Under the pieces are notes generated by a model. That model made no database searches, had not been told where the DNA came from, and was given only the letters and a program-made list of their open reading frames with translations. The position numbers were made by a program, and so were the translations under genes. Shown piece by piece: positions 1 to 64,000 of a stretch of 64,000 nt of DNA. Source of the stretch: Nitrospirota bacterium (GTDB taxonomy: Bacteria; Nitrospirota; Thermodesulfovibrionia; Thermodesulfovibrionales; UBA9159); the NCBI GenBank assembly GCA_021790195.1, contig JAJYIF010000009.1, positions 62,001 to 126,000 on the forward strand, given 5' to 3'. The stretch's first letter is position 1. Each line of letters opens with the position of its first letter.

Positions 1-1177
1 CGGGGTTCTTGCTGTTTTCGAGCACGGCTGATATGATGTCGGATATCTCGGACATCTCAGCCTCTTTCATCCCCCGTGTGGTGACGCAGGGTGTCCCTAG
101 TCTTATTCCGCTGGTCACTGCGGGCGGCCTCGAATCATAAGGGATAGCGTTTTTGTTCACCGTTATGCCGGCGCCGTCAAGGGCCTCCTCGGCCTCTTTC
201 CCGGTTATGTTCTTGTCGGTGAGGTCGACCAGCATAAGGTGGTTGTCCGTCCCGCCTGAGACGATCTTGAACCCCTTCTTTGTCAGCTCCTGCGCAAGCC
301 GTCCAGCATTCTTTACCACCTGCCGCTGGTATTCCTTGAACTCCTCGCCCAAAGCCTCCTTCAGGGCCACCGCCTTTGCGGCGATCACATGGACCAGAGG
401 GCCGCCCTGTATTCCGGGGAATATCATCTTGTCTATGGCCTTGCCGTATTCGGACCTGCACATTATCAATCCCCCGCGAGGGCCCCTGAGGGTCTTGTGC
501 GTTGTGGTCGTTACAAAGTCGGCATACGGCACGGGCGACGGATGGACGCCGGTCGCCACGAGGCCCGCGATGTGGGCGATGTCCGCCATGAAGAGGGCGC
601 CCACCTCTTTTGCGATTTCCGAGAATGCCTTGAAGTCCAGTATCCTCGAATAGGCGCTCGCTCCGGCAATTATCATCTTCGGCTTATGCTCCCTGGCGGT
701 CCTACCTATCTCGTCGTAATCGATGAGCCCTGTTTTCGGGTCCACGCCATAAGAGACGCTCTTGAACAGAAGTCCGGAGAAACTTACGGCCGCCCCGTGC
801 GACAGGTGACCGCCGTGGTTCAGGCTCATGCCGAGGATAGTATCTCCAGGCTTCAGGCAGGAAAAATAGACAGCCATGTTCGCCTGGGAGCCGGAATGGG
901 GCTGGACATTCACATGCCCGGCTCCGAAAAGCTCCCGGGCGCGCCTTACCGCAAGATTTTCCACCTCGTCGGCAAATTCGCAGCCGCCGTAATATCTCCT
1001 TCCCGGATAGCCTTCAGCGTACTTATTTGTAAATATGGAACCCTGGGCCTCGAGCACCGCGTTGCTGACATAGTTTTCAGAGGCTATAAGGACAATCTTC
1101 TGCCGCTCCCGGTCCCTTTCCTTCTGAAGGGCTTCGAAGACCTCAGGATCAACACTCTTGAGCTGTTCCCGCGCCAT
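1..1177 (-). CDS. glyA: Serine hydroxymethyltransferase, 3' end missing
   Basis: Reversible transfer of the serine hydroxymethyl group to tetrahydrofolate, giving glycine and methylene-THF; a PLP enzyme of the cytosol. The reading frame is open from the ATG at 1177 to the window edge (392 codons seen; the family is about 415). The protein begins [10 protein letters not shown], has the substrate-loop region [11 protein letters not shown] near residue 56, and the PLP-lysine motif [10 protein letters not shown] with Lys near residue 228. A purine-rich stretch (AGAGGTAAGGG) precedes the ATG. The start lies 29 bp inside the 3' end of rpiB, so the two are co-transcribed and probably translationally coupled; rpiB-glyA is a common pairing in bacteria. 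Confidence 0.97.
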
Positions 1178-1631
1178 GTCCCTTACCTCTTATCTTTCCT
1201 TCTATCGTCACAATCTTCCCGAGTCTGTTCGTATGTCTTCCCGCCTCGAAGTCCGTGGAAAACCATACCTTTACGATCTCCTTGGCAAGGTCTTTGCCGA
1301 TGACCCTTCCTCCCATCACGAGTATGTTCGCGTCGTTATGCAGCCTGCTCATCCTCGCGGCAAAAAGGTCGTTGCAGAGCGACGCCCTTATACCGGGGAA
1401 CTTGTTTGCCACTATGGACATGCCTATGCCGGTGCCGCAGATGAGTATGCCCCTGTCGATCTCTCCGCTTCCGACAGCCACGGAGACCCTCTCTCCGAAG
1501 TCGGGGTAGTCCACCGACTGAGGTCCGTTGGTGCCGTAGTCGACGCACTCGACCCCCCTGTCTTTAAGGACGGAAATTATCTCCAGCTTGAGTTCCAGGC
1601 CGGCATGGTCACAACCGATTCCGATTTTCAT
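1149..1631 (-). CDS. rpiB: Ribose-5-phosphate isomerase B
   Basis: Interconverts ribose 5-phosphate and ribulose 5-phosphate in the pentose phosphate pathway. At 160 residues it is slightly longer than the usual 145-150. The LacAB/RpiB fold signatures are intact: CDHAG (Asp8, His9) at the N terminus, [10 protein letters not shown] with catalytic Cys65, and a phosphate-binding [20 protein letters not shown] stretch ending near residue 102. The C-terminal extra residues overlap the start of glyA by 29 bp. It is the first gene of a leftward operon that diverges from the radical SAM gene at 1759. Some family members act on allose 6-phosphate instead; nothing here favours that. Confidence 0.95.
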
Positions 1632-1758
1632 TCAAACCCCAGCTTCTTATCTTATCCGACAGATTCTCTCCAAGTCAAGAAAAGCCCGAAGCACGGCGGA
1701 AAAGGCGGCACACACGAGATTTGCTACAGTATTTCGGGTCCTTATGGTATTCTAAAAA

Positions 1759-4302
1759 ATGAACTTTTCTCTCTTCGAGAAGCCGAGCAGATACATAAAC
1801 AACGAGGTCAACGCAGTTCATAAGACCGGGGAGGTTAGGGTCGTCCTCGCATTCCCGGACATCTATGACGTGGGCATGTCGCACCTCGGCCTAAAGATAC
1901 TTTACAAGATAATAAACGGGCTGCCTTACGCGTCTGCGGAGCGGGTCTTTTCCCCATGGCTCGATATGGAGGCCGGGATGAAGGCGAAGGGCACTCTGCT
2001 GTCGACCCTGGAAACCGGAAGACCGGTGAGGGATTCCGATATCATCGGGTTCAGCCTGCAGTACGAGCTTTCCTATACCACAGTGCTCAACATGCTTTCC
2101 CTTGCCGGAATACCTTTAAGGTCTGGGGACAGGGACGGGAGATATCCGTTGATAGTGGCCGGCGGACCTTGCTCCGTGAACCCCATGCCGATGTCGGCTT
2201 TTTTCGATGCCTTCCTGGTTGGAGACGGGGAGTTTGCGGTAAAGGAGATTATTGATATTGTCTCCGAATGGAAGAAAGGCGGAGACGGGAAGAAGGAATC
2301 CGTCCTGACTGCCCTTTCGAATATAGAGGGCGTATACGTACCTTCCGTTCACGGCAGAGAGGGAGCACCGAAGGTGCTGCGCCGGCATGTGAAATCCCTC
2401 GACGAATTGCCTTATCCCCTTGCGCCTGTAGTGCCGTATACATCTATAGTGCACGACAGGATAAACATCGAGATCTCGAGGGGCTGTGCCATGGGTTGCA
2501 GATTCTGTCAGGCCGGTATGACTTACAGGCCGGTCAGGGAGAGAAGCCCTGAAAAGGTTGTTGAGATAGCGAAGGCTTCCATGAGAAACACGGGCCATGA
2601 GGAGATAGCCCTTACCTCTCTGAGCGCGGGAGACTACAGTTCTCTCCTGCCGGTGCTTGCTGAGCTGAACAAGGCTTTTTCCCACAAGGTGGTTTCCCTT
2701 TCGCTTCCGTCTTTGCGGGTTGCGACCGTGGACAGGGAAGTCCTGAAAGAGATAAAGGCTGTAAGGAAGACGGGCTTTACCATAGCGCCGGAGGCGGCGA
2801 CCGAAAGACTGCGGTCGGTCATTAATAAAGACTTCGGAGAAGAAGATTATGAAAAGGCCCTCGACGACCTCTTTTCGGAGGGGTGGGAGAATGTCAAACT
2901 TTATTTCATGGTGGGACTGCCCGGCGAGCGGGAAGAGGACGTGGAGGCGATTCCCCAGATGGCGCTGAAGGCGATTAAGGCAGCCAGGAAGCATTCCGGA
3001 AGATATGTGAATGTAAATGTCGGCATCTCACCTTTTGTGCCGAAGGCCCACACCCCTTTCCAGTGGCACGGACAGGAGGACATCGAGACGCTCAGGACAA
3101 AGACAGGATATCTGAGGCAGAGACTCTCAAAAAAGGGGATGAACTTCAAGGGACACGACACGAGGATGAGTCTCCTTGAGGCGGTGTTCGCAAGGGGCGA
3201 CGGCTCCCTGTCCGGTCTGATAGAGAGGGCATGGAGGGAGGGATGCAGACTCGACGGATGGACCGAGGCCTTTGACTTTGAAAAATGGCTTTCTGCCTCG
3301 GAGTCGACCGGGACCGATATCTATGCGCTTGCTGGAAAGCGGTTTGAGACGGAAGATCGTCTCCCGTGGGACATAGTGGAGGCTGGAGTAAAGAAAGAGT
3401 TCCTGTTGAGAGAATACGATAAGGCCCTGAACTGCGAGATGACGCCGGGCTGCAAGAAGGGATGTTCCGCGTGCGGGCTTACCTGCAAAGAACCGGCGCA
3501 GGGTACGGGATTCACGATACACGATACACGATACACGACCCTGGACAAAGGTCATGCATCAGGCATCGTGCATAATGGAACCGGCATCATGTATCGTGGA
3601 TCCGGCCTGCAGGACAATGCACCCAGGATCAGGGTGAGGTTCCAGTTTTCAAAGACCGGGGACCTGCGATACCTGTCTCACAGGGAGTTGATGACCGCCT
3701 TTATACGCGCCGCGCGAAGGGCCGACATACCGATGGCATATTCTCAGGGCTTCCATCCTTCTCCGAGGGTCGCTTTCGGACCGCCCCTGAACGTGGGTGT
3801 TTCGGGGTTAAGGGAATGCTTTGACATGGAGCTGAGGCCGGGTTCCCTGATAGCGGATCTTAAGGACGCCCTTGCCAGGGAACTTCCTGAGGGCCTTGGA
3901 ATAAACGGGGTGATATTGGTGCCCCGGGATGAGCCGTCCCTGCAGAGCTTTATATCGAGGTACGAATATGAGATAATATGTCCCGACACCGGCGCTGTGG
4001 AGGATTTCCTTTCGTCAGGGTCTCCCCGGATGTTCCGGGAAGAAGCGGGCAGAGATGCAGGAAGCCTGAGATCGATGGTCGAGGAGGCAGTGGCCCTGGA
4101 TGACAACACTGTGAGAATTATTGTGAAGGATACGGGCGAACGCAAGGTGCGGCTTGCGGAGCTTGTCCCCGCTATGTTCGGGGTCCGTGCCGAAGAGCTC
4201 GGGATCACAAGACTCTCCCTTTTCGGATGGAAAGGCGGGTGGGTCGGGCCTATGATGATACAGGATGCGGGATTCGGACTGCAGGATGTGTCGAGACGGT
4301 GA
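1759..4302 (+). CDS. B12-binding-like radical SAM protein fused to DUF2344 (TIGR03960/TIGR03936 type)
   Basis: An 847-residue fusion. The N-terminal part (1-230) resembles cobalamin-binding-like domains of radical SAM enzymes. The radical SAM cluster motif CX3CX2C is at Cys243, Cys247 and Cys250 (RGCAMGCRFCQAG), and a Cys-rich segment CKKGCSACGLTC lies near residue 565. From about residue 622 a DUF2344 domain follows (VRFQFSKTGDLRYLSHRELM). In many bacteria this protein sits next to RNase E/G, exactly as here (rng follows 109 bp downstream), which suggests a role in RNA or ribosome metabolism; the reaction is unknown. Between the two domains, residues 585-615 are encoded by an in-frame 7-bp tandem repeat/hairpin (3513-3603), which is not part of the family. 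No clear ribosome-binding site precedes the ATG, so a leaderless mRNA is possible. Confidence 0.9.
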   Translation: MNFSLFEKPSRYINNEVNAVHKTGEVRVVLAFPDIYDVGMSHLGLKILYKIINGLPYASAERVFSPWLDMEAGMKAKGTLLSTLETGRPVRDSDIIGFSLQYELSYTTVLNMLSLAGIPLRSGDRDGRYPLIVAGGPCSVNPMPMSAFFDAFLVGDGEFAVKEIIDIVSEWKKGGDGKKESVLTALSNIEGVYVPSVHGREGAPKVLRRHVKSLDELPYPLAPVVPYTSIVHDRINIEISRGCAMGCRFCQAGMTYRPVRERSPEKVVEIAKASMRNTGHEEIALTSLSAGDYSSLLPVLAELNKAFSHKVVSLSLPSLRVATVDREVLKEIKAVRKTGFTIAPEAATERLRSVINKDFGEEDYEKALDDLFSEGWENVKLYFMVGLPGEREEDVEAIPQMALKAIKAARKHSGRYVNVNVGISPFVPKAHTPFQWHGQEDIETLRTKTGYLRQRLSKKGMNFKGHDTRMSLLEAVFARGDGSLSGLIERAWREGCRLDGWTEAFDFEKWLSASESTGTDIYALAGKRFETEDRLPWDIVEAGVKKEFLLREYDKALNCEMTPGCKKGCSACGLTCKEPAQGTGFTIHDTRYTTLDKGHASGIVHNGTGIMYRGSGLQDNAPRIRVRFQFSKTGDLRYLSHRELMTAFIRAARRADIPMAYSQGFHPSPRVAFGPPLNVGVSGLRECFDMELRPGSLIADLKDALARELPEGLGINGVILVPRDEPSLQSFISRYEYEIICPDTGAVEDFLSSGSPRMFREEAGRDAGSLRSMVEEAVALDDNTVRIIVKDTGERKVRLAELVPAMFGVRAEELGITRLSLFGWKGGWVGPMMIQDAGFGLQDVSRR
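3513..3603. repeat. In-frame 7-bp tandem repeat hairpin (unit ACGATAC)
   Basis: Positions 3514-3538 hold 3.6 tandem copies of ACGATAC. The right side (3563-3598) carries the reverse complement in degenerate form, including GTATCGTG at 3591-3598, which pairs with CACGATAC at 3513-3520. The element lies at the linker between the radical SAM and DUF2344 domains and keeps the frame open. Its low-complexity translation (HDTRYTTLDK) is unlike the flanking domains. Confidence 0.8.
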
Positions 4303-4411
4303 TATTATTTTTGCGATATGAATGCGTTATGCGTCCGGTGATCTTCGTCCTCCATGCCCCAAAGCTGCCAATCGCTCATGCAACTATAAAGTTAATAGAA
4401 GGGAAAAGAAC

Positions 4412-5917
4412 ATGCCCAGCGAGATATTGATCAATGTGACGCGTGAAGAGATCAGGGTGGGACTGCTCGAGGGAGGGCAGGTGGTCGAGTTCTATGTGGA
4501 GAGGAAGAGGGATGCGAGCCTTGTGGGGAATATTTACAAGGCGAAGGTCGTCAAGATCCTGCCTGGCATGCAATCCGCTTTTGTGGACATCGGCCTTGAA
4601 AAGGCGGCGTTCCTTTATGTTGCGGACATCATCAGCGAGATCGAGGATTACGCCCCTTTTCTCGAGGAAGAGGACAAGAGCAATTCCATTGAACTCGTTT
4701 CAAAGCGGGGGAGGCAGGACCTGCCTATAGAAGAGCTGATACAGGAGGGGCAGGAAGTGCTCGTTCAAGTCTCAAAGGACCCGATGGGGAGCAAGGGCGC
4801 AAGGGTCACGTCATACGTTACTCTTCCGGGCCGTTATCTTGTCCTTATGCCCAACCTGGAACATATAGGGATTTCAAGAAGGATATCCGATGAGACCGAA
4901 CGCACAAGGCTGCGGGGCATTGTCGAAAACATAAAGCCGAAGGGGTACGGCCTGATCATACGCACTGCCAGCGAAGGCTGCACCGAGGAAGAGCTGAAAA
5001 AAGATCTTGAGTTCCTCCTGCTTTTGTGGGAGAACATCCAGAAGAAAAGGGAGAGGGTGGTTGCGCCGTGTCTTCTTTACAGCGACCTGGATCTCGCTTT
5101 CAGGAGCGTCCGCGACCTGATGAGCCACGACGTGGAGAGGCTCGTGATAGACGATGAGGTCGAATGCGAACGGATCAGGGACTTTGTAAAGACTTATTTC
5201 CCGAAGCTGCTTTCCAAGATCGAACTTTTCAACGATGAAGAGCCGATCTTTGAGGCCTTCGGCGTGGAGGTTGATATCTCGAGGGCCCTCGGCAGGAAGG
5301 TGTGGCTGAAGTCGGGCGGATACATAGTCATAGACCAGACAGAGGCGATGACCGTTATAGACGTAAATACAGGCAAGTTTGTCGGAAAGGAAGACCTGGA
5401 AGACACGATCCTCAAGACGAACCTCGAAGCCGTGAAGGAGATAGCCTATCAGATCAGGCTCAGGAACCTCGGCGGGATCATCATCGTGGATTTCATCGAC
5501 ATGGAGAGGATGGAGAACAGGGAAAAGGTCTTCAATGCGTTCCTTGAGGCTATGAAGAGGGACCGCGCGAAGAACACGATATTGCATATTTCTGAACTCG
5601 GGCTTATCCAGATGACGCGAAAGAGGGTAAGGGAAAGCCTCGGGCGGGTGCTCTGCGAACCCTGTTCCTATTGCGAAGGGAAGGGGTTTGTGAAATCCCC
5701 GCGCAGCCTTTGCTATGAGATCTTCAGGAAGATCACGAAGCTTGCAAAGCACGGGGGAGAAAAGGTCATAGTCACGGCGCACCCCTCAGTGGCCGAGCTG
5801 CTCTCGGACGAAGAAAGAAGCGGACTGGAGGAGATCGAGAGCAGGTACGGCGTGAAGGTCATTATCAAGGAGGACAGCAAACTCCACCAGGAAAACTATG
5901 AGATCGTGGAACTATAG
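4412..5917 (+). CDS. rng: Ribonuclease G (RNase E/G family)
   Basis: Endoribonuclease that cuts single-stranded A/U-rich RNA in rRNA maturation and mRNA decay. I take the ATG at 4412 (MPSEILINVT, preceded by AGAAGGGAAAAG), giving 501 residues, close to the usual 490 of RNase G; an upstream in-frame ATG at 4322 would add 30 residues that do not look like the family. It has an S1 RNA-binding region (about 36-120), the DNase-I-like active site with Asp317 (VIDVNTG) and Asp360 (IVDFIDM), spaced 43 apart as in E. coli RNase G, and the zinc-link cysteines Cys415 and Cys418 (CEPCSYCEGKG) needed for dimer formation. There is no C-terminal degradosome scaffold, so it is RNase G rather than full RNase E. 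Confidence 0.94.
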   Translation: MPSEILINVTREEIRVGLLEGGQVVEFYVERKRDASLVGNIYKAKVVKILPGMQSAFVDIGLEKAAFLYVADIISEIEDYAPFLEEEDKSNSIELVSKRGRQDLPIEELIQEGQEVLVQVSKDPMGSKGARVTSYVTLPGRYLVLMPNLEHIGISRRISDETERTRLRGIVENIKPKGYGLIIRTASEGCTEEELKKDLEFLLLLWENIQKKRERVVAPCLLYSDLDLAFRSVRDLMSHDVERLVIDDEVECERIRDFVKTYFPKLLSKIELFNDEEPIFEAFGVEVDISRALGRKVWLKSGGYIVIDQTEAMTVIDVNTGKFVGKEDLEDTILKTNLEAVKEIAYQIRLRNLGGIIIVDFIDMERMENREKVFNAFLEAMKRDRAKNTILHISELGLIQMTRKRVRESLGRVLCEPCSYCEGKGFVKSPRSLCYEIFRKITKLAKHGGEKVIVTAHPSVAELLSDEERSGLEEIESRYGVKVIIKEDSKLHQENYEIVEL

Positions 5918-5932
5918 AGAAGAAGAATCCAG

Positions 5933-6001
5933 AAGCCGGAATTCAGAATTCAGAAGAACGGCAAACAGGGTTTTATTCTGACTCCTGAATTCTGGATTCT
6001 G
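5933..6001. repeat. Interspersed hairpin element, copy 1 (unit AATTCAG)
   Basis: The arm AGAATCCAGAA (5933-5943) pairs perfectly with TTCTGGATTCT (5990-6000). Between them are tandem 7-bp units (GGAATTC AGAATTC). A 28-nt core at 5956-5983 matches 7222-7249 at 27 of 28 positions, and the 20 nt CAGAAGCCGGAATTCAGAAT also recur there. It fills the rng-larE gap. Confidence 0.85.
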
Positions 6002-6019
6002 TCTTTTGCGACATAGGAA

Positions 6020-6856
6020 ATGACCACCGAGAAGGCGTTACCATCCAAGTTGAATCCTCTTATAGACATCCTCGCCGAAATGGGAAGCGCCATCATCGCT
6101 TACTCCGGAGGTGTGGACAGCACGTTTCTTGTAAAGGTCGCGTCGCTCTCCCCGATGAAGGTCAAGGCGGTGATCGGCTTTTCCCCAACGATGCCGGAGC
6201 GGGATTTCCGCAATGCGAAAGATATGGTAAGGTCGCTCGGCGTCCCTTATGCAATCATCGAGAGGTCTGAGCTCGATCTGAAGGAGTTCCGGGAAAATCC
6301 TCCCGACAGGTGTTTTCACTGCAAGGACGAGCTTTTTGAAAAATTGAAGAGAATCGCCGAAGCTGAAGGCTACAGGTTCGTTGCGGACGGAAGCAATCTC
6401 GATGACCTCGACGACTGGAGGCCCGGCCGGAAGGCGGTAATCAAGCACGCCGTAAGAAGCCCGCTTGTGGAGGCCGGACTCAGGAAGGCGGATATCAGGG
6501 AGCTGTCTCGCGAGCTGGGTCTCTCTACGTGGGACAGGCCTTCTTCGCCCTGTCTCTCTTCCCGTTTCCCGTACGGAGAGCCGATCAGCGCCGAGGCCTT
6601 AAGGCAAGTCGGAGCGGCAGAGGGTTTTCTCAGGTCGCTCGGCTTCACGGAACTCAGGGTGAGACATTGCGGAGATACCGCGAGGATCGAGCTGAAGGCG
6701 GACGATATTGCCAGGATCCTCGATCCCGGGATGAGGGCATCTGTTGTCGAGAAGCTGAGGGAGATCGGATATTCGTTTGTTGCCCTCGACCTCGAAGGTT
6801 TCAGGAGCGGGAAGCTGAACAGAGGGGTGTCTCGGGGTAGCGGAGTAACGAAGTAA
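6020..6856 (+). CDS. larE: LarE-type ATP-dependent sacrificial sulfur transferase
   Basis: PP-loop enzyme of the TIGR00268/LarE family; LarE adenylates and thiolates pyridinium dicarboxylate mononucleotide on the way to the nickel-pincer cofactor of lactate racemase-type enzymes. The PP-loop SGGVDS is at 29-34. Three cysteines stand out: Cys98 and Cys101 (RCFHCK) and Cys178 (SSPCLSSR). The last matches the sulfur-donating Cys of sacrificial LarE; a three-cysteine layout has been linked to a [4Fe-4S], catalytic version. That assignment is inference. No larA, larB or larC is in the window, so the pathway is not confirmed here. The last 11 or so residues (RGVSRGSGVTK) are encoded by a repeat element (6822-6900) and probably replaced the original end. 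AGGAA directly touches the ATG; no better-spaced site is visible. Confidence 0.78.
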   Translation: MTTEKALPSKLNPLIDILAEMGSAIIAYSGGVDSTFLVKVASLSPMKVKAVIGFSPTMPERDFRNAKDMVRSLGVPYAIIERSELDLKEFRENPPDRCFHCKDELFEKLKRIAEAEGYRFVADGSNLDDLDDWRPGRKAVIKHAVRSPLVEAGLRKADIRELSRELGLSTWDRPSSPCLSSRFPYGEPISAEALRQVGAAEGFLRSLGFTELRVRHCGDTARIELKADDIARILDPGMRASVVEKLREIGYSFVALDLEGFRSGKLNRGVSRGSGVTK

Positions 6857-6900
6857 CGGGGTGTCGGAGTAATGGGGTAACGACGCCGTCACCCCGGCAC
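6822..6900. repeat. 8-bp-period repeat overlapping the larE end (unit CGGAGTAA)
   Basis: About six degenerate 8-bp units run in a row (CGGGGTAG, CGGAGTAA, CGAAGTAA, CGGGGTGT, CGGAGTAA, TGGGGTAA). They are followed by CCGTCACCCCGGCAC, whose reverse complement GTGCCGGGGTGACGG matches the unit, so an imperfect hairpin can form. The larE stop codon (6854-6856) lies inside it. Confidence 0.75.
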
Positions 6901-6903
6901 TGT

Positions 6904-7134
6904 TTATTCCACTGCCACAAATGTCTCGGTCCTGTTTATGCCTTTGATCTTCCTTATCTTCTGAAATATCTTGTCGAATATCTCTTCCGTGTCTTTCCCC
7001 TCGATCACCGCCGCTATGTCGTAATGGCCTGTGACCACATCTGCGCTCGCCACTCCGCGTATCCCTCTCAGGGTGTCTCTTATGAAAATATCCTTGCCCG
7101 GTAAGACATTTACAAGCAGATATACCCGTGCCAT
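6904..7134 (-). CDS. Stand-alone Lrp/AsnC-type ligand-binding (RAM) domain protein
   Basis: A 76-residue protein consisting only of the effector-binding, oligomerising domain of Lrp/AsnC regulators (MARVYLLVNVLPGKD ... ADVVTGHYDIAAVIEG). There is no helix-turn-helix. Such stand-alone domains form rings that bind amino acids or related ligands and may interact with full-length regulators or enzymes; the partner is unknown. The conserved GHYD turn, which shapes the ligand site, is intact. A Shine-Dalgarno-like GAAAGGAGG lies just upstream. It follows the DHH-CBS-nucleotidyltransferase gene, separated from it by the repeat at 7183-7268. Confidence 0.88.
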   Translation of the reverse strand: MARVYLLVNVLPGKDIFIRDTLRGIRGVASADVVTGHYDIAAVIEGKDTEEIFDKIFQKIRKIKGINRTETFVAVE

Positions 7135-7182
7135 AGCGCCCTCCTTTCTACTGACATTATATAGCAGAAAATATGAGAAGTC

Positions 7183-7268
7183 AGAACATAGAATTCAGAA
7201 GCCGGAATTCAGAATAAAGGGGAACGGCAAATAGGGTTTTATTCTGACTTCCGACTTCTGATTCCCGG
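7183..7268. repeat. Interspersed hairpin element, copy 2 (unit AATTCAG)
   Basis: Second copy of the element at 5933-6001, sharing the 28-nt core (7222-7249) with one mismatch. AGAATAAA (7211-7218) can pair with TTTATTCT in the core, and the outer arms are degenerate 7-bp units. The right arm supplies the last codons and the stop of the minus-strand nucleotidyltransferase gene ending at 7239. Confidence 0.85.
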
Positions 7269-9881
7269 ATTCTCTTTTCTGTTGAGCAACCCTCTCACGA
7301 ACTCCAATTCCTCGCTTTTGGTTTTGAGCTTGCCCCTCAATTTTTCCTCAAGCAGTGTATTGAGTATCCCGGAATAGATCGGGCCCGGCGTTATCCCCAT
7401 GCTCTTAAGGTCCTTCCCTGTCGTCTGGGGTCTTATCTTTCTCAATTCGATCAGATAGTTGGATATCTCTTTCTTCTTGTCGTCGTTTTCAGCCGCGGCC
7501 ATGGCAAATAGGATGGTTTCGAGGTCGAGGTTGCTGATGGCCCTGTATATCTTTGCCGCGTCGCGGAGCGGCAGGAGCCTGACGAGCCCACGGGCGCCTG
7601 CAATGCCCTTAATGATCTTTTCTTTCAGCTTGGAGGGCATAGAGAGCCTGACGAAGGCCGTTTCCCGTTCATCGGCCCCGAGGAGACAGAGCAATGCCAT
7701 CAGATATATGGCGCCTTTATGGGGCTTCTCTTCAAGAAAAAGGAGATTGAACCACGACAGGGTATCGTGGACCGACTGAAGCACTGCCTCCAGTTTTTCA
7801 TCAAAAACAAGGCTCTGATGCATCACCTTCAGAAGTCCGTAATGGGAAAGCCTCCTTATGGCCTTAACCGGCTCGGTCTCATGAAAAGTGAGGATAAGCT
7901 CCTCATAGAGTCTCGAACCCGACAGCTTGTCAAAGAGATCCATCCTGAGGGCCGATTTGATCAAGTTCTCGGTGTGCTTGCTGAGCTTGAACCCAAAGCG
8001 CTCTGAAAAACGCACCGCCCTGAAGGCCCTCGTCGGGTCTTCGATGAAGCTGAGGTTGTGGAGAACGCGAATGGTCTTTTCCCGGAGGTCCCGCTGCCCC
8101 CCGAAGAAGTCCATGAGAAGACCATAGTCCTTCGGGTTAAGGACCACTGCGAGCGTGTTGATAGTGAAATCCCTGCGGTACAGGTCTTTCTTTATGGAAG
8201 AGGTCTCCACTTTTGGAAGGGCTGCCGGCGACTCGTAATATTCCGTACGCGCCGTGGCGACGTCGAGTTTCAGATCTCCGGCGAATATCTGTGCGGTCCC
8301 GAACCTCTCATGGGTCCTCACTTTTGCAGAAAGCCTTTTCCCGAATTCCTTTGCAAACTCAACTCCGTCTCCCTCGATCACAATGTCTATATCGAGGTTC
8401 TGCTGGTTCCTGAGGAGGTCCCTTACAGAGCCGCCGACAAGATATGCCTTAAAGCCCAGGGAGTCAGCGACCTCGCCGGCCTGCTTCAGCATGACCGAGA
8501 CGGGCTGGGGGAACCTTTCTGTGAGCCACGTCGCGAGGTTCCTGCCGATGGAAGGCCTTTCGCCAGCGGGCGTCTCCATCCTGCTCCTTCTGAGCGTCTC
8601 CTCGTATAGGATCCTGAGTATGTCGGTCCTTGTTATGGCGCCGGCGATCTTCTCTCCGTCCAGCACCGGAACGAAGCGCTGGTTCTGCTCTATCATCAGC
8701 CGCTCGATGTCCCTCACCTGCGTATCATGACCGACGGTCTGCGCATCCGTGGTTGTAAAGTCCGAGATCTTGCTCTTCCCGAAGCCGTGGAATATCGCCT
8801 TCTCCACGATTTCCCTCGAAATGATCCCTCTGTATTTACCGTTCATGACTACAGGGAGGACATTTACACCATACCTTGTCATGAAGGATTCAGCGTTTTT
8901 GACCGTATCGCCCCAGGATATGGTTATTACCGGAGCAGTCATCACGTCCCTTGCGGTCTTGCCGTGCCTTACGGATGCAGCGAGCTGTTTTCTGAGTTCC
9001 TCCTCGACCACTTCAAGGGGCGACTCCGTGACCGTTGCGGATGCTGCGCTCGGATGGCCTCCTCCCCCGAAACTCTTCATCACTTCGGCGATATCGAGTT
9101 CCGGCGCCCTGCTCCTGCCGACCATCACGATCTTGCCCTGCATGCCGAGGACGACCACGACCCCGTCGATGTCCTCCATGTCCATTATCCTGTGAGCGAA
9201 GTGCGCGGCGTCTCCCATATATTCTTCCCTCGAGGCCTTTGCGATCTTGATCCTTATGCCGTCTATCTCCAGGTCCGCTGAGGACTGAAGGAGCTCGCTC
9301 AGAAGATCGAGGTCCTCCTTGCTCAACTCTGTCCTCATAAAGTCTGAGACGATTTTGAGGCTCGCCCCCCTCTTCAGGAGATATGCGACTGCGGTCAGGT
9401 CCCTCTCGGTCGTCGAACGGTAGAGGAGGGAGCCGGTCTCCTCGTAAATTCCAAGGCACAGGATTGTCGCCTCCATAGGGGTCATAGGCAGCTTCCTTGA
9501 CTTCAGTATCTCCGTAAATATTGTGGCGGTGGCCCCTACGTCCTCTATGACTTCCATTGAACCGTGAATATCCGTCCCGGTCCTGGGATGGTGGTCGTAT
9601 ATATGGACCTCCGGGCCTTTGGTCTGCGAAAGAAGCCCTGCAAAAGGGCCGATCCTCTCGGGTGACTTTGTATCGACAACTATGAGCCGGCCTGTTCTGG
9701 AAAGGTCGATGTCTCTGATGCGGTGTATCTCAATTGGATGAAAGGCGCTTATAAAGTCTCTCACCTTTTTCTCCTGAGATCCGGGGAAGACAAGAACTGC
9801 GCCGGGGTAAAGCTTTGCCGCGGCCATCATAGAGGCGAAGGCGTCGAAGTCAGCGTTTGTATGCGAAGTGACTATGTCCAT
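7239..9881 (-). CDS. DHH/DHHA1-CBS-CBS-tRNA nucleotidyltransferase fusion
   Basis: An 880-residue enzyme that adds A or CCA to tRNA 3' ends. Order: a DHH phosphoesterase domain (1-180, DHH at 96-98), DHHA1 with the glycine-rich FGGGGHPSAA, two CBS domains (about 310-425), a polymerase-beta-like nucleotidyltransferase head (LVGGSVRDLL then LDIDIVIEGD, near 475-500), and the RNA-binding body to the C terminus. This architecture is known from Aquifex and Deltaproteobacteria, where it can be the A-adding partner of a separate CC-adding enzyme; which activity applies here cannot be read from sequence. The CBS pair suggests adenine-nucleotide sensing. The last dozen residues (NPGIRSRKSE) come from the repeat at 7183-7268 and do not look native. 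PolX lies 100 bp upstream in the same direction. Confidence 0.92.
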   Translation of the reverse strand: MDIVTSHTNADFDAFASMMAAAKLYPGAVLVFPGSQEKKVRDFISAFHPIEIHRIRDIDLSRTGRLIVVDTKSPERIGPFAGLLSQTKGPEVHIYDHHPRTGTDIHGSMEVIEDVGATATIFTEILKSRKLPMTPMEATILCLGIYEETGSLLYRSTTERDLTAVAYLLKRGASLKIVSDFMRTELSKEDLDLLSELLQSSADLEIDGIRIKIAKASREEYMGDAAHFAHRIMDMEDIDGVVVVLGMQGKIVMVGRSRAPELDIAEVMKSFGGGGHPSAASATVTESPLEVVEEELRKQLAASVRHGKTARDVMTAPVITISWGDTVKNAESFMTRYGVNVLPVVMNGKYRGIISREIVEKAIFHGFGKSKISDFTTTDAQTVGHDTQVRDIERLMIEQNQRFVPVLDGEKIAGAITRTDILRILYEETLRRSRMETPAGERPSIGRNLATWLTERFPQPVSVMLKQAGEVADSLGFKAYLVGGSVRDLLRNQQNLDIDIVIEGDGVEFAKEFGKRLSAKVRTHERFGTAQIFAGDLKLDVATARTEYYESPAALPKVETSSIKKDLYRRDFTINTLAVVLNPKDYGLLMDFFGGQRDLREKTIRVLHNLSFIEDPTRAFRAVRFSERFGFKLSKHTENLIKSALRMDLFDKLSGSRLYEELILTFHETEPVKAIRRLSHYGLLKVMHQSLVFDEKLEAVLQSVHDTLSWFNLLFLEEKPHKGAIYLMALLCLLGADERETAFVRLSMPSKLKEKIIKGIAGARGLVRLLPLRDAAKIYRAISNLDLETILFAMAAAENDDKKKEISNYLIELRKIRPQTTGKDLKSMGITPGPIYSGILNTLLEEKLRGKLKTKSEELEFVRGLLNRKENPGIRSRKSE

Positions 9882-9903
9882 GCGATCAAATTGCGAACCT
9901 TAC

Positions 9904-9977
9904 GGCCACAGAAAACACAGAAGAGAGCCTGACGTTTAAAGGAAGGAGTCTGTCCGCGTCCTCTGCGACAAACTGCC
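9904..9977. repeat. 9-bp-period hairpin repeat (unit CACAGAAAA)
   Basis: The left arm holds CCACAGAAAACACAGAAG. The right arm, read on the other strand, gives GTCGCAGAGGACGCGGACAG, a degenerate copy of the same 9-bp unit. It fills the gap between polX and the nucleotidyltransferase gene. Confidence 0.6.
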
Positions 9978-9980
9978 TTT

Positions 9981-11723
9981 TCAGGATCTCCGATGCCCGC
10001 CGGCCGATCTCGCCTTTTTCAGCCATTTTAGCAGATTTTCAGTGCCCATCGTATTTATTACGTCGCTCTTTTCGAGCCAGCCCCGACGCCCAATGGACAC
10101 TCCATACTCCATAAAGTCGAACTGGTTCAGCACGTGCGTATCGGTGCTTATAGCAATAGGTATCCCCATCTCCTTTGCCTTTTTTGCATAAACGTCGTTG
10201 ATATCAAGCCTGAGGGGGTAAGCATTTATCTCAATGGCCTTGCCCGCATCCTTTGCCTCACGGAAGACCCCTTCGAGATCTACCTCGTAAGCGTCTCTTT
10301 CCCCGATAAGCCGTCCGGTAGGGTGGGCTATAACGGAGACGAACGGATTTCTGATAGCGGAAACGAGTCTCTTGGTGATCTGCTCCCTGCTCTGCCTGAA
10401 GCCGGAGTGGACGGACGCCGCGACAAAGTCGAGCTGCTTCAGCACCTCGTCCGGCAGGTCGAGGGTATAATCGCTCCTGATATCGACCTCCGCGCCCGTC
10501 AGGAGTCTGAAGCCACGCAGCTTTTTATTGACGGCCTTTATCTCCTCTATCTCTTCAAGTATCTTCTCTTCGTTCAGTCCCCTAGCAATCCCGAGGCCTT
10601 TTGTGTGGTCCGTTACGGCGATGTATTTGTAGCCCCTGTCCCTTGCCGCCTTTATGAGCTCGTCGAGGCTGTGGCTTCCGTCGCTCCGCTTCGTATGGAC
10701 GTGAAGGTCGCCCATTATATCTTCTATCTCCAGGAGTCGCGGAAGCGTGCCTTTCAGGGCCGCCTCTATCTCGCCTCTGTCCTCTCTCAGTTCTGGCGGT
10801 ATATAGGGGAGGCCGAGAAGCCGGTAGACATCTTCTTCCTTCTCCCCCCCGAGTCTCTTGTTGTCGCTTTCCCTGAATATCCCGTATTCGTTGATCTTGA
10901 GACCCGCCTTTACTGCCATCTCCCTAAGCCGTATGTTATGTTCCTTGCTGCCTGTGAAGTAGGCGAGGGCGGCGCCGAAGGATTCCCTTTCCACCACCCT
11001 GAGGTCTACCTGGATACCTTCTGTAATAAGGACGCTCGATTTTGTCGGACCTTTCATGAGAACGTCTTTCACCATAGGCAGGTGCACGAACGCGTTCATT
11101 GCTTTTTCCGGCTCACCCGAGGTCGCGAGGATGTCTATGTCCTTGATCGTCTCTTTCCATCTCCTGAGACTTCCCGCCAATGCCAGCCCCTGAAGGGGCG
11201 CCTTCTCGCGCAGGAGGGAGAGCAGTTCGTTTGCCACAGGGAGCACCCTGCCGAGGGGGAGCCTTTCTTTGCCCCTTTTTATCATTTCTATGCCTTTGAG
11301 AATATTCTCCTCGGTCTTGTCCTTTATGCCGGGAAGTCCGGAAAGGCGATGTTCACGGGCGAGCGCTTCGAGTTCCGCAATGTCCTTTATGTGGAGTTTT
11401 GAGGAAAGGAGCTGGGCCGTTTTCGGACCGAGTCCCGGGACTGTAAGCAAGACCGCGAGACCTTCAGGGACCTCCTTCTTGAGGTCCTCGTACCCCTCTA
11501 TCTTTCCTGTGGAGATGTAGCGCTCTATCTTGCCCGCAAGGTCCTGTCCTATCCCCGGGATTTCGATAAGCTCCTTTTCCGACAAATGGGCAACGTCTTT
11601 GGGAAGACCGTCTATGTTCTGGGCCGCTCGCCTGTAGGCCCTTATCCGGAAGGGATTGTCGCCCTTGATTTCGAGCAGGTCCGCTATTTCATTGAAGATC
11701 CTGGCTATCTCTTGATTGACCAT
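9981..11723 (-). CDS. polX: DNA polymerase/3'-5' exonuclease PolX
   Basis: Family X DNA polymerase for gap-filling in base excision repair, joined to a PHP-type metal-dependent exonuclease. 580 residues, the usual length (about 570). The N-terminal helix-hairpin-helix segments include LIEIPGIGQDLAGKI and LTVPGLGPKTAQLL. The nucleotidyltransferase motif is AGSLRRWKETIKDIDIL (near 184-200), with the third carboxylate in QVDLRVV. The PHP domain starts near 340 with GDLHVHTKRSDGS and ends with the metal-binding STDTH. The gene has no obvious promoter of its own within the leftward block and probably shares a transcript with the DUF72 gene 73 bp upstream. Confidence 0.95.
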   Translation of the reverse strand: MVNQEIARIFNEIADLLEIKGDNPFRIRAYRRAAQNIDGLPKDVAHLSEKELIEIPGIGQDLAGKIERYISTGKIEGYEDLKKEVPEGLAVLLTVPGLGPKTAQLLSSKLHIKDIAELEALAREHRLSGLPGIKDKTEENILKGIEMIKRGKERLPLGRVLPVANELLSLLREKAPLQGLALAGSLRRWKETIKDIDILATSGEPEKAMNAFVHLPMVKDVLMKGPTKSSVLITEGIQVDLRVVERESFGAALAYFTGSKEHNIRLREMAVKAGLKINEYGIFRESDNKRLGGEKEEDVYRLLGLPYIPPELREDRGEIEAALKGTLPRLLEIEDIMGDLHVHTKRSDGSHSLDELIKAARDRGYKYIAVTDHTKGLGIARGLNEEKILEEIEEIKAVNKKLRGFRLLTGAEVDIRSDYTLDLPDEVLKQLDFVAASVHSGFRQSREQITKRLVSAIRNPFVSVIAHPTGRLIGERDAYEVDLEGVFREAKDAGKAIEINAYPLRLDINDVYAKKAKEMGIPIAISTDTHVLNQFDFMEYGVSIGRRGWLEKSDVINTMGTENLLKWLKKARSAGGHRRS

Positions 11724-11740
11724 TGATGAAATAAGCTTGA

Positions 11741-11795
11741 AGCGGATAGCGCATACAACTCATTCCATACGCCACCCCCTATACGCTATACAGCT
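11741..11795. repeat. 7-bp-period hairpin repeat (unit CGCTATA)
   Basis: AGCGGATAGCGCATAC on the left faces CTATACGCTATACAGC on the right, which is its degenerate reverse complement. It fills the gap between the DUF72 gene and polX. Confidence 0.6.
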
Positions 11796-11796
11796 C

Positions 11797-12525
11797 TTAT
11801 TTCTTCAGCATCGAAATCAGTTCCAGGGCATTCTGAGGAGCGTATCCAAAGGCGTCGTTATTGAAGTAAAGATAGACCTGTTTCCGCTGCTTCAGGTATT
11901 TCCGTATCCTTGCAGCGTCTGCCTTAAGCTCATCTGTGCTGTAACACGTTCCGTAGCTGCCCTCTCTGCCGTGTCTTCTTATATACACGAAATCCGATGT
12001 GACCGGAAGGTCATCCAGAAAAGCGGGCCAGTCCGCCATGCAGAGGCAGACATTTTCTCTTTCCAGAAGCGAGACCACCTTTTTCGATATCCACGTCCCT
12101 TCCCTGAACTCAAAGGCGTTTCTTGCGGAATAAGGCCGCAAGAGATCGAGGAAATCCGCAAGGCGCGAGGGGTCGGCCTTCAGACCGGGCGGCAACTGCC
12201 AAAGTATGACTCCTAATTTTTCTTTCAATGCGAGTGCCCTCGAAAAAAAGACATCTACCGGTTCGGCGGACGCCTTCAGCTTCTTGATATGGGTGATGAA
12301 CCTGCTCCCTTTGAGAGAGATAACAAAACCGGGCGGGGTTTCCTTGTGCCACTTCGTAAAGGTCTCTTTATCCGGAAGCCTGTAGAACGTCACATTGAGT
12401 TCCACCGTGGAGAACTTCGTGCAATAATACTCGAACCAACGCTTCTTGGGGAATGTGTCGGGATAGAACACCCCTTTCCAGTAATCGTAGAGGAACCCGC
12501 TGCACCCTATATTCGGCGGCCGCAT
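11797..12525 (-). CDS. DUF72 family (YecE-like) TIM-barrel protein
   Basis: A 242-residue DUF72 protein. Typical features are the start NIGCSGFLYDYWKGVFYPD, the segment FSTVELNVTFYRLP, and YFNNDAFGYAPQNAL near the C terminus. The family has a TIM-barrel fold with a conserved polar pocket; its biochemical role is unsettled and Fe-S or nucleic-acid links have been proposed but not settled. The start MRPPNIGCSG follows the family closely. Its stop codon touches the repeat at 11741-11795. Confidence 0.9.
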   Translation of the reverse strand: MRPPNIGCSGFLYDYWKGVFYPDTFPKKRWFEYYCTKFSTVELNVTFYRLPDKETFTKWHKETPPGFVISLKGSRFITHIKKLKASAEPVDVFFSRALALKEKLGVILWQLPPGLKADPSRLADFLDLLRPYSARNAFEFREGTWISKKVVSLLERENVCLCMADWPAFLDDLPVTSDFVYIRRHGREGSYGTCYSTDELKADAARIRKYLKQRKQVYLYFNNDAFGYAPQNALELISMLKK

Positions 12526-12677
12526 ATATCGCTATTGTAGCACATATCCGGAAGAGTGACGACATGGAACAGACAACAACTGAAGCGGCTGCCCGTAAAA
12601 GCCAATCCCCCCTCTTCCTCCCTATCGGGGATGGGAGAGGCAGGTTTCGGCAATAGGGTGCGCAGTGTCGGGAAAAG

Positions 12678-13892
12678 TCATACGTGTCTCTCTATGACCC
12701 CTTCCGCCTTCTGAATCTTATACTGAAACCTCTGAGGATTTCTGCCGAAGCAGATGCCGAGGCTCTCAAAGAGGGCGATGCCGTCGACGTCCACCTCTCT
12801 TCTCTTTATCGCCTCGGAGGTCGGAACGTATGATATCCTGCTGCCGCTCACATCCACCACTGTGTTCCCCGTCTTGCCCTCGAGGAGCAGGAGCACCGCG
12901 CCTGCTCCCGTGCGGTATCCGAAGTTGACGTCATAGGCGGATGTGTGTCCCGAACGCACCAGATGGCTCGGGGCAACTTCTCTCACCTCAGGTATCTCGT
13001 AGACGCCTGGGGCGAACATGCCGGCGCGCTTCATGAAGTCCTTTACCCCGGGATCGGACTTCAGTCTCTTTTCGAGCTGCTGTCTCACGTATTTTCCGGC
13101 GCCCGCGAGCTTCTTATGTCCGAAGGCATCGACTCCGGCTGATTCGTCGTAAAGCATCTCGCCGTTTGCGGTCTTTATCCCTTCCGCAACAACAAGGGTA
13201 TACGTCCCCGCCTTAACGTCGCTCCTTTCCACTCTGGCGAAATATGTGGCTTTAATATGATTATAGACAACATCGAAGTCGACCGGGATTTCTGGTATAA
13301 GTATGCAGTCCGCCTCGGCGCCGATGCCGCCCCTGAACGCAGTGTGGCCCACATACCTGCCGAAGACCTCGATGACCATTATGCGGTTGTGGCTCATGCC
13401 GGTGGTCTTCAGGTCCCTCACCATTTCGGCGATCCTGTTTATTGCGGAGTCTCCTCCTACACTATAGGGCTGAAGATCGAGGTCCATGGTCTTCGGTACA
13501 TGGATGCATGGGATTCCCTGTCCTCCAAGGTCCACGACAACGCTCCCCGTGTCGTCTCCTCCGCTTATGATCAGGGCGTCTATCCCGAACTTCTTTAGAC
13601 CTGCCCTGATGCGACCATATCTGTCAGGGTCCGAAATCTTGCTTATCTTCACGCGTGAGTGTCCAGCCTCCGAGCCCGCAAGAGACGCCTCGATACGGCT
13701 CACCCTCTCCGCGTTGAGGATCACAACGTCGCTCATATCCACAAGGTTATAAAGTCCCGCATAGCCGTTGGGGATAACCACCGACTCTATCCCATGGGCA
13801 TATGCTTCTCTTGCGACCCCTTTGATTACTGCGTTGAGTCCCCCGGCGTCGCCCCCGCTTGTAATGATCCCGATTCTCTTAATGTCAGGCAT
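12678..13892 (-). CDS. 6-phosphofructokinase, probably pyrophosphate-dependent type
   Basis: Phosphorylates fructose 6-phosphate in glycolysis. I take the ATG at 13892 (MPDIKRIGII), which has an excellent AAGGAGGGA 6 nt upstream; an ATG nine codons earlier would bury that site. 404 residues. Motifs: TSGGDAGGLN (11-20), SGGDDTG (110-116) and VPKTMDLD (132-139). In this family the second Asp of GGDD and the Lys of PKT mark the PPi-using branch (ATP enzymes have GGDGS and PGTIDND), so PPi dependence, hence reversibility, is predicted; some family members break the rule. It lies 19 bp downstream of hicA and in the same direction, and an aldolase gene lies on the other side of the toxin-antitoxin module. 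Confidence 0.88.
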   Translation of the reverse strand: MPDIKRIGIITSGGDAGGLNAVIKGVAREAYAHGIESVVIPNGYAGLYNLVDMSDVVILNAERVSRIEASLAGSEAGHSRVKISKISDPDRYGRIRAGLKKFGIDALIISGGDDTGSVVVDLGGQGIPCIHVPKTMDLDLQPYSVGGDSAINRIAEMVRDLKTTGMSHNRIMVIEVFGRYVGHTAFRGGIGAEADCILIPEIPVDFDVVYNHIKATYFARVERSDVKAGTYTLVVAEGIKTANGEMLYDESAGVDAFGHKKLAGAGKYVRQQLEKRLKSDPGVKDFMKRAGMFAPGVYEIPEVREVAPSHLVRSGHTSAYDVNFGYRTGAGAVLLLLEGKTGNTVVDVSGSRISYVPTSEAIKRREVDVDGIALFESLGICFGRNPQRFQYKIQKAEGVIERHV

Positions 13893-13911
13893 AAGAATCC
13901 CTCCTTCTGTA

Positions 13912-14127
13912 TTATTCATTCAGGACTTCAACAACCTTCAATACCTGTTTTATTATTTTGGGATGTAATATCTTGCCCATATGAAAAGGGATAACAATTC
14001 TTTTGCTGCCTTTCAAATATATCCGATGACTGCCTTTTGTTCTGAGCAGTTCGAAGCCGGCATTCAGCAGCATCGATTCCGCCTCTTGAGGAGTCAGCCG
14101 TGGGAGTTTAGGCAACCTTAACCTCAA
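13912..14127 (-). CDS. hicA: HicA-type mRNA interferase toxin
   Basis: A 71-residue HicA toxin, a dsRBD-like RNase that cleaves mRNA when free. It has the family layout LTPQEAESMLLNAGFELLRT followed by KGSHRIY with the catalytic His34, then IVIPFHMGKILHPKIIKQVL. It overlaps the 3' end of hicB by 20 bp, so translation is probably coupled. The order here is antitoxin first, toxin second, the reverse of the classical hicA-hicB order. The intact motif suggests an active toxin. Confidence 0.9.
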   Translation of the reverse strand: MRLRLPKLPRLTPQEAESMLLNAGFELLRTKGSHRIYLKGSKRIVIPFHMGKILHPKIIKQVLKVVEVLNE

Positions 14128-14332
14128 GGGTCGTGGTCAATATCTCTTTGCTGACTGACTCCTTAATCTCTTCTTCAGACAATGTTTCTAGATAAAGCTC
14201 AATCGCCTCTTTTATATTTTCTATAACCTCTTCAAGCGAATCGCCTTGAGATTGACAGCCTTCAAGCTCAGGACAATAGGCGTAATATCCATGTTCGTCT
14301 TTCTCGACGACAATACTGACTTTATAAGACAT
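14108..14332 (-). CDS. hicB: HicB-type antitoxin
   Basis: A 74-residue antitoxin with the partial RNase H-like fold of HicB (MSYKVSIVVEKDEHGYYAYC, then PELEGCQSQGDSLEEVIENI). I choose the ATG at 14332 because AGGAGGGAAAGAT sits directly upstream; the frame stays open 57 codons further, but that part does not resemble HicB. No DNA-binding C-terminal domain is evident, so autoregulation would need another route. It is the first gene of the module. Confidence 0.88.
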   Translation of the reverse strand: MSYKVSIVVEKDEHGYYAYCPELEGCQSQGDSLEEVIENIKEAIELYLETLSEEEIKESVSKEILTTTLEVKVA

Positions 14333-14763
14333 ATCTTTCCCTCCTTTGTCTCTAAATAAATCTCCAACTTCGGTTCCGCCCATCGTAAAAATCCAGGAAG
14401 TAATACCCGTAGTTTTGTCGGAACGACTGAAAACTTCTGTTTCTCGCACAGGCAAACAAACTGTTGGAACAGGTGGTGAAGCACCCTCTGTGTAGTCCCG
14501 CATTAATTTTATTTACTTCTTTTCTTAAGTCTTTGAAGAAGTTGTCCTTCATTGTCTTTCCTGAATCAAATAGACCCTAAATTTCTCTATACAAAGAACT
14601 ATGAAAAATCTTTTTTCCAAATTCCCGAGATAATAATCTTAGAATTAGAATACGTTGTCCCCAAAAAGACCTTGGATTCCCGCCTTCCTGCGGGCACGAA
14701 GGCGAGAATGACGATACGAGAGCCCAAACACCATCGATAACCAAAATGCTTCTCTTCCTTTTC
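14333..14763. other. AT-rich gap upstream of hicB, no confident gene
   Basis: 431 bp, visibly richer in A+T than its surroundings. Several frames stay open on the minus strand (for example 14352-14552 and 14221-14484), but none has a convincing start site or family match and they overlap one another. It probably holds the hicBA promoter and remnants of imported DNA, plus the palindromic repeat at 14671-14716. Confidence 0.5.
14671..14716. repeat. Palindromic repeat of the ATTCCCGCCTTC...GAATGACG kind
   Basis: GGATTCCCGCCTTC (14674-14687) is followed by CCTGCGGGCACGAAGGCGAGAATGACG. CGCCTTC pairs with GAAGGCG and CCCGC with GCGGG. It resembles the widespread intergenic repeat that reads GGATTCCCGCTTTCGCGGGA then ATGACG in many environmental bacteria, here in decayed form. 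Confidence 0.6.
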
Positions 14764-16125
14764 CTAATCGAGAAATTTGGCGTTGATTTTCTTCTCGACT
14801 ACCACCGGCTTTACGGTTTCCTTCACAATATCAACAGTATTCACAACCTTTAACTTCTCGAAGAGCAGTCCGAATTTGTCTTCCAGCTCCTTCATTATAG
14901 GCTCCTTTATGTGCTTGGGAAGGTTCCACCACCGGTTCTTCAGAGGTCCGAGGCCTTTCTTCCTCGTGCTGTAAATGAACTGCTCTTCCGTCTGGCCCTC
15001 TTTCCATTCCTTCGAGTATTCCTCTTTTATGAACGCATAGACCTCATCCCTGAATTCGACAGGGAGGTGCTTGCTGTCGTAGACAATGTTCTGGAAGCCC
15101 GTAGCAAGGTGCACCTCGGAAGTCCCTGTTTCCGGAAACATATGGAAGGCGTCCTCCGGAAGCGTGGAAGCCCCGTGCTGCACTGCGCCGGAAAGCCCGT
15201 ACTCCTTCCTTGCGATTTCCGAGAGCACTTTCAATGTATCAAAGTCGATTTTCACCTTCGCAAGAGTGCCGTCGGGCAGGACGACACCGCCGTGACTTGT
15301 CCCGGTCTGGACGCTTAGCTTGCTCAGACCCTTGCCGGGCCCCTTGAAGGCCTCCTTGAATCCGTCGAGGTAAGCCCTCAATTCCTCCGGCGAACTGTTC
15401 TTGCCGCCTATCTCCCCGATTTCTCCCCCAACCGAGACGTCTATGCCTGCCGGCTGTATCTCCCTGATCACATGCGCAAGTTCGGCAGTCCCCGCGAAGT
15501 TCGGTCCCTGCTGTTCCTTTACCGTAGGTTTTGCGAGATCAACGAGGGTGGATGAATCAATGTCGATGTTGTAGAACTCCGCCTCAATTGCTTCTTTGAC
15601 AAGACCTTTTATATATCCGGTTTCCGCTGCTGGGTCGGAGAGGTAATTCTTTCTCACGAGTTGAAAGTGGTCGCCCTGGATGAAAACGGGGCCCCTGAAC
15701 CCCTCCCTGACCGCGGCCGCCAGCACCACTGCCGCGTACTCAAGGGGACGCTGCTTTGTATAGCCGATCTCCGAGCGCGCGATCTCGAAAATAAAGGCGC
15801 CTGCCTTCTTTTCGATCGCCTTTCTGAACACTGCCCTCGAAGTGTCATAGGTCAATCCTCTAATGTTCATCGCGGGCACGGTAAAGCCCCGGTAACTGCG
15901 GCCTAATTCCGCATATAGTCCCTGAATCGATGCCGGGACTGCGCCGCTTGCCTTCGCCAGTTCCTTAATGATAATGAGAAGGTCTTTCTTTGTCTCTTCG
16001 GTGTCGGCAAACACTGCCTTGAACACAAGCTCATCCATCAGTCCTTTTAAAGCTTCGCTGTCATTAACCTGAAATCTTCCATCGGCTACCGAGACGATCC
16101 CTTTTAACTTTTTGAAACTCATCAT
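14764..16125 (-). CDS. Class II fructose-bisphosphate aldolase-like protein
   Basis: Zinc-dependent aldolase family; expected reaction is cleavage or formation of fructose 1,6-bisphosphate. At 453 residues it is clearly longer than typical class II enzymes (310-360), with extra N- and C-terminal regions. Zn/active-site segments are present: GDHFQL (Asp-His), the Glu-containing GGEIGEIGG, TSHGG and the later Zn histidine in VQHGAST. The Asn-rich substrate loop of classical FbaA is not obvious, so another aldol substrate is possible. The start has a strong GGAGGAGGG; two adjacent ATGs make the exact first codon uncertain by one. It sits upstream of hicBA and the phosphofructokinase in the same direction, which fits central carbon metabolism. 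Confidence 0.8.
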   Translation of the reverse strand: MMSFKKLKGIVSVADGRFQVNDSEALKGLMDELVFKAVFADTEETKKDLLIIIKELAKASGAVPASIQGLYAELGRSYRGFTVPAMNIRGLTYDTSRAVFRKAIEKKAGAFIFEIARSEIGYTKQRPLEYAAVVLAAAVREGFRGPVFIQGDHFQLVRKNYLSDPAAETGYIKGLVKEAIEAEFYNIDIDSSTLVDLAKPTVKEQQGPNFAGTAELAHVIREIQPAGIDVSVGGEIGEIGGKNSSPEELRAYLDGFKEAFKGPGKGLSKLSVQTGTSHGGVVLPDGTLAKVKIDFDTLKVLSEIARKEYGLSGAVQHGASTLPEDAFHMFPETGTSEVHLATGFQNIVYDSKHLPVEFRDEVYAFIKEEYSKEWKEGQTEEQFIYSTRKKGLGPLKNRWWNLPKHIKEPIMKELEDKFGLLFEKLKVVNTVDIVKETVKPVVVEKKINAKFLD

Positions 16126-16156
16126 GTCTTTTTCCCTCCTCCTTTTTCCGGGTATA

Positions 16157-17023
16157 TTATGATCTCTTTCTGAAATATCGGCCCAAGACTTTCTCTATAT
16201 TACTAACAATGCTGTCTTTCGCATTTATTATAAAGATTTTGTTTTGTATGTGGAAGAGCTCTTTTTCGATCCTTTCGATCTCCGAAATCTTGTCCCCGGC
16301 CGAAATAGTGGCAAGTCCGTTATCTGACCTCCTCAAAAACTCCTCTTCGAACATCGGGACTATCTTGTCCTTCATCCTTAATTCGGTGTCCATAAAGAAG
16401 ATCGCCATCTCCGGACACAGGTCGATGACGCGGTCCAGGAATGCCGAGATCTCGCCGGCGTATATCTGTTTCGGCGGGGAAGACTTGATTTCCATGTAGA
16501 GGACCGAACTGTCGATCTTCGCTATCAAATCATAGTCTCCCCCGACAGCCGGTCTTTTGAACTTTATGCCCCATATCGCCTCGGCCTCAAACTCTCTCTT
16601 GAATATCTCCGAAAGAAACCATTCCAGCGTGGGACCAAAGCTCTTTACGGGTTGTCTTCTGAGGCTGTACGAGCCGCCCTTCTTTCTCAGAAGTCCGATA
16701 GAAGTCAGAAGATCGATATATTCCTTCGTCACATCGGCTACCGCATAACGGGTCACGTCTTTGGGCGAGAAGCCGGCCTGGTGTTTTATGACATCTCTGA
16801 GAAAGAGCCTGAAGGAATATCTCTGAAGAGACAGGTAATATCGGTCGATGAAGCGTTCCTTCGGGACAAGAAGGTCGTCCGAAGGCTCCTTCTTGTAAAT
16901 CCTGAAACCACGCCTCCTGAGCAACGCCGGAAGAGGAGCGGTAAGCCCGGTCAGGGACTCCCTGAGTCTCCTGATCTCAGCCTTCAGGGAGGAGGTCTCG
17001 CTATCGCATTTATTTTCACCCAT
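16157..17023 (-). CDS. PD-(D/E)XK nuclease-like protein of unknown function
   Basis: 288 residues, not assigned to a named family. The N-terminal part has a short coiled coil (about 10-30) and a helical region. The C-terminal half contains GGDYDLIAKIDSSVLYMEIK: an Asp, a strand, then ExK, which is the core of the PD-(D/E)XK nuclease fold. It may be an orphan restriction-like or repair nuclease. I choose the ATG at 17023 (MGENKCDSE) because a promoter-like TTGTTT-16 bp-TATTTT lies just upstream (17037-17064 on the minus strand); an in-frame ATG at 17101 would place that promoter inside the gene. No methylase or other restriction gene is adjacent. Confidence 0.65.
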   Translation of the reverse strand: MGENKCDSETSSLKAEIRRLRESLTGLTAPLPALLRRRGFRIYKKEPSDDLLVPKERFIDRYYLSLQRYSFRLFLRDVIKHQAGFSPKDVTRYAVADVTKEYIDLLTSIGLLRKKGGSYSLRRQPVKSFGPTLEWFLSEIFKREFEAEAIWGIKFKRPAVGGDYDLIAKIDSSVLYMEIKSSPPKQIYAGEISAFLDRVIDLCPEMAIFFMDTELRMKDKIVPMFEEEFLRRSDNGLATISAGDKISEIERIEKELFHIQNKIFIINAKDSIVSNIEKVLGRYFRKRS

Positions 17024-17103
17024 CTCTTGCGGCCCCAAAATATACTCTAATGTTACATAAACAACGCTGGACGAAAGGCGGAGAGAAGCCTCCCCGAACA
17101 AGA

Positions 17104-17475
17104 CTACTTCCCGGTGAATTTCTCAAAGATCCGCTGCTCGTATTCGGGGGAGCCCTCAAGGTGCAAGGGCTTCTTCCTCATAACGTTGAACTGCATGATC
17201 TTGAAGTTCAACTCCCTGATCTTTTTAATCCTTTCTTGTTCGTCGTCGAGGGTTGAGATCAGGTCTTTCAGGCTCATGATCTCTCTTCTTATTTCGAGCT
17301 CGGGCGGTATATATCCGGCGTTCTTCAGGACCCTGTAAGCGGCGCGCAGATCTTCAGGGACAAACCAGTCCTCTTCCAGATTTATGCGCTTGCCTCTGTT
17401 AGACAGATTATCAAGCTCTCCGTTTTCGACAGCCTCCTGTATTTTCCTTTCGGCAATCTTTTGGAATATGTCCAT
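17104..17475 (-). CDS. DUF1992 (DnaJ-homologue C28-like) domain protein
   Basis: 123 residues from the ATG at 17475 (MDIFQKIAERKIQEAVENGE), preceded by GAGGAAG; the frame runs further upstream, but that stretch overlaps the HNH gene and looks non-native. The family is recognised by the opening helix and by NLSNRGKRINLEEDWFVPED. DUF1992 is also found at the C terminus of eukaryotic DNAJC28 proteins, but there is no J domain here and the function is unknown. It starts 5 bp after the HNH gene ends, so the two form an operon. Confidence 0.85.
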   Translation of the reverse strand: MDIFQKIAERKIQEAVENGELDNLSNRGKRINLEEDWFVPEDLRAAYRVLKNAGYIPPELEIRREIMSLKDLISTLDDEQERIKKIRELNFKIMQFNVMRKKPLHLEGSPEYEQRIFEKFTGK

Positions 17476-17480
17476 ACGGA

Positions 17481-17783
17481 TCAGTCTTCCTCTCCCCTCA
17501 GTCTTTCCAGATACTCTTCCCATTCTATAGGGAGAAGGTATTTCTTCCTGTCGTTGCACTCTTTGCAGACGGGTGCGACATTCCCCTTTGTTGATCTTCC
17601 GCCTCTTATAATGGGCACGATATGGTCCATCGTCAGGTCCCCGGGATTGATCTTCCGCCCGCAATAATAGCAAATCCCTGAAGCGCACTTTCTCTTCCAC
17701 CACTGTGTCTTTCTAAGCTCCCGGGCCTTTGACCGTTCTCTTCTTATCTCTGTCTCTGTAACGTCTGCAATAAAGGGCTTCAT
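17481..17783 (-). CDS. HNH endonuclease domain protein
   Basis: 100 residues. A zinc-ribbon HNH fold: CYYC (Cys38, Cys41), then TMDHIVPIIRGG with Asp53 and His54 of the catalytic beta-beta-alpha-metal motif, Asn68, then CKEC (Cys73, Cys76) followed by Asn77. All residues expected for metal-dependent nicking or cleavage are present. Stand-alone HNH proteins of this size are widespread and mostly uncharacterised; some serve restriction systems or mobile elements, but nothing nearby shows that. It is co-transcribed with the DUF1992 gene. Confidence 0.88.
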   Translation of the reverse strand: MKPFIADVTETEIRRERSKARELRKTQWWKRKCASGICYYCGRKINPGDLTMDHIVPIIRGGRSTKGNVAPVCKECNDRKKYLLPIEWEEYLERLRGEED

Positions 17784-17856
17784 GGACCAGCGACCGCTTG
17801 TAATAGACTATGATAACTCATTGGAATAAACATCGCACCTGTAACATTCAGTTTTT

Positions 17857-19845
17857 CTACTTGATTTCGCGCCATAGGACGCACCTGTTCCTGCCGTTTC
17901 TCTTGGCATGATAAAGCGCCTTGTCCGCCTTTTCTATGAGCTCTTCCTTGCTCCCCGCGTCGTAAGGCGCCGTGGCCGCCCCGACGCTCACCGTGACCTT
18001 CAAATCCGCAATGTCGAATTCCCTCTTCCCGACAGATGTCCGCAGCCTTTCCGCCATGTTCAGCGCCCCTTCATGGTTTGTCCCCAAAAGTATTACAGAA
18101 AATTCCTCTCCGCCGTATCGGGCCGCCACATCCACGTCCCTGACTGCTTCCTTTATCACGCGGGCGACACTTCTCAGGACTTCGTCTCCCGCGGGGTGGC
18201 CATGGACGTCGTTGATCTTCTTGAAAAAGTCGATATCGATAAGAAGAAGGGAGAACGGCTCAGGAAATCGCTGCAGTCTCTTGAATTCTTCAGAGAGTCT
18301 CTCCTGAAAATTTCTGTGATTGAAAAGACCTGTCAGGCCGTCGGTTACAGCCATCCGCTCTATCTCGGCATGGAACCTCGCGTTTGCCATTGAAGAGGCA
18401 GCCTGATTGCCCAGCACCTTGAGCAGCTCGATCTGATAAGGACGTAGTGCGTTGACCGAAGGCGAGAGAAATACCAGTATGCCGAGAAGCTCCTTTTCGT
18501 ATGAAAGGGGGAGCATGAAGACCGAGCCTTCACTGCCGACCCTAAAGGGCAAGACCGGGTTTCTTTCGTTCCTGAGGTCCGAAATGTAATCGGGTTCCCG
18601 GCTCTTGCTTACCAGTCCAATCCGCGTATTCCTCAGATCGAAGCTCTCTGTTTCCCGAAGGGGAAACCCTATCTGCCGCAAGATCTCGAACCTCCCGTCC
18701 TTGGGCGCAAAAAGGGCTATAGAAACCCTCTTCTGCGGAGCGATGCTGTAGGCGGCGTCGATCAGGCTCCCGGCGATGTCTTCGGTCCTCAGCGACGAGA
18801 TGAGCCGGGAGCCGCCTTCCTTAAGCTTCTTCAGCATCAAGTGCTCCTTGCGCAGCTGGGAATGGATACGGTGTCTTTTAACGATGCCTGCGATCAGAAG
18901 CGCAAACATCTCGGCTGTCCTTGCGTCTTTTTCCCTGAAGGGCTTGCTTCTCCTGGCCGTAAGCGCGCCGGTGACAATATCCCCGTCCATGAGCGGGGCT
19001 GCGATACGGCACGGGTTTCCGTCATCGCCCGGACCGTTGAATGCCGACCAGTGCTTCTCCCGCATACATGAAACAACCAATTCCTCATTGCAGGCAAGTC
19101 CCTGCCTTGAAGGGTCCGAGGAGCATCTCACTTGAGAGAAACCGTCTTTGAGGACAATCATATCGGCGGAGTCGCAGGAAAGGGCATGCCTGACAAGGAG
19201 GAGAACCTCTTGTATCTCATTGTTCGCCTCGTTTGCCGCTGACAGGTGCTGGGAGGCCAGACCTTCGCTGCTGATGCTGATTGCAGGCGTGCCCACATCA
19301 ATCTGCTCGGCCTCCTCCTTCAAAGAATCGAGGCGCTTTTTCAACGAGTCCCTTTCTCTTCTTACGCGTGAGAGAATGACGGATGAAAGCACTCCGCTCA
19401 GGATTGCGGCGCCGACGAGGGAGGCCTCCTCTGCAAAGGCGCCTTTTGCAAAATGCCTTATTTCAAGGAAGGGAACGGCAAGGCTGAGCGGCACAATGAT
19501 CGCCGGTCGATAGACCGTGGAAAGCACTACGAGGAAGGGCAGATATGCGATGTGCAGCCAGTTGCGCCCGGATAACTGAAGCAGGCCCGCAAGCAGGAGG
19601 CTGAAGGACAAAAGGGTTTCGAGCGTGTACTTTTTCTGGCGTCTGACGAAGGAGAGATAGGAATAAGATGCTCCGATGAAGGAGCACAACGCAAACCAGA
19701 GCGCGGTCTTTGCAGCGGGGAAGTTGAAGATTAGTCCGGCGTATGAAAGGACAAGAAGAGCGGGGAGTAAAGCCCTTTTTACTCTGACGCCATACCCTTT
19801 CTGGCCGCTTCTTCTTTGTAAAACTTTTTGTAGAGTACCTCCCAC
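17857..19845 (-). CDS. Membrane GAF-GAF-GGDEF diguanylate cyclase
   Basis: 662 residues. Makes cyclic di-GMP from two GTP at the inner membrane. Residues 25-180 hold five or six hydrophobic segments, followed by a coiled-coil linker (about 163-185), two GAF-like sensory domains (about 205-320 and 345-490) and a GGDEF domain. The active site is RYGGEEF (GGEEF at 578-582). An RDVD at 569-572 lies five residues before it, the spacing of the allosteric I-site RxxD, so product inhibition is expected. The only plausible start I see is the GTG at 19845, which overlaps the upstream DUF507 gene by 67 bp. The signal sensed by the GAF domains is unknown. Confidence 0.9.
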   Translation of the reverse strand: MGGTLQKVLQRRSGQKGYGVRVKRALLPALLVLSYAGLIFNFPAAKTALWFALCSFIGASYSYLSFVRRQKKYTLETLLSFSLLLAGLLQLSGRNWLHIAYLPFLVVLSTVYRPAIIVPLSLAVPFLEIRHFAKGAFAEEASLVGAAILSGVLSSVILSRVRRERDSLKKRLDSLKEEAEQIDVGTPAISISSEGLASQHLSAANEANNEIQEVLLLVRHALSCDSADMIVLKDGFSQVRCSSDPSRQGLACNEELVVSCMREKHWSAFNGPGDDGNPCRIAAPLMDGDIVTGALTARRSKPFREKDARTAEMFALLIAGIVKRHRIHSQLRKEHLMLKKLKEGGSRLISSLRTEDIAGSLIDAAYSIAPQKRVSIALFAPKDGRFEILRQIGFPLRETESFDLRNTRIGLVSKSREPDYISDLRNERNPVLPFRVGSEGSVFMLPLSYEKELLGILVFLSPSVNALRPYQIELLKVLGNQAASSMANARFHAEIERMAVTDGLTGLFNHRNFQERLSEEFKRLQRFPEPFSLLLIDIDFFKKINDVHGHPAGDEVLRSVARVIKEAVRDVDVAARYGGEEFSVILLGTNHEGALNMAERLRTSVGKREFDIADLKVTVSVGAATAPYDAGSKEELIEKADKALYHAKRNGRNRCVLWREIK

Positions 19846-20063
19846 TCGGGACTTCCCTCGACTATCTTTCTTGAAAAGGACTGCAACTTCCTTCTGACAG
19901 CAGAATCGATATCTTCGCTTATCTTGAGGAACGCGACCACGGAGCGCTTTATCTCGCGCCTTGCCTTGCCTTCTTCTTCCTGAAGGGCAATCAGGTCTTT
20001 ATCCATCAAGCCCTTGAGGAGAACATGGCTGAGATGCGAAATCTTTTCGTCGGAGAGGGTCAC
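19779..20063 (-). CDS. DUF507 family protein, second copy
   Basis: 94 residues, charged and helical (MTLSDEKISHLSHVLLKGLM). DUF507 proteins usually occur as tandem pairs in Nitrospirota, Aquificota and Deltaproteobacteria; the function is unknown. Its start overlaps the stop of the first copy by 4 bp (ATGA), so translation is coupled. Placement directly after rpsR puts it in a ribosomal-protein operon. Confidence 0.85.
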   Translation of the reverse strand: MTLSDEKISHLSHVLLKGLMDKDLIALQEEEGKARREIKRSVVAFLKISEDIDSAVRRKLQSFSRKIVEGSPEWEVLYKKFYKEEAARKGMASE

Positions 20064-20341
20064 AGGATAAGGCCTCTTTCTTCAACGATCTTCTTCTTTG
20101 TGAGCTCGAACATTCGTCTGTAGTCGAGCCTGCCCTTCTCTATCTCTCCGGTGTATTTCTTGAGGATTTCCCTGACCTCGTCGTTCACCCGGTCCTCGAT
20201 TATGAGCTCCTCCATGATAAGCTTTTCCGTCTCTGCCAGGACTTCTGCCGCAGTAGTCTTGGCACTGATCAGCTCCTTAGAGAGCATGTCGTCGATTATC
20301 TTTTTCGCTATCAGGGGGACCCAGGTCTTGGGGATCCTCAT
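20060..20341 (-). CDS. DUF507 family protein, first copy
   Basis: 93 residues (MRIPKTWVPLIAKKIIDDML, then EIEKGRLDYRRMFELTKKKI). It is related to the next gene by the same pattern: an N-terminal helix, an acidic middle and a C-terminal YRRMF/VLYKKF-type segment, so the pair probably arose by duplication. It begins immediately after the rpsR stop. No known catalytic motif. Confidence 0.85.
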   Translation of the reverse strand: MRIPKTWVPLIAKKIIDDMLSKELISAKTTAAEVLAETEKLIMEELIIEDRVNDEVREILKKYTGEIEKGRLDYRRMFELTKKKIVEERGLIL

Positions 20342-20566
20342 CTATTTTTCCACGAAGGAGAGAAGGGCGATGTTCCTTGCTCTCTTTATGGATTCATTCA
20401 GACTCCGTTGATGTCTGGCGCACACCCCGGTCATCCTTCGCGGAAGTATCTTGCCTCTTTCCGTCAAATAACTCCTGAGTGTCTTGATGTCTTTATAATC
20501 GATGAACTCGACCTTCTCCGCGCAGAACCTGCAAAACTTTCTCCTCTGGAATCTTCTCTGCTGCAC
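20342..20566 (-). CDS. rpsR: Ribosomal protein S18, zinc-ribbon type
   Basis: 74 residues. Binds 16S rRNA in the platform of the 30S subunit together with S6. The core [20 protein letters not shown] is intact. Cysteines at KFCRFC and GVCARH give a potential Zn(II) site (the C+ form), which many S18 proteins have lost. It follows ssb in the rpsF-ssb-rpsR operon. Confidence 0.97.
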
Positions 20567-20631
20567 TGTCTTCTCCTTTCATTATCTTCTTATATATGAA
20601 CAAGATTTATTTCCAAGAAACCCACAGATGA

Positions 20632-21024
20632 TCAAAAGGGCTCAAGATCGGTCGTCCCTTCAGGCGGCATCTCCGTGTCAGGGGCCCCCTGACCCTCTCC
20701 GGTCCCCTTCCTCGAGAGGAACCTCACCGTCTGAGCCACAACCTCGAACTTCGACCTCTGCTGGCCGTCCGACTCCCACCGTCTTTCCTGGAGTCTCCCT
20801 TCCACGAGGGCGGAACTCCCCTTGCTCAGGTACTGACTGCAGGACTCTCCCTGTTTGCCCCAGACCACCACGTCGATAAAAAGCGTCTCCTCCTTCATGG
20901 AGTCCGCGGATTTGTATTTCGTCGTGCAGGCCAGCCGTATGCTGCAGACGGGCGTTCCCTGGGGCGTGTATCTCAGTTCGGGGTCCTTTGTAAGGTTGCC
21001 TATCAATATGATCCTGTTGTACAT
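20632..21024 (-). CDS. ssb: Single-stranded DNA-binding protein
   Basis: 130 residues. Coats single-stranded DNA and recruits repair and replication proteins. The OB fold spans about 1-105 (MYNRIILIGNLTKDPELRYT, FIDVVVWGKQGE). The Gly/Glu-rich linker is short, and the acidic tip ends DLEPF, a variant of the DDDIPF partner-binding tail. It sits between rpsF and rpsR, the classical order. Confidence 0.97.
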   Translation of the reverse strand: MYNRIILIGNLTKDPELRYTPQGTPVCSIRLACTTKYKSADSMKEETLFIDVVVWGKQGESCSQYLSKGSSALVEGRLQERRWESDGQQRSKFEVVAQTVRFLSRKGTGEGQGAPDTEMPPEGTTDLEPF

Positions 21025-21032
21025 TTCGCCTC

Positions 21033-21410
21033 TCAGCGGGTTGCGGGCTGCTCGGTTGCTCCTGCCGCTGCCGCCTCTCCCTTCTGGAGAGGGTTAAGGC
21101 TCGCCAGGACGTGAGCGCTCTGCTTCTTCTCAAGCTTTATGATCATGTACTTTATTACCGGGTCGAAGACCTTGTAATAGTCTTCGAGCTTCCTCGTCAG
21201 AGATGAAGGAGCCCTGAAGGTGAAGAGCACGTAAAAGCCTTTTCTCTGCTTCTTGATTTCATTGGCAAGCTTTCTTCTTCCCCATACGTCCACCTTGAGT
21301 ATTTCGCCGCCCGAGCTTGTAATGAGGTCTCTTATCTTATTGGTCGACGATTCAAGATCTTCATCGGAGGGGGATGCATTGAGGATCACAATATTCTCGT
21401 AGATGTTCAT
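21033..21410 (-). CDS. rpsF: Ribosomal protein S6
   Basis: 125 residues; partner of S18 on the 30S platform. The ferredoxin-like fold is recognisable from MNIYENIVILNASPSDEDLE, VDVWGRRKLANEIKKQRKGFY and a flexible Ala-rich tail. A clear AAGGAGGTG precedes the ATG. It is the first gene of the rpsF-ssb-rpsR-DUF507-DUF507 operon, with a leader of about 110 nt. Confidence 0.97.
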   Translation of the reverse strand: MNIYENIVILNASPSDEDLESSTNKIRDLITSSGGEILKVDVWGRRKLANEIKKQRKGFYVLFTFRAPSSLTRKLEDYYKVFDPVIKYMIIKLEKKQSAHVLASLNPLQKGEAAAAGATEQPATR

Positions 21411-21444
21411 CTGAACACCTCCTTATGGATTTTCCCATCTGATG

Positions 21445-21473
21445 GGTCCGCCGCAAGCCAATGGCCCCGGACC
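21445..21473 (-). promoter_or_regulatory. Possible S6:S18 autoregulatory leader hairpin
   Basis: In the rpsF leader GGTCCG pairs perfectly with CGGACC across 17 nt, and GCC/GGC can pair inside. rpsF mRNAs of many bacteria carry an S6:S18-binding hairpin with an unpaired CCG. The position and the CCG/CGG content fit, but I cannot confirm the consensus by eye. Confidence 0.35.
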
Positions 21474-21528
21474 GGAATAGCCCGCGCCTTCAAAGGTCCA
21501 GGACCCGCGCGAGGGCAAGGAGTTGTTA

Positions 21529-21558
21529 TTTATACCACAGAGATCAAAACAAAATCAA
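21529..21558 (-). promoter_or_regulatory. Candidate rpsF operon promoter
   Basis: On the minus strand TTGATT (21553-21558) and TATAAA (21529-21534) are 18 bp apart, between the ntrC stop and rpsF. This would give a leader of about 110 nt containing the hairpin at 21445-21473. Confidence 0.4.
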
Positions 21559-21565
21559 TCGCTTC

Positions 21566-22969
21566 TCAGGTTGAGCCTTGCTTTATCTTGTATTCCCTTA
21601 TTTTCGTCCTCAGGGTGTTTCTGTTGATGCCGAGGGTCTTTGCGGCCTTCAGCTGATTGCCCCCCGTCTCGTCGAGCACGATCCTGAGAAGCGCCTTTTC
21701 GACCTCGGAAATCACCGTTTCATAAAGGCGGCAGTTCTCCATCTGGGTCATCTCTTTAAGGTAGCGCTTCAGCTTTTCTTCGAGGAATTCCTTGATCGAG
21801 CCGGAGCCGGCCTCTTCGAGCGGCAGATCGCGCTTCTCTATGACAGCTCCGTTTGAAAGAACGCACGCCCTTTTGATGGCATTCTCAAGCTCTCTTACGT
21901 TGCCGGGCCAATCATATTTGAGAAGAAGGTCCCTTGCCTCGCGGGAAAGCTCCTTCTTGCCCGTCTCAAACTTCCTCTCGGCGTCCTTCAGAAAATGTTT
22001 CGCAAGAAGCACAATGTCCTCCCGCCTCTCCCTGAGCGGAGGGAGCTTTATCTGCACAACATTGAACCTGTAATAAAGGTCCTCGCGGAACGTCCCCTTT
22101 GCCAATGCGTCTTTCAGGTCCTTATTTGTAGCACCGATGATTCTTACATCTGCCTCTATCTCTCTGTTGCTCCCGAGCGGGCTGAATTTTCTGTCCTGCA
22201 TAAACCTCAGGATCTTGGCCTGAAGGTTCAGATCCAGCTCGGATATCTCGTCCAGGAATATTGTCCCGCCGTTGGCCGAATCGATCTTGCCGGCATGTTT
22301 GTCCTTTGCTCCCGTAAACGCGCCCTTTTCCCAGCCGAAGAGTTCGGCCTCCAGGAGGTCCCTCGGAATGGAGGCCGAGTTTATTGCGACAAACGGTCCC
22401 GTCCTGCGATTGCTGTTATAATGAACGGCCTTTGCGACAAGCTCTTTGCCGGTGCCGCTTTCACCCGTAATCAATACGGTTATGTCTTTTGATGCAACTC
22501 TTCCGATGTCTTTGAATACCTTCAGTATCTTCGGGCTTCTCCCGACTATCTGTGGTTCCTCGGCCTCGGCTGCCGCGCTGCGGAGGTTGTTCAGTTCCTC
22601 CCTTACCGCCATGTCCTTGAAAGCCTTCTCCACAGTCATCTTGAGCTCCTCTATGTCGAACGGCTTTTCTATATAGTCATAGGCCCCTTCCTTCATGGCC
22701 TCTATAGTGCTTTCCATCCTGCCGTGCGCCGTAATCATGATCACTACTGCGTCGCTGTATGATCCCCTGATGTCTCTCAGCGCATCGAGTCCGCTCCCGT
22801 CGGGAAGCATTATGTCCAGAAGGATCAGCTGGAACCCTCCCTTGACCGCCTTCAGTCCGGAAGAAAGTTTCGGGCGCGAAACCACCTTGAAGCCCAGCGG
22901 CTCAAGGGCCTTCTTTACGACCCACGTTATGGCTTCGTCGTCGTCGATTATGAGGATCTCTTTATCCAT
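21566..22969 (-). CDS. Sigma-54-dependent response regulator, NtrC-like
   Basis: 467 residues: a receiver domain with phosphoacceptor Asp52 ([10 protein letters not shown]), an AAA+ domain with Walker A GESGTGKE (169-176), GAFTGA (216-221, contact with sigma-54) and Walker B IFLDE, then a Fis-type helix-turn-helix at the C terminus ([20 protein letters not shown]). It activates sigma-54 promoters when phosphorylated, almost certainly by the kinase encoded 53 bp upstream. The length matches NtrC (about 469). No glnA or glnK is nearby, so a nitrogen role is not established. Confidence 0.92.
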
Positions 22970-23022
22970 CTCCGCTCCAATAGGAAACTCCCCGACCTCC
23001 GTCCAATCATGAACGCTGACTG

Positions 23023-24099
23023 TTATTCACTGGCGAAGGGTATGTATACGTGGAATATCGTCCCCTTTCCCGAGTCCGGTCTCTCAACTCTGATAAGGCC
23101 GTTGTGGTCTTTTATGATCTTCTTTGAAAGGGCGAGTCCGAGCCCGGTCCCCTTCTTCTTCCTTGTATAGAAAGGCAGGAATATCTTCTGGATCTCTCCC
23201 TTGGGGATGCCCTTCCCTGTGTCCCCGATGGAGACCACGGCCCACCGTTTTACACGTCCGTTCTGCACGACGTGTTCGACCGACGGCCTCGTCGCAACGC
23301 TCAGAGTTCCTCCTTTCGGCATGGCTTCAATACCGTTCTTTATTATGTTGAGAATAACCTGGAGAAGTTTGCTCCCGTCCCCGACAACCTTCGGCAGGCT
23401 TGGATCATAAAAACGCTGCAAGGATATCTTAGCATTTTCCAAAGAGAGATGCATTATCGAGATAGCCTTCTCAATCACCTCATGTATGTTCACCTTCTGG
23501 AGAACCGGCTTTCTGCTCATCGTCAGATAGTTCTGAAGCACTGTGTCAAGCCGGTCCGTTTCCCTGATTATAAGGCCCAGATACTCATCGGCGTCATCCA
23601 CGGCGGACGACTCAGTCCGGCTGTCGAGGAGCTTCTTCCTCAAAAGCTGCGCCGAGCCTTTTATGCCTCCGAGGGGGTTCTTGATTTCATGAGCGATGCT
23701 GCCGAGAAGATAAGTGACCGAATCGAATGAAAAATCCTCCCTTTCTGCGATCGACACGTTCTCACGGATTGAAAGCAGGACCCCCTCGCATCTGTCGTCG
23801 ACGATAAAAGGAGAGATGTCGAGATCGATCCTCGAAATACCCGCGATTCTCGCCTCCACGTCCTTTGCGCTGAAAGACCTAAGCTCTTTCATGGCCTTTC
23901 TTGCCAGCCTTGAGATGACTGCACTGCCGGGATAAAGTTCTGCGAGCCTCTTGCCGATTATCTCCTGATGACTTCTGCCGAAGAACTCCTCTCCCGTCTT
24001 ATTTATAAAGGTTATTGTGTTGCCTTTGTCCAGCAGCAAAACGACTTCGCTGAGCGAGTTGATCAATGCTTCCACGTCCGGATTCTTGTCGCTTGCCAT
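23023..24099 (-). CDS. PAS-domain sensor histidine kinase, NtrB-like
   Basis: 358 residues, no membrane segment, so cytosolic. A PAS domain (about 10-120) is followed by the H box GSIAHEIKNPLGGI with phosphorylated His137, the N box (NIIKNGIEAMPKGG), G1 (IGDTGKGIP) and G2 (KGTGLGLAL) of the HATPase domain. This is the NtrB/GlnL layout. It is paired with the downstream sigma-54 regulator. NtrB is normally governed by PII protein; no PII gene is in the window. Confidence 0.92.
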   Translation of the reverse strand: MASDKNPDVEALINSLSEVVLLLDKGNTITFINKTGEEFFGRSHQEIIGKRLAELYPGSAVISRLARKAMKELRSFSAKDVEARIAGISRIDLDISPFIVDDRCEGVLLSIRENVSIAEREDFSFDSVTYLLGSIAHEIKNPLGGIKGSAQLLRKKLLDSRTESSAVDDADEYLGLIIRETDRLDTVLQNYLTMSRKPVLQKVNIHEVIEKAISIMHLSLENAKISLQRFYDPSLPKVVGDGSKLLQVILNIIKNGIEAMPKGGTLSVATRPSVEHVVQNGRVKRWAVVSIGDTGKGIPKGEIQKIFLPFYTRKKKGTGLGLALSKKIIKDHNGLIRVERPDSGKGTIFHVYIPFASE

Positions 24100-24359
24100 C
24101 TCTAATGAACTTTATCACAGGGATTTTTCGTTTTTCAACGAAGGCCCGTTCGGCCTTGCAAAAAAAGCTTTTTTTGTGCTAAGCTTGCATTCTTAAGAGG
24201 ATAAGCGGGTCCTGTTGAGTTTGAAAACAGGCAAGATAACAACTACGCACGCCGTTTAATCCCACTTTCTGGTCCCTTCTTATATTTAAGGAGGGCAAAG
24301 AGGTTCCGAGAGCCAGGTCTTTCGGAGAAACGGCGGAGGAAAAAACCAGAGGAGGTTCT
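24100..24359 (+). promoter_or_regulatory. rpsB leader and divergent promoter region
   Basis: 260 bp between ntrB and rpsB. It holds a hairpin AAGGCC-CGTTC-GGCCTT (24141-24157), the palindrome AAAAAAAGCTTTTTTT (24160-24175), a CCTGTT/AACAGG hairpin (24211-24231) and a purine-rich stretch before the start site. rpsB leaders are often S2-responsive, but I cannot assign a consensus here. No clear -35/-10 pair. Confidence 0.4.
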
Positions 24360-25157
24360 ATGGTAGTAACGATGAAAGAGCTTCTCGAGGCCGGAGTCCA
24401 TTTCGGCCATCAGGTGAAGCGGTGGAATCCGAAGATGAAGAAATACATCTTCGGCGAGAGAAACGGCATATACATTATCGACCTTCAGAAGACCCTGAGG
24501 GGACTAGAGGACGCCTGCCGCTTTATCAGGGAAACATCCGCAAGCGGAGTTCCCATCCTGTTCGTGGGCACCAAGAAACAGGCGCAGGACGCGATACGGG
24601 AGGAGGCGCAGCGGGCAGTCGCCTTTCATGTAAACCAGCGCTGGCTCGGGGGCATGCTTACGAATTTTTCGACCATAAAGAAGAGCATCGAACGTCTGAA
24701 GAGCATAGAAAAGATGAAAGAGGACGGCACATATGACGCCCTCTCTAAAAAAGAGGTTGCAATACTCGAAAAAGAGAGATCGAAGCTCGAGAAGAACCTC
24801 AGCGGCATAAAGGAGATGTCCGGCCTGCCGGGAGCAATATTCGTGATAGACCCGAAGAAGGAGAGGATAGCGATTGCCGAGGCGAGAAAACTCTCTGTGC
24901 CCGTCGTGGCCGTGGTCGATACAAACTGCGACCCCGACGAGGTCGACTACGTCATACCCGGCAACGATGACGCCATAAGGGCAATAAAATTGATCGCCTC
25001 CAAGATGGCCGATGCCGTGAACGAGGGCAGGGCGGCGATGGCAAAGGCTGCCGAGGCCGAGGCTGAAAAGCTGCTGCTTGAGGAACGGGTCCGGAAGGAG
25101 CAGGCAGAAGAAGGACTGCAGGAATCGAGGGGCGCGGGAGCGGAGGTCTCGGCATGA
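24360..25157 (+). CDS. rpsB: Ribosomal protein S2
   Basis: 265 residues. Joins the 30S subunit late and is needed for S1 binding. The opening [20 protein letters not shown] and the signature [10 protein letters not shown]... region are typical; [21 protein letters not shown] and [20 protein letters not shown] follow. The tail is Ala/Glu-rich. The start at 24360 has AGAGGAGG 5 nt upstream; an in-frame ATG four codons later is also possible. It overlaps tsf by 4 bp (ATGA). Confidence 0.97.
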
Positions 25158-25753
25158 CAACGATATCGGCCGATATGGTGAAAGAACTGCGGGAAAAGAC
25201 AGGCGTCGGCATGATGGAGTGCAAGAAGGCGCTCTCAGAGAGCAACGGCGATTTCGAAAAGGCCCTCACGATTCTGCGTCAGAAGGGGCTTGCTACGGCC
25301 TCGAAGAAAGCGGGCAGGACCGCCTCCGAAGGCATTGTCGGCTCCTACATTCATATGGACAGAATAGGGGTCCTTGTGGAGGTGAACTGCGAAACAGATT
25401 TCGTTGCGAGGACCGATGACTTCAGGGCGCTTGTTAAAGACATTGCGATGCACGTAGCCGCGGCAAATCCGACGTATGTTTCAAGGGAGGATGTAGCTGC
25501 CGGAATCATAGAGGCGGAAAAAGAGATATACAGGTCGCAGATCGCCGGCAAGCCGCAGCAGGTCGTAGAAAAGATCGTGGAAGGGAAGCTCGAAAAGTTT
25601 TTCAGTGAAACCTGCCTTCTTGAGCAGATCTTTATAAAGGACCCCGAGCAGAAGCTGAAGGTCAAGGACCTTGTGATCGAGAAGATAGCGAAACTGGGTG
25701 AAAACATTATCATAAAGCGTTTCGCAAGATTCCAGGTCGGAGAGCGCCAATAG
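25154..25753 (+). CDS. tsf: Elongation factor Ts, short form
   Basis: 199 residues. Recycles EF-Tu by releasing GDP. The UBA-like N domain ([20 protein letters not shown]) and the conserved [10 protein letters not shown] are intact. At 199 residues it is the short version (E. coli has 283), as in Thermus and several deep-branching phyla, with a single core subdomain. Coupled to rpsB by a 4-bp overlap. Confidence 0.97.
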
Positions 25754-25829
25754 ATTTAGGGTCAGGGCGTTCCACGAAGCCTGGTTTTGCATGATGAATC
25801 TCTGATGTACCCCCTTTGTTTCAGGCTGA

Positions 25830-27123
<1,294 letters not shown>

Positions 27124-27124
27124 C

Positions 27125-27268
27125 ATGACGAACATTAATTATGTCGTGAAAGTGAAGGACGCCAAACTCGTTGATGTCCAGAAGGCGCTTCAGCAGGCGG
27201 GGATACAGGTCAGGAGCATTCTGGAGGTATTCAAGGAGGAAGAGAAACCTGTCGAGGGGACCAAGTAG
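27125..27268 (+). CDS. Small conserved-looking protein of 47 residues, unknown
   Basis: The ATG lies 1 bp after the frr stop and the stop 2 bp before the next gene, so it is tightly packed in the operon. The translation runs MTNINYVVKVKDAKLVDVQK, then ALQQAGIQVRSILEVFKEEE and KPVEGTK. The pattern (strand, helix, strand, acidic tail) resembles half of a ferredoxin-like or ACT-type fold. GGAGGTG lies upstream, inside frr. I do not recognise the family. The tight spacing and ordinary codon use argue that it is real. Confidence 0.65.
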   Translation: MTNINYVVKVKDAKLVDVQKALQQAGIQVRSILEVFKEEEKPVEGTK

Positions 27269-27270
27269 AT

Positions 27271-27909
27271 ATGGCTCTTAAGAAAAAGAAGAAGCCGGAG
27301 GCAGTGAGGAAGGGACCGCTAAAATCGATGAAGAAAGTCGGAGCTCAAAAGAAACTAAAAAAGAAACCCGTTTCAGAGACAAAGAAAACCGCTGTTAAGA
27401 CCGAGAAGACACCAAGGCCTGCTAAGAAGACGGTCCGGAAGAAAGTCGCGCCTGTTGCGGCCAAACCGGCTGTCAAGGCCAAGAAGACTCCGCCAAAAGT
27501 CAGAAAGGTACCGTCTGCGGGTGAGGGTTCGAGACAGGCGATACTCAAGAAACAGCTTATTTATGCGAGAGAGGAGATCGTCAAAGAGGCCAAGTCCGAG
27601 ATCGCGAAATACATAAAAGGGGACGCGACACAGCTTGTGGAGACCGCCCTTGACGACGGCGATTGGTCGGTCGTCGATCTCTCTGCGGATATTAATCTAA
27701 GGCTGCTCGAAACCCACAGAGAAAGCCTCCTTAAGATCGACGAGTCTTTGAGAAAACTCAGAGAGGGAAGTTACGGCATATGCGAAGATTGCGGAGGCGA
27801 GATCTCTGCCGAGAGACTTAGGGTAATGCCTTTTGCCATCCTGTGCAGGGACTGTCAGGAGAAGAAGGAAGAACTCGAAAAGGCCACGAGGGAGGAAACC
27901 CCCGGGTAA
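27271..27909 (+). CDS. DksA/TraR-type zinc-finger protein with histone-H1-like N-terminal tail
   Basis: 212 residues. Residues 1-83 are almost only Lys, Ala, Pro, Val and Thr (PAKKTVRKKVAPVAAKPAVK and similar), predicted disordered and strongly basic. From about 90 there is a coiled coil and then the C4 zinc finger with Cys171, Cys174, Cys192 and Cys195 (CEDCGGEISAERL). DksA proteins bind the RNA polymerase secondary channel; the loop between the helices (DDGDWSVVDLSADI) lacks a clean DxxDxA tip, so polymerase activity is not assured. The tail would favour DNA or RNA binding. It ends the rpsB operon. Confidence 0.85.
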   Translation: MALKKKKKPEAVRKGPLKSMKKVGAQKKLKKKPVSETKKTAVKTEKTPRPAKKTVRKKVAPVAAKPAVKAKKTPPKVRKVPSAGEGSRQAILKKQLIYAREEIVKEAKSEIAKYIKGDATQLVETALDDGDWSVVDLSADINLRLLETHRESLLKIDESLRKLREGSYGICEDCGGEISAERLRVMPFAILCRDCQEKKEELEKATREETPG

Positions 27910-27924
27910 AGACACGTACGGAAC

Positions 27925-28692
27925 TTAATAGAACGCCTTTTCCAGGAAAAGGCCCTGCGGAGGTGCGGTGGGGCCTGCAAACCTCCTGTCCTTCGACGCT
28001 AGGATGTCTCTAATCATTTCCTGACCTATTTTGCCCCTTCCCACTTCGACGAGCGTACCTACGATATTCCGCACCATATGTCTCAGAAAGCCGTCCGCCT
28101 CTATGGCCACTTTTATGAAATTGCCGTGGAACCTGGTGAACAGCTCGATCTCATGCAAGGTTTCGACCCGGAGAAGCCTAACTGTTCTGACCGGCTGTTT
28201 TGCGCCGCATCCGGCCCCCCTGAAAGATGAAAAATCATGGGTCCCCAGGAGATGCGAGGCCCCTTTGTCCATAGCCTTTACATCGAGTTCCGCCGTTATC
28301 TGCCAGACATACTTTTGTATAAAGACCGGCACATCTCTCATGTTCGCGATGATATAAAAATATCTCTTTGAGACGGCGCTGTATCTCGGGTGGAAATCGG
28401 CCGGAGCCTCGACTGCCCCCATGACCTTGATATCATGCGGGAGCAGCGCATTCAGCGCCCTCTTTATGACTCCGGCCTCCATTGCGGAACCCGAATCAAA
28501 AACGGCAACCTGTTCGACGGCATGCACCCCGGCATCTGTCCTGCCTGCTCCGATTACCGAGACCTTTTCATTTGTTATCCTGCGCAGACATCCCTCCAGG
28601 ATTCCCTGGATGGTTGTCCCGCAAGGTTGTATCTGCCATCCGTTATAAGCGGAGCCGTCATACTGAAGAGTCAACCTTATCCGTCTCGGCAT
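27925..28692 (-). CDS. truA: tRNA pseudouridine38-40 synthase
   Basis: 255 residues. Makes pseudouridine at positions 38-40 of the tRNA anticodon stem. The catalytic Asp is in the GAGRTDAGVHA motif (near residue 52). RIRLTLQYDGSAYNGWQIQP at the N terminus and GFLRHMVRNIVGTLVEVGRG near the C terminus are diagnostic. It points toward the DksA-like gene and diverges from the Smr gene. Confidence 0.97.
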   Translation of the reverse strand: MPRRIRLTLQYDGSAYNGWQIQPCGTTIQGILEGCLRRITNEKVSVIGAGRTDAGVHAVEQVAVFDSGSAMEAGVIKRALNALLPHDIKVMGAVEAPADFHPRYSAVSKRYFYIIANMRDVPVFIQKYVWQITAELDVKAMDKGASHLLGTHDFSSFRGAGCGAKQPVRTVRLLRVETLHEIELFTRFHGNFIKVAIEADGFLRHMVRNIVGTLVEVGRGKIGQEMIRDILASKDRRFAGPTAPPQGLFLEKAFY

Positions 28693-28812
28693 TTCTTATT
28701 ATACTTTTTTGAAGCAACCGGGTGTCCTGAGGTGATGCTCTTTCTTCCTTTCATCGAGTCTCCGGACAGGTATTTTTGATATAATTAATAAGATGTTCCG
28801 GGAAGGTGAAAT

Positions 28813-29466
28813 ATGAAGCGGTCAAGCGGCGGCGTTACACTTAAAGAACTGAAGGAACTTAAGGGGGTCTTTCATTTCCTGCAGCAAGGCAACGTCCATG
28901 GTATTGTTCGTTCCCGGCACTCTGATGAAGAACAGAACTGCAAGAGCGATGAAGAGTTGTTTCGTGAGGCAATGGCCGACGTGAGAGAGATAAAGGAGTT
29001 CAGGGAAATCCCCTTAAGGGCTACTCCGGGGATCAGGCCGCGTCCCTTCCGCGGGGACGACACCCTTGAGGTGTTGAACGAGATAGTGGCAGGGAAGAGG
29101 AAGATCCGGATCGCCGACACGGGTGAGTATATAGAATGGACGCTGCCTGAAATGAGTAGAGGCGTTGCCGGCAGACTGCACAGGGGTGATTTTTCTGTCC
29201 AGGATTTTATAGACCTCCACGGGATGACGGTCGATGAAGCCGATAAGGCACTCGGACATTTTTTCAGGGAGGCCGTGAAAAGGCGGCTGTTCTGTGTAAA
29301 GGTGATACATGGGAGGGGACTGAGGTCTCCGGTAGGGCCTGTCCTTAAGGAAGCGTTGAGGAATTGGCTTCACGGCGCTTTCAGGAAATGGACGGCAGCC
29401 TATGCCACGGCGAGGGACTGCGACGGCGGACTGGGAGCGACTTACATTATCCTCAAATCAAGGTAG
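28813..29466 (+). CDS. Smr-domain protein
   Basis: 217 residues. The C-terminal Smr (small MutS-related) domain has DLHGMTVDEADKAL (LDxH-like, with His near 138) and VIHGRGLRSPVGPVLKEAL (HGxG). Stand-alone Smr proteins are endonucleases, now linked to cleavage of mRNA on stalled ribosomes (SmrB) or to recombination. The N-terminal 130 residues contain the DUF-type linker found in YdaL/SmrA-like proteins. AAGGTGAAAT precedes the ATG. A TATAAT at 28778-28783 may belong to its promoter, but no good -35 is seen. Confidence 0.88.
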   Translation: MKRSSGGVTLKELKELKGVFHFLQQGNVHGIVRSRHSDEEQNCKSDEELFREAMADVREIKEFREIPLRATPGIRPRPFRGDDTLEVLNEIVAGKRKIRIADTGEYIEWTLPEMSRGVAGRLHRGDFSVQDFIDLHGMTVDEADKALGHFFREAVKRRLFCVKVIHGRGLRSPVGPVLKEALRNWLHGAFRKWTAAYATARDCDGGLGATYIILKSR

Positions 29467-29493
29467 AGGGAACTTATCTGCCGGGGAGGTCTT

Positions 29494-30150
29494 GTGGAAT
29501 TGGCTAACACGCTTTTGGACTTTGTCATACATCTCGACAAATATCTTGAACTGATTATCCGGGATTATGGCGCATGGACCCATGCGATTCTTTTCCTGGT
29601 GATCTTTTGTGAAACAGGCCTGGTCGTAACTCCCTTTCTCCCGGGCGATTCGCTGCTCTTCGCCGCCGGGGCTGTTGCTGCAGGCAGTTCCCTGAGTGTT
29701 GGATGGCTGTTCGGACTTCTCAGCCTTTCCGCAGTTGCGGGCAATACAGTCAATTACTGGATCGGTCACTACATCGGGCCAAAAGTCTTTCACAAGAAAG
29801 AAGTACGTTTTCTGAATAAGGAGTATCTGGAACGCACCCACCGGTTCTATGAAAGGCACGGTGGAAAGGCTATCGTCATAGCCAGGTTCATCCCGGTCAT
29901 CCGCACTTTTGCCCCCTTTGTGGCAGGCATCGGCTTCATGACCTACGGACGTTTTATGGTCTATAACGTGTCCGCAGGCATAGCATGGGTCGGGGCCTTT
30001 GTGTTCGGGGGCTACTTCTTCGGAAACATTCCCGTCATCAAGAGGAACTTTACGCTTGTGATCCTCGCCATCATTGTAATTTCGGTCCTCCCCGGTGTTA
30101 TCGAGTTTGTCCGCCACAAATACGGATCATCGCGCAAGACTTCAGCATAA
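29494..30150 (+). CDS. DedA/SNARE-associated family membrane protein
   Basis: 218 residues with about five hydrophobic segments. DedA-family proteins are polyprenyl-phosphate or phospholipid translocases of the inner membrane. Signatures: FCETGLVVTPFLPGDSLLF, GNTVNYWIGHYIG and the helix-breaking RFIPVIRTFAPFVAGIG with the conserved arginines. The start is GTG with GGGGAGG 4 nt upstream. It is separated from the Tol operon by its own promoter region. Confidence 0.92.
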   Translation: MELANTLLDFVIHLDKYLELIIRDYGAWTHAILFLVIFCETGLVVTPFLPGDSLLFAAGAVAAGSSLSVGWLFGLLSLSAVAGNTVNYWIGHYIGPKVFHKKEVRFLNKEYLERTHRFYERHGGKAIVIARFIPVIRTFAPFVAGIGFMTYGRFMVYNVSAGIAWVGAFVFGGYFFGNIPVIKRNFTLVILAIIVISVLPGVIEFVRHKYGSSRKTSA

Positions 30151-30223
30151 AGAGGGCGTGACAAAAGGCTTCCGGAGGAAGCGCGGACTCGTTCCGTCAC
30201 CTGCAGTTGCCGCTTAAGTCCGA

Positions 30224-30251
30224 TTGACTTTTTATGCCGACATTTTATAAT
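30224..30251 (+). promoter_or_regulatory. Strong candidate sigma-70 promoter of the tol-pal operon
   Basis: TTGACT (30224-30229), a 16-bp spacer and a perfect TATAAT (30246-30251), 30 bp before the tolQ ATG. It explains a separate start of the tol operon after dedA. Confidence 0.8.
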
Positions 30252-30281
30252 CTGAACTGAAATAAGCATAACGAGGTGTTC

Positions 30282-30911
30282 ATGCAAGGCTCAACTATTC
30301 AATTAATCCTGCATGCAGGATATGTTGTCAAAGGGATCCTGGTTATCCTTCTCTTCTTTTCGGTGTTTTCCTGGGCGATAATATTTTATAAGCACAGGTA
30401 TTTCTCCAAGGCGTCGAAGGAATCGGATTCGTTTCTGCGGACCTTCAGGGCGGGTCGTGATGTCAAGGGTCTTTTCAGCGCGGCAAGAGGTCTTGGCCTC
30501 AGTCCGCTCGCGAGCCTGTTCAAATCCGTATACGCAGACGAGGGCCGGACGAGCAGGGATGAAGTAAAAAGGCTTCTGAGGAGATATGAGGCGCTGGAGG
30601 CCGCCAAACTTCAGTCTTATCTCAATTTCCTCGCGACGACCGGCTCGACGACTCCTTTTATCGGCCTCTTCGGAACTGTCTGGGGAATAATGGACGCGTT
30701 CAGGGGAATAGGCGCCGCAGGCTCTGCCTCGCTCGCAATAGTGGCGCCCGGCATTGCCGAGGCATTGATTACGACCGCGGCCGGGCTGGCAGCCGCCATC
30801 CCCGGGGTCGTTGCTTTCAACTACTACCTGAGCCGCGCCAAGATGATGATCATTGAGATGGAAGACTTCTCCGAGGAGCTCTTCGAGTTCTTTACCAAAG
30901 AGGCGCAATGA
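30282..30911 (+). CDS. tolQ: TolQ/ExbB-type proton-channel protein
   Basis: 209 residues from the ATG at 30282, which has CGAGG 6 nt upstream (a GTG two codons earlier would overlap that site). Inner-membrane motor subunit that uses the proton gradient to energise the Tol-Pal system during outer-membrane constriction. One hydrophobic segment lies near 14-34 and two more near 117-140 and 160-180 (TTGSTTPFIGLFGTVWGIMD and AEALITTAAGLAAAIPGVVA), typical of TolQ/ExbB. ExbB cannot be excluded from sequence alone, but the tolB-pal context decides. Confidence 0.94.
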   Translation: MQGSTIQLILHAGYVVKGILVILLFFSVFSWAIIFYKHRYFSKASKESDSFLRTFRAGRDVKGLFSAARGLGLSPLASLFKSVYADEGRTSRDEVKRLLRRYEALEAAKLQSYLNFLATTGSTTPFIGLFGTVWGIMDAFRGIGAAGSASLAIVAPGIAEALITTAAGLAAAIPGVVAFNYYLSRAKMMIIEMEDFSEELFEFFTKEAQ

Positions 30912-31309
30912 GAGTCGAAAGGGACAGAGGCGTCATGTCCGAGATAAACGTGACACCCCTGGTGGATGTCATGCTGGTTTTGCTCATCATATTCATGGTG
31001 ACCGCCCCTCTCCTGCAGCAGGGCATAGATGTGAACCTCCCGAAGGCAAAAGGCAAGGACATGCCGCCCGAAGAGAGGGTTTCCCTTGTGATCAAGAAGG
31101 ACCAGGGACTGTATATGAATGACAGCCGGGTGTCCCTCGATGATCTGAGACAGAAACTCGCGGCCATAAGCAAACAGAACCCTGACGTTTTCTTGAAGGC
31201 CGACAAGGATGTTCCTTACGGCTTCGTCGTCGAGGTCATGGGCGAGATCAAGGAGGCTGGAATAGAGAAGCTCGGAATGGTTACCGAGCCTGCGATCCGC
31301 ACGAAATGA
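30908..31309 (+). CDS. tolR: TolR/ExbD-type motor protein
   Basis: 133 residues, one transmembrane helix. The proton-carrying Asp20 sits in INVTPLVDVMLVLLIIFMV, as in E. coli TolR. The periplasmic part (DVNLPKAKGKDMPPEERVSL) has the ExbD/TolR fold. It overlaps tolQ by 4 bp (ATGA). With TolQ it forms the motor that moves the TolA-like protein. Confidence 0.95.
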   Translation: MRVERDRGVMSEINVTPLVDVMLVLLIIFMVTAPLLQQGIDVNLPKAKGKDMPPEERVSLVIKKDQGLYMNDSRVSLDDLRQKLAAISKQNPDVFLKADKDVPYGFVVEVMGEIKEAGIEKLGMVTEPAIRTK

Positions 31310-32022
31310 ATGTTCCCTCTCTCCAGCGATTGGCGGTCCTTTCCTTTGTTTTTCATGTCACCTTCTTCGGGGCGGCCCTCCTGCTGCTGAAACAATCGGC
31401 GCGTTTTGCCATGCCGTCGCCGTACGTGGTAAGCCTCGTGGAGTCAGACGTCAAGTCAGAGGAACCTGCCGGCACTCAGGCGGTGAGTCAGACCTCTGTG
31501 CCGGAGCCTCCCAAAGTCATACCAAAGAAGGAAGTATCCAAAAAAGAGGCTGTCAGCCCTTCTCCGAAAGAGCCGAAGAAACTTACCTTGAAAGAAAGAA
31601 GACGACTGCAGGAAAGTATCGCTGTGCTGAAGGCAAAGAAGAATATAGAGAGGATCGTGAAGCTGAGGAACGAGTTGAGAAAGGATATCATCCCTCTGAA
31701 AGGTAATGCGAGCGGGGGCAAGACAGGTACCCTGCGCGGGACAGCGGGGAATAACATCGGCCCCGCAGTGAGCGACTACTACACAAAGGTCAGGAGGCGG
31801 ATATGGGACAGATGGGGATTGCCGCAGGATTTGAAGGAGAAGAACCTTGAGGCGGTAGTATCGATCAGGATAATGAAAGACGGTTCCGTCGAGATAAACG
31901 GGATAGAGAAAAGCTCGGGGAACTCACTCTTTGACCGTTCGGTCCTGCTGGCCATACGGGAGGCAAACCCACTTCCGCCGCCGCCTTATGAGATGGAGAT
32001 AGGGGTCAGATTCAATCCATGA
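31306..32022 (+). CDS. tolA: TolA-like protein with TonB-type C-terminal domain
   Basis: 238 residues. A single N-terminal transmembrane helix (about 9-25), a Lys/Glu/Pro-rich linker (PKVIPKKEVSKKEAVSPSPK), a helical stretch (90-130) and a C-terminal TonB/TolA domain (from about 150: YYTKVRRRIWDRWGLP ... VVSIRIMKDGSVE, FDRSVLLAI). The linker is much shorter than that of E. coli TolA (421 residues), as is common outside Gammaproteobacteria. It overlaps tolR and tolB by 4 bp each. The symbol rests on operon position. Confidence 0.88.
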   Translation: MNVPSLQRLAVLSFVFHVTFFGAALLLLKQSARFAMPSPYVVSLVESDVKSEEPAGTQAVSQTSVPEPPKVIPKKEVSKKEAVSPSPKEPKKLTLKERRRLQESIAVLKAKKNIERIVKLRNELRKDIIPLKGNASGGKTGTLRGTAGNNIGPAVSDYYTKVRRRIWDRWGLPQDLKEKNLEAVVSIRIMKDGSVEINGIEKSSGNSLFDRSVLLAIREANPLPPPPYEMEIGVRFNP

Positions 32023-33290
32023 AGAGATGCGTGCCGGTCCGCAAAGTCATTTTGTTCCTTCTGCTTTTCACTTTTCACTTTTCACCTTTTGCCGAGGCCA
32101 AGGTATATATCGACATCTCTTCTCCGGCGGTCAGGAAAGTGCCTATCGCCATTTCGGAGTTTACGGGTTCGCAGGGAAAAGAGGTCTCTGAGGTGATAAG
32201 GGACGATCTTGATTTCACGGGGGTCTTTCTCTGCCTCGATAAGAATATTTTCATAGAAGCACCTTCGCAGCCTTTTAATCAAAAGAACTGGTCGGCCATC
32301 GGCGCGGATGTGGTAGTAAAGGGTGAGGTCACGACCACGGAAAGGGAATTGAGCGCCCGGATCTCCCTTTTCGATGTGGCGGAGGGAAAAGAGATATTCA
32401 GGAAAGAATACCAGACAGAGGCGTCTCTTTTGCGGCCCCTTGCTCATACTATTGCGAACGACATATACAAACAGATAACGGGGGAGAACGGCATCTTCAG
32501 GACCAGAATCGTCTTTGTAGAGAGAAAGGGAGGCGAAGACGGACTTTTCCTGTCCGACTGGGACGGCAAGAGGGTGAACTCTCTCGGAATAAAAGGGAAC
32601 TTGATCCTCTCTCCGCATTGGTCGAGGGACGGATCGAAGCTTCTTTACTCCTCTGAAAGATATAGACAATGGGGGATATACCTGTTAAACTTCAAAAAAA
32701 TGACCGAGACGAAGGTGTTCTCCTCAAAAGGCACAAACATCGCTGGAGACTTTTCTCCTAACGCCGATGAAGTGATGTTCTCTTCATCCGTGGCCGGCGC
32801 TCCAAATCTATACGTCTATGGAATCGCGTCTTCAAAACTTTCGCGGTTGACCACATCCCGGGGCATAGATGTCTCGCCTTCGCTTTCTCCCGACGGCAGT
32901 CAGATCTGTTTTGTCTCCGACAGGGACGGCTCCCCGCAGCTCTTTATCATGAGCAGGAACGGTTACAATATCAGGAGACTGACCTTTAGCGGCTCTTACA
33001 ATACTTCCCCTTCCTGGTCTCCCAAGGGTGACAGGATCGTTTTTTCTGGAAGACAGGGGAACAGGAACCAGATATTTATTATCGGACCGGACGGCTCCGG
33101 ACTGACGCAGCTCACCAGCAGGGGTAACAATGAAGACCCTTCCTTTTCTCCGGATGGAAGGTATATAGTATTCTCATCGGACAGGGACGGTGAAAGGGCT
33201 GTTTACATAATGAGATCGACCGGAGACGCGCAGAAGAGGATATCGCCCAGAGGGGTAAAGTCATTTGGCCCGCGATGGTCGCCGAATTAA
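32019..33290 (+). CDS. tolB: TolB periplasmic beta-propeller protein
   Basis: 423 residues. Binds Pal and TolA in the periplasm. The signal peptide occupies about 1-27. An N-terminal domain (30-160) precedes a six-bladed propeller with PD40-type repeats: SRDGSKLLYSS, SPNADEVMFSS, SPDGSQICFVSDRDG, SPKGDRIVFSG, SPDGRYIVFSSDRDG. The hydrophobic core of the signal peptide is encoded by 7-bp tandem repeats (CTTTTCA, 32064-32091). The ATG overlaps the tolA stop by 4 bp. Confidence 0.96.
   Translation: MKRCVPVRKVILFLLLFTFHFSPFAEAKVYIDISSPAVRKVPIAISEFTGSQGKEVSEVIRDDLDFTGVFLCLDKNIFIEAPSQPFNQKNWSAIGADVVVKGEVTTTERELSARISLFDVAEGKEIFRKEYQTEASLLRPLAHTIANDIYKQITGENGIFRTRIVFVERKGGEDGLFLSDWDGKRVNSLGIKGNLILSPHWSRDGSKLLYSSERYRQWGIYLLNFKKMTETKVFSSKGTNIAGDFSPNADEVMFSSSVAGAPNLYVYGIASSKLSRLTTSRGIDVSPSLSPDGSQICFVSDRDGSPQLFIMSRNGYNIRRLTFSGSYNTSPSWSPKGDRIVFSGRQGNRNQIFIIGPDGSGLTQLTSRGNNEDPSFSPDGRYIVFSSDRDGERAVYIMRSTGDAQKRISPRGVKSFGPRWSPN
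32064..32091. repeat. 7-bp tandem repeat in the tolB signal peptide (unit CTTTTCA)
   Basis: Three perfect copies of CTTTTCA and one degenerate copy in a row. They encode part of the hydrophobic signal-peptide core (LLFTFHFSPF). No pairing arm is visible nearby, so it may be a half element or chance. Confidence 0.6.
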
Positions 33291-33317
33291 ATAATTGCAT
33301 TATAGGAGGTCCCATCG

Positions 33318-33875
33318 ATGAAAAAGTTCTTAATGGTTGCAGTCATTCTGGGGTTTGCTTTTTGGGGTTGTGCTGAAAAGAAGCCGGTGGCTACGCTGCC
33401 GCAGCAGGAAGAAATGAAGCAGCCTTCTCAGAACGTAGAGGCCGAACGGCCGAAACAGACCCCGGCAAGAATTCCTGAGGAAGGCGTCAAGACAGAGTCT
33501 GGGGAAACAGCGCCCAAGGAGGTTGAACTCCCGGGATTGTTCAAGGACATTCACTTCGATTACGACAAGTACGAAATAAGGGAAGATGCAAAGATTACCC
33601 TTAAAGCGGTTGCCGATTATCTTATAAAGAACCCCGCAAACAAGATACTCATTGAAGGCCACTGCGACGACAGGGGCACATCCGAATACAACCTCGGTCT
33701 CGGGGACAGAAGGGCGAGATCTGCAAAGGATTATATCGTTTCCCTCGGGGTTCCTTCAGCGCGCGTGGACGTCATAAGCTACGGAAAAGAAAAGCCGCTC
33801 TGTACCGAGCACACCGAAGATTGCTGGGCCAGGAACAGGAGGGCCCACTTCGTGATTTTGAAGGGGAAAGGCTGA
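33318..33875 (+). CDS. pal: Peptidoglycan-associated lipoprotein
   Basis: 185 residues. The lipobox is AFWGC with Cys18, so the mature protein is lipid-anchored in the outer membrane. A Pro/Glu/Lys-rich linker (25-70) leads to an OmpA-like domain: IHFDYDKYEIREDA, EGHCDDRGTSEYNLGLGDRRA, which binds meso-diaminopimelate of peptidoglycan. AGGAGG precedes the ATG. Interacts with TolB. Confidence 0.96.
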   Translation: MKKFLMVAVILGFAFWGCAEKKPVATLPQQEEMKQPSQNVEAERPKQTPARIPEEGVKTESGETAPKEVELPGLFKDIHFDYDKYEIREDAKITLKAVADYLIKNPANKILIEGHCDDRGTSEYNLGLGDRRARSAKDYIVSLGVPSARVDVISYGKEKPLCTEHTEDCWARNRRAHFVILKGKG

Positions 33876-33876
33876 A

Positions 33877-34827
33877 ATGGCGGGGCGGGTATCTGTTATA
33901 CATAGCGTCACTGACCATATGCCATTTCTGCGGGCGTACCGGTCTCATATTTTTCTCTGTGTCGCAGCATTTTCTCTTTTCTTGCTTCAGGGGTGTGTAT
34001 CCACGTCGGACTTCGAAACCATGAAGGCCGACGTTAACCAATTGAAGAAGGACTCATACGATCTCAAGAGGGAGATGGGTGCGATCAAGCAGCAGATGTC
34101 CGGTGCGGCAAAGGAGGAGTCCTTCAGCGCCATAAGGGAGAGCCAGTCGTCGCTCTACTCCCAGGTCCAGGACATATCCAAGGACCTTCAGGTGCTTCAT
34201 GGCAGATTTGACGAGAGCAAGTTCTTTATGGACAAGTCGGTGAAGGACAATTCCATAGAGGTGGAGCTGTTACGTTCCCAGATCAATAAGCTCGATATGC
34301 GGACAAAGGAACTCAGCGATAAACTCGCCAAGCTCAGCGAAGCCGCGGCGCCTTCTCCGCAGAAACCCGCGGAAGGGGAGGCGACCGAGAAGACGTCTCA
34401 GCAGACTAAGCCCGAGGGCGACCCTATCAAGGCCTATGAGTCCGCCTATAATTCGTTCAGGGACAAGCATTACAAGGAGGCGAGGGAGGCCTTCAATGCC
34501 TTTATCAAGAAATATCCGAACGACAGTCTTATCGGCAATGCGTATTTCTGGCTTGGCGAGTCTTACTATGCGGAAAAGGATTACGAAAATGCCATATTGT
34601 CGTACGATACATTGATAAAGACTTATCCCCGCAACGAGAAGGTGCCCGGGGCCCTTTTGAAGCAGGGTCTTTCTTTTCTGGAGATTGGAGACAAAAAGAC
34701 CGCAAAGGTCGTATTTGACAAGCTGACCGAGAAGTATCCCGACTCCAAAGAGGCCGAGATAGCCAAGAAGAAGAGGGCCGAAATCGAAAAGAAACCGAAG
34801 AAGGCGGCAAGAAAAGGCCAGGGCTAA
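33877..34827 (+). CDS. cpoB: CpoB/YbgF-type tol-pal system coiled-coil TPR protein
   Basis: 316 residues. A long signal sequence ends in a lipobox-like LFLLQGC (Cys near 40), so it may be a lipoprotein, unlike E. coli CpoB. Then a coiled coil (about 45-110), a Pro/Glu-rich linker and tandem TPRs (YNSFRDKHYKEAREAFNAFI, YYAEKDYENAILSYDTLIKT and FLEIGDKKTAKVVFDKL). It coordinates peptidoglycan synthesis with outer-membrane constriction. The ATG at 33877 has GGGGAAAGG upstream and starts 1 bp after the pal stop; an ATG at 33919 would give a shorter signal peptide. Confidence 0.9.
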   Translation: MAGRVSVIHSVTDHMPFLRAYRSHIFLCVAAFSLFLLQGCVSTSDFETMKADVNQLKKDSYDLKREMGAIKQQMSGAAKEESFSAIRESQSSLYSQVQDISKDLQVLHGRFDESKFFMDKSVKDNSIEVELLRSQINKLDMRTKELSDKLAKLSEAAAPSPQKPAEGEATEKTSQQTKPEGDPIKAYESAYNSFRDKHYKEAREAFNAFIKKYPNDSLIGNAYFWLGESYYAEKDYENAILSYDTLIKTYPRNEKVPGALLKQGLSFLEIGDKKTAKVVFDKLTEKYPDSKEAEIAKKKRAEIEKKPKKAARKGQG

Positions 34828-34857
34828 AGCGTTTCGGATTAGAGGAACAGCTGAAAT

Positions 34858-34877
34858 GAGGGGCTTAAAGCTCTTTT
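34858..34877 (+). terminator. Weak possible terminator after cpoB
   Basis: GAGGGGCT can pair with AGCTCTTT across a 3-nt loop, with G-U pairs, and ends in TTTT. It would end the tol transcript before moaA. The stem is marginal. Confidence 0.3.
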
Positions 34878-34889
34878 ATCTGTACGAGT

Positions 34890-35882
34890 ATGAGTGATAT
34901 GCCGCTCAGGGACGGTTTCGACCGCGTCATTGATTATCTGCGTATCTCTGTCACTGATAGGTGCAATCTGAGATGCATTTATTGCATGCCGGCCGCCGGT
35001 ATCAAGCCGGTCCAGCATAAAGAGATCCTCACATACGAAGAAATAGTCAGAGTTGTGAGGATTGCCTCAAACCTGGGTGTCAGAAAAGTGAGGATTACGG
35101 GCGGAGAACCGCTCGCCAGGAAGAATGTCACCTTTCTCATAGGTGCAATCAGAGAGATTTCTGCGATAGAGGATATAAGTCTGACTACAAACGGCATCCT
35201 CCTGCAAGAATACGCCGATGAACTTGCAGATGCCGGCCTGGACAGGGTGAATATAAGCCTCGATTCGCTCAAGCCCGAAAGATACCGTGAGATAACGAGG
35301 GGAGGGGAAATAGACAGAGTCATAAACGGCATAGAGGCGGCGAAAGAAGCCGGACTTCTGCCTATAAAGATTAACGTGGTGCCGGTGAGGGGGCTCAACG
35401 ACGACGAGATAGGGCAGTTTGCAAAGATGACGGCGGATACCCCCTATCATGTGAGGTTTATAGAATTTATGCCCATAGGAGCGACCGACTTCTGGAATGA
35501 GGGAAAATATATCTCCACGGACGAGATAAGGTCGGCCGTGGAAGAGGTCGGTCCTCTATTTCCGGTGAAGCTTCGGAAGAACGGACCGGCGCGCTATTTC
35601 AGGTTTGAAAACGCCCCCGGTGTAATAGGTTTTATCAGCGCCCTGACCCATCATTTCTGCGGCGACTGCAACCGGCTCCGGCTCACAGCCGACGGCAGAT
35701 TGAGACCCTGCCTTTTTTCCGAGACGGAGATCGATCTGAAGCCCGCGCTCCGGGACCGGTCATCGGACCGTGAGCTGGAGCGTCTTCTCAGGCTGTCCGT
35801 CGAAGTCAAACCGGAGGGGCATAATTTGGGGCAGCGCAGGGCCCTCTTTTCACTGCGGGCGATGTCGAGGATAGGCGGTTAG
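34890..35882 (+). CDS. moaA: GTP 3',8-cyclase MoaA
   Basis: 330 residues. Radical SAM enzyme that starts molybdenum cofactor synthesis by converting GTP to 3',8-cH2GTP. N-terminal cluster: TDRCNLRCIYC (Cys25, Cys29, Cys32). The second, GTP-binding cluster is at the C-terminal end (HHFCGDCNRLRLTADGRLRP then CLF). The GG tail needed for activity is present (IGG at the end). The ribosome-binding site is weak; ATGs at 34890 and 34899 are both possible. moaC follows with no gap. Confidence 0.96.
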   Translation: MSDMPLRDGFDRVIDYLRISVTDRCNLRCIYCMPAAGIKPVQHKEILTYEEIVRVVRIASNLGVRKVRITGGEPLARKNVTFLIGAIREISAIEDISLTTNGILLQEYADELADAGLDRVNISLDSLKPERYREITRGGEIDRVINGIEAAKEAGLLPIKINVVPVRGLNDDEIGQFAKMTADTPYHVRFIEFMPIGATDFWNEGKYISTDEIRSAVEEVGPLFPVKLRKNGPARYFRFENAPGVIGFISALTHHFCGDCNRLRLTADGRLRPCLFSETEIDLKPALRDRSSDRELERLLRLSVEVKPEGHNLGQRRALFSLRAMSRIGG

Positions 35883-36374
35883 ATGAAATTCAGCCATTTT
35901 GATGAAGAGGGCAGGGCGAAGATGGTGGACGTGACCGGCAAGCCTTCGACGGAGAGAGAGGCGGTGGCCGAGGGTTCCATCTTTATGGCGCCCGAGACGA
36001 TACAGCTTGTGAGGAGTAAAGCGATACCTAAAGGCGATGTTGTCACGGTGGCGAGGACGGCAGGGATAATGGCGGCCAAGAAGACGTGGGAGCTTGTTCC
36101 CATGTGCCACCCTCTCAATATAACCTCGGTGGACGTGGATATCTCGGTCGGAGAAGACCGTATGAGTATAAAGGGAAGGGTGAGATCAGTAGGCCAGACC
36201 GGGGTAGAGATGGAGGCACTGACCGCGGTCTCTGTTGCCGCATTGACAATATACGACATGTGCAAGGCCGTGGACAAAAGGATGATCATATCGGATATTC
36301 TTCTCGTCGAAAAAAGAGGCGGGAAAAGCGGGGAATTCAGAAGAAATCCGGGCAGCCGGAATATTGACAAATAA
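35883..36374 (+). CDS. moaC: Cyclic pyranopterin monophosphate synthase MoaC
   Basis: 163 residues. Completes the first step of molybdopterin synthesis, turning the MoaA product into cPMP. Conserved: [32 protein letters not shown] (catalytic His region) and [20 protein letters not shown], followed by the Lys/Asp pair in KAVDKRM. Its ATG directly follows the moaA stop. The pair shows that the organism makes molybdopterin or tungstopterin enzymes, none of which are in the window. Confidence 0.97.
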
Positions 36375-36393
36375 CGATTTCTATAATTAGTAT
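36364..36393 (+). promoter_or_regulatory. Candidate promoter for the hexahaem cytochrome gene
   Basis: TTGACA (36364-36369, inside the moaC end) and TAGTAT (36388-36393), 18 bp apart. The leader to the ATG at 36536 would be about 135 nt; no known riboswitch is seen in it. Confidence 0.45.
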
Positions 36394-36535
36394 ATTGGCG
36401 ATAGTCAATCTTAAGATTCAGTGAAGGGGCGCTTGAGCAAAGTGAGTAGTATCAGCGGTTTTTCGCAATTGTTTGTTTTCGTTCCGAGGGCAATGTCTGA
36501 CCTGTTGCACGAACTCGAGCCTTCCCGGTATAAGA

Positions 36536-37474
36536 ATGAAGGTTAAACTGTTGGTCCTTGGGCTTCTTTGCGTGCTCATGGGGATTGCGGTCTATGATGC
36601 CCGCGGCCAGATAAATGAAGGCGCACAATTGCCGCAGCCTTATCTCTACGGCAATATCCTCATCAACAGGATTTCCGAGAAGAACAAAGTCAAACCGGTC
36701 ACCTTCTCTCACTGGATCCACCGCGTGAAGCATACCTGCAGGGTCTGTCATTTTGAGCTTAAGTTCAAGTTTAAGGTCAATACCACCGAGATAACGGAAG
36801 AGGCCAACAGGGAGGGCAGGTTTTGCGGGGCGACAGGCTGCCATGACGGAAAAACCGTATTCGGTCACATAAAGAAGGAAGATTGCGTGAAATGTCATAA
36901 CGGCGATATCTCTTATGGAAAGGAGAAATTCGAGGAGCTCAGGAAGAGGCTCCCTCCGGCCAAATACGGCAATGGAATCGACTGGACCGCGGCAATGGCA
37001 AAGGGCCTGATCAAGCCGATCAATATTCTGTCTATAAAGCCGCCGCCCGACCTGAAGATGGTCAAGCTGATGCGGTTTAAGGGGGACTGGGATGTCCCGC
37101 TGCCTTCTGTGATTTTTTCTCATAAAAGACATTCTGAATGGCTCGACTGCAACAACTGTCATCCGGAGCTTTTTCCTCTTCCGGTCGACAAGAAACTTGC
37201 AAAAGAATCTGAAGAGGGCGCGAAGGAACAAGGCGGGAAGAGTCCCGAGAACGGCGCAGGAAAGCAGCCGGCGAAAGAGGAAGAGAAGGGACCTGACAAA
37301 GGCGCCGATAAGAAGGCTGACAAGAAAGCGCCCAGGAAGCTCGAATCTCATCTGCCGGAAAAGAACAGGATGCCGGCTATTTCGAGGGGAGAATCGTGCG
37401 GCCTTTGCCATCTGAGAGTGGCCTTCCCCATCAATGATTGCGGGCACTGTCACCCGGGAATGACTGAGTATTGA
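36536..37474 (+). CDS. Secreted multihaem cytochrome c with six haem motifs
   Basis: 312 residues from the ATG at 36536 (signal peptide MKVKLLVLGLLCVLMGIAVY; an upstream in-frame start at 36473 would add residues before it). Six haem-binding motifs: C68-x2-C71-H, C97-x4-C102-H (CX4CH), C117-x2-C120-H, C205-x2-C208-H, C288-x2-C291-H and C302-x2-C305-H. FSHWIHRVKH and FSHKRHSEW supply extra His for bis-His ligation, as in cytochrome c7/c3-type carriers. Between haems 4 and 5 residues 219-270 are a Lys/Glu/Ala/Gly-rich, probably disordered insertion. It is likely a periplasmic electron carrier; partners are not adjacent. Confidence 0.88.
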   Translation: MKVKLLVLGLLCVLMGIAVYDARGQINEGAQLPQPYLYGNILINRISEKNKVKPVTFSHWIHRVKHTCRVCHFELKFKFKVNTTEITEEANREGRFCGATGCHDGKTVFGHIKKEDCVKCHNGDISYGKEKFEELRKRLPPAKYGNGIDWTAAMAKGLIKPINILSIKPPPDLKMVKLMRFKGDWDVPLPSVIFSHKRHSEWLDCNNCHPELFPLPVDKKLAKESEEGAKEQGGKSPENGAGKQPAKEEEKGPDKGADKKADKKAPRKLESHLPEKNRMPAISRGESCGLCHLRVAFPINDCGHCHPGMTEY

Positions 37475-37640
37475 TATTTCAGCTGATATTCCGTCAGGGT
37501 GCTGTCCGGCGGCCGCTGTCCTGAATTAACCGACACTTCGTTCTGGAACAGTTCTTTGCCGCAATCTATCTTTGTTACAACTCTAATGCCGTAGCGCTGA
37601 AGACCTCAAATCTTTTCCCGATATATAATGTTTACATGAG

Positions 37641-38786
37641 ATGAAGATTCTCCAGCTTATCTATGAGAGCCTCGGAAGCCCCTTCGGGTTCGGGGGGGCA
37701 GGCGTCAGGGCCTATGAGATCTATAAGAGATTGAAAGGCAGGCATGACATTACCCTTCTTTGCATGAAGTATCGGGGCGCGAGAGACGGGGAGATCGAGG
37801 GGCTGAAACATCTCTTTGTGGGAGCGGAGAGCGAAAGTCTGACAAGGAGCGTCCTTTCATATACTGTTAAGGCGGCCGGTTTTGTCAGAAGCTACAGCGA
37901 CAACTTCGATATCGTCATAGAGAATTTCCTGCCCGCAACGCCTTTCTTCTCGGGATCTTTCTCCAAGGCGCCTGTGATACTGCAGATCCAGGGCATTATG
38001 GAGAGGCATTCTTTCGGGAAGTTCCCTCCGTTCTATGCGGCCCCGATGTTCGTTGCTGAGAGGCACTATCCCCGGCTTTACGACAGGTTTATCTTTGTTT
38101 CCGGGATAACAAGAGAAAAGGTTATGTCAAGGATCAAGAAAAGGGTAAAACTAAGTTGCGTTATACCGAATGGGATTGATGAAGATCTTCTGAGGACGAC
38201 TTCCGTGGAAGGGGATTATATCCTGTTCTTTAGCAGGATAGACATTTATACGAAGGGTCTTGATCTGCTGATGAAGGCCTTTGAAGAGATAGGTCCGGAA
38301 TATCCGGAGCTCAGACTCGTTCTTGCCGGATACGAGTTTGACAGATACGCGGAGGTCACAGCCGGACTGAATGCGCCTGTAAAGGCTAAAGTGGAATACG
38401 CGGGATTTGTGACGGGAGACGAAAAGACAAGACTTCTGGCAGGCGCGAGAATATTTGTGTTGCCTTCCCGCCATGAATCTTTTCCGGTAAGCATGATGGA
38501 GGCTGCGGCATGCGGGAAACCGGTTATAGTCAGCGATATCCCCGAGCTCGCTTTTGCCCGCCGGGAAGGGTTCGGCCTCAGTTTTTCCTCAGGCTCGGCA
38601 GAAAGTCTCGCGGGGGTAATAAAGACGCTGTTGGCCGACGGCGAGAGAAGAAAATCTATGGGAATATGCGGCAGGGAGTTCGCTGCCAAGTTTTTGTGGG
38701 ATGACATTGCCGTGCAATTTGAAGACGTGTTAAGAGGCGTCATTGACCGAAAGAGCGCAAATGACGCGGAAGAAAGGCCATATTGA
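37641..38786 (+). CDS. Glycosyltransferase family 4 protein
   Basis: 381 residues with the GT-B fold. The N-terminal domain has the glycine-rich PFGFGGAGVRAYEIYKRLKG; the C-terminal domain has the donor-binding segment LPSRHESFPVSMMEAAACGK followed by PVIVSDIPE, with the conserved Glu of the EX7E motif. Retaining sugar transferase, probably for lipopolysaccharide or exopolysaccharide, but no other sugar genes are nearby and the sugar is unknown. A TATAAT lies 19 bp before the ATG. Confidence 0.9.
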   Translation: MKILQLIYESLGSPFGFGGAGVRAYEIYKRLKGRHDITLLCMKYRGARDGEIEGLKHLFVGAESESLTRSVLSYTVKAAGFVRSYSDNFDIVIENFLPATPFFSGSFSKAPVILQIQGIMERHSFGKFPPFYAAPMFVAERHYPRLYDRFIFVSGITREKVMSRIKKRVKLSCVIPNGIDEDLLRTTSVEGDYILFFSRIDIYTKGLDLLMKAFEEIGPEYPELRLVLAGYEFDRYAEVTAGLNAPVKAKVEYAGFVTGDEKTRLLAGARIFVLPSRHESFPVSMMEAAACGKPVIVSDIPELAFARREGFGLSFSSGSAESLAGVIKTLLADGERRKSMGICGREFAAKFLWDDIAVQFEDVLRGVIDRKSANDAEERPY

Positions 38787-38791
38787 GGCCC

Positions 38792-39430
38792 TTATGGTTT
38801 CTTCGGCATATATCGGAGCGCTGCCCTGCGCCTTCTCATTTCATCCAGTTGAGTCTGTGGGGGCAGCTGCATTATCCCGGGTGTAGGCTGGAATGACGGC
38901 CCATTTTGCACAGGGCCTATGCCCGTAGCCGCGCTCTTCGATCTTGCCTTGTCCGTGATCTTAACTTCTATCTTTTCATCGCCTCTTGTCATCAGGATCT
39001 TGTCGGCATCTATTTCCTTCAGGGTGAAGCCGCTTATGACTTCCCCCTTTCTCATCGCCCTCTGACGTTTGCCTTTTGCAGGCGCCTTCAGGTCTTCGAC
39101 GTATGCCAGACTCACGTCACCGGTTATCAATGTGCCGAAGAGTACAAACTCCGGCTTTGGAAGAGGCGCTGCAGCAGCCGTAACCGCCGGAATCTTTCTT
39201 TCAGGATGGAAGATATTCTGTTCGGCGATGGAGGTATATTCATTAGGAGAGGGCGGCTGGGTCTCAACTGTCTTTTCTTCCTTCACGTCCGGCTTCGCCG
39301 CAGAGGGAAGAGAGACTTTAGCCTGTATATGCAAAAGCGGAGGAAGTATGTATACGGAGAGAAAGAGCACTATTGCCCCCAGGAACGCGTTCATCACGTT
39401 CATGTTTTTCATGAAAGATCTTGCATGCAC
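38792..39430 (-). CDS. GspC-like inner-membrane protein
   Basis: 212 residues. One N-terminal transmembrane helix (about 14-36), a Pro/Glu-rich linker, the segment YTSIAEQNIFHPERK and a homology-region domain (FVLFGTLITGDVSLAYVEDL, MRKGEVISGFTLKEIDADKI) like that of type II secretion GspC/PilP. The C-terminal 40 residues are Pro/Gln/Arg-rich and have no PDZ domain. No other type II secretion gene is in the window. It converges with the glycosyltransferase gene, 5 bp away. The start may be the Met at residue 7 instead. Confidence 0.75.
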   Translation of the reverse strand: MHARSFMKNMNVMNAFLGAIVLFLSVYILPPLLHIQAKVSLPSAAKPDVKEEKTVETQPPSPNEYTSIAEQNIFHPERKIPAVTAAAAPLPKPEFVLFGTLITGDVSLAYVEDLKAPAKGKRQRAMRKGEVISGFTLKEIDADKILMTRGDEKIEVKITDKARSKSAATGIGPVQNGPSFQPTPGIMQLPPQTQLDEMRRRRAALRYMPKKP

Positions 39431-39523
39431 ATTAATATATTACCCCATATAATACGGTTTAGTCCAACCTTGGCACCAACATGGAGAACTGTATCCGAGA
39501 AGCAAGAAAAGCAAGAAGGGAAC

Positions 39524-39552
39524 TTGACTAGAGGAAGCTAAAATGCTAATCT
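39524..39552 (+). promoter_or_regulatory. Candidate promoter of the lipoprotein gene
   Basis: TTGACT (39524-39529), 17 bp, TAATCT (39547-39552), 14 bp before the ATG at 39567. Confidence 0.55.
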
Positions 39553-39566
39553 TGGAATAAGGTCTG

Positions 39567-40118
39567 ATGATGAAACGAATAATCCTGATAGCTATATCTT
39601 TCTTTTCCTTCTTGCTGATAAGTTCTTGTGATACCATTCTGGGCCCACCGGGGTCAGAGCCTCCCATGCCACAGCAAGGGAATCCCGTTCCCTACGACAT
39701 GTTTGTTGAAGGAGAACCGAGCTCGAATATCATCTCGATGAAGGGAGGACTTTTCATCTGGAAAGTCGGGGATTCCTGGCATGTCAGGATGGCAAGGCTC
39801 AATATTCCCAATGTCGTATATCCCAAGGATATTTTTGTCGGCAATGTGGGAGTTGAAAATGGTTTCGTCGTTACCGACCAGAGGAGCGCGAAACTGCCCG
39901 ACGAGATAAGGGTCGGTGTAAATGATATAGCCTTTAGATTCGAAGTCGAAAAGGACGTCAAGGGTCTTGATTTCAGTGTGCGTCCTGCGGCCGGGCTGGC
40001 TTACTGCGTTAATTTCGACGTCCGGATCAATAATGTCGCAAATCCCGAGTGGACTTATATCGGAAGGACAATGTATTCTCCGGTGCCGATGCCGTTGAAG
40101 ATATGCATCAGAAAGTGA
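39567..40118 (+). CDS. Hypothetical lipoprotein
   Basis: 183 residues. The signal peptide ends in LISSC (lipobox, Cys21). The rest is a secreted beta-rich domain (WKVGDSWHVRMARLN, FRFEVEKDVKGLDFSV) without recognised motifs. Two ATGs are adjacent at 39567 and 39570. It has its own promoter and stands between two leftward genes, so it is probably a single-gene unit. I do not recognise the family. Confidence 0.75.
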   Translation: MMKRIILIAISFFSFLLISSCDTILGPPGSEPPMPQQGNPVPYDMFVEGEPSSNIISMKGGLFIWKVGDSWHVRMARLNIPNVVYPKDIFVGNVGVENGFVVTDQRSAKLPDEIRVGVNDIAFRFEVEKDVKGLDFSVRPAAGLAYCVNFDVRINNVANPEWTYIGRTMYSPVPMPLKICIRK

Positions 40119-40163
40119 TCTCGGTCGGCTAGACAGGTAGCTGGGTCGTTCTGTCAGCCGAGA
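40119..40163 (+). terminator. Hairpin after the lipoprotein gene
   Basis: TCTCGG...GACAG on the left pairs, with a bulge, with CTGTCAGCCGAGA (40151-40163). It begins inside the stop codon of the gene. It is followed by ACTCATGATTTTA rather than a clean T run, so termination is possible but not certain. Confidence 0.4.
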
Positions 40164-40212
40164 CTCATGATTTTATAAAACTCCTGACTTTATATCTTCC
40201 CGTCGTACTGCC

Positions 40213-43200
40213 TTACGGATTCCGGGTCCGGGCATTCCTTTCGCACCATTCCCTAGCATTTTGAAACATCCTGAGCCACGGCGAGGCCTGCAAGGGCGGA
40301 TTGCCGTCGTCCCCGATAATCCACTTCTCCGGCATCCAGGGCCATTGCCATTTCAGAAAGCTTCTTTCCGGGTGCGGCATTATTGCAAGATGCCTTCCAT
40401 CCGGCGAGCATAGGGCCGCAATGCCTTCCGGCGAGCCATTCGGGTTAAAGGGATAGGCCTCTGTCGTCCTCTTTTCGTCGTCTACAAATCTCACCGGGGC
40501 AAGATTCGAATTTATGATTCTCTTTTTGATCTCCGCGTCCGGGAAAAGAGCCCTTCCCTCTCCGTGGGCCACCCATATGCCGAGGACTGATCCCTCCATT
40601 CCCTTAAACATGACAGAAGGACTGGGCAGTATCTTTACCGAGACGAAACGTGATTCGAATCGGCCGGACCTGTTCCGGATAAACCTCGGCTGCAGTCTGT
40701 CTTCTATCCCCTGCCATGGCACCCAGCCGAGAAGGGCCATCAGCTGGCAGCCGTTACAGACACCTAGACTGAAGCTGTCACTGCGCAAGTAGAATTTCTG
40801 AAACTGTGCGTAGAGGTCCTTGTTGAATCTTATTACGCCTGCCCATCCCTTTGCAGAATCCATAACATCGGCGTAACTGAACCCTCCAACAAAGGCGATG
40901 CCCCTGAAGCGGTCGAGGGTGATGTCGCCTCTGATGAGGTCGCTCATCGAGACGTCCCATGTCTCAAAACCTGCGCAATGGAAGGCCGAGGTCATCTCCC
41001 TGTCCCCGTTGCTTCCCTCCTCCCTTATTATCGCGATCTTAGGTTTTCCATCGCTTTTGAGTATGCCGGGCGGCGTCGGTTTGGGGACGAATGTAAGTTC
41101 GAATTTGGGCCCTTTCCGGTCAAAGATGTTTTTCTTCTCTTCATCTGCACAATGGGGATCTGCCTGAAGCCTCTCAAGTTGATAACTCGTTTCCTCCCAC
41201 AACTGCCTCAAAACCCTCATATCTTCGTCGAGAACAGGTTCATCATTAAAGCTTACCCTCACAGATTTTTCCTGTACCGGTCCTCCTATCACCTGGAAAG
41301 CGATATCTCCGTCTTTAAGAGTCTCGATGACCTTTTCTTCATTTCTTATGTCATATTCCATTACAAGACCTGCCTCTTCGGCAAACAGATATGAAAGCGC
41401 TGAAGTATCGGCGCGCACGGTTATCTTCAGCCCGCAATTCCCGGAGAAGGCCATTTCAAGCAATGTCACTATCAGTCCGCCGTCGCTTACATCGTGGCCC
41501 GCAAGTATGAGGCCATCTCCAAGCAGCCGCTGAACGATCGCGAAGGCGCGTTTCAGTGAGGCCGCATCTTCAATGTCCGGGGTCTCATCTCCTATCTGTC
41601 CATAGACCTGTGCAAGGGCGGAACCGCCAAGACGCCTCTTGTTGTTTCCGAGGTCTATGAAGAGCAGTCTGCTCCTGCCCGGCCTCCTGATGTCAGGCGT
41701 AGCCACCCTTGTGATATCCGGACACGGCGCGTAGGCGGAAATAACGAGCGCTCCCGGGGCCTTGACAAGTTCCTTTCCGTTCTTGTGCGTCACAACCGCT
41801 GCCATGGACAGGCTGTCCTTTCCCCCGTCGACCGCAATGCCCAGATCCACCATGATATCCCTCATGGCGATTGCCGCGTCATGGAGCGCGGCCCCTTCGC
41901 CGGCAAGCTTTGCGGGCCACATCCAGTTTGCGGAACATCTTATGTCTTCAATCCTGCTCACCTTTGTCCAGACAATGTTCGTAATCGCTTCCGCAACGGA
42001 CATCCTTGCCATCGCTGCCGGATCAATGAGTCCCTTCACCGGCTGCTCTCCGACCGATATCGCCGCGCCGGTTGTTCCGAAATGGCTCTGTCCGATCACC
42101 GCCACATCCGATACAGTGAGCTGAAGGGGACCCGCGCACTGTTGTCTAGCTATCAACCCGGTTACGGACCTGTCCACCTTGTTCGTGAGAAAACGCTTTG
42201 AACCGACCGAGACGAGTCTCAGCACCCTCTTCAACGCATCCTCGATCTTAATGTCTTCTAATCTGCAACTCTCGACAGCAGGCCTTATCCTATCGAAGCT
42301 GAACGTCTTTTGAGGCATTTCCCCCAACACCTTCCTTAGGTCCAGCTTCACCGGCTCGCTTCCGTCTTTTTCATCATGAAGCACAATGTGTCCGTCGCCC
42401 GTAATCGTGCCGACAACGGCGCACGGGACCTTTTCTCTATTACATAATTCTTCGAACATCCCTTCCTTATCGGGACTTATCAGAAGGGCGTTGGACTCCT
42501 GATATTCCGCGCCCCAGATCTCCAGTACAGACAGAGTATTGTCTCCCAAGGGGATCTTCCGTATCTCTATCCTCGCTCCTGCAGGACTTATCAGCTCCTT
42601 TATGACATTGCAATTCCCGCCTGCTCCCTGGTCGTGGATGCTTATTATGGGGTTCCCGTCTCCTAGCTCCACGCAGGCTCGAATTACCCTGTTCATCTTC
42701 TGCTCCATCTCGGCGTCGCCGCGCTGCACAGCATTGAAGTCCAGCTCCTCGATATTCTCGCCCTGAATCATGCTGGATGCCGCGCCCCCGCCTATTCCGA
42801 TTCTATATGCCGGGCCTCCCACTTTGACAACGAGCATGCCCTTCTCGGACACTCCTTTTTCAACATGCCTTTCATCCATCTGCCCTATTCCGCCCGTAAA
42901 CATTATCGGCTTGACCCACTCTCTTCTCTCACCGTTGGGAAGTCTTAGGCCGAAGGACCTCGTGTAGCCCTGTATAACCGGCTCTCCGAATTTATTTCCA
43001 TAGTCGGACGCGCCGTTGGAGGCCTCGATCTCTATCTGAAGCGGAGAAGCGAGGTTTTTCGGATATTCAAAGGTCCCATCTTCCCACGGGAGCTCATAGC
43101 CGGGTATCCTGAGGTTGCCGACGCAGTAGGCCGCCGTGCCTGCCACGACAAGCCCTCCCCTTCCCACAGCCTGTACATCCCTGATCCTCCCCCCTGTTCC

Positions 43201-44193
43201 TGTCTCGGCCCCCGGAAACGGGGCAACCCCGCTCGGGAAGTTATGTGTTTCCGCAGTAAATATTATGTGATAGGTCAGCTCTGTTTCAGTGAAGCGTGAG
43301 GACCTGCCCGGTCTGTCCGGGACTATCGTTTTGATCCTGTACCCCGTTATGGCACTCGAGTTGTCCTTGAAAGCGATAATGCTATTGTTCGGATTGCGTC
43401 TGTAAGGCTCTTTCACAATCTCCATCAGGGTGTGCGGAGCTTCTTTTCCGTCGATGACGAGCCTTCCCCTGAAGAACCAGTGTCTTGAGTGTTCGCTGTT
43501 AGACTGACCCAGGTCGAAACACTCGACGTCGGTGGGGTTTCTCTTGATGTCACGAGCAAAAAGTTCGTAATAATAATTAATGTCCCACTCATCGAGCCCC
43601 AGGCCGAGTTTCCGGTTGACTTTTTCGATCGCAGCTTTCCCTTCCTCCATCACGTTTACCTCATGGAAAGGCTCCGGTTTCATGCCGGTCTCAAAGGCGG
43701 TCAGCTTTTGTTCGTAAAGGCATTCCGTCATGCGGTCATAGAACAGCGACGAATGACCGGTTATCAGCGATGAGATAATCCCCCGGCTGTCGAGTCTCGA
43801 CTGCCGGCCATATACCAACTTGTATCTCCGGGACCTTTCAATGCGGCTTACTTTTGTCAATCCGCAGGAGTGGCAGATCGAGACGGCGTTTGTGGACCAG
43901 GCCGTTGTGAAATTCATGCGCGGACCGACCTCTAAGATACAATGGTCTGTGATCCGAGATCCGTCAGAAGTCAGGAAACTCTCCTCAGAGAAGTCCCCGG
44001 GTTCGAAAGTTTCTCTTAGGAGCCATTTCAGGAGATCGAGTTCATCCTGCCCAAGCTGCTTGCCTGTCTCGATGTAAAAGCAATACTCAGAGTCAATATC
44101 CTCAATGTCCATGAAGCCCCGGTTTTTCAACAGCGCCAGGAAATCCCTCTTCCTTGCCTCGGGAAGGACCGGTCTTCTATATAAATAGATCAT
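40213..44193 (-). CDS. purL: Phosphoribosylformylglycinamidine synthase, single-chain
   Basis: 1,326 residues from the ATG at 44193 (MIYLYRRPVLPEARKRDF). Converts FGAR, ATP and glutamine to FGAM in purine synthesis. This is the large form that fuses PurS-like, synthetase and glutaminase parts. The N-terminal domain is followed by FTTAWSTNAVSICHSCGL and the synthetase region (AETHNFPSGVAPFPGAETGT). The C-terminal class I glutaminase has the nucleophile Cys1146 (LGVCNGCQLMALLGW) and the His/Glu pair in MPHPERSF near 1273. The frame is open upstream into purB; no strong ribosome-binding site marks the start. It lies 49 bp after purB. Confidence 0.96.
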   Translation of the reverse strand: MIYLYRRPVLPEARKRDFLALLKNRGFMDIEDIDSEYCFYIETGKQLGQDELDLLKWLLRETFEPGDFSEESFLTSDGSRITDHCILEVGPRMNFTTAWSTNAVSICHSCGLTKVSRIERSRRYKLVYGRQSRLDSRGIISSLITGHSSLFYDRMTECLYEQKLTAFETGMKPEPFHEVNVMEEGKAAIEKVNRKLGLGLDEWDINYYYELFARDIKRNPTDVECFDLGQSNSEHSRHWFFRGRLVIDGKEAPHTLMEIVKEPYRRNPNNSIIAFKDNSSAITGYRIKTIVPDRPGRSSRFTETELTYHIIFTAETHNFPSGVAPFPGAETGTGGRIRDVQAVGRGGLVVAGTAAYCVGNLRIPGYELPWEDGTFEYPKNLASPLQIEIEASNGASDYGNKFGEPVIQGYTRSFGLRLPNGERREWVKPIMFTGGIGQMDERHVEKGVSEKGMLVVKVGGPAYRIGIGGGAASSMIQGENIEELDFNAVQRGDAEMEQKMNRVIRACVELGDGNPIISIHDQGAGGNCNVIKELISPAGARIEIRKIPLGDNTLSVLEIWGAEYQESNALLISPDKEGMFEELCNREKVPCAVVGTITGDGHIVLHDEKDGSEPVKLDLRKVLGEMPQKTFSFDRIRPAVESCRLEDIKIEDALKRVLRLVSVGSKRFLTNKVDRSVTGLIARQQCAGPLQLTVSDVAVIGQSHFGTTGAAISVGEQPVKGLIDPAAMARMSVAEAITNIVWTKVSRIEDIRCSANWMWPAKLAGEGAALHDAAIAMRDIMVDLGIAVDGGKDSLSMAAVVTHKNGKELVKAPGALVISAYAPCPDITRVATPDIRRPGRSRLLFIDLGNNKRRLGGSALAQVYGQIGDETPDIEDAASLKRAFAIVQRLLGDGLILAGHDVSDGGLIVTLLEMAFSGNCGLKITVRADTSALSYLFAEEAGLVMEYDIRNEEKVIETLKDGDIAFQVIGGPVQEKSVRVSFNDEPVLDEDMRVLRQLWEETSYQLERLQADPHCADEEKKNIFDRKGPKFELTFVPKPTPPGILKSDGKPKIAIIREEGSNGDREMTSAFHCAGFETWDVSMSDLIRGDITLDRFRGIAFVGGFSYADVMDSAKGWAGVIRFNKDLYAQFQKFYLRSDSFSLGVCNGCQLMALLGWVPWQGIEDRLQPRFIRNRSGRFESRFVSVKILPSPSVMFKGMEGSVLGIWVAHGEGRALFPDAEIKKRIINSNLAPVRFVDDEKRTTEAYPFNPNGSPEGIAALCSPDGRHLAIMPHPERSFLKWQWPWMPEKWIIGDDGNPPLQASPWLRMFQNAREWCERNARTRNP

Positions 44194-44242
44194 AAAAGAC
44201 AATTCCGTTCGGCCGCTCTCAGCGTCGTCGAGATCTTCACAT

Positions 44243-45547
44243 TCATATTTTTGCCTTGCCGAACACCCTCCGGAAGATATAGTCAATATTCTCCAGATAA
44301 TGGCTCAGGTTGAATATATCGTCTATTTCCCTGCGGCGGAGACGACCCATGACGCCCTTGTCTTTAAGCAATAGCTCCTTGAAGCTCTTCCTCTCCCGCC
44401 AGCTCTTCATCGCGTTTCTCTGGACAAGGGCATATGCCTCTTCTCTGGAGAGGCCTTTTTCGGTAAGGGCTAACATGACGCGTTGTGAGTTATACAGCCC
44501 GTAACTCCTCATGATGTTCTCCTTCATTTTTTCAGGATAGACCTGAAGTCCTTCAAGGATATGGGTCAGACGGTCGAGCATATAATCCACGAGGATGAAG
44601 CTGTCGGGAATAATGATTCTTTCCACGGAAGAATGCGATATATCTCTTTCGTGCCACAGGGCAATGTCCTCAAGCGCGGCCATGGCGTTCGCTCTTACGA
44701 CCCTCGCGAGCCCCGACAGGTTTTCGCATCCGACCGGGTTTCTCTTGTGCGGCATCGCCGATGAGCCTTTCTGTCCCTTCTCGAACGGCTCTTCCGCCTC
44801 GAGTACCTCGGTCCGCTGGAGATGTCTGATCTCGACGGCAATCTTCTCGATGCATGCCGCTATAAGGGCGAGACCCATAAGGCACTCCGCGTGCCTGTCC
44901 CGCTGAATGACCTGGGTTGAAACATTCTCCGGTTTCAGCTGCAGCTTCCTGCAGACCTTCTCTTCAACGGCGGCAGGGATATTGGAGAATGTGCCCACAG
45001 CGCCCGAAAGCTTTCCGACACTGATCGTCTCTTTTGCCTTCTTCATCCTCTCCCTGTTCCTCTTCATGTCTTCATGCCAGAGCGCAAATTTAAGACCGAA
45101 GGTCATCGGCTCTGCGTGAACGCCGTGGCTGCGACCAATGCAAGGAGTGTCCTTGAATATGAAGGCCTGTTTTCGAAGGACGTCCGTCAGGGCTTTGATG
45201 TCCTTGAGGATGATGTCGGAGGCCTCTCTCATAAGGAGGGAGAGCGCAGTGTCCACGACATCGGATGAGGTCAGTCCCTTGTGAATGTATCTTGATTCTG
45301 GCCCTACGTTTTCAGCGACCGAGGTGAGAAACGCGATAACGTCATGTTTTACGGTCTTCTCTATTTCGTCGATTCTTACAGCGTCGAAGCGGGCCCTTTT
45401 CCGTATAGTCTTAACGGCATCTTTCGGGATTTCCCGGAGTTCGGACCACGCTTCGCACGCGGCGACCTCGACCTCGAGCCACTTCGTGTACTTGTTCTCC
45501 AGTGTCCATATCTTTCCCATCTCGGGTCTTGTGTAACGTGATATCAT
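44243..45547 (-). CDS. purB: Adenylosuccinate lyase
   Basis: 434 residues. Removes fumarate from SAICAR and from adenylosuccinate in purine synthesis. The fumarase/aspartase-type signature GSSAMPHKRNP (near 265) is intact, as are HKGLTSSDVVDTALSLLMRE and the catalytic His region SHGVHAEPMTFG. AAGGAG precedes the ATG. It forms a purine operon with purL. Confidence 0.97.
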   Translation of the reverse strand: MISRYTRPEMGKIWTLENKYTKWLEVEVAACEAWSELREIPKDAVKTIRKRARFDAVRIDEIEKTVKHDVIAFLTSVAENVGPESRYIHKGLTSSDVVDTALSLLMREASDIILKDIKALTDVLRKQAFIFKDTPCIGRSHGVHAEPMTFGLKFALWHEDMKRNRERMKKAKETISVGKLSGAVGTFSNIPAAVEEKVCRKLQLKPENVSTQVIQRDRHAECLMGLALIAACIEKIAVEIRHLQRTEVLEAEEPFEKGQKGSSAMPHKRNPVGCENLSGLARVVRANAMAALEDIALWHERDISHSSVERIIIPDSFILVDYMLDRLTHILEGLQVYPEKMKENIMRSYGLYNSQRVMLALTEKGLSREEAYALVQRNAMKSWRERKSFKELLLKDKGVMGRLRRREIDDIFNLSHYLENIDYIFRRVFGKAKI

Positions 45548-45587
45548 AAGGTCTCCTTATTTATTCTCAAATCCTTGAATTAGGTGG

Positions 45588-45611
45588 CCGGAGTTCAGAA
45601 TTCAGAAGAAG
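45588..45611. repeat. Half element of the AATTCAG repeat
   Basis: CCGGAGTTCAGAATTCAGAAG carries about three 7-bp units of the same type as 5933-6001 and 7183-7268, but no pairing arm follows. It lies in the purB-phosphatase gap. Confidence 0.6.
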
Positions 45612-45647
45612 AAACAAGCGCTTTCAGTTCTGCTCTAATATTCTCTT

Positions 45648-46373
45648 TCAAGTCCCCCTCGATAATCTTTCGATCAGAGGCAATGGGAGTCCGGCTTCCC
45701 TCATCTTCCCCTGGGTTTTTTCGACGTCGTATTTCACCCTTATGAAATCGACTCTGTCGTTGTCGAGGATAGCGTAACATGCCCTCGGGTCCCTGTCCCG
45801 GGGCTGCCCGACGCTGCCACAATTTATTATATATCTTTCATTCTTCTTGAGGTCCGATCCCTCCTTATAGGTAACCATTTCGCCGGACGGCAGTCTTTCT
45901 ATCACAAAGGGCAGGTGGCTGTGCCCTATGACGCACAGCATATCGTCAAAATAGTGAAAATTGATCTCTGCGTCCCAGAGGGTCAGGAGATAATGCCACG
46001 CCTCCGGCTCTTTCGGGGTTGAGTGCACAAGGAGCATTTTGTCTTTCCTCATCTCTTTCATGACAGGGAATGTCTTAAGCAGCGCTCTGTTTTCTTCGGC
46101 AAGGACTTCCCTCGTCCAGATAACGGCCTCTTTGGCATATTCATTAAAATATTCTATCTCAGTCAGGCCTACCGCGGCCCTGTCATGGTTTCCGGCAAGC
46201 AGGACCCGGCAGTTCTTCTTCAGGATCTCGATGCACTCATTTGGGTTCGGACCGTACCCGACGGCATCTCCCAAAAAAAGGACCTCGCCCAGCTTCTTCT
46301 TTCTTATGTCCCTCATCACGGCATCAAGGGCCTCAAGGTTTGCATGTACGTCCGAGATGATTGCAACGCGCAT
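45648..46373 (-). CDS. Calcineurin-like metallophosphoesterase, YfcE/DUF2227-like
   Basis: 241 residues. All metal-binding motifs of the family are present in order: SDVHAN (8-13), GDAVGYGPNP, GNHDRA, the histidine in VHSTPKEPE, and GHSHLP. A two-metal phosphodiesterase, phosphatase or Ap4A-type hydrolase; the substrate is not predictable. Its start codon overlaps the nusB stop by one base, so it belongs to the ribH-nusB transcript. Confidence 0.9.
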   Translation of the reverse strand: MRVAIISDVHANLEALDAVMRDIRKKKLGEVLFLGDAVGYGPNPNECIEILKKNCRVLLAGNHDRAAVGLTEIEYFNEYAKEAVIWTREVLAEENRALLKTFPVMKEMRKDKMLLVHSTPKEPEAWHYLLTLWDAEINFHYFDDMLCVIGHSHLPFVIERLPSGEMVTYKEGSDLKKNERYIINCGSVGQPRDRDPRACYAILDNDRVDFIRVKYDVEKTQGKMREAGLPLPLIERLSRGT

Positions 46374-46792
46374 TATCTCACCTTCTTGCCCTTTACACCT
46401 TTTGAGATGTTGTCGAGTATTCCGTTTATGAAAGAGGCCGAATCGCCCGTCGAAAACCTTTTCGCTATTTCGATGGCCTCATTTATCGAGACAGCTGAAG
46501 GGATATCCTTTCTATATAGAAGCTCGTATGCCGCCACCCTGAGAATATTGCGGTCTGCGGCCGCCATTCTCTCGATGACCCAGTGCTCAGCGGCCTTCTG
46601 TATTGCGGCGTCTATCTCGGAAAGATGACCGATGGTCCCGCGTATAATATCCTCTGTAAACTCCCTTAGATCGGGACCCTCGTCCTTGTCGGCCCAGAAT
46701 TGCTCTAGATCTCTTCTGTCTGGCGCCCTGCCGGTGAAGTCGAACTGGAATAGGAACTGAAATGCGTACTCCCGGCCTTTCCGACGCTTCAT
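46373..46792 (-). CDS. nusB: Transcription antitermination factor NusB
   Basis: 139 residues from the ATG at 46792 ([20 protein letters not shown]); upstream in-frame codons lie within ribH. All-helical RNA-binding protein that joins S10 on boxA of rRNA operons. The signature [20 protein letters not shown] and [20 protein letters not shown] are typical. The start overlaps the ribH stop by 4 bp (ATGA), the very common ribH-nusB arrangement. Confidence 0.96.
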
Positions 46793-47253
46793 GCGAGCTT
46801 CTTCATCACCTGAGCCATCTCGATAGCCGTAATGGCGGCGTCCCATCCCTTGTTGCCGCTCTTTGTCCCTGCCCTCTCAACCGCCTGCTCTATGGTGTCG
46901 GCCGTGATAACCCCAAACGCTATGGGGATGCCCGTTTCCATGGAAGCCGAGGCTATCCCCTTCGAGACCTCGGCCGAGACATACTCGAAGTGCGGTGTTG
47001 CGCCCCTGATAACGGCGCCGAGACAGATTACGGCATTGTATGAGCCTTTAGAGGCCAATTTCCGGGCAACCAAAGGTATCTCGAAGGAACCGGGGACCTT
47101 CACAACTTCTATATCTTTTTCATCGGCGCCATGTCTGCGAAGCGCGTCAAGGGCGCCGTCAAGGAGCCTGCCCGTTATGAAATCATTAAATCTGCCGACG
47201 ATAACTCCGAACCTCAAGCCTTTTGCCTGCAGTTCTCCCTCAATTATTTTCAT
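46789..47253 (-). CDS. ribH: 6,7-dimethyl-8-ribityllumazine synthase
   Basis: 154 residues. Penultimate step of riboflavin synthesis; forms icosahedral or pentameric assemblies. Conserved: [28 protein letters not shown] and [20 protein letters not shown] with the catalytic His. No FMN riboswitch is seen in the 70-bp gap upstream, and no other rib genes are near. Confidence 0.97.
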
Positions 47254-47323
47254 GCTGCCCTCCGTTCACAAAGATTATGCGTATTTTACCATAACTTCGG
47301 ATAGACAACATCCAAAAAGCAGA

Positions 47324-47680
47324 CTATTTCTTCCTGCCCCTGACCAGATAGAGCCACACATTAAATCCCGAGAGCAGGAAGGTCAACAGGATGATCAGGC
47401 CGTGAGAGATGTCAATGTAGACGGCTTTTTCAACATAGTGGATGATGAAGGAGCCCTTGTATGTTGCGAGAGGATTGCTCTTCTCCCTAAGCCATATTTC
47501 TAGATAGGTAAGGGGGCAATACAAATCGAGGGTCTGGATGATAATGGCAAGAACGAGACCGGATATATGAAAAATCTTTAAGACGGTATTCCTGATTCCC
47601 CAAATCCCCCCGAAGATAAGAAACAATATCCACAGGAAGTGAATAAGGACAATCGAATCTGCAAGAATTCTGAACAGCAC
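47324..47680 (-). CDS. DUF2784 membrane protein
   Basis: 118 residues with about four hydrophobic helices. The pattern ADSIVLIHFLWILFLIFGGI and CPLTYLEIWLREK matches the DUF2784 family of small inner-membrane proteins; the function is unknown. It follows no obvious operon partner. Confidence 0.85.
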   Translation of the reverse strand: MLFRILADSIVLIHFLWILFLIFGGIWGIRNTVLKIFHISGLVLAIIIQTLDLYCPLTYLEIWLREKSNPLATYKGSFIIHYVEKAVYIDISHGLIILLTFLLSGFNVWLYLVRGRKK

Positions 47681-47767
47681 CTAGCGGTTATCGGATGGAT
47701 GACTGAATTAAGCGATTATCGTCAGTCCCCGCTGCCCCCCGGATTCTTCAGAAAGAAGGACGCCTGG

Positions 47768-48079
47768 CTATTCCTTAGCCGGACCCGCCGAAAAGATGAT
47801 CTTATCGAATTTCCTTTTCAGGATCTTGCTCTCGAAGTTCACCATCTCGATCCCCGGCTCAAAGGACATGTTCTTACCCTTCACAACCTTTATCTGCGGC
47901 ACTGCCAGCCATGTCTTCTTGCCTCCTTTTTCAAGGCAAACATATGTATATCTGCCGGCGTCCATAGTTTCAACGACCTTGCCGGACACTGGTGCCTGGG
48001 ATCCGGCATATGCGTTTTGTCCGGAGGCAAATGATGTGAGCGCGGCAAACATCGCAAACAATATCAAAACTCTTCTCAT
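47768..48079 (-). CDS. Small exported NrfJ-like OB-fold protein
   Basis: 103 residues. Signal peptide 1-26 (cleavage near AYAGSQ). The rest, GKVVETMDAGRYTYVCLEKG then KTWLAVPQIKVVKGKNMSF, matches small periplasmic NrfJ-like/OB-fold proteins often seen with cytochrome c nitrite reductase or multihaem loci. No such locus is adjacent. AAAGGAGAATAC precedes the start. Confidence 0.75.
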   Translation of the reverse strand: MRRVLILFAMFAALTSFASGQNAYAGSQAPVSGKVVETMDAGRYTYVCLEKGGKKTWLAVPQIKVVKGKNMSFEPGIEMVNFESKILKRKFDKIIFSAGPAKE

Positions 48080-48164
48080 GTATTCTCCTTTGTTCGTTCG
48101 ATTTTGAGTCCAAGAATGCGACTATCTATAATGCCTTTTATCCCGGATATTTGTAAAGCGAGGT

Positions 48165-49133
48165 CTAAAATCTTCTCTTGAATGAGATGTTTAAAGCGAA
48201 GTCGGGTGCGCCTGCAGTGTTGGGGTCCTCAGTCAGGGAGAGCTCAAGGCTGTTTTTGCCGGAGGTGTACCGGGCCCCGAGCGCAAGAAGCGCCGATATC
48301 CGGTCCATAGTGGAGACACCGGTTTTCGGAAAGACCGAGTTCTGAAACATCACCTGTCCTAGGAGACTGAACTTCTTCCATACCGCGGCCTCTACGCCGG
48401 CGGCTCCATAAACAAAGTTCCTGAGCTCGACGACATTTTCCGCTCTCAGGTTACCGGGGAAAACCGCGCCGACGTTGAAGTATGTCTTTACCTTCTCACC
48501 GATATTCTTGTCGAGGAGGACCGCAGCGCCGGCATCCAGGCTCCCGTTGCCGAAGCCCGCCGAAGCCTGTCCGGTCGGGAGTTCCACATTGGCCATTACG
48601 CTCAGACATGGGTCGCCGCTCAGTAGCTCTCTCTTTGCGGTCAGTCGTATATCTCCAAGACCTATTCTTCCTGATTTGCCTTTTAAGACGAGTTCGCCGT
48701 TTCTTCTCACCTCGTAAAGGAATTGGTTCTCCGGTCTGCTGCTCCTTCCATAATCAGAGAAGCCGAAGAAGTCGTGGTAGCCCTTTAGGAAATCGTCCAT
48801 GAAACCGCTGTTAAAGCTCAGTATCGGAACGTCTATCCCCATCTCAAAAAGCCCGGCTACGACCCGCTTATATCTTAGATTGAGCTCCGTTGCCTCCAGA
48901 TCGATATTAACGGACCATGAAGATGAGTTTCTTACCATGAAGGTGCTGGAGTGGGAAAGACTTGCTGAAAAGGAATTCTCATAAGCCGCTTTTTCGAGAT
49001 AAGGCGCATCCGCAATAAGGAAAGGCGGGAACTGGTTTCTAACCTGCAAAGGGCCTTCGAAGGACAACGCCGCGCGGCAAGTCAAAAGGGGGAAAAGAAA
49101 GATCATCGTAAAAGTTATAAGGAATTTCTTCAC
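48165..49133 (-). CDS. DUF3187 outer-membrane beta-barrel protein
   Basis: 322 residues with a signal peptide (1-24). The mature protein starts EGPLQVRNQFPPFLIADAPY, diagnostic of DUF3187. Alternating hydrophobic strands and a C-terminal Phe (FKRRF) indicate an outer-membrane barrel. Function unknown; frequent in Deltaproteobacteria and Nitrospirota. Confidence 0.88.
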   Translation of the reverse strand: MKKFLITFTMIFLFPLLTCRAALSFEGPLQVRNQFPPFLIADAPYLEKAAYENSFSASLSHSSTFMVRNSSSWSVNIDLEATELNLRYKRVVAGLFEMGIDVPILSFNSGFMDDFLKGYHDFFGFSDYGRSSRPENQFLYEVRRNGELVLKGKSGRIGLGDIRLTAKRELLSGDPCLSVMANVELPTGQASAGFGNGSLDAGAAVLLDKNIGEKVKTYFNVGAVFPGNLRAENVVELRNFVYGAAGVEAAVWKKFSLLGQVMFQNSVFPKTGVSTMDRISALLALGARYTSGKNSLELSLTEDPNTAGAPDFALNISFKRRF

Positions 49134-49199
49134 GGGTTATAAAATAGCCGTAGAGCGTCAGAGATGTCAATCAGATACATTTTCGACTCTTCGGCATAC

Positions 49200-49616
49200 T
49201 TAGCGGAAGTCCGGAGATTCATAGGCCTGCAGGGCCGCCTGGAGTTTATCTATCGTCACGGGCTTCAGCAGATAGGCTGAGCAGCCTAACGCCCTGCATC
49301 TTTCGATTGTCTCGCTGTTGGAATCCTGAGATACCATAATTACAGGTATGCCGGATGTCTGTTCATCCTTTTTTATATAAGATAAGACCGCCCCGCCGTC
49401 TATCCCGTCCATGATCACATCGAGCATAACTATATCCGGTTTAACGAGTTTCATGAGTTTCAGAACTTCGAGACCGCTTTCGGCAGGAACAACTGTAAAC
49501 CCCATTCCCTTCAGGATAGCGCTCATGAAAGTCAGATGCGCCTGACTGTCGTCGGCTATCAATATTTTTCTTCTCTTGGGTTCCATTGCCGCCCTATAAG
49601 CTCTTCCTTTTAACAT
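49200..49616 (-). CDS. CheY-like single-domain response regulator
   Basis: 138 residues; only a receiver domain. The acidic pair in LIADDSQAH, the phosphoacceptor Asp in IVMLDVIMDG (near 60), Ser/Thr in IMVSQD and Lys in YLLKPVT are all there. The start may be MEPKRRKIL (residue 11) rather than the ATG at 49616. No kinase is adjacent; it may act with a distant one. It diverges from the rnf operon. Confidence 0.9.
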   Translation of the reverse strand: MLKGRAYRAAMEPKRRKILIADDSQAHLTFMSAILKGMGFTVVPAESGLEVLKLMKLVKPDIVMLDVIMDGIDGGAVLSYIKKDEQTSGIPVIMVSQDSNSETIERCRALGCSAYLLKPVTIDKLQAALQAYESPDFR

Positions 49617-49809
49617 GGCATTTCGGAACTCATAATGCCTGCTCTTTTTTTGTATGGATAAATCCTACAGGATTAGGGGCGTAAAGTAAATCACCCGGCA
49701 GAGGTATTTTAAGGGTATGGGAGCGGTGAAGACAGTCAGGGTGATCTCTCTGAAAGACTTATTGAAATTCCGAAATATTATAAAAAATTCTTATAGACCC
49801 AAACCCGGC

Positions 49810-49838
49810 TTGACATATCGGAGAGCATAATGTTATTA
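49810..49838 (+). promoter_or_regulatory. Candidate promoter of the rnf operon
   Basis: A perfect TTGACA (49810-49815) with TTATTA 17 bp later (49833-49838), or TATTAA at 18 bp. It lies 56 bp before the rnfC ATG, in a 277-bp gap otherwise without features. Confidence 0.55.
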
Positions 49839-49893
49839 ATTAAAAACTTTTTTTGGTCTTTCGTCATCTCTTTTTCGAACAGGAGGATCCTTC

Positions 49894-51201
49894 ATGAGCG
49901 TACTGACATTCAAAGGCGGAATACATCCGCCCGATAAGAAGGAGTTGGCGAAAGACAAATCAGTCAGACCGGCAAACATTCCCCAGAGAGTCGTCATCCC
50001 TCTCAGCCAGCACGTAGGAGCCCCATGCAAACCGCTTGTATCGATCGGTCAGGAGATCAAGAAAGGCGAGGTGATCGGAGAACCCGGGGGCTTCGTTTCT
50101 GCGCCCGTCCATTCATCTGTTTCGGGCAAGGTTATAGCCATCGGAGAGTTTCCCAATGCCATGGGAAGGATGATTACATCAGTGGTAGTTGAGAATAACG
50201 GCAAGGAGGAGTGGACCCCGCTGAAGGATGAGCCTGATTATATGTCGCTGTCTCCGGAGGAACTCAAGGAGAAGATCAAGGCTGCCGGAATAGTAGGTCT
50301 CGGAGGGGCGGCGTTTCCTACGTCCGTAAAGCTCTCTCCACCGAAAGAAAAACCCATCGATACTGTGGTCATCAACGGAGCGGAGTGTGAGCCTTACCTA
50401 ACTGCCGATTACCGGCTGATGATCGAGAGACCTCGCGAGGTTATAGACGGACTGAAAATACTTATGAAGACAGTGGGTGTAACCAGGGGTTTTGTGGGCA
50501 TAGAGGACAACAAGCCCGATGCGGTCGACAAGATGAAGGACGCCGCAAAAGGCGAGACCGGCATTGAGGTCTGCAGTCTGAAGGTAAAATACCCTCAGGG
50601 CGCTGAGAAGATGCTTATAAAAGCCGTAACAGGCAGGGAGGTGCCTGCGAGGGGTCTCCCCATGGATGTGAAGGTCGTTGTGCAGAATGTTGGGACCGCC
50701 GTTGCTGTTTATGAAGCTGCCAGGTTCGGAAAACCCCTGATAGAAAGGGTGGTAACAGTTACAGGCGAAGGGATCGGCAACCCCTCGAATCTGATGGTGA
50801 GGATAGGGACGCTCGTATCGGGACTCATTGATGAATGCGGGGGGTTCAAAAATGGTGTCGGAAAGGTCATAGCCGGCGGCCCGATGATGGGTTTTGCGCT
50901 TTCTACGCTTGACGTTCCGGTGACGAAAGGCACCTCCGGCATTCTGGTCATTCCCGAAGAAGGCGTGGTCCACGCTGAGGATTTTCAGCCTTGCATAAGG
51001 TGCGGCAGATGTGTCGATGTCTGTCCCATGAGCCTGATGCCTTCCATGTTGAGCGTGCTCTCGGAGAAGGGGCGCTATGAAGAGGCGAAAGAGTATAATC
51101 TTTTTGATTGTTTTGAGTGCGGTTCTTGTGCGTTTGTCTGCCCTTCGAAGAGACCTATCGTGCAGCTTGTGCGATTAGCGAAATCGCTGGTGAAACCGTG
51201 A
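49894..51201 (+). CDS. rnfC: RnfC subunit of the Rnf electron-transport complex
   Basis: 435 residues. Peripheral subunit that binds NAD(H) and FMN and carries two [4Fe-4S] clusters. Features: SLBB-type beta-grasp and the Rossmann-like AAGIVGLGGAAFPTSVKLSP, INGAECEPYLTADYRLM, and the two ferredoxin motifs CIRCGRCVDVCP and CFECGSCAFVCP at the C-terminal end. AGGAGG precedes the ATG. It leads the rnfCDGEAB operon. A repeat element separates it from rnfD. Confidence 0.97.
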   Translation: MSVLTFKGGIHPPDKKELAKDKSVRPANIPQRVVIPLSQHVGAPCKPLVSIGQEIKKGEVIGEPGGFVSAPVHSSVSGKVIAIGEFPNAMGRMITSVVVENNGKEEWTPLKDEPDYMSLSPEELKEKIKAAGIVGLGGAAFPTSVKLSPPKEKPIDTVVINGAECEPYLTADYRLMIERPREVIDGLKILMKTVGVTRGFVGIEDNKPDAVDKMKDAAKGETGIEVCSLKVKYPQGAEKMLIKAVTGREVPARGLPMDVKVVVQNVGTAVAVYEAARFGKPLIERVVTVTGEGIGNPSNLMVRIGTLVSGLIDECGGFKNGVGKVIAGGPMMGFALSTLDVPVTKGTSGILVIPEEGVVHAEDFQPCIRCGRCVDVCPMSLMPSMLSVLSEKGRYEEAKEYNLFDCFECGSCAFVCPSKRPIVQLVRLAKSLVKP

Positions 51202-51210
51202 ACGAAAATG

Positions 51211-51287
51211 TAACGGAGAAACGGAGTGACGGAGTGACGGCGAGAACACGACGATTCGCCGATACACCGTCTCACCGATACGCCGGT
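51211..51287. repeat. 8-bp-period hairpin repeat between rnfC and rnfD (unit ACGGAGTG)
   Basis: TAACGGAG, AAACGGAG, TGACGGAG and TGACGGCG stand in a row on the left. The right part, read on the other strand, gives CCGGCGTATCGGTGAGACGG, a degenerate copy. It lengthens the spacing in an otherwise tight operon. Confidence 0.75.
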
Positions 51288-51310
51288 TCATTAAAGAGGC
51301 AGGAGGATAA

Positions 51311-52363
51311 ATGGAGGCCATAAAAAAAGAACACGAGCTGATAGTCGCGGTCAGTCCGCACGTAAAAAGCGAGGAGACCGTCAGCCGGATAATGTGGAGC
51401 GTAAATCTCAGTCTGCTACCGGCCGTCGTCATGGGGGCATATTTCTTTGGCATCAAAGCGGTCCTCGTTGTTTCCCTGTGCATAGTAACGGCCGTTCTTT
51501 CTGAATATATTTTCGAGAGGGCCTTGAAAAGGACTGTAACCATAAACGACGGGAGCGCTTTTCTCACTGGACTACTCCTCGGCATGAACCTGCCGGCTTC
51601 TCTCTGGTCTTTTAGTCCCTTTACAATTCATGTGCCGATCATAGGGTCGTTCGTGGCCGTAATTATAACAAAGCAATTGTTTGGCGGGCTCGGATACAAC
51701 GTCTTTAACCCGGCGCTTATCGGAAGGGCGTTCCTTCTGATCTCGTTCCCGAGATTGATGACCATATGGACGGAGCCGTCCGCGGCGTTCCTGAGTTTCG
51801 ATGCCAAGACTACGGCGACGCCTCTGGGAATAATGAAGGAAGAAGGGGTCGGGAAGTTGATGGAGGTCTTCGGCGACAAGATGAACCTTTACACTCAGCT
51901 CCTTGTCGGTCACCGAGCAGGCTCTATCGGAGAAGTGTCCGCCCTGGCGCTCCTGATAGGGGCGTCATTCCTCCTCTTCAGGAGATACATAACCTGGCAT
52001 ATTCCTTTTTCATTTCTCGGAACAGCTGCCCTTCTGGCCTGGATATTCGGCGGCAAAGACCCTGCAACCGGGAAGTTGATTCTTTTCTCGGGTGATCCGG
52101 TCGTTCATCTTCTAAGCGGCGGCTTGCTTCTTGGAGCTTTTTTCATGGCGACTGACTATGTCACCTGTCCCACATTGAAGAAAGGGCAGATAATCTTTGG
52201 CATAGGCTGCGGCACCCTGACGATGCTCATAAGACTTGCCGGGGGCTACCCCGAAGGGGTTATGTTCGCCATACTGATAATGAACTGTTTCGCCCCGATA
52301 ATCGACAGAGGCTTCAGGACAAAGGTCTTTGGCGCCGTCAAAGCAAAGGAGTCAAAGAAATGA
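51311..52363 (+). CDS. rnfD: RnfD membrane subunit
   Basis: 350 residues, many hydrophobic helices. Carries a covalent FMN on Thr; the attachment motif here is KTTATPLG near residue 170. LGYNVFNPALIGRAFLL and GMNLPASLWSFSPF are typical of the NqrB/RnfD family. Ion translocation is thought to involve this subunit. AGGAGG precedes the ATG. It overlaps rnfG by 4 bp. Confidence 0.96.
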   Translation: MEAIKKEHELIVAVSPHVKSEETVSRIMWSVNLSLLPAVVMGAYFFGIKAVLVVSLCIVTAVLSEYIFERALKRTVTINDGSAFLTGLLLGMNLPASLWSFSPFTIHVPIIGSFVAVIITKQLFGGLGYNVFNPALIGRAFLLISFPRLMTIWTEPSAAFLSFDAKTTATPLGIMKEEGVGKLMEVFGDKMNLYTQLLVGHRAGSIGEVSALALLIGASFLLFRRYITWHIPFSFLGTAALLAWIFGGKDPATGKLILFSGDPVVHLLSGGLLLGAFFMATDYVTCPTLKKGQIIFGIGCGTLTMLIRLAGGYPEGVMFAILIMNCFAPIIDRGFRTKVFGAVKAKESKK

Positions 52364-52953
52364 CAGGCAAAGATATCATCAAGATCACATTTACGCTTGT
52401 TGTCTTCTACCTAATCGGCGGGTTCATCCTTGCCTTTGTCTATGCAAAGACGTCGCCCCAGATATATAAGAACGCAGAGGAGGCCGAGAAGAAGGCCTTG
52501 AAACAGCTTATGCCGGATGCGGACGATATAAGCAAACTGGGGGAATGGGAACCCCACGGGAAAAAGGCCAAATATTTTGTCGCAAAAAAGGCTGGCGAAA
52601 CAATAGGCTATGTCGTTCAGTCATTCGGCAAGGGGTATTCGAGTTTCATAAATGTTCTTATCGCGGTCGACAAGGACTTTAAAGTGCAAAAGATAACTAT
52701 ACTCGCTCACGCGGAGACCCCCGGTCTGGGAGACGAGATTGATACCGATTGGTTCAAGAACCAGTTCAAGGACAAAGACCTGGAGCATCTGAAGGTCGTG
52801 AAGACGGACACTAAAGAGTACATTCAGGCGATTTCAGGAGCCACCATTTCGAGCCGGGCGGTAACCGAAGACGCGGTAAAGAATGGTGTTGCTTTTTTGA
52901 TAAAAACAATCAAGGAAGGAGGCAAAACGGATGTCGAGCCCCGGCACAATTAG
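52360..52953 (+). CDS. rnfG: RnfG subunit with covalent FMN
   Basis: 197 residues. One N-terminal transmembrane helix (10-30) and a periplasmic FMN-binding domain. The flavin attachment motif SGAT is at 159-162 (AISGATISSRAVTEDAV), and AHAETPGLGDEI is the conserved flavin-contact region. ATGA overlap with rnfD. Confidence 0.96.
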   Translation: MTGKDIIKITFTLVVFYLIGGFILAFVYAKTSPQIYKNAEEAEKKALKQLMPDADDISKLGEWEPHGKKAKYFVAKKAGETIGYVVQSFGKGYSSFINVLIAVDKDFKVQKITILAHAETPGLGDEIDTDWFKNQFKDKDLEHLKVVKTDTKEYIQAISGATISSRAVTEDAVKNGVAFLIKTIKEGGKTDVEPRHN

Positions 52954-53584
52954 CCTCAAGGATCAGTTTCTAAACGGAATCATAAAGGAAAATACGATAT
53001 TTAAGCTTGCGCTTAGTCTCTGCCCTTCCATTGCCGTTACCAATAATCTCAAGAACGGCATTTTCATGGGCGCCGCGGTGCTGTTTGTTCAGGTCATGGT
53101 TAACAGCACGATATCCATCATCAGAAAAGTAATTCATCCAAAAGTCAGGCTCCCTATCTTCATGCTTGTCATATCCGGATGGGTTACTGTTACGCAGTTC
53201 ATGATGGCCGCCTATGTTCCTGATGTCTACAGCAAGGTGGGCTTGTATATTGCATTGATTGTTGCCTTTGCCTCCATACTTGCAAGGGCGGAGATGTTCG
53301 CTAGTAAGAATACCCTTCTGCCTTCCATGGCGGACGGTCTCGGGATGGGCATAGGGTTCATGTTTGCTCTTACTGTAATCAGCTTTTTCAGGGAACTTGT
53401 CGGCAAAGCGACTCTTACCATCCCGACCGGCCTTGCCACTTCCTACGTTGTTACTTTAATGGATACGAAGCCTCTGCTTATAATGATTCTGCCAGCCGGC
53501 GGTTTCTTGGCGGTGGGAATACTCATGGCCTTCTTCAACTGGATTGATTTGCGTTACAAGAAGGGCGGACATGCTTCGCATTAA
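52931..53584 (+). CDS. rnfE: RnfE membrane subunit
   Basis: 217 residues with about six helices. Typical: KENTIFKLALSLCPSIAVTN and SILARAEMFASKNTLLPSMA, DGLGMGIGFMFAL. RnfE and RnfA are related and face each other in the membrane, holding an Fe-S site in recent structures. GGAAGGAGG lies upstream inside rnfG; the genes overlap by 23 bp. Confidence 0.96.
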   Translation: MSSPGTISLKDQFLNGIIKENTIFKLALSLCPSIAVTNNLKNGIFMGAAVLFVQVMVNSTISIIRKVIHPKVRLPIFMLVISGWVTVTQFMMAAYVPDVYSKVGLYIALIVAFASILARAEMFASKNTLLPSMADGLGMGIGFMFALTVISFFRELVGKATLTIPTGLATSYVVTLMDTKPLLIMILPAGGFLAVGILMAFFNWIDLRYKKGGHASH

Positions 53585-53588
53585 GAAC

Positions 53589-53667
53589 CAGTTCAAACAG
53601 GTTAAACAGGGCAAACACTTTCAGTTTGACTATTTACCCTTTTTTATCTACTTAACCTTTGACCTTT
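53589..53667. repeat. 9-bp-period hairpin repeat between rnfE and rnfA (unit CAGGTTAAA)
   Basis: CAGTTCAAA, CAGGTTAAA and CAGGGCAAA stand in a row. The right arm, read on the other strand, gives GGTCAAAGGTTAAGTAGA, then AAAAAAGGGTAAATAG and TCAAAC, a degenerate match. It adds about 100 bp between two genes that are usually adjacent. Confidence 0.7.
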
Positions 53668-53683
53668 TTGAGTGGAGGGCGTG

Positions 53684-54277
53684 ATGAGCAGCGATTTTAC
53701 AAGGCTTTTTGAGCTGATTGTATCAGCGTCTCTTATAAACAATTTTGTCTTTACCAAGTTTCTGGGACTGTGCATATTCTTCGGAGTTTCAAAGAAGATG
53801 GAGACCGCTGTGGGCATGAGCATCACTTTTACGTCCGTGATGATGATCAGCGCAGCCCTAAGCTGGATCGTTTTCAATAAGATATTGGTCCCGCTCGATA
53901 TTTCCTTCCTGGAGATTATCGTCTTTATCGGGATCATCGCGGGATTGGTCCAGACCTCGGACACTATAATGCGGAAAACGGCGCCCGGGCTTTATTACAA
54001 GCTGGGTATTTACCTTGCCCTTATATCTACCAATTGTATTATTCTCGCCGTTCCCCTTGAAAACGCCGCTGAGAAATATTCGTTTATCGAAAGCCTTGCC
54101 TTCGGATTCGGCTCTGGAATAGGTTTTGCTCTTGCGCTGATAATTATGGCGAGCATACGCGAAAAGCTGGAATTGGCTGAAGTGCCCGCGCCGTTTAAGG
54201 GGTTGCCGATGGCCTTCGTTATCACAAGCTTGATAGCGCTTGCATTCACCGGTTTTTCCGGTCTGATTACGCTTTGA
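53684..54277 (+). CDS. rnfA: RnfA membrane subunit
   Basis: 197 residues from the ATG at 53684 (MSSDFTRLFELIVSASLINN), after GGAGGGCGTG; an in-frame GTG at 53672 would overlap this site. Six helices; NFVFTKFLGLCIFFGVSKK contains the conserved Cys proposed to ligate a [2Fe-2S] cluster between RnfA and RnfE. Length matches the family (about 193). Confidence 0.96.
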   Translation: MSSDFTRLFELIVSASLINNFVFTKFLGLCIFFGVSKKMETAVGMSITFTSVMMISAALSWIVFNKILVPLDISFLEIIVFIGIIAGLVQTSDTIMRKTAPGLYYKLGIYLALISTNCIILAVPLENAAEKYSFIESLAFGFGSGIGFALALIIMASIREKLELAEVPAPFKGLPMAFVITSLIALAFTGFSGLITL

Positions 54278-54356
54278 TGATATTGAGGGCACGGAATATC
54301 CTGACCCTCGACTATGTTAGAATTAATATATTGCCTGACTGTTAAGGAGCATGCCA

Positions 54357-55520
54357 ATGTCTGATAAGAAGATGATTGTAAGGGCCGGTTTGCTTGCAGT
54401 AATATTTCTGCTGTTGTTCGCTTCCATTCTTTATGCCGGCGTCGGCGGTACTGTAGAAGGAAAAAAGGAGGTCGATATAGTCCCTCTCATAAAATGGACC
54501 CTTGTATTCCTGGCGGGGCTCGGCACGGTCTTCGGTACGGGGCTTGCCTTTGCCGCAAAACGTTTTGCCGTCGAGATCGACCCCAGGGTGGAGAAGGTGA
54601 AGGACGTTCTCGCCCATGCACACTGCGGCGCGTGCGGTTATGCCGGTTGCGAGCAATATGCCGAGGCGGTTGTGAAGAACCAGGACGTTCCCCCGAACTT
54701 GTGTACGCCTGCGGGAGCAAGGGGCGCGGAGGCTGTGGCCTTGATTACAGGGAAGAAAGCTGAGGCCCGCGAGCCGCAATTTGCAAGGATCATGTGTCAG
54801 GGGGGACATTCGAAGTCCCTTAAGAGATTTAAATACGAAGGGGTCGGGGATTGCCGCGCTGCTGTGCTGGCCGGCGGAGGCGACAAGTCGTGCGCCTTCG
54901 GCTGCCTCGGATACGGCACATGCTCAAGGGCCTGTCCCTTCGGCGCGATTACTATGAGCGAAGATGGTCTTCCTGTTGTGGATATTACCAAGTGCACAGG
55001 CTGCAGGAAATGCGAGCAGGCATGTCCAAAGAAGGTCATCGAGGTGTTGCCGGCGTCACGGCAAGTGCTTGTGAGCTGTCATTCGAAAGACAAGGGGATC
55101 GACACGAAAAAGAACTGCCAGGTCGGCTGCATAGCATGCGGTAAGTGCGTGAAGGTCTGTCCTTTCGATGCCCCGTCTGTTTCCAATAACCTTTCAAGAA
55201 TCGATCTCGCTAAGTGCAAGGTGTGCGGTCTGTGTGTATCTCCTTGTCCGACAAGCGCGATAGTCGATTTCATCCCCAAGAGATCAAAGGCGTTTGTAAT
55301 GGATAATTGCATCGGATGCCAGATATGCTCGAAGGTCTGTCCCGTTGACGCGCCTTCCGGGGAACTGAAGAAGAAGCATACTATCGACCAGAACAGGTGT
55401 ATAGGTTGCGGTATCTGCACGGCCAAATGTCCGGTTCAGGCCATAGACGGGACCTTTAACGCAGCCGAGGTCTTCGCAGCGGCTGCGGCCAAGAAGGCCG
55501 CAAAGACAGCGGCAGCATAA
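54357..55520 (+). CDS. rnfB: RnfB ferredoxin-like subunit with six extra Fe-S motifs
   Basis: 387 residues from the ATG at 54357; AAGGAGC touches the ATG at 54351 but is well spaced for the second. Entry point for ferredoxin electrons. N-terminal helices (8-28, 44-66) anchor it. The CGACGYAGCEQYAEAV domain follows, then six ferredoxin-type motifs: CAFGCLGYGTCSRACP, CTGCRKCEQACP, CQVGCIACGKCVKVCP, CKVCGLCVSPCP, CIGCQICSKVCP and CIGCGICTAKCP. This exceeds the two of E. coli and is like clostridial RnfB. The tail is Ala/Lys-rich. Confidence 0.96.
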   Translation: MSDKKMIVRAGLLAVIFLLLFASILYAGVGGTVEGKKEVDIVPLIKWTLVFLAGLGTVFGTGLAFAAKRFAVEIDPRVEKVKDVLAHAHCGACGYAGCEQYAEAVVKNQDVPPNLCTPAGARGAEAVALITGKKAEAREPQFARIMCQGGHSKSLKRFKYEGVGDCRAAVLAGGGDKSCAFGCLGYGTCSRACPFGAITMSEDGLPVVDITKCTGCRKCEQACPKKVIEVLPASRQVLVSCHSKDKGIDTKKNCQVGCIACGKCVKVCPFDAPSVSNNLSRIDLAKCKVCGLCVSPCPTSAIVDFIPKRSKAFVMDNCIGCQICSKVCPVDAPSGELKKKHTIDQNRCIGCGICTAKCPVQAIDGTFNAAEVFAAAAAKKAAKTAAA

Positions 55521-55635
55521 TTAAGGTTGGTATTTCCCGGTCTCATTTTGTCCGAGATTCAGGGGAATGCCGGTACTTGTTGCGAAAAAGGCTCCCGATA
55601 CATTAAAATATAAAAAATCGTTCAGGAGGATCGCT

Positions 55636-55845
55636 TTGAGAGAAGGAATTCATCCCGATTATAGAGAAGCAAAGATAGTCTGTGCCTGCGGAGAAACCTT
55701 TGTGACACGTTCCACAAAGCCGGTAATCCATGTGGATATATGCTCTAAATGCCACCCGTTCTTTACCGGCAGGCAGAAGCTTGTGGATGCTGAAGGAAGG
55801 GTGCAGAAGTTCAAGAGAAAGTACGCAAAAAACACAGCGAAGTAG
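55636..55845 (+). CDS. rpmE: Ribosomal protein L31, zinc form
   Basis: 69 residues from a TTG at 55636 ([19 protein letters not shown]), chosen because AGGAGG stands 6 nt before it and the family begins at exactly this point; an ATG at 55567 would add 23 non-homologous residues. Zinc-binding cysteines: CACG and CSKCHPF. A protein of the central 50S/30S bridge. It is followed by a strong terminator. Confidence 0.93.
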
Positions 55846-55863
55846 CGGATATCGTTTAAAGGT

Positions 55864-55899
55864 CGTTAGTCGATGCAGTATGACTAACGGCTTTTTTTT
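55864..55899 (+). terminator. Rho-independent terminator after rpmE
   Basis: CGTTAGTC (55864-55871) pairs perfectly with GACTAACG (55882-55889) over a 10-nt loop, followed by GC and eight Ts. It should end the rpmE transcript 37 bp before the DUF1385 gene. Confidence 0.88.
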
Positions 55900-55936
55900 G
55901 GTGAAAACAGCTATTATTTTGTGGGCAAAGGAGAGT

Positions 55937-56812
55937 ATGGAAAGTATCGGCGGACAGGCTGTTATTGAGGGAGTGATGATGAAGTCGGCCAGGTGCTGGA
56001 CTGTCGCGGTGAGGGACCAGAAGGGCGAGATCCATGTTAAGAAGGAGGTTCTGAAAAAGCTTCCAAGGATCTGGCGTCTCCCTTTTGTCAGGGGAGTCGT
56101 GGCGCTGTATGATGCCCTGGCAATAGGCATCAGGGCGATAGAGTTTTCAGCGAGCACCGCCTTCAATGATGTGTCCGAGAAACCGATGAACCCTTTCACT
56201 ATCGCTTCCACAATAATCTTTGCGGCTCTCATGGGGATAGGTCTCTTTATATTCTTGCCCCTGTATCTTACAAAAGTGATAGGCGTTTTTGTCAGCCAGA
56301 TAGCGATCAGCTCTTTTGTCTTCAACCTGACCGACGGCGTCATCAGGGTGCTTTTCTTCCTTCTGTACGTGTTCGCGATCGGCCTGTGGAAGGATATGAG
56401 GAGGATATTTGAGTATCATGGCGCCGAGCATAAAGTCATCCATGCGTATGAGGCCGGGAAGGAGCTTAACGTTAAGAACGTGCAGCCCTTCAGTCCCCAC
56501 CATCCGAGATGCGGCACCAGCTTCCTTCTGATTGTCATGGTAATAAGCATACTGGTATTCTCCTTCATCCCTCAGACATGGCCCTTTTCGGCCAAGTTTT
56601 TGTCCAGGCTTGTGCTCATTCCGGTAATAGCGGGAAGTTCCTATGAACTATTGAGGCTGTCGGCGAGGCTGAAGGACAATTCATTCGTCCGACTCCTGAC
56701 GCTGCCCGGTCTGACGCTCCAGAAGCTTACCACGCGTGAGCCGGACGACTCCCAGATCGAGGTAGCAATCAAGGCGGTCGAAGAGGTCTTGCTTTTAGAG
56801 GGAAAAGAATGA
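55937..56812 (+). CDS. DUF1385 family membrane protein (YqhQ-like)
   Basis: 291 residues from the ATG at 55937 ([20 protein letters not shown]), with AAAGGAG upstream; a much longer frame from 55730 runs through the rpmE end and is not credible. Family marks: [25 protein letters not shown] (His-rich site) and [10 protein letters not shown]. Four or so hydrophobic helices. The function is unknown; its place between rpmE and prfA-prmC is conserved in many bacteria. It overlaps prfA by 4 bp. Confidence 0.92.
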
Positions 56813-57870
56813 TCGAAAAGCTCAGGTCGATTGAAGAAAAGTATGAAGAATTGAACGGGCTGCTCATGAGCCCGGAGGTGCTGTCCAATCCGCAGCAGTA
56901 TCAGAAATATTCGAAGGAACGGGCGGAGCTTCAGCCTCTTGTGGAAAAAATCGGAGAATACAAGAAGATTGTGTCCGATTTGGAAGAGGCGGAAGAAATC
57001 CTGAGAGGCGGGGACGGAGACCTGAGAGAACTGGCGCAGGCCGAGATGGAAGAACTCAAGGGAAGAAGACCGAAGGTCGAGGAAGAGCTTAAGGTGATGC
57101 TCCTTCCGAAGGACCCAAGGGACGAAAAGAGCGTTATCCTTGAAATAAGGGCAGGAACGGGAGGCGAAGAGGCCGCGCTCTTCGCTACGAACCTGTTCAG
57201 GATGTATGCAAAATACGCCGAGTCAAGAAGGTGGAAAGTCGAGGTGATCGATTCGAATCCCACAGGGCTCGGAGGTCTTAAGGAGATAATTGCCGCTATC
57301 GAGGGTAAGGGGGCATACAGCAGGCTCAAGTACGAAAGCGGAGTTCACAGGGTACAGCGGGTACCGGTTACGGAGGCCTCCGGAAGGATACATACATCTG
57401 CTGCAACGGTTGCGGTTCTCCCTGAGGCCGAAGACGTAGACATAAAGATAGAAGAAAAAGACCTTAGGGTGGACACATTCTGTTCATCAGGGCCTGGGGG
57501 ACAAGGGGTAAACACCACATATTCCGCAGTCAGGATTGTTCATATACCGACCGGCATGATAGTCCAGTGCCAGGATGAAAGATCCCAGATAAAGAACAAA
57601 GACAAGGCGCTGAAGGTCCTCCGCTCACGGTTGTATGAGCTTGAGATGGAGCGGCAGGAAAAGGAGCGCGCTCTCGAAAGAAAGACCCAGGTCGGCACCG
57701 GCGACAGAAGCGAGAGAATCAGGACTTATAACTTCCCGCAGAACCGGGTGACGGACCATAGAATAGGGTTTTCGCTCCACAAGCTTGAGCAGGTTCTTGA
57801 GGGAAACATAGATGAGATCATAGACGCCCTGACTACCCACTATCAGACGGAGAGGCTCAAGGATCTGTAA
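56809..57870 (+). CDS. prfA: Peptide chain release factor 1
   Basis: 353 residues. Ends translation at UAA and UAG. The GGQ motif is in [18 protein letters not shown] (catalytic, Gln methylated by PrmC). The anticodon-like tripeptide sits in the region around [21 protein letters not shown]-terminal coiled coil typical. It is coupled to the DUF1385 gene (ATGA) and directly followed by prmC. Confidence 0.97.
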
Positions 57871-58764
57871 ATGAGAGCACTTGAAGGTTTAAGGGGGATT
57901 TCGGTTTCTCTGAATAAGTGCGGGATAGAGGAGCCCTACAAGGAAGCGGTGACTATAGTCTCCGAAGTCATGGGATTAGAAAAGGTTTCCCTGTATAGGG
58001 ACAACCCCCTGCTTTCATCGGAGCAGGAAGCGGAAATAAGAGAGGCTGTTGAAAGAAGGTGGAGGGGGGAGCCTCTACAGTATATCATTGGGTTTGTGGA
58101 TTTCTGTGGCTTGAAGATAAAGGTTGGTCCGGGAGTGCTCATCCCGAGACCCGAAAGCGAACTGATCGTTGAAAAAGCGATAAAGACTGTGGACGGTCTC
58201 CGATCAAGAGTCCCCTGTGAGGGGTCCGAAGACATTAGACGGCCGACGGGCGACAGGGGACTAAGAATACTCGACCTCTGCACAGGAAGCGGGTGTCTTG
58301 CTCTAGCCCTGGCAAGGGGAATTCCGGAATCATATGTGTTCGGGACCGACATTTCTGAGGAAGCCCTCGATTACGCTGTCATGAACGCAGAGATCAACGG
58401 CATTATTAACGCTGTCTTCGTGAAGGGTGATTTGTATGAACCCCTTGACTGCCTGAGATTCGACCTTGTCGTTTCAAATCCGCCCTATATAAGAAAAGGA
58501 GAGATCGCTGATCTTGCCCCCGAGATCAGGGAATGGGAACCCGTTTCGGCATTGGACGGGGGCGAAGACGGGATCTTCTTTTACAGGTCTATACTTGACG
58601 GGGCCCGCGATCATCTTGCGGAAGAGGGCTCACTGATTCTCGAAATGGGTCACGACGAAGCTGGCGACGTAACGCACATAGCCCATGAAGCCGGATTCAG
58701 GACCGTCTCTTTAGTCAAAGATTATGCCGGTATCGAAAGAGTCCTCCATTTGAAGATGGCGTAG
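57871..58764 (+). CDS. prmC: Release factor glutamine methyltransferase PrmC
   Basis: 297 residues. Methylates the GGQ glutamine of release factors. The N-terminal helical domain is followed by a class I SAM methyltransferase domain: LDLCTGSGCLALALA and the catalytic NPPY (SNPPYIRKGEIADLAPEI). Between the domains, about 25 residues around 108-132 (DGLRSRVPCEGSEDIRRPTG) interrupt the family alignment; they are encoded by a DNA segment with a perfect 10-bp inverted repeat (58209-58262), which may be an in-frame insertion. No gap after prfA. Confidence 0.93.
   Translation: MRALEGLRGISVSLNKCGIEEPYKEAVTIVSEVMGLEKVSLYRDNPLLSSEQEAEIREAVERRWRGEPLQYIIGFVDFCGLKIKVGPGVLIPRPESELIVEKAIKTVDGLRSRVPCEGSEDIRRPTGDRGLRILDLCTGSGCLALALARGIPESYVFGTDISEEALDYAVMNAEINGIINAVFVKGDLYEPLDCLRFDLVVSNPPYIRKGEIADLAPEIREWEPVSALDGGEDGIFFYRSILDGARDHLAEEGSLILEMGHDEAGDVTHIAHEAGFRTVSLVKDYAGIERVLHLKMA
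58209..58262. repeat. Inverted repeat inside prmC
   Basis: AGTCCCCTGT (58209-58218) is the perfect reverse complement of ACAGGGGACT (58253-58262), with a 34-nt loop. It coincides with a stretch of protein that does not fit the PrmC family, between the two domains. Confidence 0.6.
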
Positions 58765-58816
58765 TCTTTGCCCCCTCTATCTATAAGGGTATTTACATTT
58801 TTCATGGCTTTGAATC

Positions 58817-58845
58817 TTGACTTTTAATCGCCCCTCCATTAATAT
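58817..58845 (+). promoter_or_regulatory. Strong candidate promoter of atpB
   Basis: TTGACT (58817-58822), 17 bp, TAATAT (58840-58845), followed by TTAGGAGGACTC before the ATG at 58872. Confidence 0.7.
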
Positions 58846-58871
58846 ACTGTGAATTCTGCTTAGGAGGACTC

Positions 58872-59543
58872 ATGACAGAAGAACCGCTATTAATGGACAT
58901 TATTGTCAACCCCCATGTTGTGCCTCATTTCGTTTCTTATGCCTTTCTTACATCCGCGATTTTGATCGGCGTTGCCCTTTCGATAAGGGGCTCTCTCGCC
59001 CTTGTGCCGAGAGGCCTTCAGAATTTTGTTGAAGTGTTGGTGGAGGCACTCCATAATCTGGCCGAAGAGAATATAGGGCATCATTGGGGAGATTACTTTT
59101 TCCCTCTCATAGGCACCATAGGCCTTTACATTCTTATCAACAATTTTATGGGGCTTATTCCGGGCTTTGATGCGCCTACGAGCAATATCAACTGTACCGC
59201 ATCGATGGCAGTCCCTGTTTTTCTTGCTACCCATTATTACGGCGTTAAGGTGCATGGGGGAAAGTACATTAAGCACTTCCTTGGCCCGGTGATTTGGCTG
59301 GCGCCTATGATGTTTATAATCGAATTTATCGGTCATCTCGTCAGACCGGTTACACTTTCCGTAAGGCTTTTCGGCAACATGATAGCTAAGCATATGATCT
59401 TGTTCGCTCTTGCCATGATGGTGCCGGCCATAATACCCGTTGCGATACTCGGTCTTGGCGTTCTCGTAAGCCTGATTCAGGCGTTCGTTTTTGTGCTTCT
59501 CACCTCGCTCTATCTTGCAGGTGCGGTCGAAGAGGCACATTAA
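58872..59543 (+). CDS. atpB: ATP synthase F0 subunit a
   Basis: 223 residues, five or six helices. Forms the ion half-channels beside the c ring. The essential Arg is in RPVTLSVRLFGNMIAKHMI, and LGLGVLVSLIQAFVFVLLTS carries the conserved Gln. AGGAGG precedes the ATG. Only atpB and atpE are here; the remaining F0F1 genes must be elsewhere, a split arrangement also seen in other deep-branching bacteria. Confidence 0.96.
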   Translation: MTEEPLLMDIIVNPHVVPHFVSYAFLTSAILIGVALSIRGSLALVPRGLQNFVEVLVEALHNLAEENIGHHWGDYFFPLIGTIGLYILINNFMGLIPGFDAPTSNINCTASMAVPVFLATHYYGVKVHGGKYIKHFLGPVIWLAPMMFIIEFIGHLVRPVTLSVRLFGNMIAKHMILFALAMMVPAIIPVAILGLGVLVSLIQAFVFVLLTSLYLAGAVEEAH

Positions 59544-59571
59544 ATAGAACCCGTTATTAAGGTCTTTGACC

Positions 59572-59612
59572 TTAGGAGGAATCCACCGACTTTGTCGGTG
59601 GATTCCTCCTAA
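59572..59612 (+). promoter_or_regulatory. Perfect 19-bp hairpin between atpB and atpE
   Basis: TTAGGAGGAATCCACCGAC (59572-59590) pairs base for base with GTCGGTGGATTCCTCCTAA (59594-59612) over a TTT loop. No T run follows, so it is not a standard terminator. It contains an AGGAGG core but is not the ribosome-binding site of atpE, which is GGAAAGGAGG at 59627-59636. Confidence 0.9.
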
Positions 59613-59644
59613 TTGAAATATATCGGGAAAGGAGGAAATCAACA

Positions 59645-60001
59645 ATGAGAAGAGTTGTGGCTTTATTGGTTCTTGCCTTAGCGATGTTCTGGGCGTTTGC
59701 TCCTCTGGCGCTGGCTGAAGAAGCCGCTGCAGCGTCTCCAGCCGCCACCGGCTCAAAAATATACTACTATGCCTTTGCTGCACTTGGATGCGGCCTTGCT
59801 ATAGGTCTTGCCGCTCTCGGTACAGGCATCGGCCAGGGTATCGGTCTGAGCAAGGCGTGTGAAGGCGTTGCGAGGAACCCGGGCGTTTCGGGAAAGATCA
59901 CGACGACCCTGATTATCGGTCTCGCAATGATCGAATCTCTCGCGATTTACGCGCTCGTTGTCGTGCTTATCATACTTTTCGTTAATCCTTTCAAACTTTA
60001 A
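59645..60001 (+). CDS. atpE: ATP synthase F0 subunit c with extra N-terminal hydrophobic segment
   Basis: 118 residues; the usual c subunit has 75-90. The extra N-terminal part (1-35) reads like a signal sequence ([20 protein letters not shown], then LALAEE). The hairpin of two helices follows: [20 protein letters not shown] and a second helix with the ion-binding Glu97 ([14 protein letters not shown]). Gln64, Glu97, Ser98 and Tyr102 match the sodium-binding set of the Ilyobacter c ring, but Met95 and Leu99 replace Val and Thr. NPFKL ends the protein. Confidence 0.95.
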
Positions 60002-60013
60002 TACTCGATATGA

Positions 60014-60035
60014 GGGGGCGGCTCATCCGTCCCCC
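60014..60035 (+). terminator. GC-rich hairpin after atpE
   Basis: GGGGGCGG (60014-60021) pairs with CCGTCCCCC (60027-60035), one bulged T, 5-nt loop. The following TTATCC is not a proper T run, so it may stabilise the mRNA end rather than terminate. Confidence 0.5.
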
Positions 60036-60079
60036 TTATCCAAAAACTTACCGTATCAAAACCGAAATAGTTCGCGTCC

Positions 60080-60108
60080 TTGACAATTACCTCGGCAATC
60101 CTTACTAT
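60080..60108 (+). promoter_or_regulatory. Strong candidate promoter of vapBC
   Basis: A perfect TTGACA (60080-60085), 17 bp and TACTAT (60103-60108), 36 bp before the antitoxin ATG. Confidence 0.75.
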
Positions 60109-60117
60109 AAAGTAAGG
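60100..60117. promoter_or_regulatory. Likely VapB operator
   Basis: CCTTAC-TATAAA-GTAAGG is a perfect 6-bp inverted repeat covering the -10 box. AbrB-type antitoxins normally repress their own operon by binding such a palindrome, so it is a good operator candidate. Confidence 0.65.
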
Positions 60118-60144
60118 AAGTGACTAATAGGAAAGGAGAACTTT

Positions 60145-60390
60145 ATGCCGGTTTCGCTGATAACGGTTAAAGGACAGACGACGGTGCCGAAAAAAATAAG
60201 GGACCATCTTAAGCTTCATCCCGGAGATAAAGTCGACTTTGTCATTAAGGAGAACGGGAAGGTAGTTCTAGAGCCCGCAACGCTGGATGTGAAGGAGCTT
60301 GAGGGTATACTGCAAAGGCCTGGCATGAGGATCATCTCGACAGAAGAGATGAAAGGCTCGATCCGGAAGCGATTCAGAAAGAAGTCATAG
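60145..60390 (+). CDS. vapB: AbrB/VapB-type antitoxin
   Basis: 81 residues. The N-terminal swapped-hairpin AbrB domain (LITVKGQTTVPKKIRDHLKL then HPGDKVDFVIKENGKVVLEP) binds DNA; the C-terminal tail with basic end (KGSIRKRFRKKS) would wrap the toxin. AAAGGAG precedes the ATG. It is 1 bp from vapC. Expected to repress its own promoter through the palindrome at 60100-60117. Confidence 0.9.
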   Translation: MPVSLITVKGQTTVPKKIRDHLKLHPGDKVDFVIKENGKVVLEPATLDVKELEGILQRPGMRIISTEEMKGSIRKRFRKKS

Positions 60391-60391
60391 C

Positions 60392-60790
60392 TTGAAAGGG
60401 CTCGATACAAATGTGCTTGTTCGTTATCTTGTTAAAGACGACGAAAAACAGGCAGAGAAAGCTTTCACTTATATAAAGCGAATAAGCTCCTCCGGTGAGT
60501 TGTTATTTATAAGCAGTATCGTACTGTGCGAACTCGTTTGGGTCCTGGAGTCGGCATATGAATATAAAAGGACTGACATTGCCGATGTTCTCGAAAAGAT
60601 TCTGATGATAAAACAGTTTGAGATAGACTCAAAAGATGTCGTGCGACAGGCTGTTCGCGATTATCGCAACGGGAGAGGCGATATCGCGGACTATCTTATA
60701 GGCAGAATCAATCACGTTAAAGGCTGCGACAAGACAGCCACCTTCGACCATTCTTTAAAGAATAGCGCCTTCTTTTCAGTCCTTGATTGA
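60392..60790 (+). CDS. vapC: PIN-domain toxin VapC
   Basis: 132 residues from a TTG at 60392 (read as Met: KGLDTNVLVRYLVKDDEKQA). The PIN ribonuclease acidic residues are in place: Asp5, Glu47 (LCELVWVLE), Asp97/Asp100 (GRGDIADYLIG) and Asp119 (TATFDH). VapC toxins cleave tRNA or rRNA. The weak TTG start would hold the toxin below the antitoxin level. All key residues are intact, so it is probably functional. Confidence 0.9.
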   Translation: MKGLDTNVLVRYLVKDDEKQAEKAFTYIKRISSSGELLFISSIVLCELVWVLESAYEYKRTDIADVLEKILMIKQFEIDSKDVVRQAVRDYRNGRGDIADYLIGRINHVKGCDKTATFDHSLKNSAFFSVLD

Positions 60791-60929
60791 GGCGTTAAGC
60801 GCAGAACTTGCCAAATGAAAGTTGCTCATTGAAATATGTACCTTTGAACCCTGATATAATTACGTTGATTAGACATAGACTAAATCGCAAGGTGCCAGCG
60901 TTTATAAAGAACATGTTTAACATATTCTT

Positions 60930-61400
60930 ATGAATAAGAAAGGCATAATAGTCGGTATTATTATCGCTGCTCTGCTGATTTCATATCACGTATTTTCTAT
61001 GTCCGTTGATCGAAGAGGGAATATGTTCTTGACTGTTTTTGGCTTGCTGACTATCACGGGCGTGATTCTCGGAGGGGCACTTTCAGGATTCATTATTGAG
61101 AATTATCTTAAGAGCAGATCCATGAAGGTTGGAAAGATCTGGGGCGGCCTAATCGGGGGCATACTGATATCTCCATTAGCCCTAGTAGACGGAATAGCTT
61201 TTGGCACTATGGGAATAGGTTATGGGGAATTGTTAGGTAATATGATTGGAATGGGTCAAGGTGGTATCTATATTGGATTGTTTGTTAGTATTGTATTGGT
61301 GATGGTTATTGTCGAGTGTGCAGGTGCTGGGATTGGAGCTCTTTTGGGTTCGCTCATTCAAATCGTAATACAACTCTTCTTCAAATATCTGAAAAGATAA
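60930..61400 (+). CDS. Small membrane protein, unknown
   Basis: 156 residues with four hydrophobic helices (about 5-25, 33-57, 69-90, 112-150), many Gly and Ile, AT-rich codons unlike its neighbours. No recognised family; the Gly-rich repeats (GGLIGGILI, GAGIGALLGS) suggest tight helix packing. No clear ribosome-binding site precedes the ATG. The base composition and the neighbouring toxin-antitoxin pair suggest an acquired stretch. Confidence 0.6.
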   Translation: MNKKGIIVGIIIAALLISYHVFSMSVDRRGNMFLTVFGLLTITGVILGGALSGFIIENYLKSRSMKVGKIWGGLIGGILISPLALVDGIAFGTMGIGYGELLGNMIGMGQGGIYIGLFVSIVLVMVIVECAGAGIGALLGSLIQIVIQLFFKYLKR

Positions 61401-61417
61401 TGTTATCATTTTTTATC

Positions 61418-61461
61418 CCGACAATATGAATACTTGCTTTTTTATGCTGCAAGTCTGTCGG
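61418..61461. terminator. Two-part hairpin between converging genes
   Basis: CCGACA (61418-61423) pairs with TGTCGG (61456-61461), and inside it ACTTGC (61432-61437) pairs with GCAAGT (61449-61454). It lies between the membrane-protein gene and the phosphotransferase gene, which converge, so it may end both transcripts. T runs are partial on either side. Confidence 0.5.
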
Positions 61462-61477
61462 AGCACTCCGAAAAGAG

Positions 61478-62596
61478 TTACTTCAGATACTCATTCACCT
61501 TCTCAGGCTCGAATCCGTCCGCATCGAGAACATTATCGATGAATCTGAAGATCATGTTTCTCTGGGTGGAGGTGATGTCGGGATAGAAGACCGGATTTGC
61601 AACGACTACTCCTCGGAATGCATAAAAAAGCTGGACTACAGAAAATATCTCTTTATCGCCGGATCGTCTCACGTAATCCTCATAAAAAAGCTCAAGCGCT
61701 TCGAGGTAAGGTCCTTTTACGGTCCCATGGTATTTGATCGAAAAAAATATGTAGTTGATTGTCAGGGCGGTGATATCGTCTGCCGGCTCGCCCCACGGCC
61801 CGCGACTCCTGTCCAGAAGGATGAAGTCCGATTGAGTTTCGAGCTTGTAGTTCTGGGGCTTGGACTTTCTTGGGGACCGGCTCCCGACTGTTGACTGTCG
61901 ACTGTCGGCTGTCTTGAACCAAATATTGCCCGGATGAAAGTCCCCGTGTATCTGCGAGAGTCTTCGGAACCCAGGCTTGAGCTTATAACCCCGGTCGACC
62001 GACTTCTTAATAATGGATGTCATCTCCTCATCGGAAAGGGTCCCGTCCGGATAGAGGTCGAGGACGCCCATGAGGCATTCGCCGTGCCCCACAGTGTCCC
62101 TCAATTTTCTCCAGTACAGTGTCCTCGAATCTTTCTTGACGCTATGAATCTCCGCAAGGTATGAGGTCATCGCCTCTATTCTATCGATGTCCAGGTCATC
62201 AAGATTGCCCTTCCGGGAAAATCCATGCAGGTCCTGAAAATAATCTATGCCCTCCCCTTTTTCCATCAAGAGGTAGTATTCTTTTCCTCCCCCGACGGAT
62301 TTGACCGAGCCATCCTCCATCTCGGCAAGAACATCTATTGCCCTGACGTGTCGCGGAAGGACATTGAATTCATCAAGATCGAGCAGAAAAACCGCGGCCC
62401 TGTCCGAAGAATAATCGTGTCCAAAACCCTCAGTGGCAAGAGATTTCACCACATAAGATTTGATACCTTTTAAGGTATTCAATTCCACAAGAAAGCCCGA
62501 GCCCTGAACACCCGAACCGAGTCTTCTGATATCGACGCTCAACGCGCCTCTGAAATGCTTCATTAGGTAGGACCTTACGGCGTCTTCGTTGATCAT
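61478..62596 (-). CDS. APH-family phosphotransferase
   Basis: 372 residues, aminoglycoside phosphotransferase/choline kinase fold. N-terminal glycine-rich loop LGSGVQGSGF (27-36). The catalytic HGDFHPGN is at 217-224 and the metal Asp in FILLDRSRGP at 262. Between these, residues 228-256 (TADSRQSTVGSRSPRKSKPQ) are a low-complexity insertion encoded by 7-bp tandem repeats (61885-61912), breaking the usual 15-residue spacing of the family. Substrate unknown; not evidence of drug resistance. It follows a PfkB kinase gene in the same direction. Confidence 0.85.
   Translation of the reverse strand: MINEDAVRSYLMKHFRGALSVDIRRLGSGVQGSGFLVELNTLKGIKSYVVKSLATEGFGHDYSSDRAAVFLLDLDEFNVLPRHVRAIDVLAEMEDGSVKSVGGGKEYYLLMEKGEGIDYFQDLHGFSRKGNLDDLDIDRIEAMTSYLAEIHSVKKDSRTLYWRKLRDTVGHGECLMGVLDLYPDGTLSDEEMTSIIKKSVDRGYKLKPGFRRLSQIHGDFHPGNIWFKTADSRQSTVGSRSPRKSKPQNYKLETQSDFILLDRSRGPWGEPADDITALTINYIFFSIKYHGTVKGPYLEALELFYEDYVRRSGDKEIFSVVQLFYAFRGVVVANPVFYPDITSTQRNMIFRFIDNVLDADGFEPEKVNEYLK
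61885..61912. repeat. In-frame 7-bp tandem repeat (unit CGACTGT)
   Basis: CGACTGT, TGACTGT, CGACTGT and CGGCTGT stand in a row inside the phosphotransferase gene, between its two catalytic motifs, and keep the frame open. The translation is Ser/Arg/Thr-rich and low in complexity. Confidence 0.8.
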
Positions 62597-62653
62597 AGTC
62601 TATTTTGAAGGAGAGGACTTTCACTCTAGGTGAAGACGGCTTGCCCGCCGCCG

Positions 62654-63586
62654 CTACGGCTCTCCAAAATTGCTTCTGTAGCGTTCCATGAAATCTTTGC
62701 AAGTATAATAATGTTCCTGGGTACCATACTTTTCAACTGCATATGCCGCAGCGACTGATGCCATCTTTGCCGCTGTCACTATATCTTTTTTCATTACGAG
62801 ACCTTTGAGTAATCCGGCCCGGTAAGCATCGCCTGCGCCTGTCGGGTCGACTACGGCGTGGGTCTCGGCAGCCGGCACGCGCATGTCATCATCTGAAATA
62901 CTGATCAGGGAGCCTTTTTCCCCAATCGTAGTTACAATTGTCTTTGTGAGTCTCAGCAGTCCTTTCTTGTCCATCCCGGTCATTTTCATGACCATTTCAA
63001 GCTCATAGTCGTTGGAGATCAGCATTATGGAGCCCTCTATCCATTTCGCAAGGCTATTGCCGTCCCAGGCGGTGATTGACTGGCCCGGATCGCAGATAAA
63101 ATATATGCCTTTTCTTCTGCAGGTATTGGCATAGTCGATCATGTCGTCCAAGTTCCCCGGTGCGATGATAACGATTGAATCATCAGGAGCTGCCTTGTCA
63201 AGGTCGAATCCTGAGCGATGTTTCATCGCGCCGGGATTGAAACCTGTTATCTGATTGTCGGCCCTGTCGGTTGTGATGTAAGCGCCTGCAGTGAATTCTT
63301 CATCTATTATCTTTATGCCGTTGAGTGGAATATGGTTCTTCTCCAGCCACTCCATGTATCGCTGGTAATCTCTTCCTATGGTTGCCAGTACAACCGGTCT
63401 TTCATCAAGCAAGCTGAGAGAATAGGCAATATTACCAGCGGTGCCCCCAAATTTTTCTACCATTCCGTTGACGGTAAAACAGACATTCAGGACATGTATT
63501 TTATCGGGTAGGATATGGTCGGAGAATCTTCCAGGGAAGTCCATGATCCTGTCGTAAGCCAGAGAGCCTGATACAAAAATATTCAT
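62654..63586 (-). CDS. PfkB-family carbohydrate/nucleoside kinase
   Basis: 310 residues, ribokinase fold. Signature 1 region FGGTAGNIAYSLSLLDERP (46-64) and signature 2 DPTGAGDAYRAG with catalytic Asp253 (GAGD 250-253). The pattern, including VSGSLAYDRIMDFPGRFSDH at the N terminus, is like that of adenosine-kinase-type members of the family; the substrate is not proved. Confidence 0.9.
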   Translation of the reverse strand: MNIFVSGSLAYDRIMDFPGRFSDHILPDKIHVLNVCFTVNGMVEKFGGTAGNIAYSLSLLDERPVVLATIGRDYQRYMEWLEKNHIPLNGIKIIDEEFTAGAYITTDRADNQITGFNPGAMKHRSGFDLDKAAPDDSIVIIAPGNLDDMIDYANTCRRKGIYFICDPGQSITAWDGNSLAKWIEGSIMLISNDYELEMVMKMTGMDKKGLLRLTKTIVTTIGEKGSLISISDDDMRVPAAETHAVVDPTGAGDAYRAGLLKGLVMKKDIVTAAKMASVAAAYAVEKYGTQEHYYTCKDFMERYRSNFGEP

Positions 63587-63606
63587 GACGGAATATGAGA
63601 TGCTTC

Positions 63607-64000
63607 TTATTGTAACGCCCTGAGTTCAGCTTCGATCGTAGCTTTCTTTTGCATCAGAACGCCTTTTTTCACCTGGAGATCGGACAGTTGCTGGCGGAGC
63701 GGCGCAAGATCACTCTCTAATAGTCTTAGCTGTTGCGTGTTGTAGGACAACCGCATAGACTTTCTGTCATTTATCGCCTTAACCAACCTCGCCTCCTCTG
63801 TCTCCACGTTGCTCAAATCCGCATTCACGCTATCGAGATCCGACTTCAAGACATTAATTTTTGCGCTCTTATCCGTATTTTGCTGGGGCATCGGTGCAGG
63901 CGGAGGTGTCATCTCTTGTGTCCCGGGGGACTCTTTAGAACGGAAATTCATCTCCGGCGTCTCGGTTTCTTCGATCTTTATGATCTCGTTTTCAGGTATC
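63607..64000 (-). CDS. Coiled-coil protein, 5' part outside the window
   Basis: Open on the minus strand to the window edge, 130 codons seen. The visible part has a Pro-rich segment (TPPPAPMPQQ) and then about 90 residues of heptad-like coiled coil (LKSDLDSVNADLSNVETEEA, LLESDLAPLRQQLSDLQ). An ATG at 63951 is in frame, but codons further upstream also look coding, so the true start is probably outside. No family assigned. Confidence 0.6.
   Translation of the reverse strand, partial: IPENEIIKIEETETPEMNFRSKESPGTQEMTPPPAPMPQQNTDKSAKINVLKSDLDSVNADLSNVETEEARLVKAINDRKSMRLSYNTQQLRLLESDLAPLRQQLSDLQVKKGVLMQKKATIEAELRALQ

Follow-up and report, generated by a model that had tools for sequence, protein, structure and literature searches.

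In the window, the whole 64,000-nucleotide stretch of DNA analysed here, the gap between the ATP synthase genes atpB and atpE contains a perfect 19-bp hairpin (Table 1), located exactly where the original prediction had placed it. The two arms, each 19 nt in length, were 100% complementary and enclosed a 3-nt TTT loop; the 5' arm contained AGGAGGAA, and the 3' arm contained its complement, TTCCTCCT. The atpE start codon lay 32 nt downstream of the hairpin's 3' edge; on the 5' side, the hairpin was adjoined by a smaller one, five pairs of which were present in the predicted fold. A T run was absent on either side of the 19-bp hairpin, whose tail read TTGAAATATA. Our scan called no promoter-like or terminator-like site in the atpB-atpE gap, and the window contained no Rfam match above the gathering score. 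Directly downstream of atpE, positions 60145-60790 encode a MazE/AbrB-like antitoxin-domain protein and a PIN-domain protein, which resemble a VapBC pair.

Table 1. Features of the atpB-atpE region (positions in the window)
Feature	Position	Strand	Basis
atpB, ATP synthase F0 subunit a	58872..59543	+	PF00119, E 4.3e-54
Insert of ~71 nt, lineage-specific, directly 3' of atpB stop (edges uncertain by several nt)	59544..59614	+	Comparison with six same-family genomes
Small 6-bp hairpin, AAGGTC-TTT-GACCTT	59559..59573	+	Read from sequence
Perfect 19-bp hairpin	arms 59572-59590 and 59594-59612	+	Inverted-repeat search and RNA fold
Ancestral gap kept, with AGGAGG ribosome-binding block of atpE	59615..59644	+	Aligns with whole gap of relatives
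atpE, ATP synthase F0 subunit c	59645..60001	+	PF00137, E 1.1e-19
Hairpin without T run just after atpE	60013..60037	+	Conserved in family

The claim that this structure lies far beyond chance held up well. As RNA, the 41-nt hairpin alone had a predicted folding energy of -34.3 kcal/mol (z -10), and it was the sole perfect hairpin in the window with arms of at least 10 nt and a loop of 3-12 nt. Arms reached at most 10 nt in first-order Markov controls for the window and at most 13 nt in 2,560,386 bases of second-order Markov sequence. A sample of 853,460 bases from the same genome (the window and 40 further stretches, together roughly a quarter of the total) contained 11 perfect hairpins with arms of 15-20 nt, the atp hairpin included, and all 11 sequences were different. 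Such structures thus arise and persist in this genome, and the atp hairpin, which is beyond chance, is nevertheless not unique in kind. By crude gene calls, with spurious antisense ORFs set aside for two hairpins, four of the 11 were in convergent gaps, four in codirectional gaps (again counting the atp one), and three inside ORFs. In smaller samples from two relatives, hairpins with arms of at least 15 nt numbered zero in 163,597 bases (G005) and two in 160,385 bases (G006). In its own genome, the atp gap came fourth when 149 codirectional gaps 50-200 nt long were ranked on per-base folding energy. Elsewhere in the sample, an operon gap (L048 4381-4415) carried a 15-bp perfect hairpin that ended 27 nt before the downstream gene, and the loop and stem edge of this hairpin, ACCTCCC, were complementary to GGGAGGT of that gene. 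The hairpins CCCCTCCTTGGTTAAGGAGGGG and CCCCTCCTAAAATAGGAGGGG occurred as a pair at two sites (L049 15712-15811 and L052 5500-5560). An assembly error is a possible source of the atp hairpin.

Comparison with 60 relatives, six from the same family and none from the same genus, placed the hairpin in an evolutionary setting. An atpB match was found in all 61 genomes, the window's own included, and the atpB-atpE gap could be examined in 60 of them, 57 by a script that assigned the atpE start heuristically by binding-site score and three by eye; G050 was left out, as its contig ends within or just after atpB. The gap measured 20-35 nt in 53 of the 60 genomes, nearly all with a AAAGGAGG-like block, and 28-30 nt in all six same-family genomes, as against 101 nt in the window. 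When the window was aligned with five of the family genomes, its last 30 nt before atpE corresponded to the ancestral gap, which left 71 extra nt; in the sixth (G002), the gap was 28 nt and the insert was absent. By these alignments, the hairpin is the core of an insertion of ~71 nt that is specific to this lineage, lies directly after the atpB stop codon, and did not displace the ribosome-binding block that atpE has from its ancestral gap. Conservation of the hairpin, which the original prediction had proposed to look for in relatives, was not found: the structure was absent from all six family genomes and from nearly the whole order, and the 60 gaps compared rule out a conserved ATP synthase element. 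The same comparison told against the reason first offered for the hairpin, namely higher expression of atpE (subunit c) than of atpB (subunit a), as a 20-35 nt gap with no hairpin is the rule in all six genomes of the family and across most of the order. Because these relatives presumably face the same stoichiometry, a general subunit-stoichiometry device appears unlikely and is not supported.

The gap exceeded 35 nt in seven genomes (47 nt in G007, 49 in G058, 58 in G024, 75 in G009, 101 in the window, 140 in G016, and 145 in G012). Those of G024 and G012 were partly structured and unlike each other, despite the common genus of the two. Perfect hairpin arms of at least 12 nt were present in the atpB-atpE gap of just two of the 57 script-resolved genomes, the window's and G016, a rate not clearly above the own-genome background, where three of 244 codirectional gaps, the atp one included, had such arms. 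The G016 gap (L008 2197-2290) held a dispersed two-hairpin element unrelated to the window hairpin; its genome contained 11 exact copies of the first hairpin, six of them with the second hairpin ~62-64 nt away. The insertion in G016 is independent of that in the window. An IS200-type element carried by the window's own genome has ends similar to the G016 hairpin sequences, and from this likeness we infer that the two elements are akin.

By the original prediction, a common genomic repeat unrelated to the atp genes would have told against it. Whole-genome BLAST and pattern searches of the own genome recovered the site itself and no second copy of the insert, and an arm search with three mismatches gave 11 hits, two of them the site itself, compared to seven for a reversed control; the hairpin is single-copy, and these self matches and near-control counts rule out a dispersed repeat. 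Beyond the self match, a 76-nt insert query against 176 genomes of the order yielded two matches of 19-21 nt (G059 and G086, E 0.004-0.006), which we judged to be chance on their E-values; both, by eye, appear to lie in coding sequence. Two contig matches to the core palindrome, one from a Clostridia MAG and one from an Arthrobacter, had unrelated flanks and were set aside. The outer-stem pattern was absent from the order's 175 other genomes, and the inner stem, CCACCGAC-N-GTCGGTGG with a 3-nt loop, occurred in five of them, always with a loop different from that of the window; for comparison, the reversed pattern occurred in 3/176 genomes and the core of a second own-genome hairpin in 0/175 others. 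The five genomes (L159, L160, L161, L162, and L163) had a common hairpin, CCACCGAC-AAG-GTCGGTGG, and flanking sequence in common. In L159 and L162, an ORF for an IS200-type transposase (Y1_Tnp) was just upstream of this hairpin, and L160 and L163 look like versions of the hairpin element that lack the transposase gene.

With matches this near the control level, an origin from a mobile element is possible but unproven. That the insert descends, as a remnant or a derivative, from a small mobile palindrome of IS200/IS605-derived or REP-like type, we regard as a tentative proposal, less probable than not and compatible with the tolerated insertion that we favour below. It would fit the inner stem in five other genomes, preceded by Y1_Tnp in two and with common flanks in the other three, as well as the dispersed element in the same gap of G016 and the Y1 transposases and hairpin-ended IS200-type element of the own genome. 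Against it, the match is confined to the inner 8 bp and the loops differ, the reversed control pattern also occurred, in three genomes against the observed five, and the core of another hairpin in none, and the hairpin is present in a single copy, with no GTAG or CGTC tag or complement found in the atpB-atpE gap. Being single-copy in the whole genome and untagged, the hairpin does not look like a REP element, and the insert lacks the layout of a miniature element with two end hairpins around an interior, as its 6-bp and 19-bp hairpins abut.

Could the hairpin instead act on the atpBE message? Lacking a T run and not called by the scan, it does not look like an intrinsic terminator, a GC-rich hairpin followed by a T run. 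The original prediction had reasoned that a hairpin without a T run is unlikely to be a normal terminator; the missing T run and the strong predicted RNA fold of the gap do support a structure on the message other than a canonical terminator, but the argument is weaker here than assumed, because a T run is likewise missing from the conserved hairpin just after atpE and this genome seems to have few canonical terminators. The post-atpE hairpin begins 11 nt after the stop codon, was kept in 6/6 family genomes (the window's own, G001, G003, G004, G005, and G006, with G002 left out of the count), showed double changes in three of eight pairs, and may mark the end of the operon transcript. Hairpins with T-rich tails were found at 8 of 343 gene ends (null 0-1). 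This scarcity and the conserved post-atpE hairpin leave some room for the 19-bp hairpin as a partial terminator or attenuator without a U tract, a reading that we nonetheless find very improbable: it would reduce the output of atpE, whose product is the subunit required in higher copy number; the scan placed no promoter-like site between the two genes; and 8 of 14 strong gene-end hairpins had a T-rich tail, which indicates that T tails are in use. A stabilising or processing role is possible but rather unlikely. Here, RNase III would cut the duplex, or the hairpin would block exonucleases, and the atpB and atpE segments would decay differently. Nineteen perfect pairs make a plausible RNase III substrate, and RNase III is encoded in the genome; the hairpin stops 32 nt short of atpE, and the 15-bp hairpin of the other operon 27 nt short of its downstream gene; and there is precedent in the intercistronic hairpin of the puf operon, reportedly described by Klug in 1987. 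Conservation gives this role no support, as the hairpin is missing from every one of the six family genomes and from almost the entire order. Within the library searched, we found no paper on a bacterial atpB-atpE hairpin. Least probable of all, to the point of being far-fetched, is a translation switch: if the 5' arm were removed, as by cleavage within the stem, the 3' arm would become available to mask the atpE binding site, and the hairpin would thereby sense cleavage and turn atpE off. The 3' arm (TTCCTCCT) is complementary to both the 5' arm and the atpE binding site (AGGAGGAA), but 1.2% of random 19-mers resemble the binding block as closely as the 5' arm does, a likeness that we noticed post hoc, and with the 3' arm released the computed accessibility of the site fell from 0.22 to 0.11 only (model predictions of low absolute value, as are all accessibility figures here).

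We consider it probable that the insert is tolerated: it would form its own fold within the atpBE mRNA and matter little apart from a local influence on mRNA stability. The ~71 nt that entered the short atpB-atpE gap in this lineage may have come from a small mobile palindrome, as its remnant or a one-off copy, or from a fold-back (template-switch) replication error. In the message, the insert is predicted to pair with itself and to leave the atpE binding site about as accessible as it would be without the insert; the computed chance that the site is unpaired was 0.22 with the insert and 0.16 with the insert removed. A three-way junction appeared when the gap was folded alone and was lost in a longer context. 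A hairpin that ends 32 nt upstream of a start codon is outside the usual initiation footprint. Transcription probably reads through the hairpin, given that no T run is present and no promoter-like site was called in the gap, and such read-through would allow the insert to be tolerated. Some observations weigh against a tolerated insertion: neither arm has acquired a substitution, so the duplex must be very young or maintained, and the sample contained three further codirectional-gap hairpins, with which a function could be shared.

As the locus shows, a strong hairpin can enter a tight and conserved operon gap while the downstream ribosome-binding block is kept. The case also counsels caution, as a striking hairpin beside ATP synthase genes should not be read as a stoichiometry device before relatives are checked. 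Were a processing role true, the locus would offer a recently acquired and testable case of how such control evolves.

Like intercistronic hairpins of the puf type, the window hairpin is a strong structure between two operon genes whose proteins are needed in unequal amounts; unlike them, it occurs in one lineage only, the gene that needs more product is downstream, and differential decay is hypothetical here. The GTAG/CGTC-tagged REP palindromes treated in PMC3733652 are likewise short, intergenic, and closed by a short loop, and stems of the GTAG family are mostly 6-9 bp there, whereas the window hairpin is single-copy and untagged, with a perfect 19-bp stem. Sequence in common with IS200/IS605-type end hairpins was found, at near-control level, for elements of the five other genomes; the IS200-type ends of the own genome differ from the insert. 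Compared with CCACCGAC-AAG-GTCGGTGG (in this order), the window hairpin has another loop, other flanks, 11 more bp, and no adjoining transposase, but its innermost 8 bp and its loop length of 3 nt agree with these IS200-type ends.
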